Assembly: GCF_016428905.1 (NCBI RefSeq)
Contig: NZ_JAELTQ010000019.1
Coordinates: 1 to 52,011, forward strand
DNA length: 52,011 nt
Direction: 5' to 3'
Source of the DNA: Dyella sp. ASV24
GTDB lineage: Bacteria > Pseudomonadota > Gammaproteobacteria > Xanthomonadales > Rhodanobacteraceae
Part shown: positions 1 to 52,011 of the stretch, piece by piece
How the letters are laid out: the number at the start of each line of letters is the position of its first letter
Numbering within the stretch: position 1 is the first letter of the stretch
The notes under the pieces: generated by a model
Database searches by the model: none
The model's input: the letters and a program-made list of their open reading frames with translations, nothing else
What the model was told of the DNA's origin: nothing
Program-made: the position numbers and the translations under genes

Positions 1-840
1 CCGCGCATGCTGGTGTCCGGCCCGCCCCTGGGCGCGACAGGCGGCCATGCCGATGGCACCACGGGTTTCTCACCGTGGATCGAGTTCCACGACGTCAATG
101 GCGTGGCCGATGGCGTCGACGCTATCCGCCATCGCGTGCGAGAGAACGTCAAGCACGGTGCCGACGTCATCAAGTTCATGGCGAGCGCCGGCGTGCTGAG
201 TGCGGAGACCTCGGTGGGTGCGCCGCAGTACTCGCAGGAAGAAATGAACGCCGTGGTCGACGAAGCGCATCGCTGGGGTAAGAAAGTCGCCGCGCACGCG
301 CATGGTGCCGAGGCCATCAAGATGGCCATTCGCGCCGGCGTGGATTCGGTGGAGCACAGCAGCCTGATCGACGACGAAGGTCTGAAGCTTGCCAAGCAGC
401 ACGGCACGTATCTGGATTTCGATGTGTACAACGACGACTACATCCTCAGCGAGTACTCCAAGAAGGGCTTCCCGGCCAGCACCATCGAGAAGGAAAAGAT
501 GGTGGGTCGCCTGCAGCGTGAGAACTTCCAGCGTGCGGTGAAGGCCGGTGAAAAAATGACCTTTGGCACCGACGCTGGCGTGTATCCACATGGCTGGAAC
601 GCCAAACAGTTTGCCGTGATGACCAAGTGGGGCATGACGCCCATGCAAGCCATCCAGGCCGCCACGGTGACGGCCGCTGATCTGCTCGGCATGACCGGCA
701 AGGTGGGCGCGTTGGCGCCAGGTTATTACGCTGACCTCATCGCGGTAAGCGGTGACCCGCTCAAGGATGTATCTCAGCTTGAGCACGTGGGGTTCGTGAT
801 GAAGGGCGGCGACGTCGACAAGAACGAGATCGCGCGTTGA
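1..840 (+). CDS. Metal-dependent amidohydrolase, C-terminal part (5' truncated by window edge)
   Basis: The reading frame is open from base 1, so the true start lies outside the window; the ATG at position 7 is probably internal. The visible 279 residues are the C-terminal two thirds of an imidazolonepropionase/Xaa-Pro-dipeptidase-like amidohydrolase, a TIM-barrel hydrolase with a dinuclear metal site. Visible landmarks are VIKF (candidate carbamylated metal-bridging lysine), AAHAHG (metal His), VEHSS (metal His), FGTDAGV (catalytic Asp) and the C-terminal GALAPGYYADLIAVSGDPL segment that closes the composite beta-sandwich. Members usually act on peptide-like or cyclic amide substrates and are often secreted in this bacterial group. 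The signal peptide and first HxH motif would lie upstream. The substrate cannot be assigned. Family assignment is firm. Confidence 0.9.
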   Translation, partial: PRMLVSGPPLGATGGHADGTTGFSPWIEFHDVNGVADGVDAIRHRVRENVKHGADVIKFMASAGVLSAETSVGAPQYSQEEMNAVVDEAHRWGKKVAAHAHGAEAIKMAIRAGVDSVEHSSLIDDEGLKLAKQHGTYLDFDVYNDDYILSEYSKKGFPASTIEKEKMVGRLQRENFQRAVKAGEKMTFGTDAGVYPHGWNAKQFAVMTKWGMTPMQAIQAATVTAADLLGMTGKVGALAPGYYADLIAVSGDPLKDVSQLEHVGFVMKGGDVDKNEIAR

Positions 841-851
841 TCGTGCACGGA

Positions 852-877
852 CGCGGCTATCGCATCCGGTAGCCGCG
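852..877. terminator. Hairpin between convergent genes
   Basis: Perfect 8-bp inverted repeat CGCGGCTA / TAGCCGCG around a 10-nt loop, in the 42-bp gap between the converging amidohydrolase and LysE-type genes. It has no T-run, so it is a possible bidirectional terminator or 3'-end stabiliser rather than a clear intrinsic terminator. Confidence 0.5.
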
Positions 878-882
878 ACGCT

Positions 883-1494
883 TCAGTTGCTCGCCAATTT
901 GGCGGCGGCAGCGATAAGCATGCCGCCGGACGCACCTTCCACACAGCGCCGTCCGCGATCGCTCAATCCGCCCGCCTTGCCGGTTCGTGCGAGCACCACA
1001 CTCAATGCGCTGTATACCAGCGCGCACAGCGCGATAAAGATGGCCGACAACAGCATCGCCTGCAGCGCGACGGCGTGTCCCGGATGTACAAACTGCGGCA
1101 ACATCGCGAAGTAGATCATCATGCCCTTGGGATTAAGTGCCGCGGTAACAAAGCCACGACGTAGCTGCGACGCTACGTGTGCGGCTGGCAGTGCGATGTG
1201 CCCCGACCGCATGGCCGAACGCAACAAGCGCACTGCGAGATAAATCAGATACGCCACGCCCGCCCAGCGCAGCGCCTGGAACAACACCGGCGAGGCGGCA
1301 ATCACTGCGGCAAGACCGAAAGCCACCAGCAATGAATGCAGTACATAGCCGGTGCACACGCCGGCTGTCGCGCGCAGCCCGGCGCGGGCATCGCCGGAGA
1401 TAGCCTGCGATGCGATGTAAAGCATGTCCGGCCCCGGCACGCAGATCAGTGGGAGCACCGTGGCGACAAAGAGCAGCAGCGTGTGGATGTCCAT
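883..1494 (-). CDS. LysE/RhtB family amino-acid exporter
   Basis: A 203-residue, very hydrophobic protein with the LysE/RhtB pattern. The N-terminal membrane segment runs into the family signature VPGPDMLYI, followed by GLRATAGVCTGY and further membrane segments (about six in total). Members export amino acids such as lysine, threonine or homoserine lactone across the inner membrane. I chose the ATG at 1494 (MDIHTLLLF); a GTG two codons upstream is also possible. It is divergent from the Lrp/AsnC regulator at 1599, the classical arrangement in which the regulator senses the amino acid and controls the exporter. The intergenic region carries repeated palindromes (see 1518 and 1558). The substrate is not deducible. 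Confidence 0.9.
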   Translation of the reverse strand: MDIHTLLLFVATVLPLICVPGPDMLYIASQAISGDARAGLRATAGVCTGYVLHSLLVAFGLAAVIAASPVLFQALRWAGVAYLIYLAVRLLRSAMRSGHIALPAAHVASQLRRGFVTAALNPKGMMIYFAMLPQFVHPGHAVALQAMLLSAIFIALCALVYSALSVVLARTGKAGGLSDRGRRCVEGASGGMLIAAAAKLASN

Positions 1495-1517
1495 GCCCAC
1501 AGGCTACGCGGCCACGC

Positions 1518-1534
1518 CCGGCATAGGGTGCCAA
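1518..1534. promoter_or_regulatory. Imperfect Lrp/AsnC-type operator copy
   Basis: A 17-bp element containing GGCATA and TGCCAA, matching 12 of 17 positions of the perfect palindrome that begins exactly 40 bp downstream. It lies between the exporter and regulator genes. Binding by the neighbouring Lrp-family protein is inferred. Confidence 0.45.
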
Positions 1535-1557
1535 ATAGCGCGCTGACAGAGCGATGT

Positions 1558-1574
1558 TTGGCATATCATGCCAA
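1558..1574. promoter_or_regulatory. Perfect palindrome, likely Lrp/AsnC-family operator
   Basis: TTGGCAT, three bases, ATGCCAA: a perfect 7-bp inverted repeat in the divergent promoter region. A third half-like copy (GCATCATGCCAA, 1594-1605) overlaps the regulator start codon. Lrp-family regulators bind repeated short palindromes of about this length as multimers, so autoregulation together with control of the exporter is a reasonable inference. Confidence 0.6.
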
Positions 1575-1598
1575 TCTCTTCGCCAAGAGTGACGCATC

Positions 1599-2063
1599 AT
1601 GCCAATACGGCTGGATGAGACCGACAAGCGCATCCTGCGCGCCTTGCAGGAGAACGCGCGGCTGCCGAATACCGACCTTGCGAACGAAGTGGGGTTGTCG
1701 CCATCGCCCTGCCTGCGCCGGGTGAAGTTGCTGGAAGAAGCGGGCGTTATCGAGCGCTATGTCACCGTGCTCGATCCCTCCAAGGTGGGCGCGGGGCTCA
1801 CGCTGTTCACGCGCGTATGGCTGACCGCGCAGGACGCCGACACTATCGAGCAGTTCATCCGTGCCATGCAGCGACTGCCGCAGGTGATGGAGTGCTACAT
1901 CATGCTGGGCGAAAGCGATGCACTGCTGCGTGTGGCGGTGGCCGACCTCGACGATTACCGGCACTTCCAGTCCACCCATCTCACGCGCGCCAACGGCATC
2001 CAGAACGTCAAAACCGACATGCCCAGCCAGGTGGTCAAACGCACGTACGCATTGCCCCTGTAA
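1599..2063 (+). CDS. Lrp/AsnC family transcriptional regulator
   Basis: 154 residues, the usual length. The N-terminal winged helix-turn-helix is recognisable (LDETDKRILRALQENARL, then NTDLANEVGLSPSPCLRRVKLLEEAGVI). The C-terminal RAM/effector domain spans about 70-150 and contains the ligand-loop region VMECYIMLGESDALLRVAV. Such proteins form octamers that respond to amino acids. It is divergent from the LysE-type exporter, so the likely job is amino-acid-responsive control of that exporter. One operator-like half site overlaps the ATG, which suggests autorepression. The start fits the domain boundary with only a few residues before the helix-turn-helix. Confidence 0.93.
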   Translation: MPIRLDETDKRILRALQENARLPNTDLANEVGLSPSPCLRRVKLLEEAGVIERYVTVLDPSKVGAGLTLFTRVWLTAQDADTIEQFIRAMQRLPQVMECYIMLGESDALLRVAVADLDDYRHFQSTHLTRANGIQNVKTDMPSQVVKRTYALPL

Positions 2064-2138
2064 CCTCTCGTCTTCTCGATGCGTGGATGATCTCCGCGCT
2101 ACGCTGTTCGTTCGCCAGGCTCGTTACCGAGGTGTTCC

Positions 2139-2606
2139 ATGGAAGCACGTCCGCCGGTTCCCCCTTTTACCGCCGAAACCGCTGCACAGAAAGTACGCCT
2201 GGCTGAGGATGGCTGGAACAGCCGCGATCCCGCTCGCGTGGTGTTGGCGTACTCGCCGGATACGTATTGGCGCAATCGTGCCGAGTTCGTTCATGGTCGC
2301 GACGAAGCGCAGGCCTTTCTTGCACGCAAGTGGAATCGCGAGCTCGACTATCGCCTGATCAAGGAGCTATGGACGTTCGCCGGCCATCGCATCGCGGTTC
2401 GCTTTGCCTATGAATGGCACGACGACTCCGGCCAGTGGTATCGCAGCTATGGCAACGAAAACTGGCAGTTCGACGAAAACGGGTTGATGACGCATCGCCA
2501 TGCGTCCATCAATGACCTGCGTATCACTGACGCCGAACGTAAATACCACTGGCCACTCGGGCGTCGACCGGATGACCATCCAAGCCTGAGCGAGCTGGGT
2601 TTCTGA
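2139..2606 (+). CDS. DUF1348 / NTF2-like superfamily protein
   Basis: A 155-residue soluble protein. The pattern from [23 protein letters not shown] through [33 protein letters not shown] and [15 protein letters not shown] to a C-terminal [13 protein letters not shown] is typical of DUF1348, a SnoaL/NTF2-like fold (cone-shaped alpha+beta barrel). No catalytic function is established for the family. GAGG lies six bases before the ATG and supports this start. It is followed 49 bp later by a zinc-finger protein in the same direction, so the two may be co-transcribed. Confidence 0.85.
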
Positions 2607-2655
2607 TGACAGCGTTGCTGGCGGCGTTTCGATCATCACCACGAGGAGCGGGGAG

Positions 2656-3006
2656 ATGAGCAAGCAGGAGTCGGGCATCAACCTGGAAGCGGTACCCAGT
2701 GGCGATGGCTGCGAGGAGTGCCTGAAGAGCGGTGGCTGGTGGTTCCATCTGCGTCGATGTGCCGAATGCGGTCACATAGGCTGTTGCGACAGCTCACCTC
2801 ATCAGCACGCCAGCAAACACTTTCATGCCACCGGCCACCCGGTCATCGCCAACTTCGAACCGGACGACCGCTGGTTTTACGATTACCGCACAAGCGATGC
2901 GTTTTACGGCCCCGAGTTGCGTCCGCCGCTGTTCCATCCGCTGGATCAGCCCACACCCGGCCCGAAAGGCAAGGTTCCGAAGAACTGGGAAGACCTTTTG
3001 AACTGA
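2656..3006 (+). CDS. UBP-type zinc finger domain protein
   Basis: 116 residues. The UBP-type (ZnF-UBP) zinc-binding pattern is complete: CEEC, CAECGHIGCCD, then SSPHQHASKHFHATGHPVI, giving the Cys and His ligands of the fold that binds ubiquitin C-termini in eukaryotes. The bacterial stand-alone versions have no defined partner. The C-terminal part is Pro-rich and ends KVPKNWEDLLN. A strong GAGGAGCGGGGAG precedes the ATG. Its neighbour is the DUF1348 gene. The fold is secure and the function unknown. Confidence 0.87.
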   Translation: MSKQESGINLEAVPSGDGCEECLKSGGWWFHLRRCAECGHIGCCDSSPHQHASKHFHATGHPVIANFEPDDRWFYDYRTSDAFYGPELRPPLFHPLDQPTPGPKGKVPKNWEDLLN

Positions 3007-3010
3007 GCGA

Positions 3011-4237
3011 TTAGCAGGATTCGCACGCGGTCATTTCGTCATCGCGGCGATCCATCGCCATCGACACGAACCACAACAACAAGCCACCCAGAGCGAGACC
3101 ACTGCCCACCCAGCCCGGTGAGGTCCAGCCGTAGCCGTGCGCAATCGCCAGGCCGCCAAGGAAGGGGCCGAGTGCATTGGCTGCGTTGAATGCGGAATGG
3201 TTGAGCGAGGCGGCGAGGCCTTGCGCGTCACCGGCTACGTCCATCAAACGTGTCTGCAGCACCGTGCCCAGGGCACCGCCCATGCCGATCAGAAACACGA
3301 TGGCGCCCAGCGCCCACACATTGCCAGCGGTAAACGGGAACACGGCCAGCGTCAGCATGCTCCACACCAGCAAGCCGCCCGCCGTGCGCATCAGCGCGCG
3401 ATCGGCAAGCATCGGCACCACCAGATTGCCCAGCGTCATGCCGATGCCGAACACGCCCATCACCCAGGGCACGGCATCCAGCGACATATGCGTCACCTTG
3501 AGCAGGATGTCCGCGAGATAGGTGTACACGGCAAACAGGCCGCCAAAACCGATCGCGCCGATGCCCAGTGTCATCCACACCTGCGGGCGCTTCAGCGCGC
3601 CGAGCTCACGCAGCGGGCTCGCCTTGGCGTCGGCAGGCGTATTCGGTGCAAAGGCGTACACCGCGATCATGGTGGCAACGCCGAGCAGGGCCACCAGCGC
3701 GAAACTCCAACGCCAGCCCACCGCTTGGCCCAGCCAGCTTGCCAACGGCACGCCGACGATGGTGGCGCAGGTAAGGCCCAGGAACATCTGGCCCACGGCA
3801 CGCGTACGGCGATTGGCGGGCACCAGCGAGCTGGCCACCAACGCCGCCACGCCGAAGTACGCGCCGTGCGGCAAGCCGCTGAGAAAACGGAATACCAGCA
3901 TCCAGTGATAGCTGGGCGACAGGCCAGTGAGCCCGTTGAACACCGTGAACATCGCCATCAGCATCAACAGCAGCCCGCGACGTGGCAAGCGCGCGCCGAG
4001 CACGGTGATCACCGGAGCACCCACCACCACGCCTAGTGCATAGGCACTGATGGCATGGCCGGCGGTGGGTGCATCGATGCCCAGCCCCTGCGCAAACAGC
4101 GGCAGCATGCTCATCGTGGCGAACTCGGTCGTGCCGATGGCGAAGCCACCCACAGCGAGCGCAAGGATGACGAGCCCAACGTGGGGAACGCGAATGGGCG
4201 GGGTGCCCGGATCAAGAGCGGGTGCGGAAGCGGACAT
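3011..4237 (-). CDS. MFS transporter, AraJ/arabinose-efflux-like (DHA1) type
   Basis: About 408 residues with twelve predicted membrane segments. The helix-1 motif GGFAIGTTEFATMSMLP, the loop GARLPRRGLLLM and helix-5 motif FLGLTCATIVGVPLASWLG are those of DHA1 sugar/drug efflux transporters related to AraJ/YdhP/Cml. Transport is proton-driven efflux across the inner membrane; the substrate is unknown. I favour the ATG at 4237 (MSASAP); the frame also has an ATG at 4294 that would add 19 residues (MLSMLQRTTAPLPKARAFP). It converges on the zinc-finger gene with a 4-bp gap. Confidence 0.9.
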   Translation of the reverse strand: MSASAPALDPGTPPIRVPHVGLVILALAVGGFAIGTTEFATMSMLPLFAQGLGIDAPTAGHAISAYALGVVVGAPVITVLGARLPRRGLLLMLMAMFTVFNGLTGLSPSYHWMLVFRFLSGLPHGAYFGVAALVASSLVPANRRTRAVGQMFLGLTCATIVGVPLASWLGQAVGWRWSFALVALLGVATMIAVYAFAPNTPADAKASPLRELGALKRPQVWMTLGIGAIGFGGLFAVYTYLADILLKVTHMSLDAVPWVMGVFGIGMTLGNLVVPMLADRALMRTAGGLLVWSMLTLAVFPFTAGNVWALGAIVFLIGMGGALGTVLQTRLMDVAGDAQGLAASLNHSAFNAANALGPFLGGLAIAHGYGWTSPGWVGSGLALGGLLLWFVSMAMDRRDDEMTACESC

Positions 4238-4405
4238 GGGGAATGCTCGGGCCTTGGGGAGAGGCGCAGTGGTGCGTTGCAGCATCGAGAGCATAGCGCC
4301 TGAGGGGCGCTGAGGCCAGCCGCACGCCTACATCGTGTCGATCATTGAATCGCCAGAAAGGCGCAAGCCGCGCGCCTCACCTGCGGGGCAGGCTGCATTT
4401 TCCTA

Positions 4406-4424
4406 GGAGGCGTATCGCGCCTCC
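4406..4424. other. Leader hairpin upstream of the hydrolase
   Basis: GGAGGCG, a five-base loop, CGCCTCC: a perfect 7-bp stem about 40 bp before the hydrolase start. It may lie in the 5' untranslated region. No known riboswitch pattern was recognised. Confidence 0.3.
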
Positions 4425-4464
4425 CGTCCCATCCACAACCCACGGACCGAAAGGTGGAGGCGAT

Positions 4465-5454
4465 ATGCGCAAGTACGCATGGATAGGCTTCATGGCCGCC
4501 TGGTGGTGTTGCGCCGGCGCGGCGTTGGCGACCACCGGAACCGCCAATCTGCTGAACCGACAGGCGCGGCCCTGGCAACCGGCGCCTCCGGCCGAACAGA
4601 TACCGATCTGGCCGGACGGCCTAAAGATCGCGCCGCCTTCCATGCCGGGCGAAGAAGACTTCGGCACCAGCACGCAACCGCTGGCCGGTTTGCCCGTTAC
4701 CGTGGTCGAGCACGTGTCGCGCCCGACCATGACCATCTACTCGCCCAAAGGGAACAACACCGGCGCGGCGGTAGTGGTATTTCCCGGCGGTGGCTATCGC
4801 GTTCTTGCCATTGATCTGGAGGGCACCGACATCTGCGATTGGCTCACCTCGCGCGGCATCACTTGTGTGCTGTTGAAATACCGCGTGCCTGGCTCCGGCC
4901 CGTACTACAACGAAGAGTGCAGCTGCGCGAAGCAGCCCACCGTGCCCATGGCGCTACAGGACGCGCAGCGAACCATCGCGCTATTGCGTGAGCGTGCGCC
5001 GAGCTTGGGTGTCGATCCGCACAAGATCGGCGTGGTTGGTTTCTCTGCCGGCGGACGCATGGTGGCGGATGTCAGCAATCACACCAAACTCAGCTACAAG
5101 CCCGTCGATGACGCGGACAAGCAAAGCGTGCGGCCGGATTTCGCCATGGCGCTCTATCCCGGTCACTTGTGGAAAGGCCCTGGCATCACGCTCAGGCCGG
5201 ACGTGAAGATCGATCCGCACGCACCGCCTACGCTCATCGTCCAGGCGGGCGACGACCCAGTGGACGACGTGCGCGAATCGGTGACGTACTACGTCGCGCT
5301 ACAGCAGGCAGGCGTGCCGGTGGAAATGCACTTGTACGCGCACGGTGGCCACGCGTTCGGCGTCCGCAGCACGCCCAACCCGATCACACAGTGGCCAACC
5401 TTGGCCGAGGCCTGGATGAGCAACCTGGGCGTCCTTGCCGCGCCAGTGCACTGA
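4465..5454 (+). CDS. Secreted alpha/beta hydrolase (acetylxylan-esterase-like)
   Basis: 329 residues. The ATG at 4465 is chosen because GGAGG lies five bases upstream and because it places a signal peptide at the N-terminus (hydrophobic core WIGFMAAWWCCAGAALA). The alpha/beta-hydrolase core shows VVFPGGGYRVLA (oxyanion loop replacing HGGG), the nucleophile elbow GFSAGG (Ser), a late DDPV acid region and HGGHAFG with the catalytic His. This arrangement is that of the BD-FAE/acetylxylan esterase-like group, which removes acetyl or feruloyl groups from plant polysaccharides in the periplasm or medium. The frame remains open upstream to 4345 but without a signal peptide. The exact substrate is inferred. 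Confidence 0.88.
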   Translation: MRKYAWIGFMAAWWCCAGAALATTGTANLLNRQARPWQPAPPAEQIPIWPDGLKIAPPSMPGEEDFGTSTQPLAGLPVTVVEHVSRPTMTIYSPKGNNTGAAVVVFPGGGYRVLAIDLEGTDICDWLTSRGITCVLLKYRVPGSGPYYNEECSCAKQPTVPMALQDAQRTIALLRERAPSLGVDPHKIGVVGFSAGGRMVADVSNHTKLSYKPVDDADKQSVRPDFAMALYPGHLWKGPGITLRPDVKIDPHAPPTLIVQAGDDPVDDVRESVTYYVALQQAGVPVEMHLYAHGGHAFGVRSTPNPITQWPTLAEAWMSNLGVLAAPVH

Positions 5455-5467
5455 AGCCGTCATCGCG

Positions 5468-5497
5468 ATGCCCGGCGCAGCGTGCAGCGTCGGGCAT
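5468..5497. terminator. Bidirectional terminator-like hairpin
   Basis: An 11-bp stem (ATGCCCGGCGC with GCGTCGGGCAT, one wobble pair) and an 8-nt loop in the gap between the converging hydrolase and methyltransferase-like genes, reaching the stop codon of the latter. There is no long T-run. Confidence 0.55.
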
Positions 5498-6054
5498 TAC
5501 CAGATGAAGGGAAGAAACCGTTTCACCTTCGATGCGTACTGCCGATAGTCGGGAAACGCTCCAGCAAGCGCTTGCTCCTCGACCCGGATGCGAAAGAAAA
5601 ATGCAGGCAAGGTAACGAGGGACAACAGGACGAGCGCAATCACATTGCCAAGCGCCAACCCCAGGCCGACAAACGCCAGCCAGCCGCCGAAGTAACCTGG
5701 ATGGCGAACGAAGCGATAAGGGCCCGCGATCACCAGCTGGTGATCGCTTTGCACGGCGACGTTCGCGGAGAAAAACTTCCGCAACGTCCACATGCCCGCC
5801 CAACGGATGCAGAACCCGCTGACCATCACCACCACGCCGAGGATCTTGGTCATCGGAGCAAAGGGCGCGTTACCCACGCCGAAAAAGTAAAGCGCGATGG
5901 ACAGCCATGGAAGAACCATGTTGCTGGTGGCCAGGATAAGCAGTGAGCGGTGATCCACATTCGCGCCGCTTCGATCACGAGCCGGACGGAGAATCAGGCC
6001 CTCCGAAAAGAACCAGAGGGCAAAAAGCGCTATGGCAACGGACTCGACCTTCAT
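5497..6054 (-). CDS. Isoprenylcysteine carboxyl methyltransferase (ICMT)-family membrane protein
   Basis: About 185 residues with four to five membrane segments. The C-terminal half carries the ICMT/phospholipid-methyltransferase signature: GPYRFVRHPGYFGGW, then after a membrane hairpin RIRVEEQALAGAFPDYRQYASKVKRFLPFIW, which forms the SAM-binding region with conserved HP and EE. Bacterial homologues methylate unknown membrane substrates. The ATG at 6054 is preferred because GGGGGA precedes it at proper spacing; an ATG at 6066 would add four residues. A second family member lies at 10131 in this window; the two differ in N-terminal length. Confidence 0.85.
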   Translation of the reverse strand: MKVESVAIALFALWFFSEGLILRPARDRSGANVDHRSLLILATSNMVLPWLSIALYFFGVGNAPFAPMTKILGVVVMVSGFCIRWAGMWTLRKFFSANVAVQSDHQLVIAGPYRFVRHPGYFGGWLAFVGLGLALGNVIALVLLSLVTLPAFFFRIRVEEQALAGAFPDYRQYASKVKRFLPFIW

Positions 6055-6327
6055 GGCATCCCCCATGATTCAGGTACCACATCGTGGCATGGCCGAAGCC
6101 CGGAAGGCTCGGCCCTCTCGATAGCTGGCGCATGATAACCCCTGTAGGGGGCATTGCTCAGGACGGCAATATTTGGAGCGAACCATGGGCTTGCATAACG
6201 ATGACCGATGCGGCCGAAGTAGCATCCTTTGTGGTGTCTGGGGAAACGTAGGTACGAGTCAAGTCAGTCACGGCAGCGTAGGCCGGCGGGGCTTGTCAGA
6301 AACACAAGCCGCAGGCAGGCTTGCGCG

Positions 6328-6353
6328 CGTCAGCTTCTGATCCAAAGCGGACA
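6328..6353 (+). repeat. Dispersed palindromic repeat, copy 1
   Basis: Matches 20 of 26 positions of the consensus (right arm AAAGCGGACA intact). It lies 150 bp upstream of the membrane-protein start at 6503. Confidence 0.65.
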
Positions 6354-6406
6354 GCGTATGCCACGGGGACATCGGGTGATGCACCGCTTGTGTAAGGTCA
6401 CGGTCC

Positions 6407-6432
6407 TTTCAACTTTCGGTCATTGGCGGCAT
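6407..6432 (+). repeat. Dispersed palindromic repeat, copy 2 (degenerate)
   Basis: CTTTCG and GCGG cores are conserved while the loop has diverged. It ends 70 bp before the membrane-protein start at 6503. Weaker than the other copies. Confidence 0.4.
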
Positions 6433-6502
6433 GCCGCCTGGATGGAACGATGGTTCGCAAGATGCGTCCATCAGCGTTATATCTCGAGGGAAGCGAACAA
6501 CC

Positions 6503-7231
6503 ATGTCGATGCACGAGCGGGACATTGACGAATCAACGCTATCGGCCATCCGCCGACGTTACGAGGGTCTTAGCGATGAGGCGCTGGCCGATATTGCGTC
6601 CCGTGATCCTGAGGACTTGTCTCTTGAAGCAAGGGCGGCCCTTGAGGCGGAGCTGAAGGAACGCGACAAGGCCATGGTCGAGCGACAGGCCGAGGCCATT
6701 CGCGACCAGAGGAAGGCTGCGATCGACCGGGCGAATGCAGCCGTTCCGGAACACCGGTGGGATACGCGAGGAAAGGCGACGCCTGCGTACGAGCAGACGA
6801 TAAGGATTGCTCGTTGGTTGGCGTTCGTTCCAGCCGCCTGGCAGGCCGCGCATGTGCACGGCTGGATCCTTCACTTCTTTGGCGTGGAGAAAGTCGGTGA
6901 TGTAATGGCGCTTAATGATGGTGATCTACTGGCTTTCGGTGTTGCCGGATTCCTTACGCCCCTTGTCGCCATCTCAGTGGGTGCGTGGGTCTGCCCCGCC
7001 AAGCGAAAGTCGCTGCCGGTGTTTGTCCTGTCCGCGCTATGCATCGTGGGCGCAGCCTATTCGTTGCATATGCTCTCAAGGTCGGGAGCGCCAGATGCAC
7101 TACGCCATCTGTTTGGCCTGGGTGCCATCGTGACGATGGCGGTTTCGGTGATGGCCGCCGGCGTGTTCTGGTTGGCCCCCTGGCGAAAGAAGCCACTGCC
7201 CCGTGTCACGCCGCTTCATGTGGGTGATTAA
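6503..7231 (+). CDS. Hypothetical membrane protein with N-terminal charged helical region
   Basis: 242 residues from the ATG at 6503, which follows GAGGG at 12 bp; the frame is open back to 6431. Residues 1-90 are highly charged and helical (SLEARAALEAELKERDKAMVERQ type, possible coiled coil). About four hydrophobic membrane segments follow between residues 105 and 230, and the protein ends in a basic tail (PWRKKPLPRVTP). The N-terminal YEGLSDEALADIASRDPEDLSLEA segment resembles short repeats seen in other uncharacterised inner-membrane proteins. I do not recognise a named family. It is an orphan preceded by two dispersed repeats. Confidence 0.7.
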   Translation: MSMHERDIDESTLSAIRRRYEGLSDEALADIASRDPEDLSLEARAALEAELKERDKAMVERQAEAIRDQRKAAIDRANAAVPEHRWDTRGKATPAYEQTIRIARWLAFVPAAWQAAHVHGWILHFFGVEKVGDVMALNDGDLLAFGVAGFLTPLVAISVGAWVCPAKRKSLPVFVLSALCIVGAAYSLHMLSRSGAPDALRHLFGLGAIVTMAVSVMAAGVFWLAPWRKKPLPRVTPLHVGD

Positions 7232-7321
7232 AAAGGCGAGGGTTGGGTAAGCACCGGCGACGCACATTGCGCGACGTCTTTCAGCAAATATATTCTGCTG
7301 TCGTGGCCAACGGGAGGGGAC

Positions 7322-9082
7322 ATGCTGCGTCTATGCTGCATTGGGGTAGGTCTTTTGCTGGCGGGTCAGGCGCTGGCTGACGGTTGCAGCCTGAAGGACT
7401 ACGGCACCTTGCCCGTGGAGATGGTGGGAAACCGCGCCACGACCACGGTAAAGATCAACGGGAAAGACACCCGTTTCATCATCGATACCGGCGCCTTCTT
7501 CAACATCATGTCGAAAGCCAATGCAGAATCGCTTGGGCTTTCGCTGCAACCCGCACCCTTCGGCTATCGCGTCAGTGGTATCGGCGGATCTGCGGATATC
7601 CAGCAGGCGCATGTCAAGGAATTCGGCATACTCGATACCACGCTCAAGAACGTCGATTTTATCGTGGGTGGCACCGATGCGGGCGATGGGTTGCTTGGCG
7701 CCAATCTGCTTGATATCGCCGATCTGGAGCTCGACCTGGCGCACGGAAAGATCACGCTGTTCAAAGTGGATGGATGTGAGCACAGCTCGCTGGCGTATTG
7801 GGCGAAGGATGGCAAGTACAACCTCGCCGATCTCGATCCGTCCGAAAACCAGTACGACAGACGCACCTTTGTCAGTGTGACCATTAACGGCAAAAAAGTG
7901 AGGGCGGTGCTCGATTCGGGTGCCATGGCCACCGTGCTGAGTCGTGACGCCGCCGAGCGGGCCGGCATCGATTTGAATGGGCCGGATGCGAAAGCGGGCA
8001 GCAGGAGTATCGGCGTGGGTTCCAAGCCGGTGAAGACGTGGACCGTGAAGGTGGACGCGTTCACCGTAGGCACGGAGACCATACAGCACAGCCAAATGCA
8101 GGTGATTGACGGAAGGATGGGCGGCGACACTGAGATGTTGCTCGGCGTCGACTTTCTGCTTGCCCATCATATGTTCATCGCCAACAGCAAGAAGAAGGTC
8201 TACTTCACCTACAACGGTGGGCGCGTGTTTACGTTTGCCGCCGCTTCAGAAGATGGCGACAAGCCCAGCGCGGATGCGAATGCTGGCCAGGTGGGCACCG
8301 CCACCAAAAACGCGAGCGATTACGCGTTGTCGGGCCAGGCGCATCTGTCTCGCGGCGAGTTCAATGCCGCGGTGAACGACCTGGATGAGGCGATCCGTCT
8401 GGCGCCGGATCAAGCGGCCTACTATGTCGCTCGCGCGAGAGCGCATCAGGCGAGCAAGCAGCGGGATGCGGCGCTTGCCGATCTGGACAAAGCGCTGAGT
8501 CTGGATCCAAAGAACGCTGATGCGTTGGTGCTGCGCGCGGGGCTTAGGATCATGCGGAAGGATCGCGCAGGCGCGACCAGTGACGCGATGGCGGCCAGCG
8601 AGTTGGCGCCGGCTGGCTCCACGCTGGCGCGTGCGATTGCCGGTCTCTACATCGAGCTCGACCAGCCCGCTGCTGCATTGCCATTGCTTGACGACTGGAT
8701 TCGCTTGCACAAAGACGATGCCATGCTCGGTTCCGCACTCAATGAGCGCTGCTGGGCACGAAGCCTGAGCAATCAGGTGCTCGACGACGCGCTGAAGGAT
8801 TGCCGCAAGGCGATACGGCGTGATGGTGAGAATCCGGCCTATCTGGACAGTCTCGGCTTGGTCGAGTTGCGACTCGGTCAGTATCCGGAGTCGATCAGCG
8901 CATACGAGAAGGCGGTCGCCCAGCACCCCGATTCCGCATGGTCGCGCTACGGTCTTGGCCTGGCCAAGGTCCGCAGCGGTCAGATGGATGCAGGCCGTGC
9001 GGATCTGGCCCAAGCGCACACGCTCGATCCGGAGATCGAGACGCGAGCGGCCAAGTATGGTTTGACTGCGCCAAATCCGTAG
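7322..9082 (+). CDS. Secreted double retropepsin-like aspartic protease with TPR repeats
   Basis: 586 residues. A signal peptide (LRLCCIGVGLLLAGQALA) precedes two retropepsin-like domains: the first active-site triad is FIIDTGA (Asp55), the second AVLDSGA (Asp198), each followed by a GLLGANLL/MLLGVDFL-type flap-to-core segment. From about residue 325 to the end it has some six tetratricopeptide repeats (for example YYVARARAHQASKQRDAALADL). A pair of such domains in one chain could form one active site in cis, as in pepsins, whereas viral retropepsins dimerise. The TPR part suggests substrate docking in the periplasm. Similar double-domain proteins occur at 20751 and 29546. Proteolytic activity is inferred. 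Confidence 0.85.
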   Translation: MLRLCCIGVGLLLAGQALADGCSLKDYGTLPVEMVGNRATTTVKINGKDTRFIIDTGAFFNIMSKANAESLGLSLQPAPFGYRVSGIGGSADIQQAHVKEFGILDTTLKNVDFIVGGTDAGDGLLGANLLDIADLELDLAHGKITLFKVDGCEHSSLAYWAKDGKYNLADLDPSENQYDRRTFVSVTINGKKVRAVLDSGAMATVLSRDAAERAGIDLNGPDAKAGSRSIGVGSKPVKTWTVKVDAFTVGTETIQHSQMQVIDGRMGGDTEMLLGVDFLLAHHMFIANSKKKVYFTYNGGRVFTFAAASEDGDKPSADANAGQVGTATKNASDYALSGQAHLSRGEFNAAVNDLDEAIRLAPDQAAYYVARARAHQASKQRDAALADLDKALSLDPKNADALVLRAGLRIMRKDRAGATSDAMAASELAPAGSTLARAIAGLYIELDQPAAALPLLDDWIRLHKDDAMLGSALNERCWARSLSNQVLDDALKDCRKAIRRDGENPAYLDSLGLVELRLGQYPESISAYEKAVAQHPDSAWSRYGLGLAKVRSGQMDAGRADLAQAHTLDPEIETRAAKYGLTAPNP

Positions 9083-9093
9083 CTCGCGCGTCG

Positions 9094-9120
9094 CGCAAGC
9101 GGAGGCCAGATCCGCTTGCG
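9094..9120. terminator. Hairpin between convergent genes
   Basis: Perfect 10-bp stem CGCAAGCGGA / TCCGCTTGCG with a 7-nt loop in the 78-bp gap between the converging retropepsin-TPR and methyltransferase genes. No T-run on either side; a bidirectional terminator or barrier is likely. Confidence 0.55.
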
Positions 9121-9160
9121 GGATTCATTGCGCGGAATGTACGGGGGATCCGCTGCCGAC

Positions 9161-9847
9161 TCAGGTCAGGTTTCCTCTGCCATAGATGTAGAAATCGGCC
9201 AGTGAGCCCGTGTCGTTGTCGCCGGTGTAGGGGTGCCGGTTGGGTATATGGCCTAGCAGTCGCCAGCCTGGTGCGTTTGCACGTACCCATCGACTGAACT
9301 GGCGATGGCGTACATGTGCGGTCTGCGGTTGCGCTTCATCCTTGTCGGACGAGTAGATCACCACATAGTCCCGCGCAGCGGCGAACAGGGTTTCCATGTA
9401 CGTTTCATACACCGCGTCTTCGGTCAGGTGGTAGATCACGTCCAGTGATAGCGCGAGCTGGGCGGTCTGTCCTGCATAGTCGTGCACCAGCATGAACGCT
9501 TTGCCGGCATCACCGGCAAAGCGTCGGGTGCAGCCTTCGACCGCATGTGGACTCACGTCCAGGCCGAGATAGGACGGGTACTTGGCCAACGTCAATTGGT
9601 TGCCATCGCCGCAGCCGAACTCGATGACGTCGCGAATGTCATGGCTGGCGACAAAGTCATTCAGGATTTCCGCCTTGAACTCCGCGAGGCAGTTGTATGA
9701 GCCTGCGCCAGAGTTGCCGCCGTCGCGGTATCGGTTGACCCAGTAGTCCTCCGATCCATGAAAAGGTTTGGGAGGATGAAACCAACGCCGATAGACGTTG
9801 CGGGCCGCAGGGCCGATCACGGGGATTCGGCTGATCAGGTTCTTCAT
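9161..9847 (-). CDS. Class I SAM-dependent methyltransferase
   Basis: 228 residues. Motif I of the Rossmann-type methyltransferase fold is DVIEFGCGDGNQLTLA, motif II YLGLDVS, and a later motif LALSLDVIYHLTEDAVYETYMETLF marks the beta4/beta5 region. The N-terminal region PFHGSEDYWVNRYRDGGNSGAGSYNCLAEFKAEILN resembles methyltransferases associated with glycan or surface-polymer synthesis. The substrate is unknown. It converges with the retropepsin-TPR gene. The ATG at 9847 is the only well-placed start. Confidence 0.88.
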   Translation of the reverse strand: MKNLISRIPVIGPAARNVYRRWFHPPKPFHGSEDYWVNRYRDGGNSGAGSYNCLAEFKAEILNDFVASHDIRDVIEFGCGDGNQLTLAKYPSYLGLDVSPHAVEGCTRRFAGDAGKAFMLVHDYAGQTAQLALSLDVIYHLTEDAVYETYMETLFAAARDYVVIYSSDKDEAQPQTAHVRHRQFSRWVRANAPGWRLLGHIPNRHPYTGDNDTGSLADFYIYGRGNLT

Positions 9848-10074
9848 AACAGCGCTCCAGTCACGTGAAGATCTGTGATGTCGCCCGAATGGTTACCCCG
9901 ATCCCACACGTGGCGCCGGTGTTGTTGCTTCGTCGGTGCGATGAAAGTGCGTGGACGGTGACTCTGGTTGCCCGGCACCACGCATCTCATCAAAAGGTGA
10001 CACGGTTATACGTGGGTCGATGTCGTTGAGCGGGTATGTCGCCCGTTGAGGTTGGCGTAGGGTGTGTAGTGAAG

Positions 10075-10100
10075 CATCCGCTCTCGACCCGAAGCGGACC
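10075..10100 (+). repeat. Dispersed palindromic repeat, copy 3
   Basis: Good copy, ATCCGCTCTCGACCCGAAGC core, ending 30 bp before the methyltransferase-like gene at 10131. If translated in the upstream-open frame it would give ALDPKRTPK, a typical spurious peptide of such repeats. Confidence 0.7.
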
Positions 10101-10130
10101 CCAAAGATAGTCGGTGTGGAGGGAATGCTG

Positions 10131-10796
10131 ATGAACCGCAGCCTTCTGGCGTTGGCTTTCACGTTGCTCGTCATGAGTGCCATGCTGTTCTTGCCCGCAG
10201 GAACGTTCAGCTGGATGCGCGCATGGGTCTTCGGCTGCGTATTCACCTTGGAGGTGCTTATCGCGACAGCGGTGCTCTGGCGAGTGAACCCCGAGATCTT
10301 TGTGGCGCGTTCACGCGTGCAGCCCGGCACCATGAAGCTCGACTACGTGTTTATCACCATCGCCCTGACTGGATTCATCGCGATATTTCCGGTGTCTTCG
10401 TTCGACTATCGGCACCAATGGGCGCAGACACCTGCATGGCTGACCTGGGCGTGCTATGTGCCCTTTTCGTTGGGGTTTGCCGTTGCAACGTGGGCACAGG
10501 CGGTCAATCGTCATTTTGAACCGGGCGTTCGCATTCAGAACGATCGTGGCCACACCGTGATCGACACCGGACCTTATGCGATCGTCCGCCACCCTGGCTA
10601 CATCGCGAGCTCCATTCTGGCGATAAGCATCCCGCTTTGTCTTGGTTCCTGCTGGGGTTTGCTTCCCGCATTTGTCTTTGTACTCGCGCTGATTCCGCGA
10701 ACCTTGTTCGAGGAGCGGGTGCTTAGCCATGGCCTGGTGGGCTACAACGCGTACAAAGCGCGGGTCAGATATCGATGGATACCAGGCATCTGGTGA
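10131..10796 (+). CDS. ICMT-family membrane methyltransferase-like protein (second copy)
   Basis: 221 residues with about five membrane segments. The C-terminal signature is GPYAIVRHPGYIASSI followed by IPRTLFEERVLSHGLVGYNAYKARVRYRWIPGIW, as in bacterial isoprenylcysteine-methyltransferase homologues. The ATG at 10131 is chosen because GGAGGG lies seven bases upstream; ATGs at 10125 and further up would run the protein into the dispersed repeat. Only limited similarity to the copy at 5497 is visible outside the signature. The substrate is unknown. Confidence 0.85.
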   Translation: MNRSLLALAFTLLVMSAMLFLPAGTFSWMRAWVFGCVFTLEVLIATAVLWRVNPEIFVARSRVQPGTMKLDYVFITIALTGFIAIFPVSSFDYRHQWAQTPAWLTWACYVPFSLGFAVATWAQAVNRHFEPGVRIQNDRGHTVIDTGPYAIVRHPGYIASSILAISIPLCLGSCWGLLPAFVFVLALIPRTLFEERVLSHGLVGYNAYKARVRYRWIPGIW

Positions 10797-10817
10797 CGCA
10801 AGACGCTATCCCGTGCG

Positions 10818-11291
10818 CTAGTCAGCGGAGTTTTCCTCGGCGACCAATCGATCGAGATTGGTGTTAAGGCGTGTGAGCAAGTCCACGAGCAATTCCATCT
10901 CATGCTTGCTGAATCCGCTGAAGGCCTCCTTGTTGCCACTATCCAGGGCCTGGCGGACTTTCGGGACCTTTGCCAAGGCGCGCCGGGTCAGGGAAACCAG
11001 GCTGCTTCGGCCATCCTGCGGATCTGGCTGGCGCTGGATCAACCCATCTCGCTCCATGCGCGAAAGCATCTGCGCCATGGACGGTTGCTCAATCTTCGCC
11101 AACGTCGCGAGCTGCTTCTGGGACATCGCCCCGCCGTCGCGCAGCATGTAAAGCACCGGCATCTGGCCGATGGCGAAACCGAGTGGTTTGATCTGGCGAT
11201 CGCCCAGCCGGGCAAAGCTGCGCGACGCCATATTGATCAGTGGGGCGGGGTTGCCGAACAGGGTCCAATCCATGGTGCTTGACATATACAT
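10818..11291 (-). CDS. MarR family transcriptional regulator
   Basis: 157 residues. The winged helix-turn-helix is clear: GAMSQKQLATLAKIEQPSMAQMLSRMERDGLIQRQPDPQDGRSSLVSLTRRA, flanked by dimerisation helices. MarR proteins are dimeric repressors released by phenolic or other small ligands. It is divergent from a TetX-like FAD monooxygenase; the 55-bp gap between the start codons is AT-rich and contains inverted repeats (11284-11327). It therefore probably controls both genes. The ATG at 11291 is used; an in-frame ATG at 11273 (MDWTLF) could also serve. Confidence 0.9.
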   Translation of the reverse strand: MYMSSTMDWTLFGNPAPLINMASRSFARLGDRQIKPLGFAIGQMPVLYMLRDGGAMSQKQLATLAKIEQPSMAQMLSRMERDGLIQRQPDPQDGRSSLVSLTRRALAKVPKVRQALDSGNKEAFSGFSKHEMELLVDLLTRLNTNLDRLVAEENSAD

Positions 11292-11327
11292 AGCTGCCTA
11301 TATTGTTACATAGGTTCCAATGTATAT
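11284..11327. promoter_or_regulatory. Divergent promoter with nested inverted repeats (MarR operator candidate)
   Basis: An inner repeat CCTAT, eight bases, ATAGG (11297-11314) sits inside an outer repeat ATATACAT (11284-11291) / ATGTATAT (11320-11327). The outer arms overlap the MarR start codon on one side and the possible upstream ATG of the monooxygenase on the other. Size and position fit MarR dimer operators. Confidence 0.5.
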
Positions 11328-11346
11328 CTCAAGACGGGTATTGTCG

Positions 11347-12501
11347 ATGACTCATCAATTGCGTATTGCCATTGTTGGAGGAGGGCCAGGCGGCCTCGCT
11401 CTGGCTCGCATTCTCGCCGTAGGCGGCATCGCGGCCACCGTGTTCGAGCGCGAAGCCCATGCCAGGGTTCGGCCGCAGGGCGGCACGCTCGACCTGCATG
11501 CCGATTCCGGCCAGTTGGCGCTGCGTCGCGCCGGCCTTGAGCGTGAGTTCCTAGCCATCGCCCGTTACGAGGATCAGGGCAGCCGCCTGTGCGACAAGTC
11601 GGGCCACATCCTGTTGGCCGACGACGATGCGAGCGCCGGCGACCGCCCGGAGGTGGACCGCACGGCGCTGAGGGACATGTTGCTTGCCTCCTTGCCTTCG
11701 CAAACCGTGCGATGGGATCACCCAGTCACGCGAGTTCAACCGAACGCCGATGGAACTTATGACGTCGTTTTCGCGCATGGCGATAGCGAGACTTTTGATC
11801 TGGTGGTGGGCGCGGAGGGTACCTGGTCCACGGTGCGTCCGCTGGTGTCGCGTTATGAGCCTCAGTACTCAGGGCTGACCTTTATCGAGTTCGGTCTGGA
11901 TGACGTAGATACCCGACACCCTGAGCTTTCATTGCTGGTGGGTCGTGGAAAGCTTGGCGCAGAAGGCAATGATGGGCGCGCACTCATCGTGCAACGCAAT
12001 GGTGACGCCCATCTTCGCGGCTACGCCATCTTCCGCGTGCCTTCCGATTGGGCCGCAAAGCATTTCGACTTCTCGTCGCCCGCAGCGGCGCGGGAGCGCC
12101 TTATCGCCGAGTTCGATGGTTGGACCAACTCATTGCTCGATCTGATTCGCGCGAGCAATGACGTGATGGTCTCGCGCCCCATCTACGCACTGCCCGTAGG
12201 CCACCACTGGGCGAATCGCGCGGGCGTGACGCTACTGGGCGATGCCGCCCATGTGATGTCGCCTTTCGGCGGCGAAGGCGTGAACGCCGCACTGCTCGAT
12301 GCGGCCGAACTGGGGCGTCACTTGATCGACCATCGCGATTGGAAGTCCGCCGTCAGCGACTATGAGAGCGAGATGTTCGCTCGCGTCGTGGAGGCCGCCA
12401 AGAGCTCTGCCGAGGCCGCGGCTACGGAGCTGTCGCACATCGCGTTAAGCCTGAGCCTTGAGGTCATGCAAGAGCACATGCATGGACGCGCAGGCGGCTG
12501 A
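11347..12501 (+). CDS. TetX-like FAD-dependent monooxygenase
   Basis: 384 residues. FAD-binding motifs: GGGPGGLALARIL (residues 11-23), then EREAHARVRPQGGTLDLHADSGQLALRRAGL, and GDAAHVMSPFGGEGVNAALLDAAEL near the C-terminus. The GGTLDLH..SGQ block, the NDVMVSRPIYALP region and GDAAH.M.PF.G.GVN pattern closely follow the TetX flavin monooxygenases that hydroxylate tetracyclines, rather than the aromatic hydroxylase group. Whether this protein accepts tetracycline is unknown; many chromosomal homologues have other substrates. The ATG at 11347 fits the family N-terminus; the frame is open to an ATG at 11320 lying in the operator. No strong ribosome binding site is visible. Divergent MarR gene suggests induction by a small molecule. 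Confidence 0.87.
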   Translation: MTHQLRIAIVGGGPGGLALARILAVGGIAATVFEREAHARVRPQGGTLDLHADSGQLALRRAGLEREFLAIARYEDQGSRLCDKSGHILLADDDASAGDRPEVDRTALRDMLLASLPSQTVRWDHPVTRVQPNADGTYDVVFAHGDSETFDLVVGAEGTWSTVRPLVSRYEPQYSGLTFIEFGLDDVDTRHPELSLLVGRGKLGAEGNDGRALIVQRNGDAHLRGYAIFRVPSDWAAKHFDFSSPAAARERLIAEFDGWTNSLLDLIRASNDVMVSRPIYALPVGHHWANRAGVTLLGDAAHVMSPFGGEGVNAALLDAAELGRHLIDHRDWKSAVSDYESEMFARVVEAAKSSAEAAATELSHIALSLSLEVMQEHMHGRAGG

Positions 12502-12508
12502 AAGCGAA

Positions 12509-12970
12509 TCACTTGCCCGCGGACCCTTCCGAGGCCTCGTGGCGTTGTATTTTTTCCAGTATGCGGCGGAGGTGCGCGAGGTCGGTGTCCGATAGCTGCT
12601 GCACAGCGGCTGGCGCATCGTCGCGCACCGTGCGGTGCATCAGGTCGATGAGCTTTCGGCCGGCGGGCGTGAGGGACACCAGTTTCGCGCGCCGGTTGTC
12701 TGGATGCGGTTGGCGCTGGACCAGGCCGCGATCCTCCAGATCATTCACTGCGACGGTGGTGGCCGGTGCGTCGTAGCCGGTCATGTCGGCCAGCTGTTTC
12801 AGCGTTACCGGTGCGTCGGCCAGCCGCCATAAGACGCGCACACGGCTAAAGGGTAGCCCAGAGACTTCGCTCACCTTGCGGCGCCACTCGCCGCGGTTTT
12901 CCCACACCAGCCCAACCATCATCTGCCAGAGATGGTCTGCTTCACTCCCACTTGTGCTGTGCCGAGTCAT
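12509..12970 (-). CDS. MarR family regulator, coupled to the DHA2 pump
   Basis: 153 residues from the ATG at 12970. The winged helix-turn-helix reads VTLKQLADMTGYDAPATTVAVNDLEDRGLVQRQPHPDNRRAKLVSLTPAGR. It lies directly downstream of the DHA2 pump, with its ATG overlapping the pump's TGA (ATGA, 12967-12970), so translation is coupled. It very probably represses the operon it belongs to by binding the perfect 13-bp inverted repeat over the pump's start codon. The frame extends upstream within the pump gene, but that extension lacks the family pattern. Confidence 0.9.
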   Translation of the reverse strand: MTRHSTSGSEADHLWQMMVGLVWENRGEWRRKVSEVSGLPFSRVRVLWRLADAPVTLKQLADMTGYDAPATTVAVNDLEDRGLVQRQPHPDNRRAKLVSLTPAGRKLIDLMHRTVRDDAPAAVQQLSDTDLAHLRRILEKIQRHEASEGSAGK

Positions 12971-14409
12971 GCAGGCGCTCCCGTGGGCGCTTCTTCCAGA
13001 AGATGCGCTGCATGCCGGGTGGTATCGCGCGCCCACGGCGTGTTGGACAACCATCCCAACAACAACACGGTGGTGCCGCCGCCCGTCATCAACCACCAGA
13101 ACGGGTGCGAGGCCTCCGCGAATCCGTCATGCATATGCGAGCCAAGAATGGTGCCCGCGAGTGCGACACCCAGCGAGGCGCCGATCTGCCTGCTTGTCGA
13201 GGCCACCGCCGCTGCGAGGCCAGCCTGCGCTTTGGGCATGCCCGACACGGCCGTGTTGGTGATGGGCGCATTCACCATGCCGAAGCCAACGCCGAAGATC
13301 ACATAGATCAGCAACAGCCATGGCAGCGGCGTCGTGGCGGTGAGCTGCGTCATCATCACTGCGCTGACGATAGTGGCGATGCCGGAGGCCAGCAGCGATG
13401 GCCGTGTGCCATACGAGCCGACCAGACGCCCGGAGAGTGGCGAGCAAAGAATGGTTGCCGCCGCGAGCGGCAGCGTGCACAAACCGGTTTGGAAGGCCGA
13501 CAGGCCACGTACACCTTGCAGATAAAGCGTGTTGAGGAACAAGAAGCCGGAGAATGCCGAGAAGCTGCACACGGCGATCACCGTGGCGCTGCTGAAGGGC
13601 GCGCTGCGAAAGAACCGCACATCGATCAACGGTTCATGACGCCGGGGTTCATAGACAAGCAGTGCGATCAACGCAAGCGCGGCGGTAGCGAACAAGCCGA
13701 CGATGGTCGTCGAACCCCATCCGGCGTGGGGGCCCTCAATGACTCCGTAGGTCACCGTAGCGAGGATGGTGAATACCAGCAGCTGTCCGATCGGGTCCAC
13801 GCGCCGAGGCTTGGGCGCTTTGGATTCGGGAATGTAACGCGCCGCCAGCAGCATCGCCGCCGCACCCACAGGCAGGTTGACCCAGAAGATCGAGCGCCAA
13901 CCGACACTTTCCGTCAGTGCGCCGCCGATAACGGGGCCCAGTGCCATCGATACACCGGCCACCGCCCCCCAGATACCGATGGCGCGGGCGCGCTCCTTTG
14001 GCTCATGGAACGTGTTGGCGATGATCGACATGGCGACCGGATTGAGCATGGTCGCGCCCAGCGCCTGCACGACGCGGAACGCGGCCAGCCCATAAATATT
14101 CGGTGCAAGGCTGCATAGCAGCGAGCCGAGCATGAACAGCGCCATGCCTGACTGGAATACGCGACGACGCCCGAAGCGGTCGGCCATCGAGCCCGCCAGC
14201 ATCAGCAGGCTGGCCACCACCATGGTGTAGGCATCAATCACCCATTGCAGCCCGGATATCGACGCGCCTAGATCGCGCCGGATCGCAGGCAGCGCGACAT
14301 TCACGATGGTGGCATCCATCGCCACCATCAGCAGGCTCAGGCAGCAAATGCCCAGGATGAGGTTCGGATGGGTTGCCGGCCGCCCATTGGGGACAATAGT
14401 TGTATTCAT
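12967..14409 (-). CDS. DHA2-family (EmrB/QacA) MFS drug exporter
   Basis: 480 residues, 14 predicted membrane segments. The first helix and loop (LLMVAMDATIVNVALPAI), SGLQWVIDAYTMVVASLLMLAGSMADRFGRRRVF and the helix-5 antiporter motif GIWGAVAGVSMALGPVIGG are diagnostic of DHA2 proton/drug antiporters. The ATG at 14409 is preferred over a TTG at 14430 because the protein then begins MNTTIVPNG. No ribosome binding site precedes this ATG, but TTGACG and CACAAT promoter boxes lie so that transcription would begin at or next to it: a probable leaderless message. Operon partner: MarR regulator at 12509. Confidence 0.92.
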   Translation of the reverse strand: MNTTIVPNGRPATHPNLILGICCLSLLMVAMDATIVNVALPAIRRDLGASISGLQWVIDAYTMVVASLLMLAGSMADRFGRRRVFQSGMALFMLGSLLCSLAPNIYGLAAFRVVQALGATMLNPVAMSIIANTFHEPKERARAIGIWGAVAGVSMALGPVIGGALTESVGWRSIFWVNLPVGAAAMLLAARYIPESKAPKPRRVDPIGQLLVFTILATVTYGVIEGPHAGWGSTTIVGLFATAALALIALLVYEPRRHEPLIDVRFFRSAPFSSATVIAVCSFSAFSGFLFLNTLYLQGVRGLSAFQTGLCTLPLAAATILCSPLSGRLVGSYGTRPSLLASGIATIVSAVMMTQLTATTPLPWLLLIYVIFGVGFGMVNAPITNTAVSGMPKAQAGLAAAVASTSRQIGASLGVALAGTILGSHMHDGFAEASHPFWWLMTGGGTTVLLLGWLSNTPWARDTTRHAAHLLEEAPTGAPA

Positions 14410-14420
14410 ACAACTATTGT
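14393..14420. promoter_or_regulatory. Perfect 13-bp inverted repeat over the pump start codon
   Basis: Arms ACAATAGTTGTAT and ATACAACTATTGT with a two-base centre. The start codon of the pump (14407-14409) lies inside. A smaller inverted repeat (ATTGT, six bases, ACAAT; 14416-14431) overlaps it on the promoter side. This is the expected operator for the MarR-type regulator encoded in the same operon. Confidence 0.72.
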
Positions 14421-14444
14421 GGATTGACAATTATCTTGCGTCAA
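14416..14444 (-). promoter_or_regulatory. Promoter of the DHA2 pump-marR operon
   Basis: On the minus strand: -35 TTGACG (14444-14439), 17-bp spacer, -10 CACAAT (14421-14416), then only six bases to the ATG. This predicts an mRNA starting at or next to the ATG, i.e. leaderless, with the -10 box inside the operator. Confidence 0.5.
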
Positions 14445-14654
14445 TGGGCGCCAGGTCTGTGGTGATGAGTGCATAGCAGCCAACGCTCCCTGATTTCATG
14501 AAGCTGACAGGTTTGGAGGAGCGGGTGACCGAGACCTGCTTGCTGCTGGCCGTGTGCCTCACACCTCGATTTGTCCAGAGGGGCCCTTGTTGGGCGTGGG
14601 CGACTGGTTGCATCGTAGTGCCGATAGGAACGCCATCAGCCAAGGAGTACTGCC

Positions 14655-15110
14655 ATGTGGATCGCACGTTGGTATGGGCTAGCCGTATTGACCCTGTTTC
14701 TTATACCTGTTGCGGGAGCAAGGGCAGACCAGGCGTGGGCTGGCTGGTCCTGGGGACGGGCGGGTCGAACGGGCATCGGCATGAGTACGGGTGGTGCTGT
14801 CCCACTACCGCCCGGTGGCTATCTTCTTCCTGATCGGCTGAAGCCATCTGACGCGGCTGATGCAGGCGATTTCTCGATTGGCAGTGACTTGATCCGCAGA
14901 GGCATCACTCAGCCATCTGATAGTGGCCGATGGACACCGGGTGCGATGGCTTGCGTTGGGGCGCAATGCCAACTCTATTCCCCAGGGCAGGCGGCGGCCC
15001 TGTTCGGCTACCAGGACATGGTTCACATGGGTGAGAAGCGCCACGAGATCCATCGTGCTTTCGAAAGGAAGTCCGATCGGAAGGAGAGGGACGATCGCGC
15101 TGGCCACTGA
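14655..15110 (+). CDS. Hypothetical secreted protein
   Basis: 151 residues. A good AGGAG precedes the ATG. The N-terminal signal peptide (LAVLTLFLIPVAGARA) is followed by an Ala/Gly/Pro-rich region with GMSTGGAVPLPPGGYLLP and a WTPGAMACVGAQCQLY segment with two cysteines, then a strongly charged C-terminus (EKRHEIHRAFERKSDRKERDD). No family recognised. It stands alone between the DHA2 operon and the peptide-export locus. Confidence 0.6.
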   Translation: MWIARWYGLAVLTLFLIPVAGARADQAWAGWSWGRAGRTGIGMSTGGAVPLPPGGYLLPDRLKPSDAADAGDFSIGSDLIRRGITQPSDSGRWTPGAMACVGAQCQLYSPGQAAALFGYQDMVHMGEKRHEIHRAFERKSDRKERDDRAGH

Positions 15111-15340
15111 GCCCCGTTTGTCATGAGGGGTTTGCGAGCACGGCCAATACCCGTTGGACTTTCATCGCGCCATGGACGCTGTTCCAAGGATTGCAGTCGC
15201 GTGGATTATCTAGACATGTGAAATGCGCATCGCGCGTGTCGTAGCGGAATGCAGGCGAGCCCGTCCGATTTCCGCGTGACATCTTCCTAGTGGTCGCGAC
15301 GCCCGCGTTAAACGGAGAGCGTGGGTTAATGAGGTTGCAT

Positions 15341-15354
15341 TTAATGTTCATTAA
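15341..15354. promoter_or_regulatory. Palindrome TTAATG-TT-CATTAA
   Basis: Perfect 6-bp inverted repeat with a two-base centre, containing the ten-mer AATGTTCATT that recurs at 15782. Regulator unknown. Confidence 0.4.
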
Positions 15355-15778
15355 TAAAACCGCGCAAGTTCATGCGTCACATATCTCTTTCGAAGCGGTT
15401 TGGGTCGGTGGTTCAAAGAAACATTCATCGTCAGCGTAGACACTTCCGCGATGGTGAGTTGTCACTAATCTGTCGTAGAGCGCGCAATTTATTGCGCTGA
15501 TCCGCAAGTTGCAGATCGGCCTGGCAACCACGTAATGTCTGCGGACGTAGCCGCTTTTCATGTTCGAATCGGAATCGACATGCTTCTCCGCCATTGCATT
15601 GGAAGCCCGCGGGCTGTCTCCCCCATCAGCCCGATCATCCCCAAGTCCGCAGGTCCCTGATATAGGCACTCGTTAGCGATGTGCATGTAAAGCCGTGGTT
15701 ATCAACCAGGGTTTGATACTGCGCGCCTTTTAGAAATAGTTGGATACATTCGGGTATTCGACGTCTATATGCTGCGAT

Positions 15779-15803
15779 TTAAATGTTCATTTCGAACATT
15801 TAA
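15779..15803. promoter_or_regulatory. 10-bp inverted repeat upstream of the exporter operon
   Basis: Arms TTAAATGTTC and GAACATTTAA around five bases, about 90 bp before the HlyD start. An operator or a hairpin in the leader are both possible. It shares AATGTTCATT with the palindrome at 15341. Confidence 0.5.
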
Positions 15804-15891
15804 TGGATAGCTATTGCCAGATCGAAACGAACGTAAATGGTTCGCCCATAGGGAAGGGCGCGCTTGGACCTGGACGTGATTGAGAAGAACC

Positions 15892-17160
15892 ATGGACGGA
15901 CACCTGTTTCGCCTTGAGGCAGTGGACGCGAGGCGTCGCTCCCATTTTGGAAACGTACGACTGGCGACACCTCTCTCTCATTCGGTCTGGGCGATTGTGG
16001 CGGCCGGCACGCTGATCATCGTATGCGCCTGGCTCGTGATGGGCCATTACACGCGAAGGGAGCACGTCAATGGAGCGCTCGTTCCCAAGGCAGGCCTGAT
16101 CAATCTGAGCGCACGTGGTGCTGGAACCGTTACCTCCATCCAGGTAGCTGATGGCAGCGCGGTGCACGCAGGTGACCCCATTTTGGTTCTGTCTGGTGAA
16201 TTGAGCAGCGTTGCGCTCGGCGACACCGATGCTCACGTGAGTGATGAGTTGCGGGGTCAGGCACAAAAGTTGGACGAGGACGCCGCAAACGCTTTACGCA
16301 TAGCAGGCCAACAAGAGCACGACCTTCAAGAACAGCAACGATGGTTGAAAGGCCAGCTGGCAGAGATCGATCAAGCATTGGCGATACAACGACGCCAGGT
16401 GGAGAGTGATAACAACTTGCTGGAGCACATCCGGCCTCTTGTGAATCAGGGTTACGTTTCCAAGTTGCAGATACAGGATCAGGAAACGCAGGCGACGAAC
16501 GCTGAGGTTCAGGTCAAAGCGCTTGCGCGCGAACGCGATGAACTCACGCAGCAATTCAGCAGCGTGGGCTATCAGTTGCAACAGCTGCCACTCGCCACCC
16601 TTGCAAAGGTCAATGATCTGCATCGTCAACACGCTCAGGTCTCGCAGCAGCTTGCACAGAACGAGGTGGCGCGCGAAATGGTCATTCGTGCTCCCAAGGA
16701 CGGCGTGGTTTCGGCGCTACTGGTCAAACCGGGTCAAACGGTGTCGGCGGGTCAGGGTGTGGCGACGATTGTTCCGGCTGCATCCCCATTGGAAGCCGAG
16801 CTCTGGGTGCCGAGTTCCGCCATAGGATTTGTTCATCGCGGCGTCAAAGTGACCTTGCACTACCAAGCGTTTCCCTACCAGAAGTTTGGTGTGCAGCACG
16901 GCGTTGTCGATTCCGTCTCTCCCAGTGCACTGACGCCGGCCGAGATGACGTCGTTGCTGGGGCAGGCGCCGCCGGCCCAGGACATGTATCGCGTCCATGT
17001 GGCGATAGACAGCCAGACAGTGCGTGCTTACGGGAGTCCGATCGTGCTTAAGCCAGGCATGGCCATTGAGGCCAGTCTTCTCCTGGATCGTCGCCGGCTT
17101 GTCGAGTGGATCTTCGAACCACTCTATGGCATGCGCCAGCGCGATGGAGGTATCTGGTGA
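15892..17160 (+). CDS. HlyD-family membrane fusion protein of a peptide exporter
   Basis: 422 residues from the ATG at 15892 (a TTG lies four codons upstream). Order: short cytoplasmic N-terminus, one membrane helix (about 31-51), lipoyl half (GAGTVTSIQVADGSAVHAGDPILVL), long periplasmic coiled coil (about 115-255), second lipoyl half (APKDGVVSALLVKPGQTVSAGQ) and beta-barrel domain. This is the adaptor of bacteriocin/colicin V-type ABC export systems, bridging the inner-membrane ABC protein and an outer-membrane TolC-like channel, which is not encoded here. Its stop overlaps the ATG of the ABC gene (TGATG). A complete, normal-length member. Confidence 0.92.
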   Translation: MDGHLFRLEAVDARRRSHFGNVRLATPLSHSVWAIVAAGTLIIVCAWLVMGHYTRREHVNGALVPKAGLINLSARGAGTVTSIQVADGSAVHAGDPILVLSGELSSVALGDTDAHVSDELRGQAQKLDEDAANALRIAGQQEHDLQEQQRWLKGQLAEIDQALAIQRRQVESDNNLLEHIRPLVNQGYVSKLQIQDQETQATNAEVQVKALARERDELTQQFSSVGYQLQQLPLATLAKVNDLHRQHAQVSQQLAQNEVAREMVIRAPKDGVVSALLVKPGQTVSAGQGVATIVPAASPLEAELWVPSSAIGFVHRGVKVTLHYQAFPYQKFGVQHGVVDSVSPSALTPAEMTSLLGQAPPAQDMYRVHVAIDSQTVRAYGSPIVLKPGMAIEASLLLDRRRLVEWIFEPLYGMRQRDGGIW

Positions 17161-19334
17161 TGCGGGCTCGTGAGCACGAACAGCGTATCCAGGATGCGGA
17201 TCTCGCAATAAAAAGCAGCGGCGCCAAGCTGTCCTTCAGTCGAAGGCGGCGGCTACCGGTAATGCGCCAAACGGAAGCCGCGGAGTGCGGACTGGCTTGC
17301 CTGGCGATGATCGCGTCCTATCACGGCCATCATGCCGATCTCGCTGCGATGCGACGAAAGTTCGCTATTTCCATGAAAGGCGTCACGCTTGCTCGTCTCA
17401 TCGAGATTGCGCATGCGTTGGGTCTGTCGAGCCGCCCGCTGAAATTGGAGCTGTCAGAGTTGCATCAGCTTCAGCTTCCGTGCCTGCTTCATTGGAACTT
17501 GAACCACTTTGTTGTCCTGAAAGAGGTGCGCAAGGGGCGCGTCATCATCCATGATCCTGCACTCGGCGAGCGGCGCTTGTCGATCGAGGACGTGAGCCAT
17601 CATTTCACTGGTATCGCCGTTGAACTGATGCCCGGATCCGACTTCAAACGTCAGGAGGCGGCGCCAAACCTGCCTCTTCGCGCATTGACGGGATCCGTTC
17701 ATGGCCTCACCCGCAGCTTGGTTCAAGTGTTCTCGTTGGCGCTTGTGTTGGAACTGTTCGCTCTGCTGACACCTCAGCTGACCCAGGCAGTAGTCGATCA
17801 GGTGATTGCCGACGGCGACCACGAGCTGCTGGCCATGGTGGGTATCAGCTTCATCGTGTTGCTCATGTTGCAGACAACGTTCACCGCGATCCGTACATGG
17901 ACCGTGATGTGGCTGGGAAGCCACTTCAACCTGAGCTGGACCGGAAACGTCTTCCAGCATCTGGTGCGATTGCCGCAAGCCTATTTTCTAAAGCGTCACC
18001 TGGGTGATGTCGTTTCACGCTTCAATGCCATTACCACAATCCAGCAAACGCTGACCACGCAATTCATTGGGGCCATCCTGGATGGGCTCATGGCCACGCT
18101 GACACTGGTTGCGCTCTACATCTATAGCCCGCTTCTGGCCACGATCACATTGCTGGCGTTATTTCTCTATGGAGTTCTTCGCCTCGCCTACTTTCGGCAT
18201 TTCCGAGAGGCGACGATGGATCAGATCGAGTCAGGCGCCAAGCAACAGAGTTGCTTCATCGAGTCTGTGCGAGGCATCCAGACGCTTCGCCTGTACAACC
18301 AGGAGTCGATGCAGACCTCGAGATACTTGAATGCGACAGCAAACGCCATCAATACCGGCATCCATGTGCAGAAGCTGGGAATCGCATTCGGGACATTGAA
18401 CAGCCTGACATCTGGCGTACAGCGCATCGCCGTACTGTGGATCGGTGCATGGGTCGCTCTACGCGGGTCCTTTAGTACTGGCATGCTCATCGCATTCACG
18501 TCTTACGCAGATCAGTTCACCTCGCGAGCCGCAAGCGCCATTGATTACCTGGTGCAACTTCGTCTTCTTAGGCTGCAGGGGGATCGTTTGGCGGACATCG
18601 TCATGAGCGACGTGGAGCGCCATGCCGAGGGTATCTACGTAGGCCCTTTGCCGAATCCATCGATACAGTTTCGCGATGTGAGCTTTCGCTACGCAGACGG
18701 TGAGCCGTGGTTGCTCGACAAGTGCAGCTTCGAGATCCGGCCAGGGGAAGCCGTTGCTATCGTGGGCCCTTCGGGCTGCGGTAAAAGCACGTTGATGCGC
18801 CTCATGCTGGGTCTCCTTGATCCGCAGGAGGGATCGATAAGCGTAGGGGGTATTGACCTCCGACATCTTGGAAAAAGCACGTTCCGTAAAATGGCCGGTA
18901 GTGTCATGCAGGATGACAAGCTCTTTGCGGGAACCATCGCGGACAACATCAGCTTCTTTGATGAGTCAGCCGTTCCGGAGGATATCGATCGCGCCGCGAA
19001 GCTTGCACAACTCCATGAGGACATCGTCGCTATGCCAATGGGCTATCACACCCTGGTAGGCGACATGGGCTCCACCTTGTCGGGTGGTCAACAGCAGCGT
19101 CTTTGCCTTGCGCGCGCGCTCTATCGTGATCCTTCTTTCTACTTCCTGGACGAAGCCACCAGCCACCTCGATTCGAAAAGAGAGATGGCTATCGTATCCG
19201 TATTCAGGGAAACCAAAGCCACGCGTGTGCTGATTGCGCATCGGTCTGAAGCCATCAAGAGCGCCGACCGAATTCTGATGATGGACCACGGCCGGCTAGT
19301 AGAAACCAGCCTGGCATCGTACTTCGGCGAGTGA
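17160..19334 (+). CDS. Peptidase-containing (C39) ABC exporter for double-glycine peptides
   Basis: 724 residues. N-terminal C39 cysteine protease: Gln37 and Cys43 in RQTEAAECGLACLAMI, His116 in LNHFVVL, Asp132 in IIHDPALGERRLS, so all catalytic residues are present. Six membrane helices span about 185-460. The ATPase domain has Walker A GPSGCGKST, signature LSGGQQQR, Walker B FYFLDEAT and the switch His in LIAHRSE. Such proteins cut the leader after Gly-Gly and export the core peptide. The start ATG overlaps the HlyD stop. The natural substrate is the precursor at 20286. The signature motif is intact, so it should be active. Confidence 0.95.
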   Translation: MRAREHEQRIQDADLAIKSSGAKLSFSRRRRLPVMRQTEAAECGLACLAMIASYHGHHADLAAMRRKFAISMKGVTLARLIEIAHALGLSSRPLKLELSELHQLQLPCLLHWNLNHFVVLKEVRKGRVIIHDPALGERRLSIEDVSHHFTGIAVELMPGSDFKRQEAAPNLPLRALTGSVHGLTRSLVQVFSLALVLELFALLTPQLTQAVVDQVIADGDHELLAMVGISFIVLLMLQTTFTAIRTWTVMWLGSHFNLSWTGNVFQHLVRLPQAYFLKRHLGDVVSRFNAITTIQQTLTTQFIGAILDGLMATLTLVALYIYSPLLATITLLALFLYGVLRLAYFRHFREATMDQIESGAKQQSCFIESVRGIQTLRLYNQESMQTSRYLNATANAINTGIHVQKLGIAFGTLNSLTSGVQRIAVLWIGAWVALRGSFSTGMLIAFTSYADQFTSRAASAIDYLVQLRLLRLQGDRLADIVMSDVERHAEGIYVGPLPNPSIQFRDVSFRYADGEPWLLDKCSFEIRPGEAVAIVGPSGCGKSTLMRLMLGLLDPQEGSISVGGIDLRHLGKSTFRKMAGSVMQDDKLFAGTIADNISFFDESAVPEDIDRAAKLAQLHEDIVAMPMGYHTLVGDMGSTLSGGQQQRLCLARALYRDPSFYFLDEATSHLDSKREMAIVSVFRETKATRVLIAHRSEAIKSADRILMMDHGRLVETSLASYFGE

Positions 19335-19340
19335 ACCATC

Positions 19341-20195
19341 ATGCGCATCGCCAAGGCGAACTTTGACCTTCCCCGTCATCATCACTTCTCCGCTCGGACG
19401 CTGAGAGATGGTCGCGATGCTGCGGACCGACTGTCCCGATTACCTCGGGTGCCGGAAACCGTATGGCGCGAATTGACGACGGCGCTTTGCTTGACGTCGG
19501 CATCATTTGAACTGCCTCCTTCAAAACTCGGAGCACGGGTTGACGCCAAGTTGGCGTCGATGCGCGACTATTTGTCGATTGCCATGTGGGAGCGATATGG
19601 CAATGCGTCGTACAGATACACGCGAATGTCGGATGAGATAGCGTCTTTCGATGCATGCAAAGTTCAGCTTATCGGGTCGCTTTCAAGAAGTTCGGGCCCT
19701 TGGGAGTTCAACGCCGCGCTTCACGATCTCCATAGGCACCTTTACAAAAAGGACGTTGGCTTTCGGCAGACATCGGTGCATATCGCGACTATTGACGTGG
19801 AAGATCAGGTGCACTTCCCGCCGCACGAATGCATCGAGGTCCGGCTCGCCCAGATCCAGAAGAACCTGATCGTCAACGCAGGGCATCCACTTCTGGCGGC
19901 AACCGTTGCATACGTTTCGCTCATCGAGATCCACCCTTTCGAGGACGGTAATGGGCGTCTTTCAAGGGTCCTGACGAATGCGCTGATGCATGGTGGAGAT
20001 AAGTCCGGGGAGGCTTACCTGCCGCTCAAGGAATTGAACCTCCTTACACGAGGAAGCTTTTATCTCAACTACATGCGCGCTGTGGTCTATGGCGATTGGC
20101 GGCCGCTGTTGGAGTTCTTTATCAGTGCGATCCAACTGTATGAGCTTGTCGTAGAGGCGGTCGCGGAGACAGATCGCGTTGCGATGCTGGCGTAG
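19341..20195 (+). CDS. Fic-domain protein within the peptide-export locus
   Basis: 284 residues, starting six bases after the ABC stop, so almost certainly co-transcribed. The Fic core motif is complete: His198 in IHPFEDGNGRLSR (H-x-F-x-D-G-N-G-R-x-x-R), with a flap region VHFPPHECIEVRLAQ (about 157-171). Fic enzymes usually transfer AMP, sometimes other nucleotides or phosphocholine, from a nucleotide cofactor to a Ser/Thr/Tyr hydroxyl. N-terminally, Ser53-Ala-Ser-Phe-Glu57-Leu58 resembles the inhibitory [S/T]xxxE[G/N] helix, but with Leu where Gly/Asn is usual. A Fic protein between a C39 exporter and its peptide is unusual. Candidate roles: modifying the peptide, producer immunity, or regulating the exporter. 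Confidence 0.9.
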   Translation: MRIAKANFDLPRHHHFSARTLRDGRDAADRLSRLPRVPETVWRELTTALCLTSASFELPPSKLGARVDAKLASMRDYLSIAMWERYGNASYRYTRMSDEIASFDACKVQLIGSLSRSSGPWEFNAALHDLHRHLYKKDVGFRQTSVHIATIDVEDQVHFPPHECIEVRLAQIQKNLIVNAGHPLLAATVAYVSLIEIHPFEDGNGRLSRVLTNALMHGGDKSGEAYLPLKELNLLTRGSFYLNYMRAVVYGDWRPLLEFFISAIQLYELVVEAVAETDRVAMLA

Positions 20196-20285
20196 CCACC
20201 TTCGTACCAGTCGTACTCGAGAGAATCCCTATAGCCGGGGGGGTAATCCCGGTCAACCCGTAACCTGACAAAAAGGAAGTTGTAT

Positions 20286-20588
20286 ATGCGAGCACTTTCA
20301 TTGCGTGAGTTGGAACTCATTTCGGGCGGCGACGGCGGCAACGGAACGACTTCGACCTCGAACAATAACCCGGACCCGAACCCGGGTGGCCAGTCCAATC
20401 CCAGCGGCGATAACGGCCCGGGCCTTAGCGGCGGCGGCAACGTGAGTGGCGGTTCCGGCCAGTCGCCGAGCTGGGGTGCGGGCATCGGCTATACCTTCGG
20501 TAACGGTGTGACTGTCGGTGGCACCATCGGTGGTACGGGTGGCAACATCAATGGTGGTGGCGTGACCGTGACGATTCCGATCCACTAA
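20286..20588 (+). CDS. Double-glycine-leader, Gly/Asn/Ser-rich exported peptide precursor
   Basis: 100 residues with a strong AAGGAAG seven bases before the ATG. The leader (residues 1-15) reads MRALSLRELELISGG, a textbook C39-cleaved leader (LSxxELExIxGG), so cleavage is expected after Gly15. The predicted 85-residue core has no cysteine. Its first half is Asn/Pro/Ser/Gly-rich and its second half alternates Gly with beta-branched residues (YTFGNGVTVGGTIGG, then GGGVTVTIPIH), suggesting a glycine-rich, beta-prone or membrane-active peptide like large class II microcins. Substrate of the ABC/HlyD pair upstream. Many Ser/Thr and one Tyr in the core could accept a Fic-transferred group. No known bacteriocin was recognised. 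Confidence 0.85.
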   Translation: MRALSLRELELISGGDGGNGTTSTSNNNPDPNPGGQSNPSGDNGPGLSGGGNVSGGSGQSPSWGAGIGYTFGNGVTVGGTIGGTGGNINGGGVTVTIPIH

Positions 20589-20637
20589 TCGTGGATCGTT
20601 GGCACGAGTGAAACAGGGGCTCATGTTTCTTTGTGCC
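20578..20637 (+). promoter_or_regulatory. Nested hairpins at the end of the precursor gene
   Basis: Arms CGATCCAC / GTGGATCG with the stop codon TAA in the five-base loop (20578-20598), followed by a second structure with GGCAC...GTGCC outside GAAACA...TGTTTC (20601-20637). They may stabilise the precursor mRNA or partially terminate before the protease-like gene. Confidence 0.45.
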
Positions 20638-20692
20638 CGCTACTCGCGTCAGTCTGTCTCTTGTCATGGAATGACCTGACAGGCCGCGCACC

Positions 20693-20727
20693 GGTGCGTC
20701 TTGCGTGACGGCGGGACGCACCCTTTT
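20693..20727 (+). terminator. Terminator-like hairpin between precursor and retropepsin gene
   Basis: GGTGCGTC, a 14-nt loop, GACGCACC, then CTTTT. It ends only 23 bp before the next ATG, so the downstream gene would depend on read-through or translation-coupled control. Confidence 0.5.
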
Positions 20728-20750
20728 CCTATCCTCAGGAAAGTTATTTC

Positions 20751-22061
20751 ATGGTTCGTCGATATGCTTGCAGGACAAGTCAGCCATCCCGTCTGTTGGC
20801 GAGTATGGCTGCGCTTCTTATTTCTCGCAGCGTAATAGCCGCTCATGCGGCGGACGCGGCGCACCTTATTGATCTCAAGGACAACGCGGGAATCGTAGCC
20901 GCTGTAGCGACAGGTGATCGGGCGAAGCTTGAGACTGTCGCGGGTCACTCCACATCACCCTTCGAGCAGCAATTTGCCCAGGCTGCGATGTATCGCGTCG
21001 ACTTCGATCTTGCCGCGGCTGATGGCGCCTTCAGCAGTTGCGAGAAAGCATTGACGGATCCAGACAATCCCAATCGCACGCTGTGCAGCCTGATGCTGTT
21101 GGGGGATGCATTTATTGAACGTCGCATGGATCAGTGGTTGGAGAAGCTCAGGTCCATCCATGACACCTACGATCCGGTGATAGAGAAGCATTACCCTGGA
21201 CGTGGCCTGCAATTGCGGGGTGCGGAAGGTGTCAGTGTTATTTCGGATGTGCCTTTTGGCGAAAGTGACGTGATCATGGCGCGTCCCGGGTTCGACATAC
21301 CTTACGTGAGCGATCGGGATCGCCAGGGTATCGAGAAGCGCATCGAGCCGTTAGTACAGGTAACCATCGGAGGTCAGACGATCCATGCCCTGATCGATAC
21401 CGGTTCGAGCTACGACATCATTTCTCCAGCGTTAGCAAATCGCTTGAAGATTCGGCCAAGCCTGCGTTACGACAAGCTCACGGATGGCAATAACCAAACC
21501 GTGTCAGCCACCATGGGGACGGCGCCGACTATCGTGATGGGTGAGGCGACCATCCGCCGATGGCCCGTGACCGTGGCGGAATCACCGTTTCCCATCATTA
21601 TCGGCTTACCACTCCTGAGCAAAATGGGTGGTGTCGTCATGACTGGAAAGAAGATCACGATAGGGGGATCGCTCGTCGCACCTGCTTGCCAGCAACCGAT
21701 GCGATTTGCCTCCAATCTAGACGGAAGCGTCACAAAACTTATCACCCGTATCACGGTTGACGGCAAGAGCAACGACGCTACCGTCGACACGGGCGGCGCC
21801 TTCACGGTGCTCAATGGAGTGGATACGAAGACCATGTCGGATAGCGATTCGACGGAGCGAGTGGTGTTTGCCGGCGGAATCAGCGAGAAGCGCATCGGTA
21901 AGCGCCATGGCTTGATTTCCTTTGGCGGGCCGGAGAAGCCGATGGACTACATCGTCATGTCGGACGCTTTTCACCTGACGCCCTACCAGGTGGGTTCTGG
22001 GGTACTGGGCGATCTTTCGTTGGTGATGGATTTCACTCACCGCCGACTTTGTGTGCAGTGA
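20751..22061 (+). CDS. Exported double retropepsin-like aspartic protease beside the peptide precursor
   Basis: 436 residues with a signal-like N-terminus (LASMAALLISRSVIAAHA). A helical region covers about 40-150. The first retropepsin-like domain has HALIDTGSSYDIIS (Asp216) and FPIIIGLPLLSKMGG; a second, weaker domain has NDATVDTGGAFTVL. Both DTG triads are intact. AGGAAAG lies seven bases before the ATG. Its place directly after the precursor suggests a link to the peptide, for instance periplasmic trimming, self-protection by degradation, or coincidence. The terminator-like hairpin upstream is the main argument against tight co-expression. Family assignment is good; role is inferred. Confidence 0.82.
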   Translation: MVRRYACRTSQPSRLLASMAALLISRSVIAAHAADAAHLIDLKDNAGIVAAVATGDRAKLETVAGHSTSPFEQQFAQAAMYRVDFDLAAADGAFSSCEKALTDPDNPNRTLCSLMLLGDAFIERRMDQWLEKLRSIHDTYDPVIEKHYPGRGLQLRGAEGVSVISDVPFGESDVIMARPGFDIPYVSDRDRQGIEKRIEPLVQVTIGGQTIHALIDTGSSYDIISPALANRLKIRPSLRYDKLTDGNNQTVSATMGTAPTIVMGEATIRRWPVTVAESPFPIIIGLPLLSKMGGVVMTGKKITIGGSLVAPACQQPMRFASNLDGSVTKLITRITVDGKSNDATVDTGGAFTVLNGVDTKTMSDSDSTERVVFAGGISEKRIGKRHGLISFGGPEKPMDYIVMSDAFHLTPYQVGSGVLGDLSLVMDFTHRRLCVQ

Positions 22062-22219
22062 TCTTCGACGCTGGGAATTGGATGGCGTTCCGTCGGACGA
22101 AATGGATGACCTTGGCTTTCTTTGAGTAGGCGTCACCTCGAGTGCTGTGGATCGCTTTGGACTCATGGTGGGGGTGGCCATCCTAATGTTTCCACGAAAG
22201 CTGGTAAGCCTTGGAAGCT

Positions 22220-23776
22220 TCAAGCCATATCGTATGCCGCTTGGTCGGATTCCTGTTGCCGTGCTGATCTGCCGAACCATCGCGACGCTGCCTGGGCTGC
22301 TTCGTCCAGGTTGGGCGCTATGTCGGTGGCCCATGCCACCACCCCGTCAGGCCGTACAAGCAGGGCACTTAGTCCCATCCTGTCCTTGGCATCGCTTGCG
22401 ACATAGATGGCGTGATCGTCCAGGCGCGCTGCCAGATTCTGAAGCGGTGCATCGGCACCGAAATCCAGGAGCAGGCCCCTGCCTGTCCTCAGTAGTGCAC
22501 CGAGCCTTGTTCCGTCGATCAGTTCGAGATCGGGTGCGCTGCATCCCACTAGTGAATGGCCATCGCCAAGATCATGGCGGAGGCCAACACCCCATACGCG
22601 GCTGGCAAAATACGTCGCACCATCGCGTGTATCGATGAGGTCACGAATGATGGCCTCCAGCGCGCGTGAGCTCTTGCTTGGTCGCATGAGCGCGACCTGG
22701 GCGCGTGACCAGTCCAGCACTTGGGCGGCGATAGGCATGCGCTCGCTCGCATAGGTGTCGAGTAGGCCGTCCGGCGCGTCGCCACGGAGCGTGGCGGCGA
22801 GTTTCCAGCCCAGGTTCATGGCGTCGCCAAGACCGAGGTTGAGGCCCTGTCCGCCTAAGGGCGAATGGACATGGGCGGCATCGCCCGCGAGCAGCACCCG
22901 TCCGCGGCGATATGACGTTGCCTGATAGGCGCGATCGGTCCAGGTGGTCGCGAGCCTAAGGCTGGTTACGGTGACATTGGTGCAAGAGACACGGCGCAAC
23001 ACGGTTTGCACATGGTCGAGTGTGATCGGCTGGGTGCGATGAAAGGCGCCCCCGTCGAAGTCGACCATGCCAATCGTTCCGGGTCGCGCATAGGTGTACA
23101 TGCCGGTCGGCGTGTAGTGGCGGCCCACTGGGAGCATGTCCGGGTCAGCCAGCTCGACATCGACGGAGTAACCAGTGAACTCTGGCTCGGTGCCAGCGAA
23201 CGCGAAGCCGCCCGCCTTGCGTACGGTACTGCGTCCACCATCACAACCGACGAGCCAGTGCGCGTGGAAGTTCTCTCCAGCAGTGCGCATGATCACCAGA
23301 TCGTCCGACGCCTCGAAACTTTCGACACCCATGCCGCGCCGGATATCAACACCCGTAGCGTTTGCGCGAGCGGCCAAGGCGGATTCAAGCGTTTCGAGAT
23401 CAATAGCCATGTTGGAACCGGCTGGGCCCGGTTGGTAATACGGCCACGTCGAGGTATCGATCTTGTCGTGGTAGAACTGGATGCCGGCAAAGTGTCCGCC
23501 TGGACGGCGGGGCTGATTCGTCCAGTGTGCGGTCGCCGTATTGGCGCCCCCGTTCGGCGGTTGCAATGCCGTGATGTCATCCAGCAGGCCGCGCCTGGTG
23601 AAGGCTTCGATCGTGGGCACCGTAAGGCCGCGCATGCCGAAGGGCAGGCGCTTCAAGGGGGAGCTCGGATCGTGGGCTTGTTCCAACACCAATACGGAGA
23701 GACCCGCGAGGCGCAGCTCACAAGCCAGAAACAAGCCGACAGGACCCGCGCCGGCAATAGCGACGTCGTAAATCAA
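22220..23776 (-). CDS. FAD-dependent aromatic-ring-type monooxygenase (PheA/TfdB class)
   Basis: 518 residues if started at the TTG at 23776, which has AAGGAG six bases upstream; an ATG at 23806 lies in frame but has no ribosome binding site. Motifs: GAGPVGLFLACELRLAGLSVLVLEQ (dinucleotide binding), VGCDGGRSTVRK (DG motif), GRVLLAGDAAHVHSPLGGQGLNLGLGDAMNLGWKLA (GD motif). A C-terminal thioredoxin-like domain is present, as in phenol/PgaE-type hydroxylases. These use NADPH and oxygen to hydroxylate aromatic or polyketide substrates. Divergent from a TetR regulator whose palindrome lies between them, so expression is probably ligand-induced. Confidence 0.88.
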   Translation of the reverse strand: MIYDVAIAGAGPVGLFLACELRLAGLSVLVLEQAHDPSSPLKRLPFGMRGLTVPTIEAFTRRGLLDDITALQPPNGGANTATAHWTNQPRRPGGHFAGIQFYHDKIDTSTWPYYQPGPAGSNMAIDLETLESALAARANATGVDIRRGMGVESFEASDDLVIMRTAGENFHAHWLVGCDGGRSTVRKAGGFAFAGTEPEFTGYSVDVELADPDMLPVGRHYTPTGMYTYARPGTIGMVDFDGGAFHRTQPITLDHVQTVLRRVSCTNVTVTSLRLATTWTDRAYQATSYRRGRVLLAGDAAHVHSPLGGQGLNLGLGDAMNLGWKLAATLRGDAPDGLLDTYASERMPIAAQVLDWSRAQVALMRPSKSSRALEAIIRDLIDTRDGATYFASRVWGVGLRHDLGDGHSLVGCSAPDLELIDGTRLGALLRTGRGLLLDFGADAPLQNLAARLDDHAIYVASDAKDRMGLSALLVRPDGVVAWATDIAPNLDEAAQAASRWFGRSARQQESDQAAYDMA

Positions 23777-23837
23777 GGCAGTCTCCTTAAGACAGCATCG
23801 GGCCATCGGGGATGATGGGCGGTCGCGGCAAAAATCT

Positions 23838-23850
23838 TACACTCAGTGTA
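23838..23850. promoter_or_regulatory. TetR-type operator TACACT-C-AGTGTA
   Basis: Perfect 13-bp palindrome between the divergent monooxygenase and TetR genes, 12 bp before the TetR ATG. TAGTAT (23849-23854) overlapping its edge is a possible -10, only seven bases from the ATG. TetR repressors typically bind such TACACTnAGTGTA sites, so autoregulation and control of the monooxygenase are inferred. Confidence 0.65.
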
Positions 23851-23861
23851 GTATTGTGGAT

Positions 23862-24500
23862 ATGAACAGCAACAAGCCAGACCAGCCGGGCCTCCGTGAC
23901 CGCAAGAAGGCCGAGACGCGCCAGGCGATTTCCGACGTTGCTACGCGCCTGTTCGTCGAGCACGGTTTCGACAACGTGTCGGTCGATGACGTCGCACGAG
24001 AGGCGGCAGTCGCCAGGAAGACCGTGTTCAACTACTTCCCGCGCAAGGAAGATTTGATCTTTGATCGCGAGGAGGACACACGCGCCTTGGTGCGCGCGGC
24101 GTTTGCCCATCGCGGCAAGCAGCTACCTGTGCCCGCGTTCCAGGCGCTGATCCGCGGACTGTTGGAGGCGCGGCATCCGCTGCTGCGGGTCACGAAGCGC
24201 ACCGATCAGTTCTGGCGCACCGTGGCAGAGAGCACGGCACTCACCACGCGCGCCCGCGAGCTTCAGGTGACGCTCGCCGATGATCTCGCCGTCATGCTGT
24301 GCGACGCCGTGGGAAAGCCGCACGCCGACCCCGACGCGCGCCTCGCCGCTGCCATGTTGATGGATACCCTGGTCGTCGCGTACGGCGAGGCACTTCGCGC
24401 GTTTCGTGGAAAGCAAAAGCCCGAAGCGGCTTTCGCCGGTGTGATGGAGCGCGGCTTTGTCGGCGTCAACGCAGCGTTTGCCGGGACACCCTATGCCTGA
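23862..24500 (+). CDS. TetR family transcriptional regulator
   Basis: 212 residues from the ATG at 23862 (a GTG two codons upstream is also possible). The N-terminal helix-turn-helix is clear: DRKKAETRQAISDVATRLFVEHGFDNVSVDDVAREAAVARKTVFNYFPRKEDLI. The C-terminal ligand/dimer domain (about 70-205) fits the AcrR/MftR-like shape. It is divergent from the PheA/TfdB-type monooxygenase and has a perfect palindrome just before its start. No ribosome binding site is obvious, which would fit a leaderless message. The ligand is unknown, perhaps the monooxygenase substrate. Confidence 0.93.
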   Translation: MNSNKPDQPGLRDRKKAETRQAISDVATRLFVEHGFDNVSVDDVAREAAVARKTVFNYFPRKEDLIFDREEDTRALVRAAFAHRGKQLPVPAFQALIRGLLEARHPLLRVTKRTDQFWRTVAESTALTTRARELQVTLADDLAVMLCDAVGKPHADPDARLAAAMLMDTLVVAYGEALRAFRGKQKPEAAFAGVMERGFVGVNAAFAGTPYA

Positions 24501-24555
24501 TGACCAGGGTTGATCGGTAGATCAGATGACGGGGTGCGCTGGTGTGGACAGAGTG

Positions 24556-24586
24556 GGTGGAGTGCGGGTTGCCCACGCACTCCACC
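24556..24586. terminator. Strong hairpin between convergent genes
   Basis: Perfect 11-bp stem GGTGGAGTGCG / CGCACTCCACC with a nine-base loop, in the gap between the converging TetR and TonB-receptor genes. No T-run; likely bidirectional terminator. Confidence 0.6.
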
Positions 24587-24626
24587 TGTCGCTCAGCCGT
24601 GTAGCTAAGCGTCGCACCGTGATGAG

Positions 24627-27467
24627 TTACGACTTCTGTCCGAAGTGGTAGTCGAGCTCAATCCACCATTGCCGCCCGTAAATGTCGTACGTGCTGGATG
24701 GATAGTTCGGCCATCCACCCGTCCGGTCGACCGGGAATCGATTGGCGATGTTGTTGACGATCAAGGACACCGAAGTCTGCTTGTTCACCTGGTAGCCGAC
24801 GCTGGTATTGAACAGCGTGTAAGGCGTCCGGTACGCCGTTTGGTCGAGCTGCGGAATGCGGCCATAGCGTGTGCCGTTGATCGTCGCCGTCCAGTCATTG
24901 AGACGCCAACTCAACGTCCCGTTGATCTTGCTTCGCCATTCGTTCTGGTACGCGATGCTCAGGTCGTCCTGCACGGCATCGCCGACAAACTGCTGGTACT
25001 TGTGGTTGAACACCGTGGTGTAGTCCAGCTTGAAATCGAAGCGACCAAAGCGCTCGCCCCATCGGATATCTGCCGTCGCGTCCAGACCGCTCGTGTGTTC
25101 GTTCGCGGCATTGATAGGGTTGATGTCGACGGAGGTGACATAGTTGGGATTCACCAGTGCATTGGGCGCATTTCGATGCACGCGGGTGGTGGCATCTCGG
25201 CACAGTGCGGATTGTGGGTCCACGGTCGTGCCCGCCAGTGTCTTTCCTTCCAGGCAGTCGGCATCCGTCCGCAGAAGCTGGTCGACACTGAGGTCAGTGA
25301 CTTCATTGGTGATGGCGATGTGGTAATAGTCGACCGAGAAATCGAGGTTCTGCGTGGGCGACCAGACCAGCCCGTAGGTGAAGGAGCGTGCTTCCTCCGG
25401 TTTCAAGTTTCGGTTGCCGCTTTGGGTGTAATTGATATCAAAGACCTGATCGCAACTACCATACGGCTGACCGCCCTGGCGGCACAGATAGTAGTCAGTC
25501 TGGGCCGGCTGATAGCCCAGCGTCTGATTGGAAAAGATGTAGTTCATGTCCGGCGCACGGAAGCTGGTGGCATAGCTTCCACGCACCAGCAGACCGTCGA
25601 TCGGGCGGTACTCGAGGCCAAGATTATAGGTGGGTTTACCAATCGCATTGCCCGCAAAGTGGAAGCGGTCATAGCGAGCGGCGCCGGATATGGTCAGTGA
25701 TGTCAGGATGGGCGCATTGAATTCGATGCCGACGGCCTGATTGCGACGAGTTCCCTGCGAACCATCAGCACTCGACGTTCCCCAGAAGTACCCTTCGTCA
25801 ATGCGCGGATCGGGGTCGTTGCGATAGCCCTGATCCCCCAACTCAGCCACCGCCGCAATGTTGAAATCGCCATTGGGCAACTCAAACAGCGGGCCGTTCA
25901 CGACCAGGCTGGCGGACTGTGTCCACGACGTGTTCTTGCTGGTGCTGGGCGCGGCGATGGAGGAGTAATCCTGTGCCGACAGCGGGCTGTAGAGCTTCGA
26001 CAGATTCGGTGCATAGACCGGGAACGGCGTACCGCTGACATCTTGTGTGCCGATCTGCGGGCCGAGGAAGAACGAATCCACGCCGCTGAGCAATCGATAT
26101 CGGGTCTGGTCGCTGCTGTAGTGCGACGTCGTGAAGTTGGCGTCGTACTGCCAGCGGCTATCACCAAAACTGCCCTTGGCGCCAAGGGAAGCCGTCCATG
26201 ATCGCTCCAGATAGACGTGATTGTAGGCACTGAGACCCACGCCCTCATCCGGGGCAATCGTGCGTTGCAAGTTCTCCAGTTGGCCCGAGTTCGCATCCCA
26301 GAACGGACCGACAACCGTCGATGTTCCCCAGGAAGGCGGACCGATCAGCGTGCTGGTGACTTTTGTGTCGTCGGCGAGAAAGTCACCGTAGAGAGAGGTG
26401 TGCTCGTTGAGCGCGTAGTGAAGCGAAGCAAAGGCCGACGCCTGCCGCTTGCCCGCGCCGATGGTGCCATCGTTGTAGTAGCGATCGCTTCCGCAGTAGG
26501 TACCGGGCCGATTGGGGTCATTGCTGGTAGCGAGACCTACACTGCCGCCCATCAGGCCGGAGATCCCCGAGCACGCACCGCTCGGTGGTGCGATATAGCC
26601 ACCGGAGATGGGGTCGCGAATCGAAGCCACCGAGGGCACCGATGTGGTGGGGTCGATAGCGCCGCGCGTATACGAGGCACTCAGATTGCGATCGCCAAAC
26701 GTCAGTGGCTGCACATGATTGAGCTCCAGGCCCACGATGCCAGTCAACTTGCCATCGCTGATGCCCTGAGTCAGTTGCAGTCGCTGGTTTGCACCGCCGC
26801 CACCTTGGGTGCCGCCCGTGCGTACGTTGATATCGGTGCCGTCATAGTGCTGCTTGAGGATGATGTTGACGACGCCGGCGATAGCATCCGAGCCATAGAT
26901 GGCCGAGGCGCCCGCATCGGTGATCTCAATCCGCTCGATGGACTCCGACGGAATATTGGCCAGATTGACCGCATTGACTTCGCCGTTGTACGCGACGGGA
27001 TATTCCGCAAGGCGATGACCGTTGACCAGGACCAGTGTGTGGTTGGGGCCCAGTCCACGAAGGCTGACGAAACTGCCGGCCGGCGTGAAGGTGCTGCCGA
27101 AGTCTTGTCCCGTTGTGATGCCCGTGTTCTGCGTGGCCTGCGAAATGGCGTCGTAGGCATTTCGATAACCCTTGGCGTCGATGTCGGCGGCCGTAATCAC
27201 GGTGACTGGCGACGGTCCTTCCAGGTCCGAGCGCGGAATGCGCGAGCCGGTAACGACCACTTGATCCAGCTGTTTGACGGGCTTCTTTTCGTTGTTGCTA
27301 TCCGCAGTCGTGGATGGTTCTTGAGCGCTGGCGGAACTGTCCCCCGTGGACGCTGAATTCGTTTGCGCCCACGCAGAGGCGGAAAGCGTAATGCCTATGG
27401 CGATGGCTATCGCGCTTCGATGAAGTCGCTTCGCCGTCGGCGCAGGCGTTGTGGCTGGTCGTGGCAT
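24627..27467 (-). CDS. TonB-dependent outer-membrane receptor
   Basis: 946 residues. A signal peptide (SAIAIAIGITLSASAWA) is followed by a low-complexity Ser/Thr/Glu linker, the TonB-box region QLDQVVVTGSRIPRSD and the plug domain (ITAADIDAKGYRNAYDAIS, SLRGLGPNHTLVLVNGHRLAEYP, IERIEITDAGASAIYGSDAIAGVVNIILK). The remainder is the 22-strand beta-barrel with TonB_dep_Rec C-terminal strands (TSVGYQVNKQTSVSLIVNNIANRFP). The final strand ends WWIELDYHFGQKS. The type with GSRIPRSD and NAVNLANIPSESIERIEI is common in xanthomonads and takes up oligosaccharides, peptides or siderophore-like substrates. The ligand is not identifiable. It is a single gene with the BNR-repeat gene upstream on the opposite strand. 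Confidence 0.94.
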   Translation of the reverse strand: MPRPATTPAPTAKRLHRSAIAIAIGITLSASAWAQTNSASTGDSSASAQEPSTTADSNNEKKPVKQLDQVVVTGSRIPRSDLEGPSPVTVITAADIDAKGYRNAYDAISQATQNTGITTGQDFGSTFTPAGSFVSLRGLGPNHTLVLVNGHRLAEYPVAYNGEVNAVNLANIPSESIERIEITDAGASAIYGSDAIAGVVNIILKQHYDGTDINVRTGGTQGGGGANQRLQLTQGISDGKLTGIVGLELNHVQPLTFGDRNLSASYTRGAIDPTTSVPSVASIRDPISGGYIAPPSGACSGISGLMGGSVGLATSNDPNRPGTYCGSDRYYNDGTIGAGKRQASAFASLHYALNEHTSLYGDFLADDTKVTSTLIGPPSWGTSTVVGPFWDANSGQLENLQRTIAPDEGVGLSAYNHVYLERSWTASLGAKGSFGDSRWQYDANFTTSHYSSDQTRYRLLSGVDSFFLGPQIGTQDVSGTPFPVYAPNLSKLYSPLSAQDYSSIAAPSTSKNTSWTQSASLVVNGPLFELPNGDFNIAAVAELGDQGYRNDPDPRIDEGYFWGTSSADGSQGTRRNQAVGIEFNAPILTSLTISGAARYDRFHFAGNAIGKPTYNLGLEYRPIDGLLVRGSYATSFRAPDMNYIFSNQTLGYQPAQTDYYLCRQGGQPYGSCDQVFDINYTQSGNRNLKPEEARSFTYGLVWSPTQNLDFSVDYYHIAITNEVTDLSVDQLLRTDADCLEGKTLAGTTVDPQSALCRDATTRVHRNAPNALVNPNYVTSVDINPINAANEHTSGLDATADIRWGERFGRFDFKLDYTTVFNHKYQQFVGDAVQDDLSIAYQNEWRSKINGTLSWRLNDWTATINGTRYGRIPQLDQTAYRTPYTLFNTSVGYQVNKQTSVSLIVNNIANRFPVDRTGGWPNYPSSTYDIYGRQWWIELDYHFGQKS

Positions 27468-28290
27468 GGTGTGGCTATTCCCTGGTGTGACACGTCGGTC
27501 CGGCGCCCTGACGCCAGACGAGGTGTTTTTTAGTGAGGTGTGACCGCTACTGGGGAGGGTCAGTTGGCTAGTACAGCAGTGCGTGCCTTCAACAAGACCA
27601 GGCGGCGTCGACGCCGCGGCAACAGAGGTGGTCTTGGAATTCGTTGACGTGCATGACCTGATGACTCATCCGGGAGTGATCGCCAAGCGGCGAGTGGACG
27701 TCCATACGTCTATTCTTCGTGAGTTACATGCCATGTCAACCAATTTGGATGACACCGGCGGCCATCGACCGATGTAGAGGCAGCCCTTTGGGGCGATCCC
27801 GGCCCTCGGCGCCGATCGCCAAAAGATGCGCTTTTGTCGTTATCTGGCTGACGTTAACGGCGATTTTGTGGAAAACGGGAGCCTTTTTGGCGGCGCCAGG
27901 AAGGGCGGGCTTATGCCAGGAATGACCTAAGCTTATGAGGAATAACCATGATGGAGCGGACCTCCCCTCAGCGCCGTTTCACGATGGTTGCGCCCCATCC
28001 GGGGAGGTCAGTGGCAATGTTCGCGGTGATTCGTATGCCGTCAGTCATGTGCCCATCGACACGGGATCCTGGGTGACGCGTTCTATAAGCTGCCGCACGG
28101 TCGAGCCGCATCAGGTCAATCATGCGTGCGCTTGTCGTTCGCAAGGCGCGCGTAAGGATTGGCCATCATCGGTGGCGGAACGCCAGTTCTCGGAAGACCT
28201 CAGTCCACAGACCGGCACGAGTCGCGCCCAGGAGCTGCCGGGAGCGCTCGTCCCGGAATACGCGTTGAACCTCCTGCCAGGCACACCTGT
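27468..28290. other. Intergenic region, no convincing gene
   Basis: About 820 bp between divergent genes. Short open frames at 27583-27777, 27719-27925 and 27935-28351 have no family resemblance. A small frame at 27948-28074 follows a fair GAGGAATAACC but has unremarkable content. The stretch presumably holds the promoters of the TonB receptor and the BNR-repeat gene. Confidence 0.4.
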
Positions 28291-29472
28291 ATGCCCAACG
28301 ACGTCCTGTTTCCCCGTATCGCCATGCCCGCCCGCAAGATGCTGTCGGTAGTGGTGCTCGCCGTTGCCTGTGTGCACGGTACCGCCATTGCCAATGACGC
28401 GCCCTTGACGCCACAGGCTGGAAGCCATTGGCAGAAGCTGCCGACCGAGCCGTACAAGGGAAAGCAGGACGATATCTACTTCGTGAATCAGGACGTTGGC
28501 TTCTACGTCAACGGCAAGGGCAACATCTGGCGCAGCATCGACGGCGGCCGTAGCTGGCAAAACGTCCTCAAGCAGCCGGGCACATACTTCCGTGCCATCG
28601 GCATGGTGGATGCGAAACACGGATACGCCGGAAACATCGGTACGGGCTACTACCCCGGCGTCACGGATAGCACGCCGCTCTACGAGACTACCGACGGCGG
28701 TGACCATTGGCATGCTGTGACTAACATCCCCGGACCCGCCATGCAGGGCATCTGCGGCATCGACATACTCCACCTCGATGGCACGGCGCGAAACGATTCC
28801 ACCACGATCATCCATGCAGCCGGACGCGTGATGGGTCCGGCGCGGTTGCTCAGTTCGCTGGACGGCGGGAAGACCTGGACCAACACCGACATGACGCCGT
28901 GGATCGCGATGATCGTGGATGTCAAATTCTTCGACAGCAAGAACGGCGTGATCTATGGCGGCTCGGATGCTGACCTGTCCAAATCCCACGCTGTGATTAT
29001 CACCACGCATGATGGTGGCGTTCATTGGACACGCGCCTACGAGTCGAAGCGGCCGGCTGAGTTGATCTGGAAAGGATCCTTCGCGACGCGGCGCGTAGGT
29101 TACGCCACCATCCAGAACGACGACACGGATGTGAAGGCGAGCCAACGCTGGGTGGCTAAGACCACCGATGGCGGGAAGACATGGAAAGAGCTGCCGTTGG
29201 TGGATGACAAAGAAGTCACAGAGTTTGGCGTGGGCTTCGCCAATGCAGATCTTGGCTGGGTGGGCACCACCAAAGGCGGCTTCGAGACGAAGGATGGTGG
29301 TGCGCACTGGACACACGTGGAGATGGGGCGCGTGATCAACAAGTTCCGCATTCTTCCGGATGGCCAGCACTTCACCGCTTATGCCATCGGTTCGGACGTC
29401 TACAAGTACACCAGCGAAACGCTACCAGCCGTTCCCGAGGCAACGGCGACTGTGAAGGTCGACAAGCCGTAA
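28291..29472 (+). CDS. Secreted BNR/Ycf48-like beta-propeller protein
   Basis: 393 residues from the ATG at 28291; the in-frame ATG at 28324 (MPARKMLSVVVLAVACVHG) would give a more standard signal peptide. The mature part holds five or so repeats of the sialidase/BNR type with the Asp-box pattern S/T-x-D-G-G-x-x-W: SIDGGRSWQ, TTDGGDHWH, SLDGGKTWTN, THDGGVHWTR, TTDGGKTWKE and TKDGGAHWTH. These blades form a propeller as in Ycf48 and VPS10-like proteins. A catalytic sialidase arginine triad is not evident, so a structural or binding role is more likely than glycosidase. Partner unknown. Confidence 0.85.
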   Translation: MPNDVLFPRIAMPARKMLSVVVLAVACVHGTAIANDAPLTPQAGSHWQKLPTEPYKGKQDDIYFVNQDVGFYVNGKGNIWRSIDGGRSWQNVLKQPGTYFRAIGMVDAKHGYAGNIGTGYYPGVTDSTPLYETTDGGDHWHAVTNIPGPAMQGICGIDILHLDGTARNDSTTIIHAAGRVMGPARLLSSLDGGKTWTNTDMTPWIAMIVDVKFFDSKNGVIYGGSDADLSKSHAVIITTHDGGVHWTRAYESKRPAELIWKGSFATRRVGYATIQNDDTDVKASQRWVAKTTDGGKTWKELPLVDDKEVTEFGVGFANADLGWVGTTKGGFETKDGGAHWTHVEMGRVINKFRILPDGQHFTAYAIGSDVYKYTSETLPAVPEATATVKVDKP

Positions 29473-29482
29473 GGGCGAACCA

Positions 29483-29530
29483 GTATCCACCATCGCAAGG
29501 CCGGCTTATTGCCGGGCTTGCGATGGATAC
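29483..29530. terminator. Long bidirectional hairpin
   Basis: A nearly perfect stem of about 20 bp with one three-base bulge: GTATCC then CATCGCAAGGCCGGC on the left and GCCGGGCTTGCGATGGATAC on the right, loop TTATT. Between two converging genes. Confidence 0.65.
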
Positions 29531-29545
29531 GAACGATGGGCGGCG

Positions 29546-30454
29546 CTAGCGGCGGGTCACCTGAGCCGGCGTGCACTTGGACTCATCAAACCAGAATCGC
29601 TTGGCATCGTGGTCGTAGACCAATCGATAACCTTGCATGACGTCCAGGCCGAAGATCATGGCGGGGCCGTCACCTATGCCGAACGTGTTGAACACCGGCA
29701 GATCCATCACGCGGGCTTGTACGTTGGATACTTCGAGGCCGGCGAAGCTCACGGCTCCAATCGGTCCCTTGCGGGACGCCATCCCTTTGGAGTTCGCGCC
29801 GTAGATCGTTTCACTGTCGTGGAAGGCTGGCGAGGCAGGGTCCAAGCCTGCAGCGCGAACGAACAGACTGTTGATCCGCGTATCACGAGAACCCGTATCA
29901 AGCACGGCGACGCCGTGCGCACCGTGAATCGCGACATCGAAAGTGAGCTGTGTACCGTTCTTGACCGCACCTGCCTGCAGCAAGCGCGCCTTGGGAGAGA
30001 GCAGCGTCGACATGTCCACGGGTTTGGGCCAGATGTGCACTTGCCGGCATGGGAAGTCAAAGACAGTAACGCTACCGTCCATCAAGTCGTTTCCCGCGAC
30101 GCCTACCTGTCGTTCGACATCATGGCGGTCGGGATAGCTATCCACGGTGGCGTTCACCAGTGCGCGCCCATCAACCTCAAGACGTTTCAGAGCGTACGTG
30201 GGTATGTTTGCCGAGCCGGTCATCCCGTCAATCACTTCCGAAGGGCCGGGCGTCAGGTGTTGCTGTTTGGCAAACCATGCGTATACACCGGAGATATCGG
30301 CACCCGTGTCCAGAATGACAGGGAACGGTCCCTTCCCATCGATAAAGGCGGGCACGAGCAAGTGTCCGTTGCCACCCGGTGTCAATGGCACGGCGGCAAA
30401 GGCAGTGAAGGAAAGCAGCGAGCAACACGCTGCCGTCACCAAGATACGGCGCAT
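29546..30454 (-). CDS. Secreted double retropepsin-like aspartic protease
   Basis: 302 residues from the ATG at 30454, with GGAG six bases upstream (a GTG at 30466 also in frame). Signal peptide RILVTAACCSLLSFTAFA. Two retropepsin-like modules: PFPVILDTGADISG (Asp49) and GVAVLDTGSRDTRINS, each followed by a hydrophobic core strand (VGVAGNDLMDG and MIFGLDVMQGYRLVYDHDAKRFWF). Third such protein in this window; this one lacks TPRs and a helical domain. Its substrates are unknown. It converges on the BNR-repeat gene with a strong hairpin between. Confidence 0.85.
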   Translation of the reverse strand: MRRILVTAACCSLLSFTAFAAVPLTPGGNGHLLVPAFIDGKGPFPVILDTGADISGVYAWFAKQQHLTPGPSEVIDGMTGSANIPTYALKRLEVDGRALVNATVDSYPDRHDVERQVGVAGNDLMDGSVTVFDFPCRQVHIWPKPVDMSTLLSPKARLLQAGAVKNGTQLTFDVAIHGAHGVAVLDTGSRDTRINSLFVRAAGLDPASPAFHDSETIYGANSKGMASRKGPIGAVSFAGLEVSNVQARVMDLPVFNTFGIGDGPAMIFGLDVMQGYRLVYDHDAKRFWFDESKCTPAQVTRR

Positions 30455-30504
30455 ATCATTCTCCACATTGGGGGAGGGGGCTAAGTGCGTTCGCGTGGGT
30501 CGAA

Positions 30505-30726
30505 CTACGCGGACTCGTCTTCGTCAGGTTGGAACTCGAGCAGATCCCCTGGCTGGCAGGAGAGATAACGACAGATGGCCTCCAGCGTCGCGAAGCGGAT
30601 GCCTTTGACCTTTCCCGATTTCAGCAAGGACAGATTGGCTTCGGTAATGCCCACAGCACTCGCCAGTTCGTTCGAGCGAATTTTCCGCTTAGCCAGCATC
30701 ACATCGAGGCGAACGACGATGGCCAT
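30505..30726 (-). CDS. Helix-turn-helix (YozG/Cro-CI type) regulator
   Basis: 73 residues. MAIVVRLDVMLAKRKIRSNELASAVGITEANLSLLKSGKVKGIRFATLEAICRYLSCQPGDLLEF is the compact XRE-like regulator that accompanies DUF2975 proteins. Its ATG overlaps the TGA of the DUF2975 gene by one base (TGATG, 30726), so translation is coupled. It probably represses its own operon through the AT-rich inverted repeat upstream of the DUF2975 gene. Longer frames upstream lie inside the partner gene. Confidence 0.9.
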   Translation of the reverse strand: MAIVVRLDVMLAKRKIRSNELASAVGITEANLSLLKSGKVKGIRFATLEAICRYLSCQPGDLLEFQPDEDESA

Positions 30727-31349
30727 CAAATAAAACCTTCGCGCTCGCGATCGATATCGCAACCAAACGAAACAACGTAGCTCAGTGCGAAAAGGACGAT
30801 GCCAGCCACCACCGCGTCGATCTGCCGGATCTCAAACTTGAATGCCACCGTGCTCATGTCCGCAGCGTACAAGATGGCGTGAGTGAGCAAAGGAACGACG
30901 CCATAGGCGAGCAAGGCCCAGGCCATGCCGCGGACATGCCACGCGTTTCGTTCGGTGAAGACCAGCCCCTTGCCATACATGCGAAACAGGCTGAAAAAAT
31001 GCCATAGCGCCACAAGCCCCGGGGCCAGCCGAATCGCCAGCAGCACCGCGGCCAGACACGACTGCCAGACCGCGAACTGAGTGATCGGCACAAACGTGGT
31101 TGGCAACGCCTCTTTCATCCACGGATCGAGCACAAACGAGAACCCGCCCTTGGACAGGCCCGCCACACTACCTATGCGCAGCATCACCATCGCTATGGCC
31201 GCGATATCGATGAGTAGAACCAGCACCAGGCAAACCGCCGCTGCGCCAGCAATGACCTTGCCGCGGCGGATAAGTCGCGCGTCGGGCCGGATGCCTGCGA
31301 TGGCATCCACTTGTTCTGCGCCATGGGATGGCGCCGGACTCAGAGTCAT
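30726..31349 (-). CDS. DUF2975 family membrane protein
   Basis: 207 residues from the ATG at 31349, chosen because it gives the family N-terminus and follows the AT-rich promoter. Four membrane segments: VIAGAAAVCLVLVLLIDIAAIAMVML, FAVWQSCLAAVLLAIRLAPGLVALWHFFSLF, a third around GMAWALLAYGVVPLLTHAIL and a fourth near AVVAGIVLFALSYVVSFGCDI. The YGKGLVFTERNAWHVRGMAW segment is the conserved DUF2975 loop. It almost always pairs with a YozG-like regulator, as here, and the pair is thought to act as a membrane sensor/repressor unit. The frame runs upstream to 31799 but without support. Confidence 0.88.
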   Translation of the reverse strand: MTLSPAPSHGAEQVDAIAGIRPDARLIRRGKVIAGAAAVCLVLVLLIDIAAIAMVMLRIGSVAGLSKGGFSFVLDPWMKEALPTTFVPITQFAVWQSCLAAVLLAIRLAPGLVALWHFFSLFRMYGKGLVFTERNAWHVRGMAWALLAYGVVPLLTHAILYAADMSTVAFKFEIRQIDAVVAGIVLFALSYVVSFGCDIDREREGFI

Positions 31350-31386
31350 GGTTCTTGCTCGGCTGGCGCCATCATGGCGCAGAAAT

Positions 31387-31409
31387 AAATTATCGTAAAA
31401 CAATAATTT
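31387..31409. promoter_or_regulatory. AT-rich inverted repeat upstream of the DUF2975-HTH operon
   Basis: AAATTAT, nine bases, ATAATTT. A GATAAT box on the minus strand (31394-31389) lies within and could be the -10. The local AT-richness contrasts with the flanks. Likely operator for the coupled HTH protein. Confidence 0.45.
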
Positions 31410-31479
31410 CGGCAAGGGGGCTACCCAGGGTGCTTGCCAAGGCGGGGGCCGTGCTTCATTAACCGAGGTCGACAAAGGG

Positions 31480-31505
31480 CGGTCGCTTTCGATCCAGAGC
31501 GGATA
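31480..31505 (+). repeat. Dispersed palindromic repeat, copy 4
   Basis: GGTCGCTTTCGATCCAGAGC core; lies 45 bp before the DUF3455 start at 31551. Confidence 0.65.
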
Positions 31506-31550
31506 CGACGACTTCATCAGGCTATGCGTGGTTCTAGCGAGGACAGGTCC

Positions 31551-32081
31551 ATGTTCGGAAAAGGCGTATTCGGAGTAGTTGCCGCGGCTGTGTTGCTTGC
31601 CGCTGGCGCACAAACTTCTCGGGCCGACGAAGCGGTGCCGGCGGCACTGCAGCCGCCCAGCGGCTATACCGCAGCGTTCTCGGCAAAGGCCACTGGCGTT
31701 CAGATCTATACGAGCACAGCGGAGGCTGGCTCGACACCGAAATGGACATTCGATGCACCACTGGCCGAGCTGACCGCACCCGATGTAGCGATCCATCACT
31801 ATGCCGGCCCTTCATGGGAGGCAGCAGATGGAAGCAAGGTCACCCGCGACGCAGCCGTACCGGTGGTGAGCGTGCCAGCGAAACAGGCTGCCACTGATAT
31901 TCCGTGGTTACTCATCAAAGTGGCGGCTGATCCAGCACCGGGCGTCTTGAGCAAAGTCGTTTACGTTCAACGCATCTCAACGACTGGCGGCGTCGCGCCC
32001 GCGAAGCCGCCGACCCGGGCAGGCACCAAGGTCGGTGTTCCCTATACGGCAACCTATGTGTTCTACGTGAAGTCGAACTGA
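31551..32081 (+). CDS. DUF3455 family secreted protein
   Basis: 176 residues from the ATG at 31551. Signal peptide (VFGVVAAAVLLAAGAQTSRA). The mature part follows the DUF3455 pattern: GYTAAFSAKATGVQIYTSTAEAG, WTFDAPLAELTAPD, HHYAGPSWEAADGSKVT, then WLLIKVAADPAPGVLSKVVYVQRISTTGG and a C-terminal YTATYVFYV strand. The family is a small beta-rich domain of unknown function, common in proteobacteria and some fungi. An upstream extension of the frame to 31434 would run through the dispersed repeat and is rejected. Confidence 0.85.
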   Translation: MFGKGVFGVVAAAVLLAAGAQTSRADEAVPAALQPPSGYTAAFSAKATGVQIYTSTAEAGSTPKWTFDAPLAELTAPDVAIHHYAGPSWEAADGSKVTRDAAVPVVSVPAKQAATDIPWLLIKVAADPAPGVLSKVVYVQRISTTGGVAPAKPPTRAGTKVGVPYTATYVFYVKSN

Positions 32082-32138
32082 GGTTTCGCGAAACATCGCC
32101 CGACTATGGGGCAGTGGCGTTGGCCTTGCCACGCCGCT

Positions 32139-32474
32139 TCATCGTGCCCCGTTTGTGCGTTCGCCATGCAGTTTTCCCCACTGCGCCAATGCATCCAGCG
32201 AGGGACGAAGGGTTTCTCCCAGCGGGGTGAGCACATAACCCGCGTGCATTTCCTTCTCCGCATCATGGCGCGTCACCATGCCGTCGCGCTGAAGTTGCAT
32301 CAACTGTTGATGAAGCACTTTGTGCGCGATGCCGGGCATGGCGCTTTGCAGTTCGCTGAATCGCCTGGCGCCCGAGGACAGCTCCCACAGGATGGCTGGC
32401 TTCCATTTACCCGCGATCGCTTTCAAGGCGAGTTCAACCGGACAGACATAGACGGGCTGTTCGTGCAGCGACAT
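32139..32474 (-). CDS. HxlR family transcriptional regulator
   Basis: 111 residues. VCPVELALKAIAGKWKPAILWELSSGARRFSELQSAMPGIAHKVLHQQLMQLQRDGMVTRH is the HxlR winged helix-turn-helix signature, with the conserved N-terminal cysteine (Cys11) that in several members senses reactive electrophiles or aldehydes. The C-terminal helix includes ETLRPSLDALAQWGK. It is divergent from the monooxygenase-domain gene at 32665, so control of that gene is likely. Confidence 0.92.
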   Translation of the reverse strand: MSLHEQPVYVCPVELALKAIAGKWKPAILWELSSGARRFSELQSAMPGIAHKVLHQQLMQLQRDGMVTRHDAEKEMHAGYVLTPLGETLRPSLDALAQWGKLHGERTNGAR

Positions 32475-32664
32475 GGCGGTCCGCCTTTGTTTGAGTCAAA
32501 CCACCTGGCCGAGTAGTGCGTAGCCCTATGCGGTAGCTGTGACGTGGTGACAGGGAATGTCCTGCGCAAGACTGATCAAAGAGGTTACCAGACGGTGCGT
32601 ATCGCACGACCTGCGAAGAAAACATAATGCGCCCGCCAACCATGACCTATCAGGGAGAACGGAC

Positions 32665-32976
32665 GTGATCGTTGAGTACATTCGTTACAAGTTATCCCCG
32701 GCAACGTGCCCTGCCTTTGAGGCCGACTATGCGCGTGCAGCCACGAGTCTCGCCGCCAGTCCATTCTGCCTAGGGTACGAACTGAGTCGTTGCACGGATG
32801 AAGCTGGCGTCTACGTGCTTCGTATCCGGTGGACCTCAGCAGAAGACCATATGCAGGGGTTTCGCCACAGCGAGCACTTTCCACCCTTTCTGGCTGCCAT
32901 ACGGCCCTACGTGCCCCAGATCGAGGAAATGCGCCATTACGAACTTATCGCTGTGGCGGGCGGCGCTTCCGTCTAA
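32665..32976 (+). CDS. Antibiotic-biosynthesis-monooxygenase-like (ABM) domain protein
   Basis: 103 residues from a GTG at 32665, chosen because AGGGAGAA lies about six bases upstream; the frame is open from 32557 without support. VIVEYIRYKLSPATCPAFEADYARAATSLAASPFCLGYELSRCTDEAGVYVLRIRWTSAEDHMQGFRHSEHFPPFLAAIRPYV is a dimeric ferredoxin-like ABM fold. Related small proteins act as quinone or polyketide monooxygenases or in heme breakdown. Divergent HxlR regulator suggests induction by quinones or electrophiles, an inference. Catalytic residues are not assignable. Confidence 0.8.
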   Translation: MIVEYIRYKLSPATCPAFEADYARAATSLAASPFCLGYELSRCTDEAGVYVLRIRWTSAEDHMQGFRHSEHFPPFLAAIRPYVPQIEEMRHYELIAVAGGASV

Positions 32977-33142
32977 GCGTGTAGACACTGCGAAGAACGA
33001 CGCAGTGGCTCCTGGCGGTGAGATCTCAACCAGCCCCAGGTGTGGGTGTTGGCACAGTCGATCGATAGATGGCATTCAGCGGTGTATTCCACAGCCAACT
33101 TATGCTCAAGTGTCACCCGAACAGCGGTCGATTTCGGGCGAT

Positions 33143-33168
33143 GCTCCGCTTTCGGCCTGACGCTGACG
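33143..33168 (+). repeat. Dispersed palindromic repeat, copy 5 (partly decayed)
   Basis: TCCGCTTTCGGCC left arm and loop clear, right arm changed to TGACGCTGACG. Lies 27 bp before the small cysteine-rich protein at 33196. First repeat of the cassette-like run. Confidence 0.55.
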
Positions 33169-33195
33169 TTGGGCGACACGACAGGGATGGTAGTG

Positions 33196-33450
33196 ATGAG
33201 TTGGTCAGAACAGGGTTGTGAAGCATGTAGGGCGGGTGTTCTCTCTGGAGAATGGTCACCGGAGACGGTGGCCCACACGGGCGGGACCAACCTCCCTCCT
33301 AGGAGAGTTTTGAGTAATCTTCAGGCCCACGCTTACCTTCATCATTGCGACCGCTGTGGTGCTTGGTGGGAATTTGGTGAGCGTTCCGCCGAAGTGATCA
33401 GTGAGGTAGAGGCGCGGCGGACGTATCAGTCCTATTTCGCGACACACTGA
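33196..33450 (+). CDS. Small zinc-ribbon-like hypothetical protein
   Basis: 84 residues. An N-terminal CEAC and a later HHCDRCGAWWEF suggest a zinc-binding knuckle pair, with conserved AYLHHCDRCGAWWEFGERSAEVISEVEARR. No named family recognised. ATGs at 33187 and 33196 both fit; the frame extends upstream to 33040 through the repeat. Its TGA is followed at once by the next repeat (33451), part of the orphan-gene cassette pattern. Confidence 0.6.
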   Translation: MSWSEQGCEACRAGVLSGEWSPETVAHTGGTNLPPRRVLSNLQAHAYLHHCDRCGAWWEFGERSAEVISEVEARRTYQSYFATH

Positions 33451-33472
33451 TGTCCGCTTTCGACTGCGGACT
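33451..33472 (+). repeat. Dispersed palindromic repeat, copy 6 (loop deleted)
   Basis: TGTCCGCTTTCGAC then GCGGAC: four to five bases of the loop/right arm are missing. It abuts the stop codon of the preceding gene exactly. Confidence 0.6.
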
Positions 33473-33512
33473 CTGACCGGGGGCAACTCAAGAACCGTAA
33501 GGGTGGGGGAGA

Positions 33513-33590
33513 ATGCCTACTTATGTACCGATGGTCGGTGGAATACTTGTGTGGCTTGTTGGGGGGATCTCATTCTTTACCGTGCAATGA
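33513..33590 (+). CDS. Possible 25-residue membrane peptide
   Basis: ATG at 33513 with AAGGGTGGGGGAGA immediately upstream encodes a single hydrophobic helix (MVGGILVWLVGGISFFTVQ). Its TGA overlaps the ATG of the next small frame (ATGA, 33587-33590). The coupling and the hydrophobic helices are the only support. Alternatively, a frameshift has split one two-helix protein. Confidence 0.35.
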   Translation: MPTYVPMVGGILVWLVGGISFFTVQ

Positions 33591-33724
33591 AGCGCGGGAG
33601 GCGCCGCTGGCCAGGCTTTCCATCGCGCAAAGAAATAACGTTGCTAGAGTGGTTGATGCTCGCCGGATGCTTGGCGCTGGCCATTGCTTGTTTTGCAACT
33701 ACGGCGATCCTGGCGCCTCAGTAG
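33587..33724 (+). CDS. Possible 45-residue membrane protein coupled to the previous peptide
   Basis: A basic N-terminus (MKRGRRRWPGFPSRKE) is followed by one membrane helix (WLMLAGCLALAIACFATTAIL). Starts by a four-base overlap with the 25-residue frame. Too short for family recognition. The next dispersed repeat begins three bases after its stop. Confidence 0.4.
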   Translation: MKRGRRRWPGFPSRKEITLLEWLMLAGCLALAIACFATTAILAPQ

Positions 33725-33727
33725 TAA

Positions 33728-33753
33728 GGTTCGCCTCCGACCCATAGCGGCAT
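33728..33753 (+). repeat. Dispersed palindromic repeat, copy 7
   Basis: CCGACCCATAGCGG core conserved, left arm altered. Ends 25 bp before the next gene (33779). Confidence 0.55.
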
Positions 33754-33778
33754 TCGATTTATCAAACAAAGGCGGTGT

Positions 33779-34180
33779 ATGAGCTGCGACTACGGAGTGT
33801 GGTTTCCTTACCGGCGCCTGTCTTCTGCCGATGCTGGCAGCTTGTACTTAAGCCTGTGCGAAGGACGCTCGGGTCTTGTTGATGCACACCCTTCGGTGAC
33901 AGCTTTTTACGATGAACTGGTGAGGAAGCATCCAGAAATAGACGATGTTCCAGAAGAGCGAATTGACGACCAGGACTATTGTCCGTGGAGCTGTGCCATA
34001 GACCGATCCCCGGGACATGTGATCGTGGCCTGTGTGTGGTCAAAGGCCGATTACGTTGGCGCCCTCATCCATGATCTGGCGACAAAACATGGCCTAGCCA
34101 TGTATGACCCTCAATCCGAACGCGTCTCCTACCCGGATGAGGTACCACGCTCGTCGAAGCCATGGTGGAAGCTCTGGTAA
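33779..34180 (+). CDS. Hypothetical soluble protein (orphan cassette)
   Basis: 133 residues with AAGGCGG upstream of the ATG. MSCDYGVWFPYRRL, then IDDVPEERIDDQDYCPWSCAIDRSPGHVIVACVWSKADYVGALIHDLATKHGLAMYDPQSERVSYP. The acidic centre and CPWSxxxDRSxGHVI-CVWSKADYV block look like a conserved domain seen in small proteobacterial orphan proteins; some such families are immunity proteins. No name can be given. Tyr-Asp near the N-terminus and two Trp near the C-terminus are notable. The function is unknown. Confidence 0.6.
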   Translation: MSCDYGVWFPYRRLSSADAGSLYLSLCEGRSGLVDAHPSVTAFYDELVRKHPEIDDVPEERIDDQDYCPWSCAIDRSPGHVIVACVWSKADYVGALIHDLATKHGLAMYDPQSERVSYPDEVPRSSKPWWKLW

Positions 34181-34220
34181 AAAGGGCCTGCTTTGGTCCT
34201 TACGTGATAAGACTTCGTCC

Positions 34221-34847
34221 ATGATAGAGCCCCTTAAAACAGGCAGTCGACTGCTTCTTCGCGCAGTGTCTTGCTGGCGGATTCATGGAAACGCTGCACG
34301 AGGGTTTGCTCTGGGTTCTGTTTTTCTGGCTGTTTCGTACGCAGCCATGGCGGATAACGAGCGAGCGGTCTTTCCCACCTATGCAAACTGGGATGGGTCG
34401 TATAAATACGAGTACGTCATTACGGCCGAAATGGTTGATCGGGCCGCGAAGTGGAACCCGGCATCGGCGCCGACTCCGCCTCTATCCCGCACCGAGGCCA
34501 TTGCCAGGAGTAGGGGATGCATCGCCAAGATACCTCCGGGCCGGGTAGACCTAACTTTTCTGAGTGCAACGACCGAGGACTACTGGGCGCTGGCTGAAGT
34601 AAAGCTGCAAAAAGTCTTGGACGGTTGGGCGTGGACTATCTCGTACCAGCTGACTTCAAACGGCCCGATGACAGGTTACTGGCCAACCATGGATTGCTGG
34701 ATACTCATGGATGGTTCGGTCCTCACGCCACAGCCCGGATCGTTCCGTCTCTTTAAGTCCGCTTTCGGCCCGAAGCGGACATCTCATGAAAGACAGCCGG
34801 AAGGCCTGCCGCCCTCGGGGGGCCTCAATCAGGGAAGATGGGACTGA
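34221..34847 (+). CDS. Hypothetical secreted or membrane-anchored protein; 3' end made of repeat sequence
   Basis: 208 residues from the ATG at 34221; the frame is open from 34104. An N-terminal hydrophobic segment (FALGSVFLAVSYAAMA) acts as signal or anchor. The body reads NERAVFPTYANWDGSYKYEYVITAEMVDRAAKWNP and ends with WTISYQLTSNGPMTGYWPTMDCWILMDGSVL. The last 30 or so codons (SAFGPKRTSHERQPEG) are translated from a copy of the dispersed repeat, so the original C-terminus probably lay near 34755. No family recognised. Confidence 0.55.
   Translation: MIEPLKTGSRLLLRAVSCWRIHGNAARGFALGSVFLAVSYAAMADNERAVFPTYANWDGSYKYEYVITAEMVDRAAKWNPASAPTPPLSRTEAIARSRGCIAKIPPGRVDLTFLSATTEDYWALAEVKLQKVLDGWAWTISYQLTSNGPMTGYWPTMDCWILMDGSVLTPQPGSFRLFKSAFGPKRTSHERQPEGLPPSGGLNQGRWD
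34756..34781 (+). repeat. Dispersed palindromic repeat, copy 8 (inside a reading frame)
   Basis: Near-perfect copy: GTCCGCTTTCGGCCCGAAGC core plus GGACA. It is read through by the 34221 gene and ends 56 bp before the DUF6980-like gene. Confidence 0.75.
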
Positions 34848-35062
34848 TGTCAACGCACTGCTGTAGCGACATGGAAAGGCATGTTGAAATGACGTGCCCC
34901 GACCACCCCAATCCGCGGGACTGCCCGGATCGCGTGCTGAACTACTCCAGTGCGTCCAATGCGTACGGCCTCGTGATTCATGACGGGGGCTCATCGTCTT
35001 ATTCCATCCGCTATTGCCCCTTCTGTGGGGTAAAGCTGCCGCCGAGCAGGCGTAGCCGTTAG
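34838..35062 (+). CDS. DUF6980-like small cysteine-rich protein
   Basis: 74 residues (or 71 from the ATG at 34847, which overlaps the preceding TGA). HCCSDMERHVEMTC, HPNPRDCPDRVLNY, YGLVIHDGGSSSYSIRYCPFCGVKLP is the pattern of the DUF6980 family: paired cysteines including a C-terminal CPFCG knuckle, probably zinc-binding. AGGGAAG precedes the first ATG. Function unknown. Part of the repeat-separated small-gene run. Confidence 0.7.
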   Translation: MGLMSTHCCSDMERHVEMTCPDHPNPRDCPDRVLNYSSASNAYGLVIHDGGSSSYSIRYCPFCGVKLPPSRRSR

Positions 35063-35087
35063 GGCCCGGAAACTGTGAACATTGTTA

Positions 35088-35113
35088 CGTCGGCTTCCAA
35101 CCCAAATCAGACA
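35088..35113 (+). repeat. Dispersed palindromic repeat, copy 9
   Basis: GTCGGCTTCCAACCCAAATC core then AGACA; 20 of 26 positions match. 68 bp before the exported protein at 35182. Confidence 0.6.
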
Positions 35114-35181
35114 TTTTTGGCGCCCAGATTTTGCACACGAACTAAATAGAGTCTTGGCAGAACCCGTGGGGAGGATTGGGG

Positions 35182-35850
35182 ATGTCACGTGCAAGGGTCG
35201 GCTGCTTAATGATCTTCACAACACTCGTGACATCCGTTCATGCTCAAGACAACGGTTCTTGTGGTGCGAAAGATTGGGTTGGTAATGCGCCTGCGACGCG
35301 CATAGCCGCTTGGCGTGCAGGAGTTGTCACAGCGGGGAGTTCGATCGAGCTCAGGCTAACCTCTGATGGTTCGGACTCAGCATGTGGCGGTATATCTTGC
35401 TTCGCCCAGGGTGGAGTGTCCGGTGTGGAACTGTGCCGGGTGGGCAGGTCGGTTCTCGTTGAAGTGCCGTGGAAGGGCAAGTTGTGGACAAGGTCCGGCT
35501 GGATTCCTGCAACCCGTTGGCACACCACCGACAGTTCGCCTCGGCCGGTTGCCCGCTGGGTAGGTGTCTGGCAGAACGAGAGTGCAAAGATAACGGTTCA
35601 ATCCGTCAGTGACGGGCAGCTTGAGCTCAAGGCCCACGCGGTTAGAGGGTTATATGCAGACGTTGAAATCTACGGCGACTTTTCAATAAGTGGAAAGCCT
35701 GCCAACGGGATCCTTACATCAAAGGATGGTTCGGGTCCTTGTGAAGTATCCGTTCGCCTCCTGGGTGACTACATTGCTGCCGTAGACAACAATGCTTGTG
35801 GGGGCGAGGGCGTTACTTTTACGGGGATGTACAGGTTGCGACACCGCTGA
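35182..35850 (+). CDS. Hypothetical exported protein
   Basis: 222 residues from the ATG at 35182, with GGGGAGGA upstream. Signal peptide (RVGCLMIFTTLVTSVHA), then a mature region with several cysteines (GSCGAKDWVGN, SACGGISCFAQGG, VELCRVG) and a C-terminal half rich in beta-type residues (VARWVGVWQNESAKITVQSVSDGQLELKAHAV) reminiscent of lipocalin-like or bacterial lysozyme-inhibitor-type barrels. No family named. It sits among other repeat-preceded orphan genes, in a visibly AT-richer stretch. Confidence 0.6.
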   Translation: MSRARVGCLMIFTTLVTSVHAQDNGSCGAKDWVGNAPATRIAAWRAGVVTAGSSIELRLTSDGSDSACGGISCFAQGGVSGVELCRVGRSVLVEVPWKGKLWTRSGWIPATRWHTTDSSPRPVARWVGVWQNESAKITVQSVSDGQLELKAHAVRGLYADVEIYGDFSISGKPANGILTSKDGSGPCEVSVRLLGDYIAAVDNNACGGEGVTFTGMYRLRHR

Positions 35851-35900
35851 ACGTGATTAGATCTGGCGCCGAGCATAAGAGCGTGTTTGGCATCAGCGTA

Positions 35901-35926
35901 TGCCCGCCTTCGACTCGGAGTGGACC
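35901..35926 (+). repeat. Dispersed palindromic repeat, copy 10
   Basis: TGCCCGCCTTCGACTCGGAG core; about 40 bp before the small membrane protein at 35968. Confidence 0.6.
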
Positions 35927-35967
35927 TTCTCTTCAAGTAGTGTTGGCTTGTCGTAGTTCACGGAGGA

Positions 35968-36198
35968 ATGATGAAATGCGCAATGGGTTGCACTCTCGGC
36001 TTGACCTTTGCCGCGCTGGGTATCTTTCTTGGGATCTACTTTGCCTGGAAAGGCTTTTCTTCCGAACCTTACAGCGGAGTTGAGTTGGGCTCCTTCTGGG
36101 GTTACGCGGGCTGCTTTCTGGGTTGTTCTTGCGCCGTCATCGGGGCGTTGACGGGGCTTTGGCTAAGGAGCCATTCGCATAGATCGTCTCTCTCTTAG
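35968..36198 (+). CDS. Small two-helix membrane protein
   Basis: 76 residues. GGAGG lies just before tandem ATGs (35968 and 35971; the second has the better spacing). Two membrane helices, LGLTFAALGIFLGIYFAW and YAGCFLGCSCAVIGALTGLWL, separated by a short Ser/Gly loop, and a basic C-terminus. No family recognised. Orphan in the cassette-like run. Confidence 0.6.
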   Translation: MMKCAMGCTLGLTFAALGIFLGIYFAWKGFSSEPYSGVELGSFWGYAGCFLGCSCAVIGALTGLWLRSHSHRSSLS

Positions 36199-36212
36199 AG
36201 ACATAGCAGAAA

Positions 36213-36238
36213 ACGCCGCTTCCGATCAGGAGCGGACA
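36213..36238 (+). repeat. Dispersed palindromic repeat, copy 11
   Basis: GCCGCTTCCGATCAGGAGCG core followed by GACA; 33 bp before the DUF1161 gene. Confidence 0.65.
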
Positions 36239-36271
36239 TCCGCTGTTGAAACAAGCCCACAAGGAGGAGTT

Positions 36272-36643
36272 ATGAAGTCTCGTACGTTTGTTGCTGCGTT
36301 GACGCTGATGGCGTTGCCGGTGTTCGCCCATGCCTCATGCGACACGGTGAAGTCCGACATCGACGCGAAGATCAAAGCGAACGGTGTGAGCAACTACAGT
36401 TTGGAGGTAGTGGCTGCGGATCAGGCGGATAAGGGCGAAGGCAAGGTGGTGGGGCAGTGCGAGGGTGATAAAGCCATCGTGTACTCGCGCGGCGAATCCG
36501 CAGCGAGCGGCGGCGACTCCAGCCAAACGCCCAAGGAATCTCCTGCTGGGGCAGGTAAGTCGGGGTCTGCAACGACCTCTCCTGGTGCCACGTCGACGCC
36601 ACCACCTCAGATCGTCGGCCGGTCTGGTCAAACCGGCGGCTGA
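36272..36643 (+). CDS. DUF1161 family periplasmic protein with low-complexity tail
   Basis: 123 residues. Signal peptide (RTFVAALTLMALPVFAHA), then the DUF1161 domain: SCDTVKSDIDAKIKANGVSNYSLEVVAADQADKGEGKVVGQCEGDKAIVYSR, with its two conserved cysteines. The remaining 45 residues are a Ser/Gly/Pro/Thr-rich tail not usual for the family. AAGGAGG precedes the ATG. The gene is followed by a perfect intrinsic terminator. Function of the family is unknown. Last gene of the cassette-like run. Confidence 0.85.
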   Translation: MKSRTFVAALTLMALPVFAHASCDTVKSDIDAKIKANGVSNYSLEVVAADQADKGEGKVVGQCEGDKAIVYSRGESAASGGDSSQTPKESPAGAGKSGSATTSPGATSTPPPQIVGRSGQTGG

Positions 36644-36669
36644 TGGTCCGTCGTTTACGGAGCTGATCA

Positions 36670-36704
36670 ACGAGTGGCGGCCACTGGCCGCCACTCGTTT
36701 TTTT
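36670..36704 (+). terminator. Intrinsic terminator after the DUF1161 gene
   Basis: Perfect 13-bp stem (ACGAGTGGCGGCC / GGCCGCCACTCGT), loop ACT, then a run of seven T. Strongest terminator in the window; reading for the plus strand. Confidence 0.9.
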
Positions 36705-36713
36705 CAGAGCTGC

Positions 36714-38495
36714 TTACTGATTGGTCGTGGTGATGAAGCCCGGCGTGGCACCGATGAAGGTGCTGGCCGCCTGGATGTCGATGCTGCCCCAGCCCGTGGC
36801 GTTGTCACGGCCGGCGACGGCGGAGTAGTAGCCGTTGTTGCCCGTGGTCACGTCATGGAAGGGGAACTGGCTGGCGTAGGCGTACAGGGCCGGCGCGGCA
36901 AAGCCCATGCCGTTGTTGTTGGCCGATTCCAGGCGTGCCCAGACACCGACGAACAGCGGTGAAGCCAGGCTGGTGCCGCCGTTGGTGTAGTAGCCCGACT
37001 GCGAAATGCCCGAGGTGGAGCTCGCCGTGAAGTACACGATGATCGGCGAGTTGGTCCAGTCCGCATTGAATGCCACGTCAGGCACGCTGCGATAGGCATA
37101 GCTGCTCGACTGCCAGCTGGGCGTCGGTTCGGAGCTGCTCACACCGCCCCCGCTGTAAGGCCAGGAGGCCTCGGAGACGTAGCTGTCCGCGCTGGTGGTG
37201 TTGAGCGTGGTACCACCCACGGCCACGACGTACGGCGAGCTCGCCGGATAATTCACCGACAGCGTGGTGGTGCTGCCGTAGGCACCGTTCTGCGGCGCCG
37301 AGCCATTGAGCGGGCACGGGTAGGAACCGTTGTCGCCGGTGGCCGCCGAGAACGTCTGGCCTTGCGATACACCCAGCTTGAAGGCGGAGTCGGCGAAGCC
37401 CGGCGAGCCATCGCATTCCGGCAGACCCCACGACATGTTCGCCACCTTGGCGGTGTTGTCGCTGACCACCTTGTTGATCACCTGCAGCAGACCGCTGTTG
37501 CTGGCGCCACTGGAGCCGGTGCGCGAGCTGTAGGTTCCGCCATCGGTGTAGAACACCAGCTTCTGCACACTGCCGGCCACGCCGACGATGGCCTGAGCAT
37601 CCATGCCCCATTCGCCCTGACCGCTATCGTCCGTGCTGCTCTTGGTGGTGGTCGAAACAATGGCGGTGGGAACGGCGGTGATGCCCTGGCCGCTCTCGAA
37701 CTTGCTCAGGTCAGTCTGAGCGTTGGTCATGCTGCCCCAGCCGAGGACGGCCACCGTGGTCTTGCTCGCCGTGCTTGCGGTGCCGGCGTCATAAACCGTG
37801 GCGAACTCCTGCGGGTAATAGGCGTGTGCCTGCGAGTTGCCGGTGACCGACACCACCGTATAAGCGGGCTTGATCTGCGAGGCGGGCAGGGAGAACACGC
37901 GCGCCTGGTGAAGGGTGTTGAAGCCCAGCACTTGATCGACCACCGAGCTCAGTGCCGCCGGCACTTGCACACCGCTGGTGTTGGCAATGCCGTCACGGCC
38001 GCGGCGGCTGAAGTGGCCGATGGAGGTGCGGAAGGCATTGCGGGCCGTGCCCACGGTGCCATCGGCAGTCACCAGCAACCGGTTCGATGCAATCTGGACG
38101 TTGGTGAAGCCTTGCTTGGTCAGGTAGTCAGCGACCTGTTGGGCCTGTTGCTGAGTCGGCGCGAACAGCTCGGTGCTGCTCTGACTATTGAGGAACTGGT
38201 GAAAGGACGGGCTGCCGGGATGGAACAGTTCCTTGAGGTAGCTGTCCAGCACATCTTCGTTGCGCAGCTTCAGGCTCACCGTGATCGACACCGATTCCTG
38301 ATCGGCGGCATAGCCGCTGAAGGTGGCGTCACCGGTATACGGTGCGTGGGTCCGCGTCATGGCCCATGCCGTGGTGCTGGCATCGGAGGCGGGGGCGGCG
38401 ATCAGTGCGGCTGGCAATCCCAGTGCAACAGCCAGCATGGTGGCCAGGTACCCCTGTGCGAGGGCACGCGATGTGCCCTTTACGGCCTTACTCAT
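36714..38495 (-). CDS. S53 (sedolisin/kumamolisin-type) secreted serine-carboxyl peptidase
   Basis: 593 residues from the ATG at 38495 (GGGGAG eight bases upstream). Signal peptide, then a pro-kumamolisin activation domain (about 45-190; SITVSLKLRNEDVLDSYLKELFHPGSPSFHQFLN). The catalytic domain shows GEWGMDAQAIVGVAG (Glu and Asp of the triad), MSWGLPECDGS, FSAATGDNGSYPCP (oxyanion Asp region), and GGTSLASPLFVGVWAR (nucleophile Ser). A C-terminal calcium site is formed around PFHDVTTGNNGYYSAVAGRDNATGWGSID. Sedolisins work extracellularly at acid pH. All key residues are present, so it should be active after autocleavage. Substrate is bulk protein. Confidence 0.94.
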   Translation of the reverse strand: MSKAVKGTSRALAQGYLATMLAVALGLPAALIAAPASDASTTAWAMTRTHAPYTGDATFSGYAADQESVSITVSLKLRNEDVLDSYLKELFHPGSPSFHQFLNSQSSTELFAPTQQQAQQVADYLTKQGFTNVQIASNRLLVTADGTVGTARNAFRTSIGHFSRRGRDGIANTSGVQVPAALSSVVDQVLGFNTLHQARVFSLPASQIKPAYTVVSVTGNSQAHAYYPQEFATVYDAGTASTASKTTVAVLGWGSMTNAQTDLSKFESGQGITAVPTAIVSTTTKSSTDDSGQGEWGMDAQAIVGVAGSVQKLVFYTDGGTYSSRTGSSGASNSGLLQVINKVVSDNTAKVANMSWGLPECDGSPGFADSAFKLGVSQGQTFSAATGDNGSYPCPLNGSAPQNGAYGSTTTLSVNYPASSPYVVAVGGTTLNTTSADSYVSEASWPYSGGGVSSSEPTPSWQSSSYAYRSVPDVAFNADWTNSPIIVYFTASSTSGISQSGYYTNGGTSLASPLFVGVWARLESANNNGMGFAAPALYAYASQFPFHDVTTGNNGYYSAVAGRDNATGWGSIDIQAASTFIGATPGFITTTNQ

Positions 38496-38884
38496 AAGCA
38501 ATAACTCCCCGTAATGTGGTTATGAATCCGACGTGCGATGCAGCGAACAACGGACCATGCGGACACGCATCTCCCCTGCGCCAGCACAGTCCAAGTGCCA
38601 GTGACGCATGGTCCAGTCATAGGGAATAAGCACGAATGCCGCGATCGCGGCACGTTCCAACACCCTGCTGCGAGTCGACTTATAGGGAGAAAAATGCGAG
38701 CAAATCGTGAAATGTATCGCTTTCGATATAGACCGTAAAAAATTACCTTTATAGAAATTTATTACGATGCTTAGTCGATTGATTTCACTGTCTTGCGCGG
38801 CGCTGACGGCAATAACTTTCGTTTTCCCTGGGCATGGCTGTTTTCGGCCCGTGGCACGCTTCAATGAATCCAAGGGAGGGGAGT
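38496..38884. other. Intergenic region upstream of sedolisin and an unknown gene
   Basis: About 390 bp. No gene is convincing; a frame at 38767 begins with a signal-like helix (LISLSCAALTAITFVFPGHG) but the remainder lacks support. It must hold the sedolisin promoter; AT-rich tracts near 38690-38765 fit. Confidence 0.35.
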
Positions 38885-39337
38885 GTGGCAACTCACGGAT
38901 TGGCACATTGGCGCCAGCAGGGACTTCTGTCTTTGTGGCGATACACCGGAGCGAATCGCTCCTACCAGGGCTGGCATATCTGCGCTGACGTCGCCGGATG
39001 CCAATCCCTGCTTGCGCTACTCGATGCGCTCCCAGAAGAGCCTTCGGCACCTTATCGGACGGTTTCTCTGTCGCCTCCTTCCCCGGCAATGCTGGCCGTT
39101 CCTGGAAGGATGTTCTCGGGCATTGAAACGGTGGCGAAGCTCCGCCTGGCTTATGTCGCTTCTTCTACTGATTGGTTGTTCGCAACTTCGCCGAATGTGG
39201 CAACTCTCACCATCGGGGAGTCGTGGCGCATCAAACTTCGCGAGGCGGCCATCGCACTGTCCACAGGCGGCGGCGATTTCCGCGTAGGTCCGGAAGACCG
39301 TGAACGGGGAATCTGGTTCTGGTGGTGGAGGCGGTAA
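38885..39337 (+). CDS. Hypothetical protein
   Basis: About 150 residues if started at the GTG at 38885 with GGGAGGGG upstream; ATGs at 38834 and 38864 are in frame. The C-terminal part, VSLSPPSPAMLAVPG, KLRLAYVASSTDWLFATS, VATLTIGESWRIKLREAAIALSTGGGDFRVGPEDRERGIWFWWWRR, has regular beta/helix alternation and a conserved-looking GGGDFxVGP and WFWW end, suggesting a real domain. Family not recognised. Nothing in the neighbourhood indicates a role. Confidence 0.55.
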   Translation: MATHGLAHWRQQGLLSLWRYTGANRSYQGWHICADVAGCQSLLALLDALPEEPSAPYRTVSLSPPSPAMLAVPGRMFSGIETVAKLRLAYVASSTDWLFATSPNVATLTIGESWRIKLREAAIALSTGGGDFRVGPEDRERGIWFWWWRR

Positions 39338-39655
39338 TGCTTTCTTGGGACGACGCAGGAATATCTGTCGTCGTCGGCGATGTCCGCCGACGAGCGCAAC
39401 ACCTCTGACGGCATACGTTCAGAACGTTATCTCGCAGAAGCTACGCGGCCCCGAGCAAAACGGCGTGCTGTGGACATGTCGCGATCTACCTACCCGCCCT
39501 CCGCCCTTCGCAAGAGATGGCGACCATGACCCGGTCACTCTGGCCCGTCTCCGGATTCGATCAGCGATTTTCGTGCATCCCTCTGCATCCGTTGGCTGCC
39601 TACGTTCGTATCTAACTGTGCTTCCAGCCGGAAGTCGCTAGCTACGGAGATGATC
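39338..39655. other. Intergenic, nothing clear
   Basis: About 320 bp between an unknown gene and the fasciclin gene. An open frame at 39300-39641 is the only long one and has low-complexity Gly then Arg/Pro content, so it is not called. Confidence 0.35.
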
Positions 39656-40240
39656 ATGAAAAGCAATCAACGCACGCGTTCTGTGCTGTTTGGCGCTGCC
39701 CTGGTGCTGGGCATCACGTCGCTTTCACCGTTAGTGATGGCGGGTGCCATGGATGCGCCTACCTCTGTGATGGTGGGCGGCGCCGCCATGTACCCCACCA
39801 AGAACATCATCCAGAACGCCGTGAACTCCAAGGATCACACCACGCTGGTGGCGGCGGTGAAGGCGGCAGGGTTGGTGGATACGTTGTCCGGGCCGGGCCC
39901 GTTCACAGTCTTTGCGCCCACCAACGAGGCCTTTGCGGCGTTGCCGGCAGGCACGGTCGACACTTTGCTCAAGCCTGAGAACAAGGCGAGCCTGGTCAAG
40001 ATCCTAACGTATCACGTGGTGCCGGGGCGGCTGACTGCGAAGGATCTGTCGATGAAGGTTGATGCGGGTGGTGGCAAAGCTGAGCTCAAGACAGTGCAGG
40101 GTGAAACGCTGACCGTGAGCAAGGACGGCGACAGCTGGGCTGTGACGGATACCAAAGGCAACACCGCGCACGTGACCATCGGCGACGTTATTCAGTCCAA
40201 CGGGGTGATTCACGTGGTCGACAAGGTACTGATGCCCTGA
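39656..40240 (+). CDS. Secreted fasciclin (FAS1) domain protein
   Basis: 194 residues from the ATG at 39656, with CGGAG six bases upstream. Signal peptide, then one FAS1 domain: NIIQNAVNSKDHTTLVAAVKAAGLVDTLSGPGPFTVFAPTNEAFAALPAGTVDTLLKPENKASLVKILTYHVVPGRLTAKDL, closing with GDVIQSNGVIHVVDKVLMP (H2 and C-terminal YH/I..V.LMP motifs). Such proteins mediate adhesion or act as extracytoplasmic stress effectors. The ECF sigma/anti-sigma pair downstream often has a FAS1 gene nearby, so sigma-dependent expression is plausible. Confidence 0.92.
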   Translation: MKSNQRTRSVLFGAALVLGITSLSPLVMAGAMDAPTSVMVGGAAMYPTKNIIQNAVNSKDHTTLVAAVKAAGLVDTLSGPGPFTVFAPTNEAFAALPAGTVDTLLKPENKASLVKILTYHVVPGRLTAKDLSMKVDAGGGKAELKTVQGETLTVSKDGDSWAVTDTKGNTAHVTIGDVIQSNGVIHVVDKVLMP

Positions 40241-40431
40241 GGGCCGCGTGCAAGTGTTGAGCGACCGATGTCGCCGTCACCTCCGAAGTGGTGCGGCGAC
40301 ATGCGGTGATCAATCCCGTCACGGCCTGCATGCCGACGCCAACTTGCCAAGTCTGCTTGCGAGGTCCCATGCTGAAGCAGGTGCTTGTTTCACCGGGTCA
40401 ACCCAGAAAGCCAGCGCAACAAGGCACATCC

Positions 40432-40989
40432 ATGAGCCATTTGGCTGACGAACGCGATGAGCTGTCTCATCTGCTTACGCAGGTTGCCACCGGTAGCCAG
40501 GGCGCCTTTGCCGAACTCTATCGCCGCACCGCTGCGAAGCTGTTTGGTGTCTGCCTTCGCATGCTTGCTGATCATGGCGAAGCGGAAGAAGCGCTGCAGG
40601 AAATCTATACCACCGTGTGGCGCCGGGCCGAAAGCTTCGATGCGGGGCGGGCGAGCGCCATGACTTGGTTGATGGCGCTTGCTCGCAACAAAGTGATCGA
40701 TCGCTTGCGGCAGCGCCACGAGTATCGGCCGTCGCATTCTGTTGACTTGGATGATCTTATCGACGATCAACCGGGGCCGGCCAGCCGGGCCGAAGCTACC
40801 GACGAGTATCGGCGCCTGAGGGAGTGTCTTGATGCATTGGAACCCAAGCAGCGTCAGTCGGTGCGCGAAGCCTTTTTCTCGGGATCCACGTACAGCGAAC
40901 TCGCGGAGCGATGTCAGGTGCCGCTCGGCACGATGAAGAGCTGGATTCGCCGAGGGTTGTTGCAACTTCGCACGTGCCTTGACGCATGA
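40432..40989 (+). CDS. ECF-type RNA polymerase sigma factor (SigK-like)
   Basis: 185 residues from the ATG at 40432. Sigma region 2 (GAFAELYRRTAAKLFGVCLRMLADHGEAEEALQEIYTTVWRRAESFDAGRASAMTWLMALARNKVIDRLRQR) and region 4 (ECLDALEPKQRQSVREAFFSGSTYSELAERCQVPLGTMKSWIRRGLLQLRTCL) are both clear. The stop overlaps the ATG of the anti-sigma gene (ATGA, 40986-40989), the hallmark of an ECF/anti-sigma operon. It directs RNA polymerase to a small regulon, usually including its own operon and possibly the fasciclin gene. The frame is open back to 40288. Confidence 0.93.
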   Translation: MSHLADERDELSHLLTQVATGSQGAFAELYRRTAAKLFGVCLRMLADHGEAEEALQEIYTTVWRRAESFDAGRASAMTWLMALARNKVIDRLRQRHEYRPSHSVDLDDLIDDQPGPASRAEATDEYRRLRECLDALEPKQRQSVREAFFSGSTYSELAERCQVPLGTMKSWIRRGLLQLRTCLDA

Positions 40990-41726
40990 ATACGCCACTC
41001 GATAGCGACCGTTCGCAGCTTCGATATGCCGAGTATGTGCTCGGCGTGCTGGATGCCGATGCGCGTGCCGACGTGGTATCCGAGGTGCTAACCAGCGACG
41101 AGGCCGCTACCGCCGTGAATCTTTGGCATCGCCGATTGCAGCCCATGAGCGAAGAGATTTCGCCCGTCGAGCCGCCTGATCATGTATGGGCACGGATCCA
41201 GCAAGCTCTTAGATTCGACGTGCGAGAGCGAGCACGCATAGCGCCTGCGCGTCCTGGGCTGTGGGAGAACCTGCGCTTCTGGCACTGGATTGGATTGGGG
41301 GCCAGCACGCTGGCAGCCGCGTGTCTGTTGCTGCTGGTCATCACGACCGGTCCGCACATTGCACCGTCGTCACCTGCCGTTCCATTCATGGCGTCTTCCA
41401 TCGCACAGACGGACGGCCATGTGGGTTGGACGGCAACGATGGATATCCAGCAAGCACGCATCATCGTTGTGCCCGTGGCACCCGAATCGTTCACCCAGGG
41501 AAAGGCGCCTCAACTGTGGTTGGTGCCTTCCGGGCAGAAGCCGATCTCAGTCGGCATGATTGCTACCCATGCGCCCACCACGCTGAAGCTTGATCGCGCC
41601 TTGCTGGCGCGATTGGGTCCCACCGCCGCGCTCGCCGTGTCGGTGGAGCCCGTGGGGGGCTCACCCACCGGCCAGCCTACCGGGCCAATAATTGCAACTG
41701 GTGCTATTGGCGCGGCACAAGGTTGA
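40986..41726 (+). CDS. RskA-type anti-sigma factor
   Basis: 246 residues. The N-terminal cytoplasmic part (LRYAEYVLGVLDADARADVVSEVLTSDEAATAVNLWHRRLQPM) is the anti-sigma domain that binds the sigma factor. One membrane helix (LGASTLAAACLLLLVIT) lies at about residues 100-120. The periplasmic RskA domain carries GHVGWTATMDIQQARIIVVPVAP, APQLWLVPSGQKPISVGMI and TAALAVSVEPVGGSPTGQPTGPI. It holds the coupled sigma factor inactive until a periplasmic signal triggers release, usually by proteolysis. No ZAS zinc motif. Confidence 0.93.
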   Translation: MNTPLDSDRSQLRYAEYVLGVLDADARADVVSEVLTSDEAATAVNLWHRRLQPMSEEISPVEPPDHVWARIQQALRFDVRERARIAPARPGLWENLRFWHWIGLGASTLAAACLLLLVITTGPHIAPSSPAVPFMASSIAQTDGHVGWTATMDIQQARIIVVPVAPESFTQGKAPQLWLVPSGQKPISVGMIATHAPTTLKLDRALLARLGPTAALAVSVEPVGGSPTGQPTGPIIATGAIGAAQG

Positions 41727-41735
41727 GGGTATTGA

Positions 41736-41761
41736 TGTCGGCGTTCGATCCGTAGCCCAAA
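41736..41761 (+). repeat. Dispersed palindromic repeat, copy 12
   Basis: TGTCGGCGTTCGATCCGTAG core; begins 10 bp after the anti-sigma gene ends and 19 bp before the putative lipoprotein start. Confidence 0.55.
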
Positions 41762-41779
41762 TGCCTTCTTGAGGAAATC

Positions 41780-42078
41780 ATGGAGATCTCGCCGAGTTGG
41801 GTAGGGCCCGGTAAGGATTGGGTCATCGTTGGCATGGGGTTGCTTGCGTTGTTCGCGCTCGCGGGTTGTGCCACCTATGCGCCATTCCCGCCCCAGGCAA
41901 ACTTAAGACCACAACCGATACGGTGGTGCCCCTCAACAACCGAAGTCCAAGTGGGACCCAAAAATTCAACATCCTTACCAGGGTTGGGACGAGGGTGTTT
42001 CACTCATGCCCCGACGTAGGTGTCGTTCGATTTAAGGTCAGTCGCTATCGACGAATGGCCATCTGTCTGATGCGGTGA
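41780..42078 (+). pseudogene. Probable frameshifted small lipoprotein
   Basis: ATG at 41780 with GAGG upstream opens MEISPSWVGPGKDW, a hydrophobic helix and lipobox LFALAGCATYAPFPPQ, typical of a lipoprotein signal. Near 41895 the frame loses its character, while the +2 frame (GKLKTTTDTVVPLNNRSPSG) continues to a TGA at 42078. That stop lies immediately before the next dispersed repeat (42079), as stops do elsewhere in the cassette pattern. A one-base indel would join them. The uninterrupted frame from 41780 ends at 42019. Function unknown. Confidence 0.45.
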
Positions 42079-42104
42079 CATCAATGTTCGACCCAAGGCG
42101 GACG
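42079..42104 (+). repeat. Dispersed palindromic repeat, copy 13
   Basis: TTCGACCCAAGGCGGACG core, left arm altered. Abuts the stop of the putative frameshifted lipoprotein. The following gene is on the opposite strand, an exception to the usual arrangement. Confidence 0.6.
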
Positions 42105-42139
42105 GGAGCCAAGTTGATTCCGTCCATCTCAGTGTCGCG

Positions 42140-42643
42140 CTACGGTTCCCAGTGCTGGCCGCAGCACGGGCAGGCAAGGCTGGGATCATCGGCGTCGAGA
42201 TCGTTCAGCAGAATCGTGACGTTGGTATCGCAGGCGTCGCATATGCGGTCTAAGGGGATGAGCATGTGCGCTTGCTCGCGCCGCCGTGGGTATCCCTCCA
42301 CATCTTGGTCATCCAGGCAGACGACGTCGGTGTATCCGTGTTCGAAGCGTTCGGCGATCCCTGGTACGCCGGTCAGCAGCGAGGGCAACAGGCGGCGCGC
42401 GTCGATGGGGTCGGTGGTTGCCCATTGCCGGCCCAGCATCTCCGCCTGATCAAAAAGATCATTCCAGCCTGAGCGGTTGCGTGCGCTGTTGTCCGACTGT
42501 GACAAGGCCAGCGCGACGCTTCGGTCGCTCAAGCAGATCGTTCGCGCGAGCAGATCCAACCGGTCGAATTTTTTCGCGCGGGCGTCGACGGCTGGTGCCG
42601 AGGTGGCACCAAGACCCGGATGTGACCGGTAAGTGGCGTGCAT
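42140..42643 (-). CDS. Hypothetical protein with C-terminal zinc-ribbon-like motif
   Basis: 167 residues. The centre reads DLFDQAEMLGRQWATTDPIDARRLLPSLLTGVPGIAERFEHGYTDVVCLDDQDVEGYPRR and the C-terminus ICDACDTNVTILLNDLDADDPSLACPCCGQHWEP, with two CxxC pairs suggesting a zinc ribbon. No named family was recognised. The ATG at 42643 is the natural start. The gene stands alone between the repeat copy at 42079 and two small unknown genes on the plus strand. Confidence 0.65.
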   Translation of the reverse strand: MHATYRSHPGLGATSAPAVDARAKKFDRLDLLARTICLSDRSVALALSQSDNSARNRSGWNDLFDQAEMLGRQWATTDPIDARRLLPSLLTGVPGIAERFEHGYTDVVCLDDQDVEGYPRRREQAHMLIPLDRICDACDTNVTILLNDLDADDPSLACPCCGQHWEP

Positions 42644-42924
42644 AGCGATGTCCCCCTGTCGTGCTCAAGTCGAGCGGGCACGACGCGGTTCGCACCGTGC
42701 TTGGGAGGCAGTGTAGGAACCGGCTAGGTGGGCGGATGCCCGGATTCGGCCAAGGGATGCGCAGATTCGGCATCCGTCTGGGGTCTCCCCCGCACGGAGA
42801 TGCTGCCGGGATCGTCACGCTGGCGACTACGTAGGCTCGGTTATGTTTGCCTGGTTGTGGTTGTTGCGTCAGCGAGAAGGTCACCGTGACGCAACAACGT
42901 GTCATCACCGACAGGAGTGGGCTC

Positions 42925-43161
42925 ATGCTTGTCGACGTTTATCAAAGCAGCACCGATGCCGCGTGGTTCGTCGCCGTTGCGACGGGTAACCCGTTGGCGT
43001 TTGCGCGCGTGCCGAGCGACCCGGTGCTGGTGGATCCGCAGCTGTTTCTGCAAGGCGCTGATCTGGCTTCCAGCAATGAGTTCATTGGGCTGGATACGGC
43101 CGCGGTAGTGCAGCAGGTGGCGGACAAGGGGTTTGCCTTGTTCAAAGCGGGCCTGAGGTGA
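42925..43161 (+). CDS. Small hypothetical protein
   Basis: 78 residues from the ATG at 42925, with CAGGAG about eight bases upstream. MLVDVYQSSTDAAWFVAVATGNPLAFARVP and a helical end EFIGLDTAAVVQQVADKGFALFKAGLR suggest a small alpha/beta domain. A similar overall layout is known in small uncharacterised proteobacterial proteins, but no family is assigned. The frame is open upstream to 42847. Same direction as the next small gene, 58 bp away. Confidence 0.65.
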   Translation: MLVDVYQSSTDAAWFVAVATGNPLAFARVPSDPVLVDPQLFLQGADLASSNEFIGLDTAAVVQQVADKGFALFKAGLR

Positions 43162-43219
43162 CGCCGGGCCACCACGCGGCAGCTTCATGTCGGCAGAAAC
43201 GCAGTGTCAGGAGGTCGTC

Positions 43220-43450
43220 ATGTCCATCGATTCCACGCCAGGCTTGGGAAATACCTCTCTTGATGCGTTGATCCTCCGGGCTGTCGTGCGGAAGCTGCTG
43301 CAGAAGGGCGTGCTTTCTTCGGACGATGTGCGCGCGTTGTTGCTGGAGGCGACGGAGCACCTCGATACGGTGGTAGGCAATAACCTCACCGTTGAAGAGG
43401 CCCGGAGTATGGTCAAGGGAGACCTGGCGTCTTTCCTGGGATCTTCGTAA
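43220..43450 (+). CDS. Small hypothetical helical protein
   Basis: 76 residues from the ATG at 43220, with AGGAGG six bases upstream. The sequence is mostly helical (LDALILRAVVRKLLQKGVLSSDDVRALLLEATEHLDTVVG, then TVEEARSMVKGDLASFLGS). Similar short two-helix proteins are common in this group without known role. It may be co-transcribed with the gene at 42925. No family name. Confidence 0.6.
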   Translation: MSIDSTPGLGNTSLDALILRAVVRKLLQKGVLSSDDVRALLLEATEHLDTVVGNNLTVEEARSMVKGDLASFLGSS

Positions 43451-43592
43451 TGGGCTCGGTGGCCACGTGTTGACCTGTCGGCTCCGGTCACCTATGGTCC
43501 AAGGCATGAACGCTACATGCGCCCGATGCTCGCTGATTATTCGCGCCACACCTTCTTTGGTGGGTTAGCGCGCGTTCTTCGGTCGCCAATGA

Positions 43593-43619
43593 AACCCGCC
43601 CTTGAGGCGGGTTCTTTTT
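43593..43619 (+). terminator. Intrinsic terminator
   Basis: AACCCGCC / GGCGGGTT stem with a five-base loop, followed by CTTTTT. Ends transcription of the upstream small genes before the P-loop kinase gene at 43660. Confidence 0.85.
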
Positions 43620-43659
43620 ATCCGACTCCTGGGTACCCCAAGCAGCACAGGAGTTACTC

Positions 43660-44178
43660 ATGCAAACCGACCACCTTCACCCTTCCGCACTGCATCTGGT
43701 GTGCGGAAAGATTGCCTCGGGCAAGTCGACGTTGACGCGTCAATTGGCCAGCCGCGCGCATACCGTGCTGATCAGCGAGGATGCCTGGCTATCGCTGCTT
43801 TACACCGATGAGATCCGTAATCTGAGTGATTACGTGCGGCGCTCGGGCCAGTTGCGCAGTGCGCTTGGGCCGCATGTCGAATCGCTGCTTCGGGCCGGCG
43901 TGTCGGTGGTGCTCGATTTTCCGGCGAATACGGTGGGCCATCGTCGGTGGATGAAGGACATCATCGATCGATCGGGCGCCGAGCATCAGTTGCACTACCT
44001 CGATGTCCCGGATGAGCTCTGTAAGCAGCGATTGCGGACCCGCAACTCGGAGGGCTCGCATCCTTTCGCACCGACGGATGCCGAGTTTGACGAGATCAGT
44101 CGGCACTTTGTGGCACCCGTCGCCGAAGAGGGTTTTCGCGTGGTGCGTTATGCGTCGCTGGCAGAGGAGGGAGGCTGA
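43660..44178 (+). CDS. P-loop kinase-like ATPase (AAA/zeta-toxin-like)
   Basis: 172 residues. Walker A CGKIASGKST near residue 20, then SEDAWLSLLY, a VVLDFPANTVGHRRWMKDII strand-helix pair and a lid region RLRTRNSEGSHPFAPTDAEFDEISRHF. This is the small-molecule-kinase branch of P-loop NTPases that includes chloramphenicol-phosphotransferase and zeta-toxin-like proteins. Stand-alone members phosphorylate small molecules or unknown targets. No antitoxin-like partner is adjacent, which argues against a toxin-antitoxin pair. ATG at 43660 with CAGGAG upstream. Confidence 0.87.
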   Translation: MQTDHLHPSALHLVCGKIASGKSTLTRQLASRAHTVLISEDAWLSLLYTDEIRNLSDYVRRSGQLRSALGPHVESLLRAGVSVVLDFPANTVGHRRWMKDIIDRSGAEHQLHYLDVPDELCKQRLRTRNSEGSHPFAPTDAEFDEISRHFVAPVAEEGFRVVRYASLAEEGG

Positions 44179-44218
44179 TCGCGATGGCTTTCGGGGGGTC
44201 GTCGTTCGGCTCCGGTCG

Positions 44219-44941
44219 TTATGCCTTCTCAACGGCGCCCGCCGCCTGGGCGAGTGCGCGTTGCATGGCGTCACCTTTGCGCTCGCTGTAACGGCTGACC
44301 AGATAGTCACTGCGTCCTCGCACCATCAGGGTGAACTTCATGAGTTCTTCCATGACGTCGACCACGCGGTCGTAGAACGGGGAGGGCTTCATCCGCCCGT
44401 GCTCGTCGAATTCCTGCCAGGCCTTGGCCACCGAGGACTGGTTGGGGATGGTCACCATGCGCATCCACCGGCCCAACACCCTCAGCGTGTTCACCACGTT
44501 GAACGACTGGGAGCCGCCGCACACCTGCATAACTGCAAGCGTTCGTCCCTGCGTGGGGCGAACGCTGCCATCTTCGAGGGGTAGCCAATCGATCTGGTTT
44601 TTGAAGACGCCGGTGATGGTGCCGTGGCGCTCGGGGCTCACCCACACCTGTCCTTCCGACCAGATCGACCACTCGCGCAGGCGCTGCACGTCGGGATGGC
44701 TGGCGGGCACGCTGTCGAGCATCGGCAACGTGTGGGGATCGAACACCCGTGTCTCGGCCCCGAGGTGCTGCAGGATGCGCTCAGCTTCCAGGGCCAGCTT
44801 GCGGGAGAAGGATTGGGGCCGCAGCGAGCCGTAGAGGATCAGGATGCGCGGCGGGTGGCTGGCATCCTCGGCGGTGCTGAGCCTGGGGCTGTCCGGACGG
44901 GGAAGCAGGTCGAGTTCGAGATGGGGTAGATCCTGAGTCAT
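44219..44941 (-). CDS. arsH: ArsH, NADPH-dependent FMN reductase/organoarsenical oxidase
   Basis: 240 residues. The flavodoxin-like FMN-binding start [39 protein letters not shown] and the ArsH signatures [49 protein letters not shown] and [38 protein letters not shown] are all clear. ArsH uses NADPH to oxidise trivalent methyl/aromatic arsenicals or reduce metals. It is divergent from arsR with only 40 bp between the starts, so the ArsR repressor probably controls both. The final residues are a helical tail typical of the family. Confidence 0.95.
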
Positions 44942-44945
44942 GGGC

Positions 44946-44981
44946 TTGTCGGTGATTCAATATTTCGACTATTCTAGTTTT
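44946..44981 (+). promoter_or_regulatory. arsR promoter, probably leaderless
   Basis: TTGTCG (-35), 18 bp, TATTCT (-10) and then only six bases to the arsR ATG. No ribosome binding site lies between. An ATTCAATATTTCGACTATTC stretch here resembles the AT-rich ArsR operators. ArsH expression would start from the same 40-bp gap in the other direction. Confidence 0.5.
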
Positions 44982-45323
44982 ATGGAAACGAATGACGCAA
45001 TCGCCGCCTTGACCGCCCTGGGCCACGCCAAGCGGCTGGCCATCTTCCGTTTGCTGGTGGTCGCCGGCCCTGTGGGCCGCATGGCCGGGGACATCGGGGA
45101 TGAGCTCGGCATGCCAGGGGCCACGCTGTCTTTCCATCTGAAAGAGCTGGCGAATGCGGGGCTGATTACGGCCGAGCCGCAAGGACGGTTTGTCTGTTAT
45201 CGCGCGGCTTTCGACGCCATGAACGGGCTGATTGCCTACCTCACCTACAACTGCTGCGCCGGCAGCACGGGGGCGGCCTGTACACCGGGAAGCGCCATCT
45301 GTCAGCCCGGCGATGGCTGCTGA
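44982..45323 (+). CDS. arsR: ArsR, arsenic-responsive repressor
   Basis: 113 residues. Winged helix-turn-helix: AIAALTALGHAKRLAIFRLLVVAGPVGRMAGDIGDELGMPGATLSFHLKELANAGLITAEPQGRFVCYRA. Instead of the classical CxCxxC in the DNA-binding helix, the cysteines lie at the C-terminus (YNCCAGSTGAACTPG, AICQPGDGC), as in the AfArsR type, where a CC pair and a later Cys bind arsenite. The ATG at 44982 is preferred; the frame extends upstream to 44940 over the promoter. First gene of arsR-arsC-acr3; arsH is divergent. Confidence 0.93.
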   Translation: METNDAIAALTALGHAKRLAIFRLLVVAGPVGRMAGDIGDELGMPGATLSFHLKELANAGLITAEPQGRFVCYRAAFDAMNGLIAYLTYNCCAGSTGAACTPGSAICQPGDGC

Positions 45324-45342
45324 CTTCTCCGGGGAGAATGCT

Positions 45343-45855
45343 GTGACTCATCGCGTCTTATTTGTCTGCACGGGCAACTCCGCCCGCAGTGTGTTGGCCG
45401 AGGCCACGTTGCGTGCCTGGGATGGCGCGCGGTTCGAGGCATTCAGTGCAGGCAGTCAGCCCACCGGCCGCATCAACCCTTACGCATTGGACACGCTGGT
45501 CGCTGCTGGCATGTCTACGATGGGTTTGCGCAGCAAGTCATGGGATGAGTTCTCCGGCGACAACGCGGAACCGATGGATCTGGTGATTACGGTGTGCGAC
45601 AGCGCAGCCTCCGAACCTTGCCCGGTGTTCTTTGGTGATTTCGTGCGCACCCATTGGGGTTTGCCTGATCCGGCAGCGGTGGACGGCAGCGACGCCGACA
45701 AGCGCGCGGCGTTTGCACAGGCGCACGCCACCATCAAGGCGCGCCTCATGGCCTTTCTCACGCTACCCGCGGAGACCTGGACTGATCGGGATGCATTGAA
45801 GACCGCATTGGATCGCATTGGCTTCATCCAGTCCGAAGACGCCGTCCATGGCTGA
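45343..45855 (+). CDS. arsC: Arsenate reductase, LMW-PTPase type
   Basis: 170 residues from a GTG at 45343, chosen because GGGGAG lies six bases upstream and the protein then begins MTHRVLFVCTGNSARS, the family start; an ATG at 45313 is in frame. The active-site loop CTGNSARS (C-x5-R-S), ITVCDSAASEPCPVF (redox cysteines) and HWGLPDPAAVDGSD (catalytic Asp-Pro loop) identify a thioredoxin-coupled low-molecular-weight-phosphatase-like arsenate reductase. It converts arsenate to arsenite for export by the next gene. The 3' end overlaps acr3 by eight bases. Confidence 0.94.
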   Translation: MTHRVLFVCTGNSARSVLAEATLRAWDGARFEAFSAGSQPTGRINPYALDTLVAAGMSTMGLRSKSWDEFSGDNAEPMDLVITVCDSAASEPCPVFFGDFVRTHWGLPDPAAVDGSDADKRAAFAQAHATIKARLMAFLTLPAETWTDRDALKTALDRIGFIQSEDAVHG

Positions 45856-46921
45856 GTCCGCAGCCACGCGGCCAGCCATCGGATTCTTCGAGCGCACGCT
45901 CACGCTCTGGGTGGCCGCATGCATCGTGTTGGGCACGGCGCTTGGTCATTGGCTGCCCGCACCGTTTGCCGTGCTCGGTGCGATGGAGATCGCCAAGGTC
46001 AATCTGCCGATCGCGGTGCTTATCTGGCTGATGATCGTGCCCATGCTGTTGAAGATCGACCTCGGCGCCATGCGTCAGCTTGGCCGACACTGGAAAGGCA
46101 TGGGCGTCACCCTGTTCATCAATTGGGCGGTGAAGCCGTTCTCGATGGCGCTGCTGGCGTGGTTGTTCCTTCGGCATGTCTTTGCGGCTTATCTCCCGGC
46201 GGAACACGTGGATAGCTACGTGGCGGGCCTGATCCTGCTGGCGGCGGCGCCATGCACGGCCATGGTGTTTGTGTGGAGCAACCTGTGCGGCGGAGAGCCC
46301 ACCTTCACGCTCGGTCAGGTGGCCATCAACGACGGCATCATGGTGGTGGCATTCGCACCACTGGTGGCGCTGCTTTTGGGTGTGTCGGCTATCACCGTGC
46401 CGTGGATGACCTTGATGTTGTCCGTGGGGCTTTACATCGTGGTGCCGGTGATCGGGGCGACGTTGCTGCGTCGTGTGATCCTCGCGCGCGGCGGCGAGCG
46501 AGCATTGGCCGAATACCTGCGCCGACTGGGGCCGGTATCGCTTGGCGCGTTGTTGGTCACGCTGACGCTGCTGTTCGGATTCCAGGGAAAACAGATCCTC
46601 GCGCAGCCGCTGATCATCGCCATGCTCGCGGTGCCGATCCTGGTGCAGGTCTACTTCACCTCAGGCCTGGCTTACCTGTTGAACCGTTGGCTGGGCGTCG
46701 AGCACTGCGTGGCCGGACCATCCGCCTTGATCGGGGCCAGCAACTTCTTCGAGCTTGCGGTGGCCGCTGCCGTCAGCTTGTTTGGCCTGAACTCGGGCGC
46801 GGCACTGGCGACGGTGGTCGGCGTACTGGTGGAAGTACCGGTGATGTTGTCCGTGGTGCGTATCGTCAATCGCTCCAGGGCCTGGTACGAAACGCCCCGC
46901 GTAGGGCGGCGCACCGCCTGA
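45848..46921 (+). CDS. acr3: Acr3 family arsenite efflux permease
   Basis: 357 residues with ten membrane helices. The Acr3 signature LAAAPCTAMVFVWSNLCGGEPTFTLGQVAINDGIMVVAFAPL includes the essential cysteine, and a second block GPSALIGASNFFELAVAAAVSLFGLNSGAALATVVGVLVEVPVMLSVVRIVNRSR follows in the second half. Acr3 exports arsenite by proton antiport. It starts at the ATG at 45848, eight bases inside arsC, so translation is coupled. With ArsR, ArsC and ArsH this completes an arsenic resistance cluster. Confidence 0.95.
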   Translation: MAESAATRPAIGFFERTLTLWVAACIVLGTALGHWLPAPFAVLGAMEIAKVNLPIAVLIWLMIVPMLLKIDLGAMRQLGRHWKGMGVTLFINWAVKPFSMALLAWLFLRHVFAAYLPAEHVDSYVAGLILLAAAPCTAMVFVWSNLCGGEPTFTLGQVAINDGIMVVAFAPLVALLLGVSAITVPWMTLMLSVGLYIVVPVIGATLLRRVILARGGERALAEYLRRLGPVSLGALLVTLTLLFGFQGKQILAQPLIIAMLAVPILVQVYFTSGLAYLLNRWLGVEHCVAGPSALIGASNFFELAVAAAVSLFGLNSGAALATVVGVLVEVPVMLSVVRIVNRSRAWYETPRVGRRTA

Positions 46922-46951
46922 TGCGTGTGCGGGCGATGCCATCGCCCAGCG

Positions 46952-47488
46952 TCATGGTCCCGTTGCGTTGTGAGCAACCGCCCGGCCCGACGCCGCGTCT
47001 GCATGAAGGGTCTGCGTGACTGGCGCCAGTGATGACTTCACCAAGGTGGCTTCCTGATTGAGGCAATCGGGTGGCGACAGGGGGTAGTTGCTGAGCACCA
47101 GCTTGCATGACCAGATGATCTCGGCGCCTTCCTTGCCGTTTCGTTCCGTGGGGATAAGCACCAGCACGGGGTCGGGGCTCGCACCCGTGTTGCGGGTGTG
47201 CAGCGTAATGAGCCCGCCATCGGCAATCTCCGCATACGCGATATAGGTACCGATCGACGCGGCGGGGTTGTAGTGCAAGTCGGTGGAGTGAATCTCCGCC
47301 AGCCCACCACGCACCGTGGCCGCCTCAAGCACCACGTCCTTCAATGCGTCGGCATCCTTCAGGGCGGCTGCGATGTGCTGCCTGGGGCCAAAACCCCGCC
47401 AGACAAGAACCGTCACGGTGACGATCACCATGACGCTCATCATCGCAATCAGCACGTTGAGCATGGACAGTCGACGTAGCTTGAGCAT
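46952..47488 (-). CDS. Pilin-like protein with a single N-terminal helix
   Basis: 178 residues with AGGGCG before the ATG at 47488. An N-terminal hydrophobic helix (MLNVLIAMMSVMVIVTVTVLVW) is followed by a region like a major-pilin globular domain: AAALKDADALKDVVLEAATVRGGLAE, IGTYIAYAEIADGGLITLHTRNTGASPDPVLVLIPT, and IIWSCKLVLSNYPLSPPDCLNQE with the two cysteines of a D-region disulphide. It lacks a recognisable type IV prepilin cleavage site (Gly before Phe/Met with Glu at +5), so it is pilin-like rather than a confirmed pilin. No other pilus genes lie nearby. Confidence 0.6.
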   Translation of the reverse strand: MLKLRRLSMLNVLIAMMSVMVIVTVTVLVWRGFGPRQHIAAALKDADALKDVVLEAATVRGGLAEIHSTDLHYNPAASIGTYIAYAEIADGGLITLHTRNTGASPDPVLVLIPTERNGKEGAEIIWSCKLVLSNYPLSPPDCLNQEATLVKSSLAPVTQTLHADAASGRAVAHNATGP

Positions 47489-47557
47489 GATCTGCGCCCT
47501 TATTCGATCACGGCGGGCTTATTGGACAGGTCAGCTTTCGAGTCTAACCTGATCACG

Positions 47558-47576
47558 GTGTAGATGTGGTCTACAC
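47558..47576. promoter_or_regulatory. Palindrome GTGTAGA-TGTGG-TCTACAC
   Basis: Perfect 7-bp inverted repeat about 70 bp upstream of the pilin-like gene and 275 bp upstream of GH30. Operator or hairpin; no cognate regulator adjacent. Confidence 0.35.
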
Positions 47577-47691
47577 GCCCAACGCCCTGTTCGCTCGTTG
47601 TTTTTGGCCAGTCTCGGCAGCGTTTAGAGCCGTCAAACGGAGCATGCGTTAATCTGCACCTGTCTGTTCAGGGTGATCACAGGAGCGCAGG

Positions 47692-47717
47692 TGTCTTCTC
47701 TCGACTCAAGACGGACG
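47692..47717 (+). repeat. Dispersed palindromic repeat, copy 14
   Basis: TGTCTTCTCTCGACTCAAGA core followed by CGGACG; 134 bp upstream of the GH30 gene. Confidence 0.55.
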
Positions 47718-47851
47718 TTATGGACGGCGCATCCCGGCCGCTGGAGACGACCTTGCCTGGCGGCTCGAATCTGCCCCTGTTTGGATGCGCAAGCCTAGGA
47801 ACTTCGTGATACGAGTGGACTGCAACATGATTGAAGGGCTTTGCGCACGCT

Positions 47852-49444
47852 ATGGATGAGCACGGATCGGGTTCCGGTCGGACTGCCTTCGCCTTCATTG
47901 CGTTGCTTACCTTGCTCACCGTGACGGCTCTTTACGCGCCGCGTTTCGAGCATCGCGCGGTCGTCGCCAGCGTTGCGCCTGCGCCACGGCCCGTGGGGCC
48001 CACCGTCGAGCTGTGGCTGAGCACGGCCGATCGACGGCTCAAACTGATGCCGCAGCCCGACATCGCCATGAGCGCCCGTGGATCGGCGCCCGCGGACATC
48101 GTCATTGAGATCGACAAGAAATACCAAACCATGGTCGGTTTCGGCGCAGCGATGACCGACTCGTCAGCATGGCTGCTGCAAAACAAACTGTCCGATGGGC
48201 AACGCAGCGATTTGCTCCATGAGCTGTATGGGCCGCCGCCCAATCTCAACCTGAACATGATGCGCCTCACCATCGGCGCCTCGGATTTCTCGTTGAAGCC
48301 TTACACCTTGGACGACGTGCCCTTCGGGCAGACCGATCCGGATCTGCAGCATTTCAACGTCACGGCCAACTTGCTTGACGTGATACCGGTGGTGCGCGAG
48401 GCGCTTTCCGTCAACGCAGGATTGCGCATCATCGCCTCGCCATGGAGTGCGCCGGCGTGGATGAAATCCAGCGAAAACCTGATTGGCGGGGAATTGCTTG
48501 AGCAGTACGAAAGCACGTATGCGGACTATCTCATCAAGTACCTTGACGCCTATCGCGGTTACGGCATCCCCATCTTTGCGCTGACCTTGCAGAACGAGCC
48601 GGGCTTTGTGCCGGTCACCTACCCGGGCATGGAAATGCCGGCGGATACGCGGGCGCGCATCGTCTCGCAGTACCTCGGCCCCCGGCTGGCAAGCCGCACG
48701 CCTAAAACCACCATCCTGGAGTGGGATCACAACTGGAGCCATCCCGAGCAGCCGCTGAGCGTGCTCGGCGACGCCGATGCCGCTCGCTATATCGACGGCG
48801 TGGCCTGGCATTGCTACGAAGGCAGTCAGGCGGCGCAGGGTCGCGTGCATCGCGCGTACCCCCAGAAGAGCGTCTATATCACCGAGTGTTCGGGCGGTGA
48901 TTGGGCGTCGAGCATCAACGGCGAGCTGATCTGGTTCTCGCGGAACTTGCTGGTCACGGGCATCAGGCAGTGGGCGAGTGGCGTGGTGTACTGGAACCTG
49001 GCGCTCGATGAAGACCACGGCCCTCATTTCGGCGGGTGTGCCGCCTGCAAGGGCGTGATCATGATCGACTCGAAAACGGGCGAGGTCAGTCGCAACGACG
49101 AGTACTACGCGCTGGCGCACTTCAGCAAGTTCGTGTTGCCCGGCGCCGTGCGTGTGGCATCCACCGACACCGACGCCGATCAGGGCATCGCCAATGTGGC
49201 ATTCCAGAACACGTCGGATGGATCGATTGTGCTGGTAATGGTGAACAGCAAAACCGATGCGCGTCCAGTGTCGGTTGTCGAGGGCCAGGTGCGTTTCGAC
49301 TACACCATGCCGCCGCGCAGCGTGGCCACCTTTGTGTGGAACCACGACAAGACCGGTGCGTGGGTGCGTCGCGCTGTGTCATGGCTGGATCGGGCAGCTA
49401 CTGAGGCCATCAAGGGCCGTCGCACGACACCGACGCAGCACTAA
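47852..49444 (+). CDS. Glycoside hydrolase family 30 (glucosylceramidase-like)
   Basis: 530 residues from the ATG at 47852; a TTG at 47831 is in frame. An N-terminal hydrophobic anchor or signal (RTAFAFIALLTLLTVTALYAP) is followed by the GH30 (beta/alpha)8 domain: QTMVGFGAAMTDSSAWLL, MMRLTIGASDFS, ASPWSAPAWMKSS, acid/base Glu in TLQNEPGF, and nucleophile Glu in VYITECSGGDW. A C-terminal beta-sandwich follows (VASTDTDADQGIANVAFQNTSDGSIVLVMVNSKT). The family includes glucocerebrosidases, beta-1,6-glucanases and xylanases. The exact glycan is not deducible. The charged C-terminal tail beyond the barrel is unusual. Confidence 0.94.
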   Translation: MDEHGSGSGRTAFAFIALLTLLTVTALYAPRFEHRAVVASVAPAPRPVGPTVELWLSTADRRLKLMPQPDIAMSARGSAPADIVIEIDKKYQTMVGFGAAMTDSSAWLLQNKLSDGQRSDLLHELYGPPPNLNLNMMRLTIGASDFSLKPYTLDDVPFGQTDPDLQHFNVTANLLDVIPVVREALSVNAGLRIIASPWSAPAWMKSSENLIGGELLEQYESTYADYLIKYLDAYRGYGIPIFALTLQNEPGFVPVTYPGMEMPADTRARIVSQYLGPRLASRTPKTTILEWDHNWSHPEQPLSVLGDADAARYIDGVAWHCYEGSQAAQGRVHRAYPQKSVYITECSGGDWASSINGELIWFSRNLLVTGIRQWASGVVYWNLALDEDHGPHFGGCAACKGVIMIDSKTGEVSRNDEYYALAHFSKFVLPGAVRVASTDTDADQGIANVAFQNTSDGSIVLVMVNSKTDARPVSVVEGQVRFDYTMPPRSVATFVWNHDKTGAWVRRAVSWLDRAATEAIKGRRTTPTQH

Positions 49445-49471
49445 CAGGGTGCTCCGGGGGCACTGCGTCCA

Positions 49472-51097
49472 TTAGGCCACTTCCACCGTGGACTCCATGG
49501 CCTCGGCGGCATCGCTGACCACCTCGGATTCCGTGCGTCGTGCGCCGCGGAACAGAAACGCTCCGCCTGCACAGATCAACATGGTCGCTCCCGCCAATAG
49601 GAAGACATCACTGTACGCCTCCAGCAACGCCTGCTTGTGCACCACCGAGGCCAGCTGCGCCAGCGAGCGCTGACGCAGCCCCGCGTACGCTGCTCCTTGC
49701 AAGGCATCCGACGGTGCCACTGCGTGACCTGCCAGACGTGTCACGCTCTGTGCGATACGTTCGCGATAAGCAGCGAGGTAGGGCGTTACGTGCTCCCCGA
49801 TACGTTCGGCGTGGAACTTCTGCCGCACCACGATCAACTGGCTGGCAATGGCAATGCCGATAGCGCCACCCACGTTGCGCACCATCGAAAACACGCCGGA
49901 AGCTGAGCCAAGTTCGGCCTTGTCCAAACCCTCCACCGCCATCACGCCCAGCGCCACCACGATCAGTGACTGGCCCACGCCACGCACGATCAAAGAGGGC
50001 ACGATGGTATTTTTCGCGGCATCCATGTCGAGATGGATGTTCATCAGGCAACCGATCGCCATGATCACAAAGCCCGCACCAATCGCCAGCCGCGGACTGG
50101 TGGCGCGCATCAACGGTGGCGTGGCGAACGACATCACGAACTGCACGACACCGTAAGGGATCATGGTCAGGCCGATCTCGCGCGCGTTGTAGCCCTGCAC
50201 GTCGGCGAAGTAGTTGGGCACCAGGAACACTACGCCAAACACCACTGCGCCAAACAGAAACTGCATAAGGCTCGCCAGCCCGAAGTTGTAGGCACCGAGC
50301 AAGCGCAGGTTGATGAAGGGCTGCGCACGGCGTAGTTCCGTCCAGACAAACGCCACCAAGCCGGTCACGGCAACGATGGCGGACACCAGGATGAAGGAGG
50401 AGGAAAACCAGTCCTTGCGCTCACCTTCTTCAAGCATGATTTGCAAGGCCGAAAGGCCCAGCGCCATGGCCGCAATGCCACCCCAGTCGCCGTTGCGCAG
50501 CTTGGCCAGATCGGGCGGCGTCGGGCGGATGGACCAACCGATCGCCGCGAGCAACGCCAGCCCTGGCGGAATCTGCAGATAGAAGATGTAGCGCCACGAA
50601 TACATCTCGGTGAGCCAGCCACCCAGCGACGGACCCGCCGCTTGCGCCACGTTGTTGGATACGGCGAACAAGGCCATGCCCAGCGCATGCTTCGAGCGTG
50701 GCAGCTCCGTCACGATCAACTGGAAACTCAGGGGAATCAGCACGCCACCAAACGCACCCTGCAGGGTGCGCGCAAAGATCATGGTGCCGATGTTGGGCGC
50801 CAACGAGCAAAGGATGGAGAACACCACAAAGCCTGCCGTGCCTGTCATCAGCACGCGACGCATCGAGAACACGCTGGTCAGCCATGCGGCCAGCGGAATC
50901 ACGATGATCTCGGCCACCAGGTAGGCCGTGCTGATCCATGAGCCTTCTTCGAACGTGGCGCCCAATGAACCACGGATATCCGGTAGCGACGCATTGGTGA
51001 CGTGCACATTCATGCCTGCCATGAAGCAGCCCACCGCGCCGCCGATCACCGCGACCCAGGTGCGCAGCGACACCTTCTCCTCAGCCGTTGCACTCAT
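49472..51097 (-). CDS. EmrB-type DHA2 multidrug exporter
   Basis: 541 residues, 14 membrane helices. Signatures: VIGGAVGCFMAGMNVHVTNASLPDIRGSLGATFEEGSWISTAYLVAEIIVIPLAAWL, ARTLQGAFGGVLIPLSFQL and AQAAGPSLGGWLTEMYSWRYIFYLQIPPG. The LQGAFGG and GP(S/T)LGG motifs are typical of EmrB. Its ATG overlaps the stop of the adaptor gene upstream (ATGA, 51094-51097), so EmrA- and EmrB-like proteins are coupled. Together with an outer-membrane channel they form a tripartite pump. A regulator would lie outside the window. Confidence 0.94.
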   Translation of the reverse strand: MSATAEEKVSLRTWVAVIGGAVGCFMAGMNVHVTNASLPDIRGSLGATFEEGSWISTAYLVAEIIVIPLAAWLTSVFSMRRVLMTGTAGFVVFSILCSLAPNIGTMIFARTLQGAFGGVLIPLSFQLIVTELPRSKHALGMALFAVSNNVAQAAGPSLGGWLTEMYSWRYIFYLQIPPGLALLAAIGWSIRPTPPDLAKLRNGDWGGIAAMALGLSALQIMLEEGERKDWFSSSFILVSAIVAVTGLVAFVWTELRRAQPFINLRLLGAYNFGLASLMQFLFGAVVFGVVFLVPNYFADVQGYNAREIGLTMIPYGVVQFVMSFATPPLMRATSPRLAIGAGFVIMAIGCLMNIHLDMDAAKNTIVPSLIVRGVGQSLIVVALGVMAVEGLDKAELGSASGVFSMVRNVGGAIGIAIASQLIVVRQKFHAERIGEHVTPYLAAYRERIAQSVTRLAGHAVAPSDALQGAAYAGLRQRSLAQLASVVHKQALLEAYSDVFLLAGATMLICAGGAFLFRGARRTESEVVSDAAEAMESTVEVA

Positions 51098-52011
51098 GGC
51101 GTGCGCTGCGTGTCGATAGTGGCCACGACCGACATGCCAGGACGCAAGTCGCTGGCTTCGGCTGCATCCAGTGCAATGCGCAGCGGCATGCGCTGCACGA
51201 TCTTGGTGAAGTTGCCAGTAGCGTTATCCGGCGGCAGCAATGCGAACTCCGCACCGGATGCGGGAGAAAAACTTTCCACGTGGCCATGCAGGTTGCGTCC
51301 GCCCAGCGCATCCACCTCCACCTGCACCGGTTGGCCCGGGTGTACACGGGCCAGCTGCGTTTCCTTGAAGTTCGCCACGACATAGGTATTGCGCGGCACG
51401 ATCGCGAGCAGGGGTGTACCCACGGCAACGTATTGGCCTACGCGCAGGCTGCGCTGTCCCACCCGGCCGCTGCTGGGCGCCTGGATGCGCGTGTGATCCA
51501 GATCCAACTGCGCCAACGTCAGCGCGGCTCGCGCCTTGGCGAGATCGGCCTCGCCCGCATCGCGTGCCGCTTCCGCCTTCGCGCGCTCGGTTTGCAGGGA
51601 AGCGAGGCGTTTGCGGCTACCGGCCAGCGCGGCCTGGGCCTGCGCTTGTGCGGAGGAGCTCATGGCTGCCTCAGCCTGCGCGCTTTCCAGCTGCTCCTGG
51701 CTGGCGATCTGTTCGTTCCGCAACTGTTGCTGGCGTTGGTAAGCCAGCGCCGCCTTGTGCGCGGCGGCTTGTTGTGCGGTGACATCGGCTTCGGCCGCGG
51801 CGATATGGCTGGCCTGTTCGTCGGTGAGCGCATCGAGATTGGTGATGGCCGCGCGGCGTCCGCGCAGCTCGGCATCGGCGGCATCTACCGCGCCCTGCGC
51901 GAGGGCGACACGTGCGCGGTAATCGCTGTCGTCGATGCACGCGAGCACGTCGCCGGCGTTGACGTCCTGATTGTCCTGCACCCGCACCTCGGCCAGATAA
52001 CCACTCACGCG
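51094..52011 (-). CDS. EmrA/HlyD-type membrane fusion protein (5' truncated by window edge)
   Basis: The frame is open to the right edge, so the N-terminus (membrane helix) is missing. The visible 305 residues begin in the first lipoyl half (SGYLAEVRVQDNQDVNAGDVLACIDD), pass through a long alpha-helical hairpin (about residues 35-165, Ala/Gln/Glu-rich) and the second lipoyl half (IQAPSSGRVGQRSLRVGQYVAVGTPLLAIVP), then the beta-barrel (YVVANFKETQLARVHPGQPVQVEVDAL). This is the periplasmic adaptor partner of the EmrB-type exporter downstream. Confidence 0.93.
   Translation of the reverse strand, partial: RVSGYLAEVRVQDNQDVNAGDVLACIDDSDYRARVALAQGAVDAADAELRGRRAAITNLDALTDEQASHIAAAEADVTAQQAAAHKAALAYQRQQQLRNEQIASQEQLESAQAEAAMSSSAQAQAQAALAGSRKRLASLQTERAKAEAARDAGEADLAKARAALTLAQLDLDHTRIQAPSSGRVGQRSLRVGQYVAVGTPLLAIVPRNTYVVANFKETQLARVHPGQPVQVEVDALGGRNLHGHVESFSPASGAEFALLPPDNATGNFTKIVQRMPLRIALDAAEASDLRPGMSVVATIDTQRTP

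Follow-up and report, generated by a model that had tools for sequence, protein, structure and literature searches.

The closest described system is RaxX-RaxST-RaxA-RaxB of Xanthomonas oryzae, in which a peptide with a double-glycine (GG) leader is accompanied by a cytosolic hydroxyl-modifying enzyme, by RaxA and by RaxB, which cleaves the leader (PMC6637879). RaxX is a 60-residue peptide with a role in plant recognition and RaxST is a sulfotransferase (PMC6637879). Class II microcins and other GG-leader bacteriocins likewise share their leader form, and the families of their exporter and adaptor, with the locus described here; they differ in that many cargos of its relatives are larger, with what look like folded domains, and in that a Fic protein, a protease and transferases are added. 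Xanthomonas belongs to the same bacterial order as the genome from which the window, the whole stretch of 52,011 nucleotides that was analysed, was taken.

Reading frames and Pfam matches bore out the originally predicted gene order of HlyD, C39-ABC exporter, Fic, GG precursor and double aspartic protease on one strand (Table 1). The likely ATG of the ABC gene at 17160 overlaps the HlyD stop and the Fic gene begins 6 bases past the ABC stop, both as first described. A GG-leader product and type I secretion components are common to this locus and to RaxX-RaxSTAB; a Fic protein takes the place of the sulfotransferase, which some Fic loci also carry, and an aspartic protease is present, none being named in the part of the published account drawn upon here (PMC6637879). 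The genes of the locus belong to families other than sulfotransferases and the Stf0 profile had no match in the window. Chance assembly can be ruled out, because the same kinds of gene recur together in other genomes. The original prediction regarded the combination as undescribed, and literature searches in open-licence papers gave no description of it.

Table 1. Features of the export locus in the window.
Feature	Position	Strand	Evidence and remarks
HlyD-type periplasmic adaptor	15892..17160	+	HlyD_3 4e-19, HlyD_D23 3.3e-13; frame open from TTG 15880 (ATG 15892)
C39-peptidase ABC exporter	17160..19334	+	Peptidase_C39 3.1e-37, ABC_membrane, ABC_tran; frame open from GTG 17106
Fic-domain protein, 284 aa	19341..20195	+	PF02661 6.5e-10; family tied to GG-cargo export loci
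Fic active-site motif HPFEDGNGRLSR	19932..19967	+	Residues 198-209; direct reading
Precursor double-glycine leader MRALSLRELELISGG	20286..20330	+	
Mature exported protein (putative)	20331..20588	+	Gly/Asn/Pro/Ser-rich linker and short C-terminus, beta-strand-like by reading of sequence
Terminator-like hairpin	20693..20722	+	Stem of 12 pairs followed by CTTTTCC; separates precursor from protease
Double retropepsin-like aspartic protease	20751..22061	+	gag-asp_proteas 2.9e-16; N-terminus signal-peptide-like

Judged from their families, the HlyD and C39-ABC proteins would cleave off the leader and carry the cargo out of the cell, in keeping with the export set first proposed. Residues C61, H134 and D150 of the exporter (numbered from GTG 17106), which we take to be the catalytic residues of the C39 peptidase, were invariant across seven aligned sequences. 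The small precursor beside the exporter (20286-20588) had no Pfam or NCBIfam match, and its double-glycine leader was confirmed. As a hairpin lies between them, precursor and protease may not simply share a transcript; terminator-like sites in the region numbered 4 against 6.6 expected, and the hairpin alone is weak evidence. The doubling of the retropepsin-like protein was upheld by DTG motifs at residues 216-218 (21396-21404) and 346-348 (21786-21794). Such DTG-bearing domains are shared with Clan AA aspartic proteases (TIGR02281, below its cut-off, and gag-asp_proteas), from which this protein differs in having both DTG sites on a single chain of secreted type, an N-terminal part outside any named family and a gene that often lies directly behind a GG cargo gene.

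The Fic protein scored above the Pfam cut-off and retains the core motif HPFx(D/E)GNGRxxR intact, as predicted, with His198 encoded at 19932-19934; it has no GG leader of its own. H198, N204, G205, R206 and R209 were invariant across 15 aligned sequences, and members of its family keep the catalytic residues despite being only 16-26% identical to it. Most members carry the canonical HPFxDGNGRxxR-type motif, deviations being HALPNGNGR in locus L041 and HPYRDFNGR in L219. The best PDB profile matches were FICD (2.7e-17) and SoFic (3.4e-14), both AMP transferases. In comparison with these class II enzymes, which share the Fic domain, the family is shorter (255-320 aa) and is matched in the C-terminal core. 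The (S/T)xxxE(G/N) class II autoinhibitory pattern, scored by presence or absence irrespective of its distance from the catalytic His, is missing from the window's Fic and from 18 of 19 family members, whereas all 15 control Fic proteins contain it. Structure prediction from two sequences gave a pLDDT of 38.2, and a single-protein scan of genome contigs returned no Fic relative.

A neighbourhood census confirmed that the association of Fic with a C39 exporter recurs across two bacterial families. The Fic proteins concerned stand apart as a family of their own, encoded at 23 loci in two bacterial families of the window's order. The window's own bacterial family accounts for 15 of the loci, spread over 12 of 233 genomes, and the second for 8, in 8 of 297 genomes drawn from a larger group. 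The lowest-scoring members reached 115 and 125 bits and the next Fic proteins 83 and 79. The 23 loci are not 23 independent events, since they include related genomes (G303 and G343 are nearly alike) and broken copies of Fic (L043/L220, L047 and L215). A C39 exporter lay within about 10 kb at 16 of the 23, on the same strand as Fic in every case, and 20 had a C39 exporter, HlyD, protease or GG cargo nearby; three loci that came to light only later, through their Fic sequence and nothing else, all fitted the export setting. Fifteen control loci, fetched from 50 Fic proteins listed below the score gap, had neither C39 nor HlyD nor protease. The control count was based on these three genes because the GG-leader pattern yields false matches (e.g. 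at L231, L235 and positions 11320 and 28120 of the window). The difference in C39 exporters (16/23 against 0/15) gave a Fisher p of 2e-5, on rows that are not independent. Two kinds of exporter stand beside Fic, 54-59% and 31-37% identical to that of the window.

The cargos are of several different types. In size, the small peptide first proposed agrees with the window's own precursor (100 aa) and with a 54 aa cargo at L044, a locus of Luteibacter yeojuensis that has GG cargo, Fic and exporter; many relatives instead encode GG-leader proteins of 140-260 aa that resemble folded enzymes or beta-rich domains rather than classic small microcins. Several cargos adjoin immunity-like periplasmic partners, and an endolysin-like or lysozyme-like cargo with a periplasmic partner occurs at 7 of the 23 Fic loci. 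All four matches to the type II cargo in 36 genomes were at Fic loci, and two PDB profile searches matched this cargo to endolysin 7q47 (E 0.001 and 0.0004). The three strong matches to the type I cargo in 23 genomes were also at Fic loci; its PDB profile search gave no match of use. Relatives of the type I toxin-immunity pair that lack the GG leader, three of them whole and two cut short by contig ends, have neither a C39 exporter nor Fic; their immunity genes, where these can be seen, are homologous. PDB profile searches also returned chance matches to Gly-rich linkers. No Pfam family was found for 8 of 10 locus proteins searched, the sulfotransferase being recognised, and the sole Pfam match of one lysozyme-like cargo was a chance one (0.14).

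The protease pairs directly with GG cargos in eight loci, which is consistent with the proposal that it trims or destroys the peptide; at L037, L055 and L056 it is not directly behind a GG cargo. Since it is mostly paired with seemingly beta-rich cargo, it looks like a cargo-specific immunity or processing factor. Either the protease or the Fic protein of the window could have an immunity role for the putative antibacterial peptide.

At 11 of the 23 loci a second group-transfer gene abuts Fic, namely a DUF6932 nucleotidyltransferase in seven and a sulfotransferase in four, two of the latter (L215 and L220) adjoining broken Fic copies. DUF6932 is directly adjacent to Fic, on the same strand, in seven of the eight loci that have it; L225 and L226 are among the loci with such a partner. 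In the window itself a second transferase gene is missing. Because Fic loci supplied the sequences for the Stf0 and DUF6932 profiles, the absence of matches elsewhere is biased. Judged by these neighbouring transferases, the exported peptide may be post-translationally modified in the sense of a RiPP.

Most C39 loci lack Fic. Among 88 examined in the window's family (G077, G091 and G224 being left out), Fic was found within 8 kb at only 8 and within 10 kb at 10, one of these a broken copy; of 80 named C39 loci, one had it. At least 91 C39 exporters were found, with at most four candidates scored per genome, and contig ends shortened 19 of 80 C39 regions and 35 of 80 named loci, so that the absence of Fic is partly unseen. 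Persistence of exporter and peptide without Fic in relatives, which the original prediction had named as evidence against its proposal, was observed in part: L053 and L054, the judgeable exporters closest in sequence to that of the window, stand with a GG cargo and a protease and no Fic. Two related loci that lack Fic carry other nucleotidyltransferase and 2OG-oxygenase genes.

The recurrence of a close Fic family beside exported toxin-like proteins in related bacteria suggests that the enzyme tags these proteins ahead of export. The reading that we favour, tentatively and as a little short of an even chance, is that the locus serves to produce a double-glycine protein, most probably an antibacterial one, to modify it and to export it. 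The cytoplasmic Fic protein would be an enzyme dedicated to the GG cargo and would link a group, AMP being the likeliest, to one of the cargo's hydroxyls, either ahead of export or in its course, by analogy with the action of RaxST on RaxX; RaxX-RaxSTAB is a precedent (PMC6637879). HlyD and C39-ABC would cut off the leader and export the cargo. Gene content, recurrence, intact motifs and pairing patterns are observed here, and the substrate, chemistry and purpose of Fic are inferred. The modification would serve export, latency within the producer or activity outside, and the aspartic protease would act on this class of cargo in the periplasm, in degradative immunity or in processing.

Alternatively, Fic may modify a protein of the producer itself, for example the exporter or a housekeeping target, and so regulate secretion or shield the cell during toxin synthesis. 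We consider this unlikely: the absence of a GG leader from Fic and its occurrence with different cargo types would agree with it, as would the known Fic enzymes that AMPylate proteins of their own bacterium, such as topoisomerase IV (PMC7479194), but several cargos already have immunity-like periplasmic partners and Fic (16-26% identity to the window's protein) is far more divergent than the exporter (53-58%), unlike an enzyme with a conserved target. As to the exporter in particular, none is encoded in the 11.3 kb of L042, where a GG cargo and a periplasmic partner accompany Fic and the contig continues for 1.8 kb beyond it. Toxins of the Fic/Doc kind are known, and Fic as a toxin or addiction passenger that retains the cassette in the genome would accord with the missing autoinhibitory motif and the broken copies. 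This is improbable given the 20 loci in cargo, exporter or protease settings and the 11 that adjoin other transferases; moreover, in the window the ABC gene directly precedes Fic and the precursor is the next called gene, and therefore no small antitoxin gene is in the usual place.

It is slightly less probable still that the Fic fold serves another chemistry (for example transfer of phosphate, phosphocholine or UMP) or acts as a partner of the nucleotidyltransferase, perhaps in removing a group. The canonical motif, which the window's Fic shares with most of the family, and the AMP transferases as the best PDB matches speak against this, in spite of the close adjacency of DUF6932 and the two deviating motifs. 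Fic as a chance neighbour unlinked to export, to which the many C39 loci without Fic might point, is very improbable and already disfavoured by the comparison with control loci and by the three loci of the after-the-fact test.

If modification of the cargo by Fic is correct, Fic enzymes would take part in making exported bacterial weapons, and the RaxST principle of modification, cleavage and export would be widened from sulfate to nucleotides and folded toxins. Such loci would be a source of new modified proteins, and secreted aspartic proteases paired with one class of cargo would represent an unusual form of immunity. A broader generalisation, possible and rather doubtful, is that throughout the Lysobacterales (Xanthomonadales) dedicated Fic enzymes and partner nucleotidyltransferases or sulfotransferases decorate GG toxins of several unrelated folds in the cytoplasm prior to C39 export, with secreted double aspartic proteases as degradative immunity for beta-rich toxins, yielding exported antibacterial proteins that are nucleotidylated and form a new class.

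No cargo residue was specific to Fic loci. Threonine after the double glycine was enriched at position 3 (10/18 against 9/45, p 0.013), position 5 (5/18 against 3/45, p 0.037) and position 6 (8/18 against 4/45, p 0.0027), weak post hoc differences among 12 positions tested on related sequences, with rows partly chosen by eye. A Thr-Pro motif in the linker was rejected as the Fic acceptor, as it is present in proteins without Fic too: the hydrophobic-Thr-Pro/Ala form occurs in L062, L121 and the GG-less L251, all without Fic, and also in L057, where the sole Fic, at a distance of 8.7 kb, is a broken copy.

All five genes of the original prediction (HlyD, C39-ABC exporter, Fic, double-glycine precursor and aspartic protease) were read from the sequence on the plus strand at their predicted positions. 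Pfam analysis of the locus identified HlyD_3, Peptidase_C39 with ABC_membrane and ABC_tran, Fic, and gag-asp_proteas/Asp_protease_2, with no Pfam match for the precursor. Residues C61, H134 and D150 of the C39 domain, which we take to be catalytic, were invariant across seven aligned exporters; the Fic carries HPFEDGNGRLSR, and the protease begins with a hydrophobic stretch and contains two DTG motifs. The terminator-like hairpin listed in the table could lower the level of protease. The GC content was 0.56-0.58 over 14-22 kb, against 0.61-0.64 in the 2 kb flanking each side, but says little since it was equally low at 32-36 kb.

As a single-protein query, the window Fic yielded matches in 21 of 233 genomes of its bacterial family, taken to be Rhodanobacteraceae (to which Luteibacter belongs), in a first search, several of them adjoining C39 exporters. 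A census profile built from 15 Fics recorded 15 loci in 12 of the 233 genomes (115-281 bits; next best 83). In a second family of the order Lysobacterales, formerly named Xanthomonadales, 8 of 297 genomes yielded eight loci, which scored 125-226 bits, with 79 bits for the best match below them. Matches in other families of the order did not exceed 72 bits (398 genomes of the order, earlier profile), and among 369 genomes across the class the window alone exceeded 81 bits. The Fic family forms one clade (support 1.000) against 15 control Fics. The controls are 387-420 amino acids long, and each has the class II pattern in the form SSQIEG or SSRMEG. Of 19 full-length family Fics, one contains a match to this pattern (SEAFEG, L219).

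This distinct Fic family is recurrently associated with loci exporting proteins with a double-glycine (GG) leader, here termed cargos. When the neighbourhoods of all 23 Fic loci were fetched, 16 held a C39 exporter within about 10 kb, always on the Fic strand (the window, L036, L037, L038, L039, L040, L041, L044, L217, L218, L224, L225, L226, L227, genome G134 at 9.5 kb [L063/L214], and L220, a broken Fic copy at 8.7 kb). Loci L224-L226 were picked up by Fic sequence alone once the pattern was known; in all three, Fic is accompanied by C39-ABC, a GG cargo and a DUF6932-like gene. Among the remaining seven, several of which sit near contig ends, a GG cargo is present in L042 and L216, and the protease together with an HlyD piece in L047 and L219; the automatic test for C39, HlyD, protease or GG cargo was negative for L045, L046 and L215. 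Related periplasmic genes and a sulfotransferase are found in L046 and L215, with a cargo-like gene bearing an HEWYH motif in L046. None of 15 usual-type Fic loci had a C39, HlyD or protease match. The Fic family is thus largely confined to GG-export settings.

The converse does not hold. At least 91 C39 exporters occur in the window's family (E up to 1e-170), and of the 88 examined, eight had a Fic within 8 kb and ten within 10 kb, one a broken copy; among 80 named C39 loci Fic was present at one (L139, the same locus as L036). Fic is therefore a minority accessory of these exporters. The exporters closest to that of the window are L052 (64%, cut off by its contig end), L053 (63%) and L054 (62%). 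Both L053 and L054 retain exporter, cargo and protease without Fic, which is in part the situation that the original prediction named as counting against it.

The protease directly follows a GG cargo, at gaps of 19-163 bases, in nine pairs at eight loci (the window, L039, L053, L054, L057, L062, L214 and, twice, L217), where the upstream cargos read as beta-rich; in L037, L055 and L056 it does not. Most copies retain both catalytic motifs, the L039 protease having DTA at the first and that of L037 no clear DTG there. As the protease is present both with and without Fic, its partner is a class of cargo and not Fic itself.

Several kinds of GG protein occur at Fic loci. Type II cargos (L036, L044, L037, L063/L214) resemble endolysin 7q47 (E 0.0004 over 117 positions). 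Type I cargos (L040, L041, L042), with no database match, read as lysozyme-like from an FxESSxGT-type pattern. The L226 cargo matches DUF4329 below cut-off, and the C-terminal parts of those of the window, L039, L214, L216 and L217 appear beta-rich. Small signal-peptide proteins adjoin the type I cargos and the majority of the type II ones; they are homologous within each type and read as immunity proteins. We infer that the cargos are antibacterial toxins. At L248-L250, lysozyme-like toxin genes lacking a GG leader adjoin homologues of the periplasmic immunity-like proteins.

Fic accompanies different cargo types and two exporter kinds, and in L042 a cargo and immunity-like gene with no exporter in view. 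All four occurrences of the type II domain in 36 genomes of two genera, and all three strong occurrences of the type I domain in 23 genomes of one genus, are at Fic loci. The weaker type I relatives at L248-L250 lack Fic as well as a GG leader and a C39 exporter; L251 and L252 are pieces at contig ends. This contrast, from few loci, suggests a tie of Fic to the GG-leader route and not to the toxin domain.

The most likely role of the putative Fic enzyme, tentatively and at somewhat less than an even chance, would be modification of the cargo before export. In L039, L216, L217, L224, L225, L226 and L227 the gene immediately next to Fic, and on its strand, is a DUF6932-like nucleotidyltransferase (in L040 one lies 4.9 kb away on the opposite strand), and sulfotransferase genes adjoin it in L046, L214, L215 and L220, giving an adjoining group-transfer gene at 11 of 23 loci. 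PF22014 was above cut-off in all six DUF6932-like proteins tested; the DUF6932 call in L225 and L227 rests on our own profile. In the related Fic-minus C39 loci L055 and L056 the cargo is followed by a nucleotidyltransferase (NTP_transf_2, cut-off 21 bits; scores 22.4 and 21.2) and a 2OG-Fe(II) oxygenase. A cargo-side slot with varying group-adding enzymes is what cargo tailoring would look like. The main rival, in which Fic acts on a self-target of the producer, is rather unlikely. Against cargo modification, no acceptor residue was found in the cargo, position-wise threonine enrichment being weak and post hoc. In its favour there is a parallel in RaxX, which is sulfated at Tyr-41 by RaxST and relieved of its GG leader by RaxB before secretion (PMC6637879). 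No description of Fic combined with GG-cargo export was found in the open-licence published papers searched, and within those sources the association is undescribed, as the original prediction had supposed.

Positions of the hairpin and of further features in the window and related loci
Sequence	Position	Feature
Window	20693-20722	Terminator-like hairpin, after the precursor and before the protease
Window	7322-9082	586 aa protein, two gag-asp_proteas-type domains then TPR repeats; distantly like the locus protease (62.5 bits, own protease profile)
L044	7698-8483	Two GG products, a 54 aa peptide and a 186 aa protein, almost alike in leader and linker
L046	2871-3848	Cargo-like gene: internal leader-like stretch ending YGTNSG, Gly-rich linker, HEWYH; adjoins Stf0 and Fic
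L055	4826-6672	Nucleotidyltransferase and 2OG-Fe(II) oxygenase with DUF6817, after GG cargo
L056	11379-13225	As L055
L053	11043-15174	One GG cargo and exporter, then three protease genes in a row
G017 contig 1 (L072-L074)	about 2.58, 2.61, 2.63 Mb	C39 exporter in three copies that score identically
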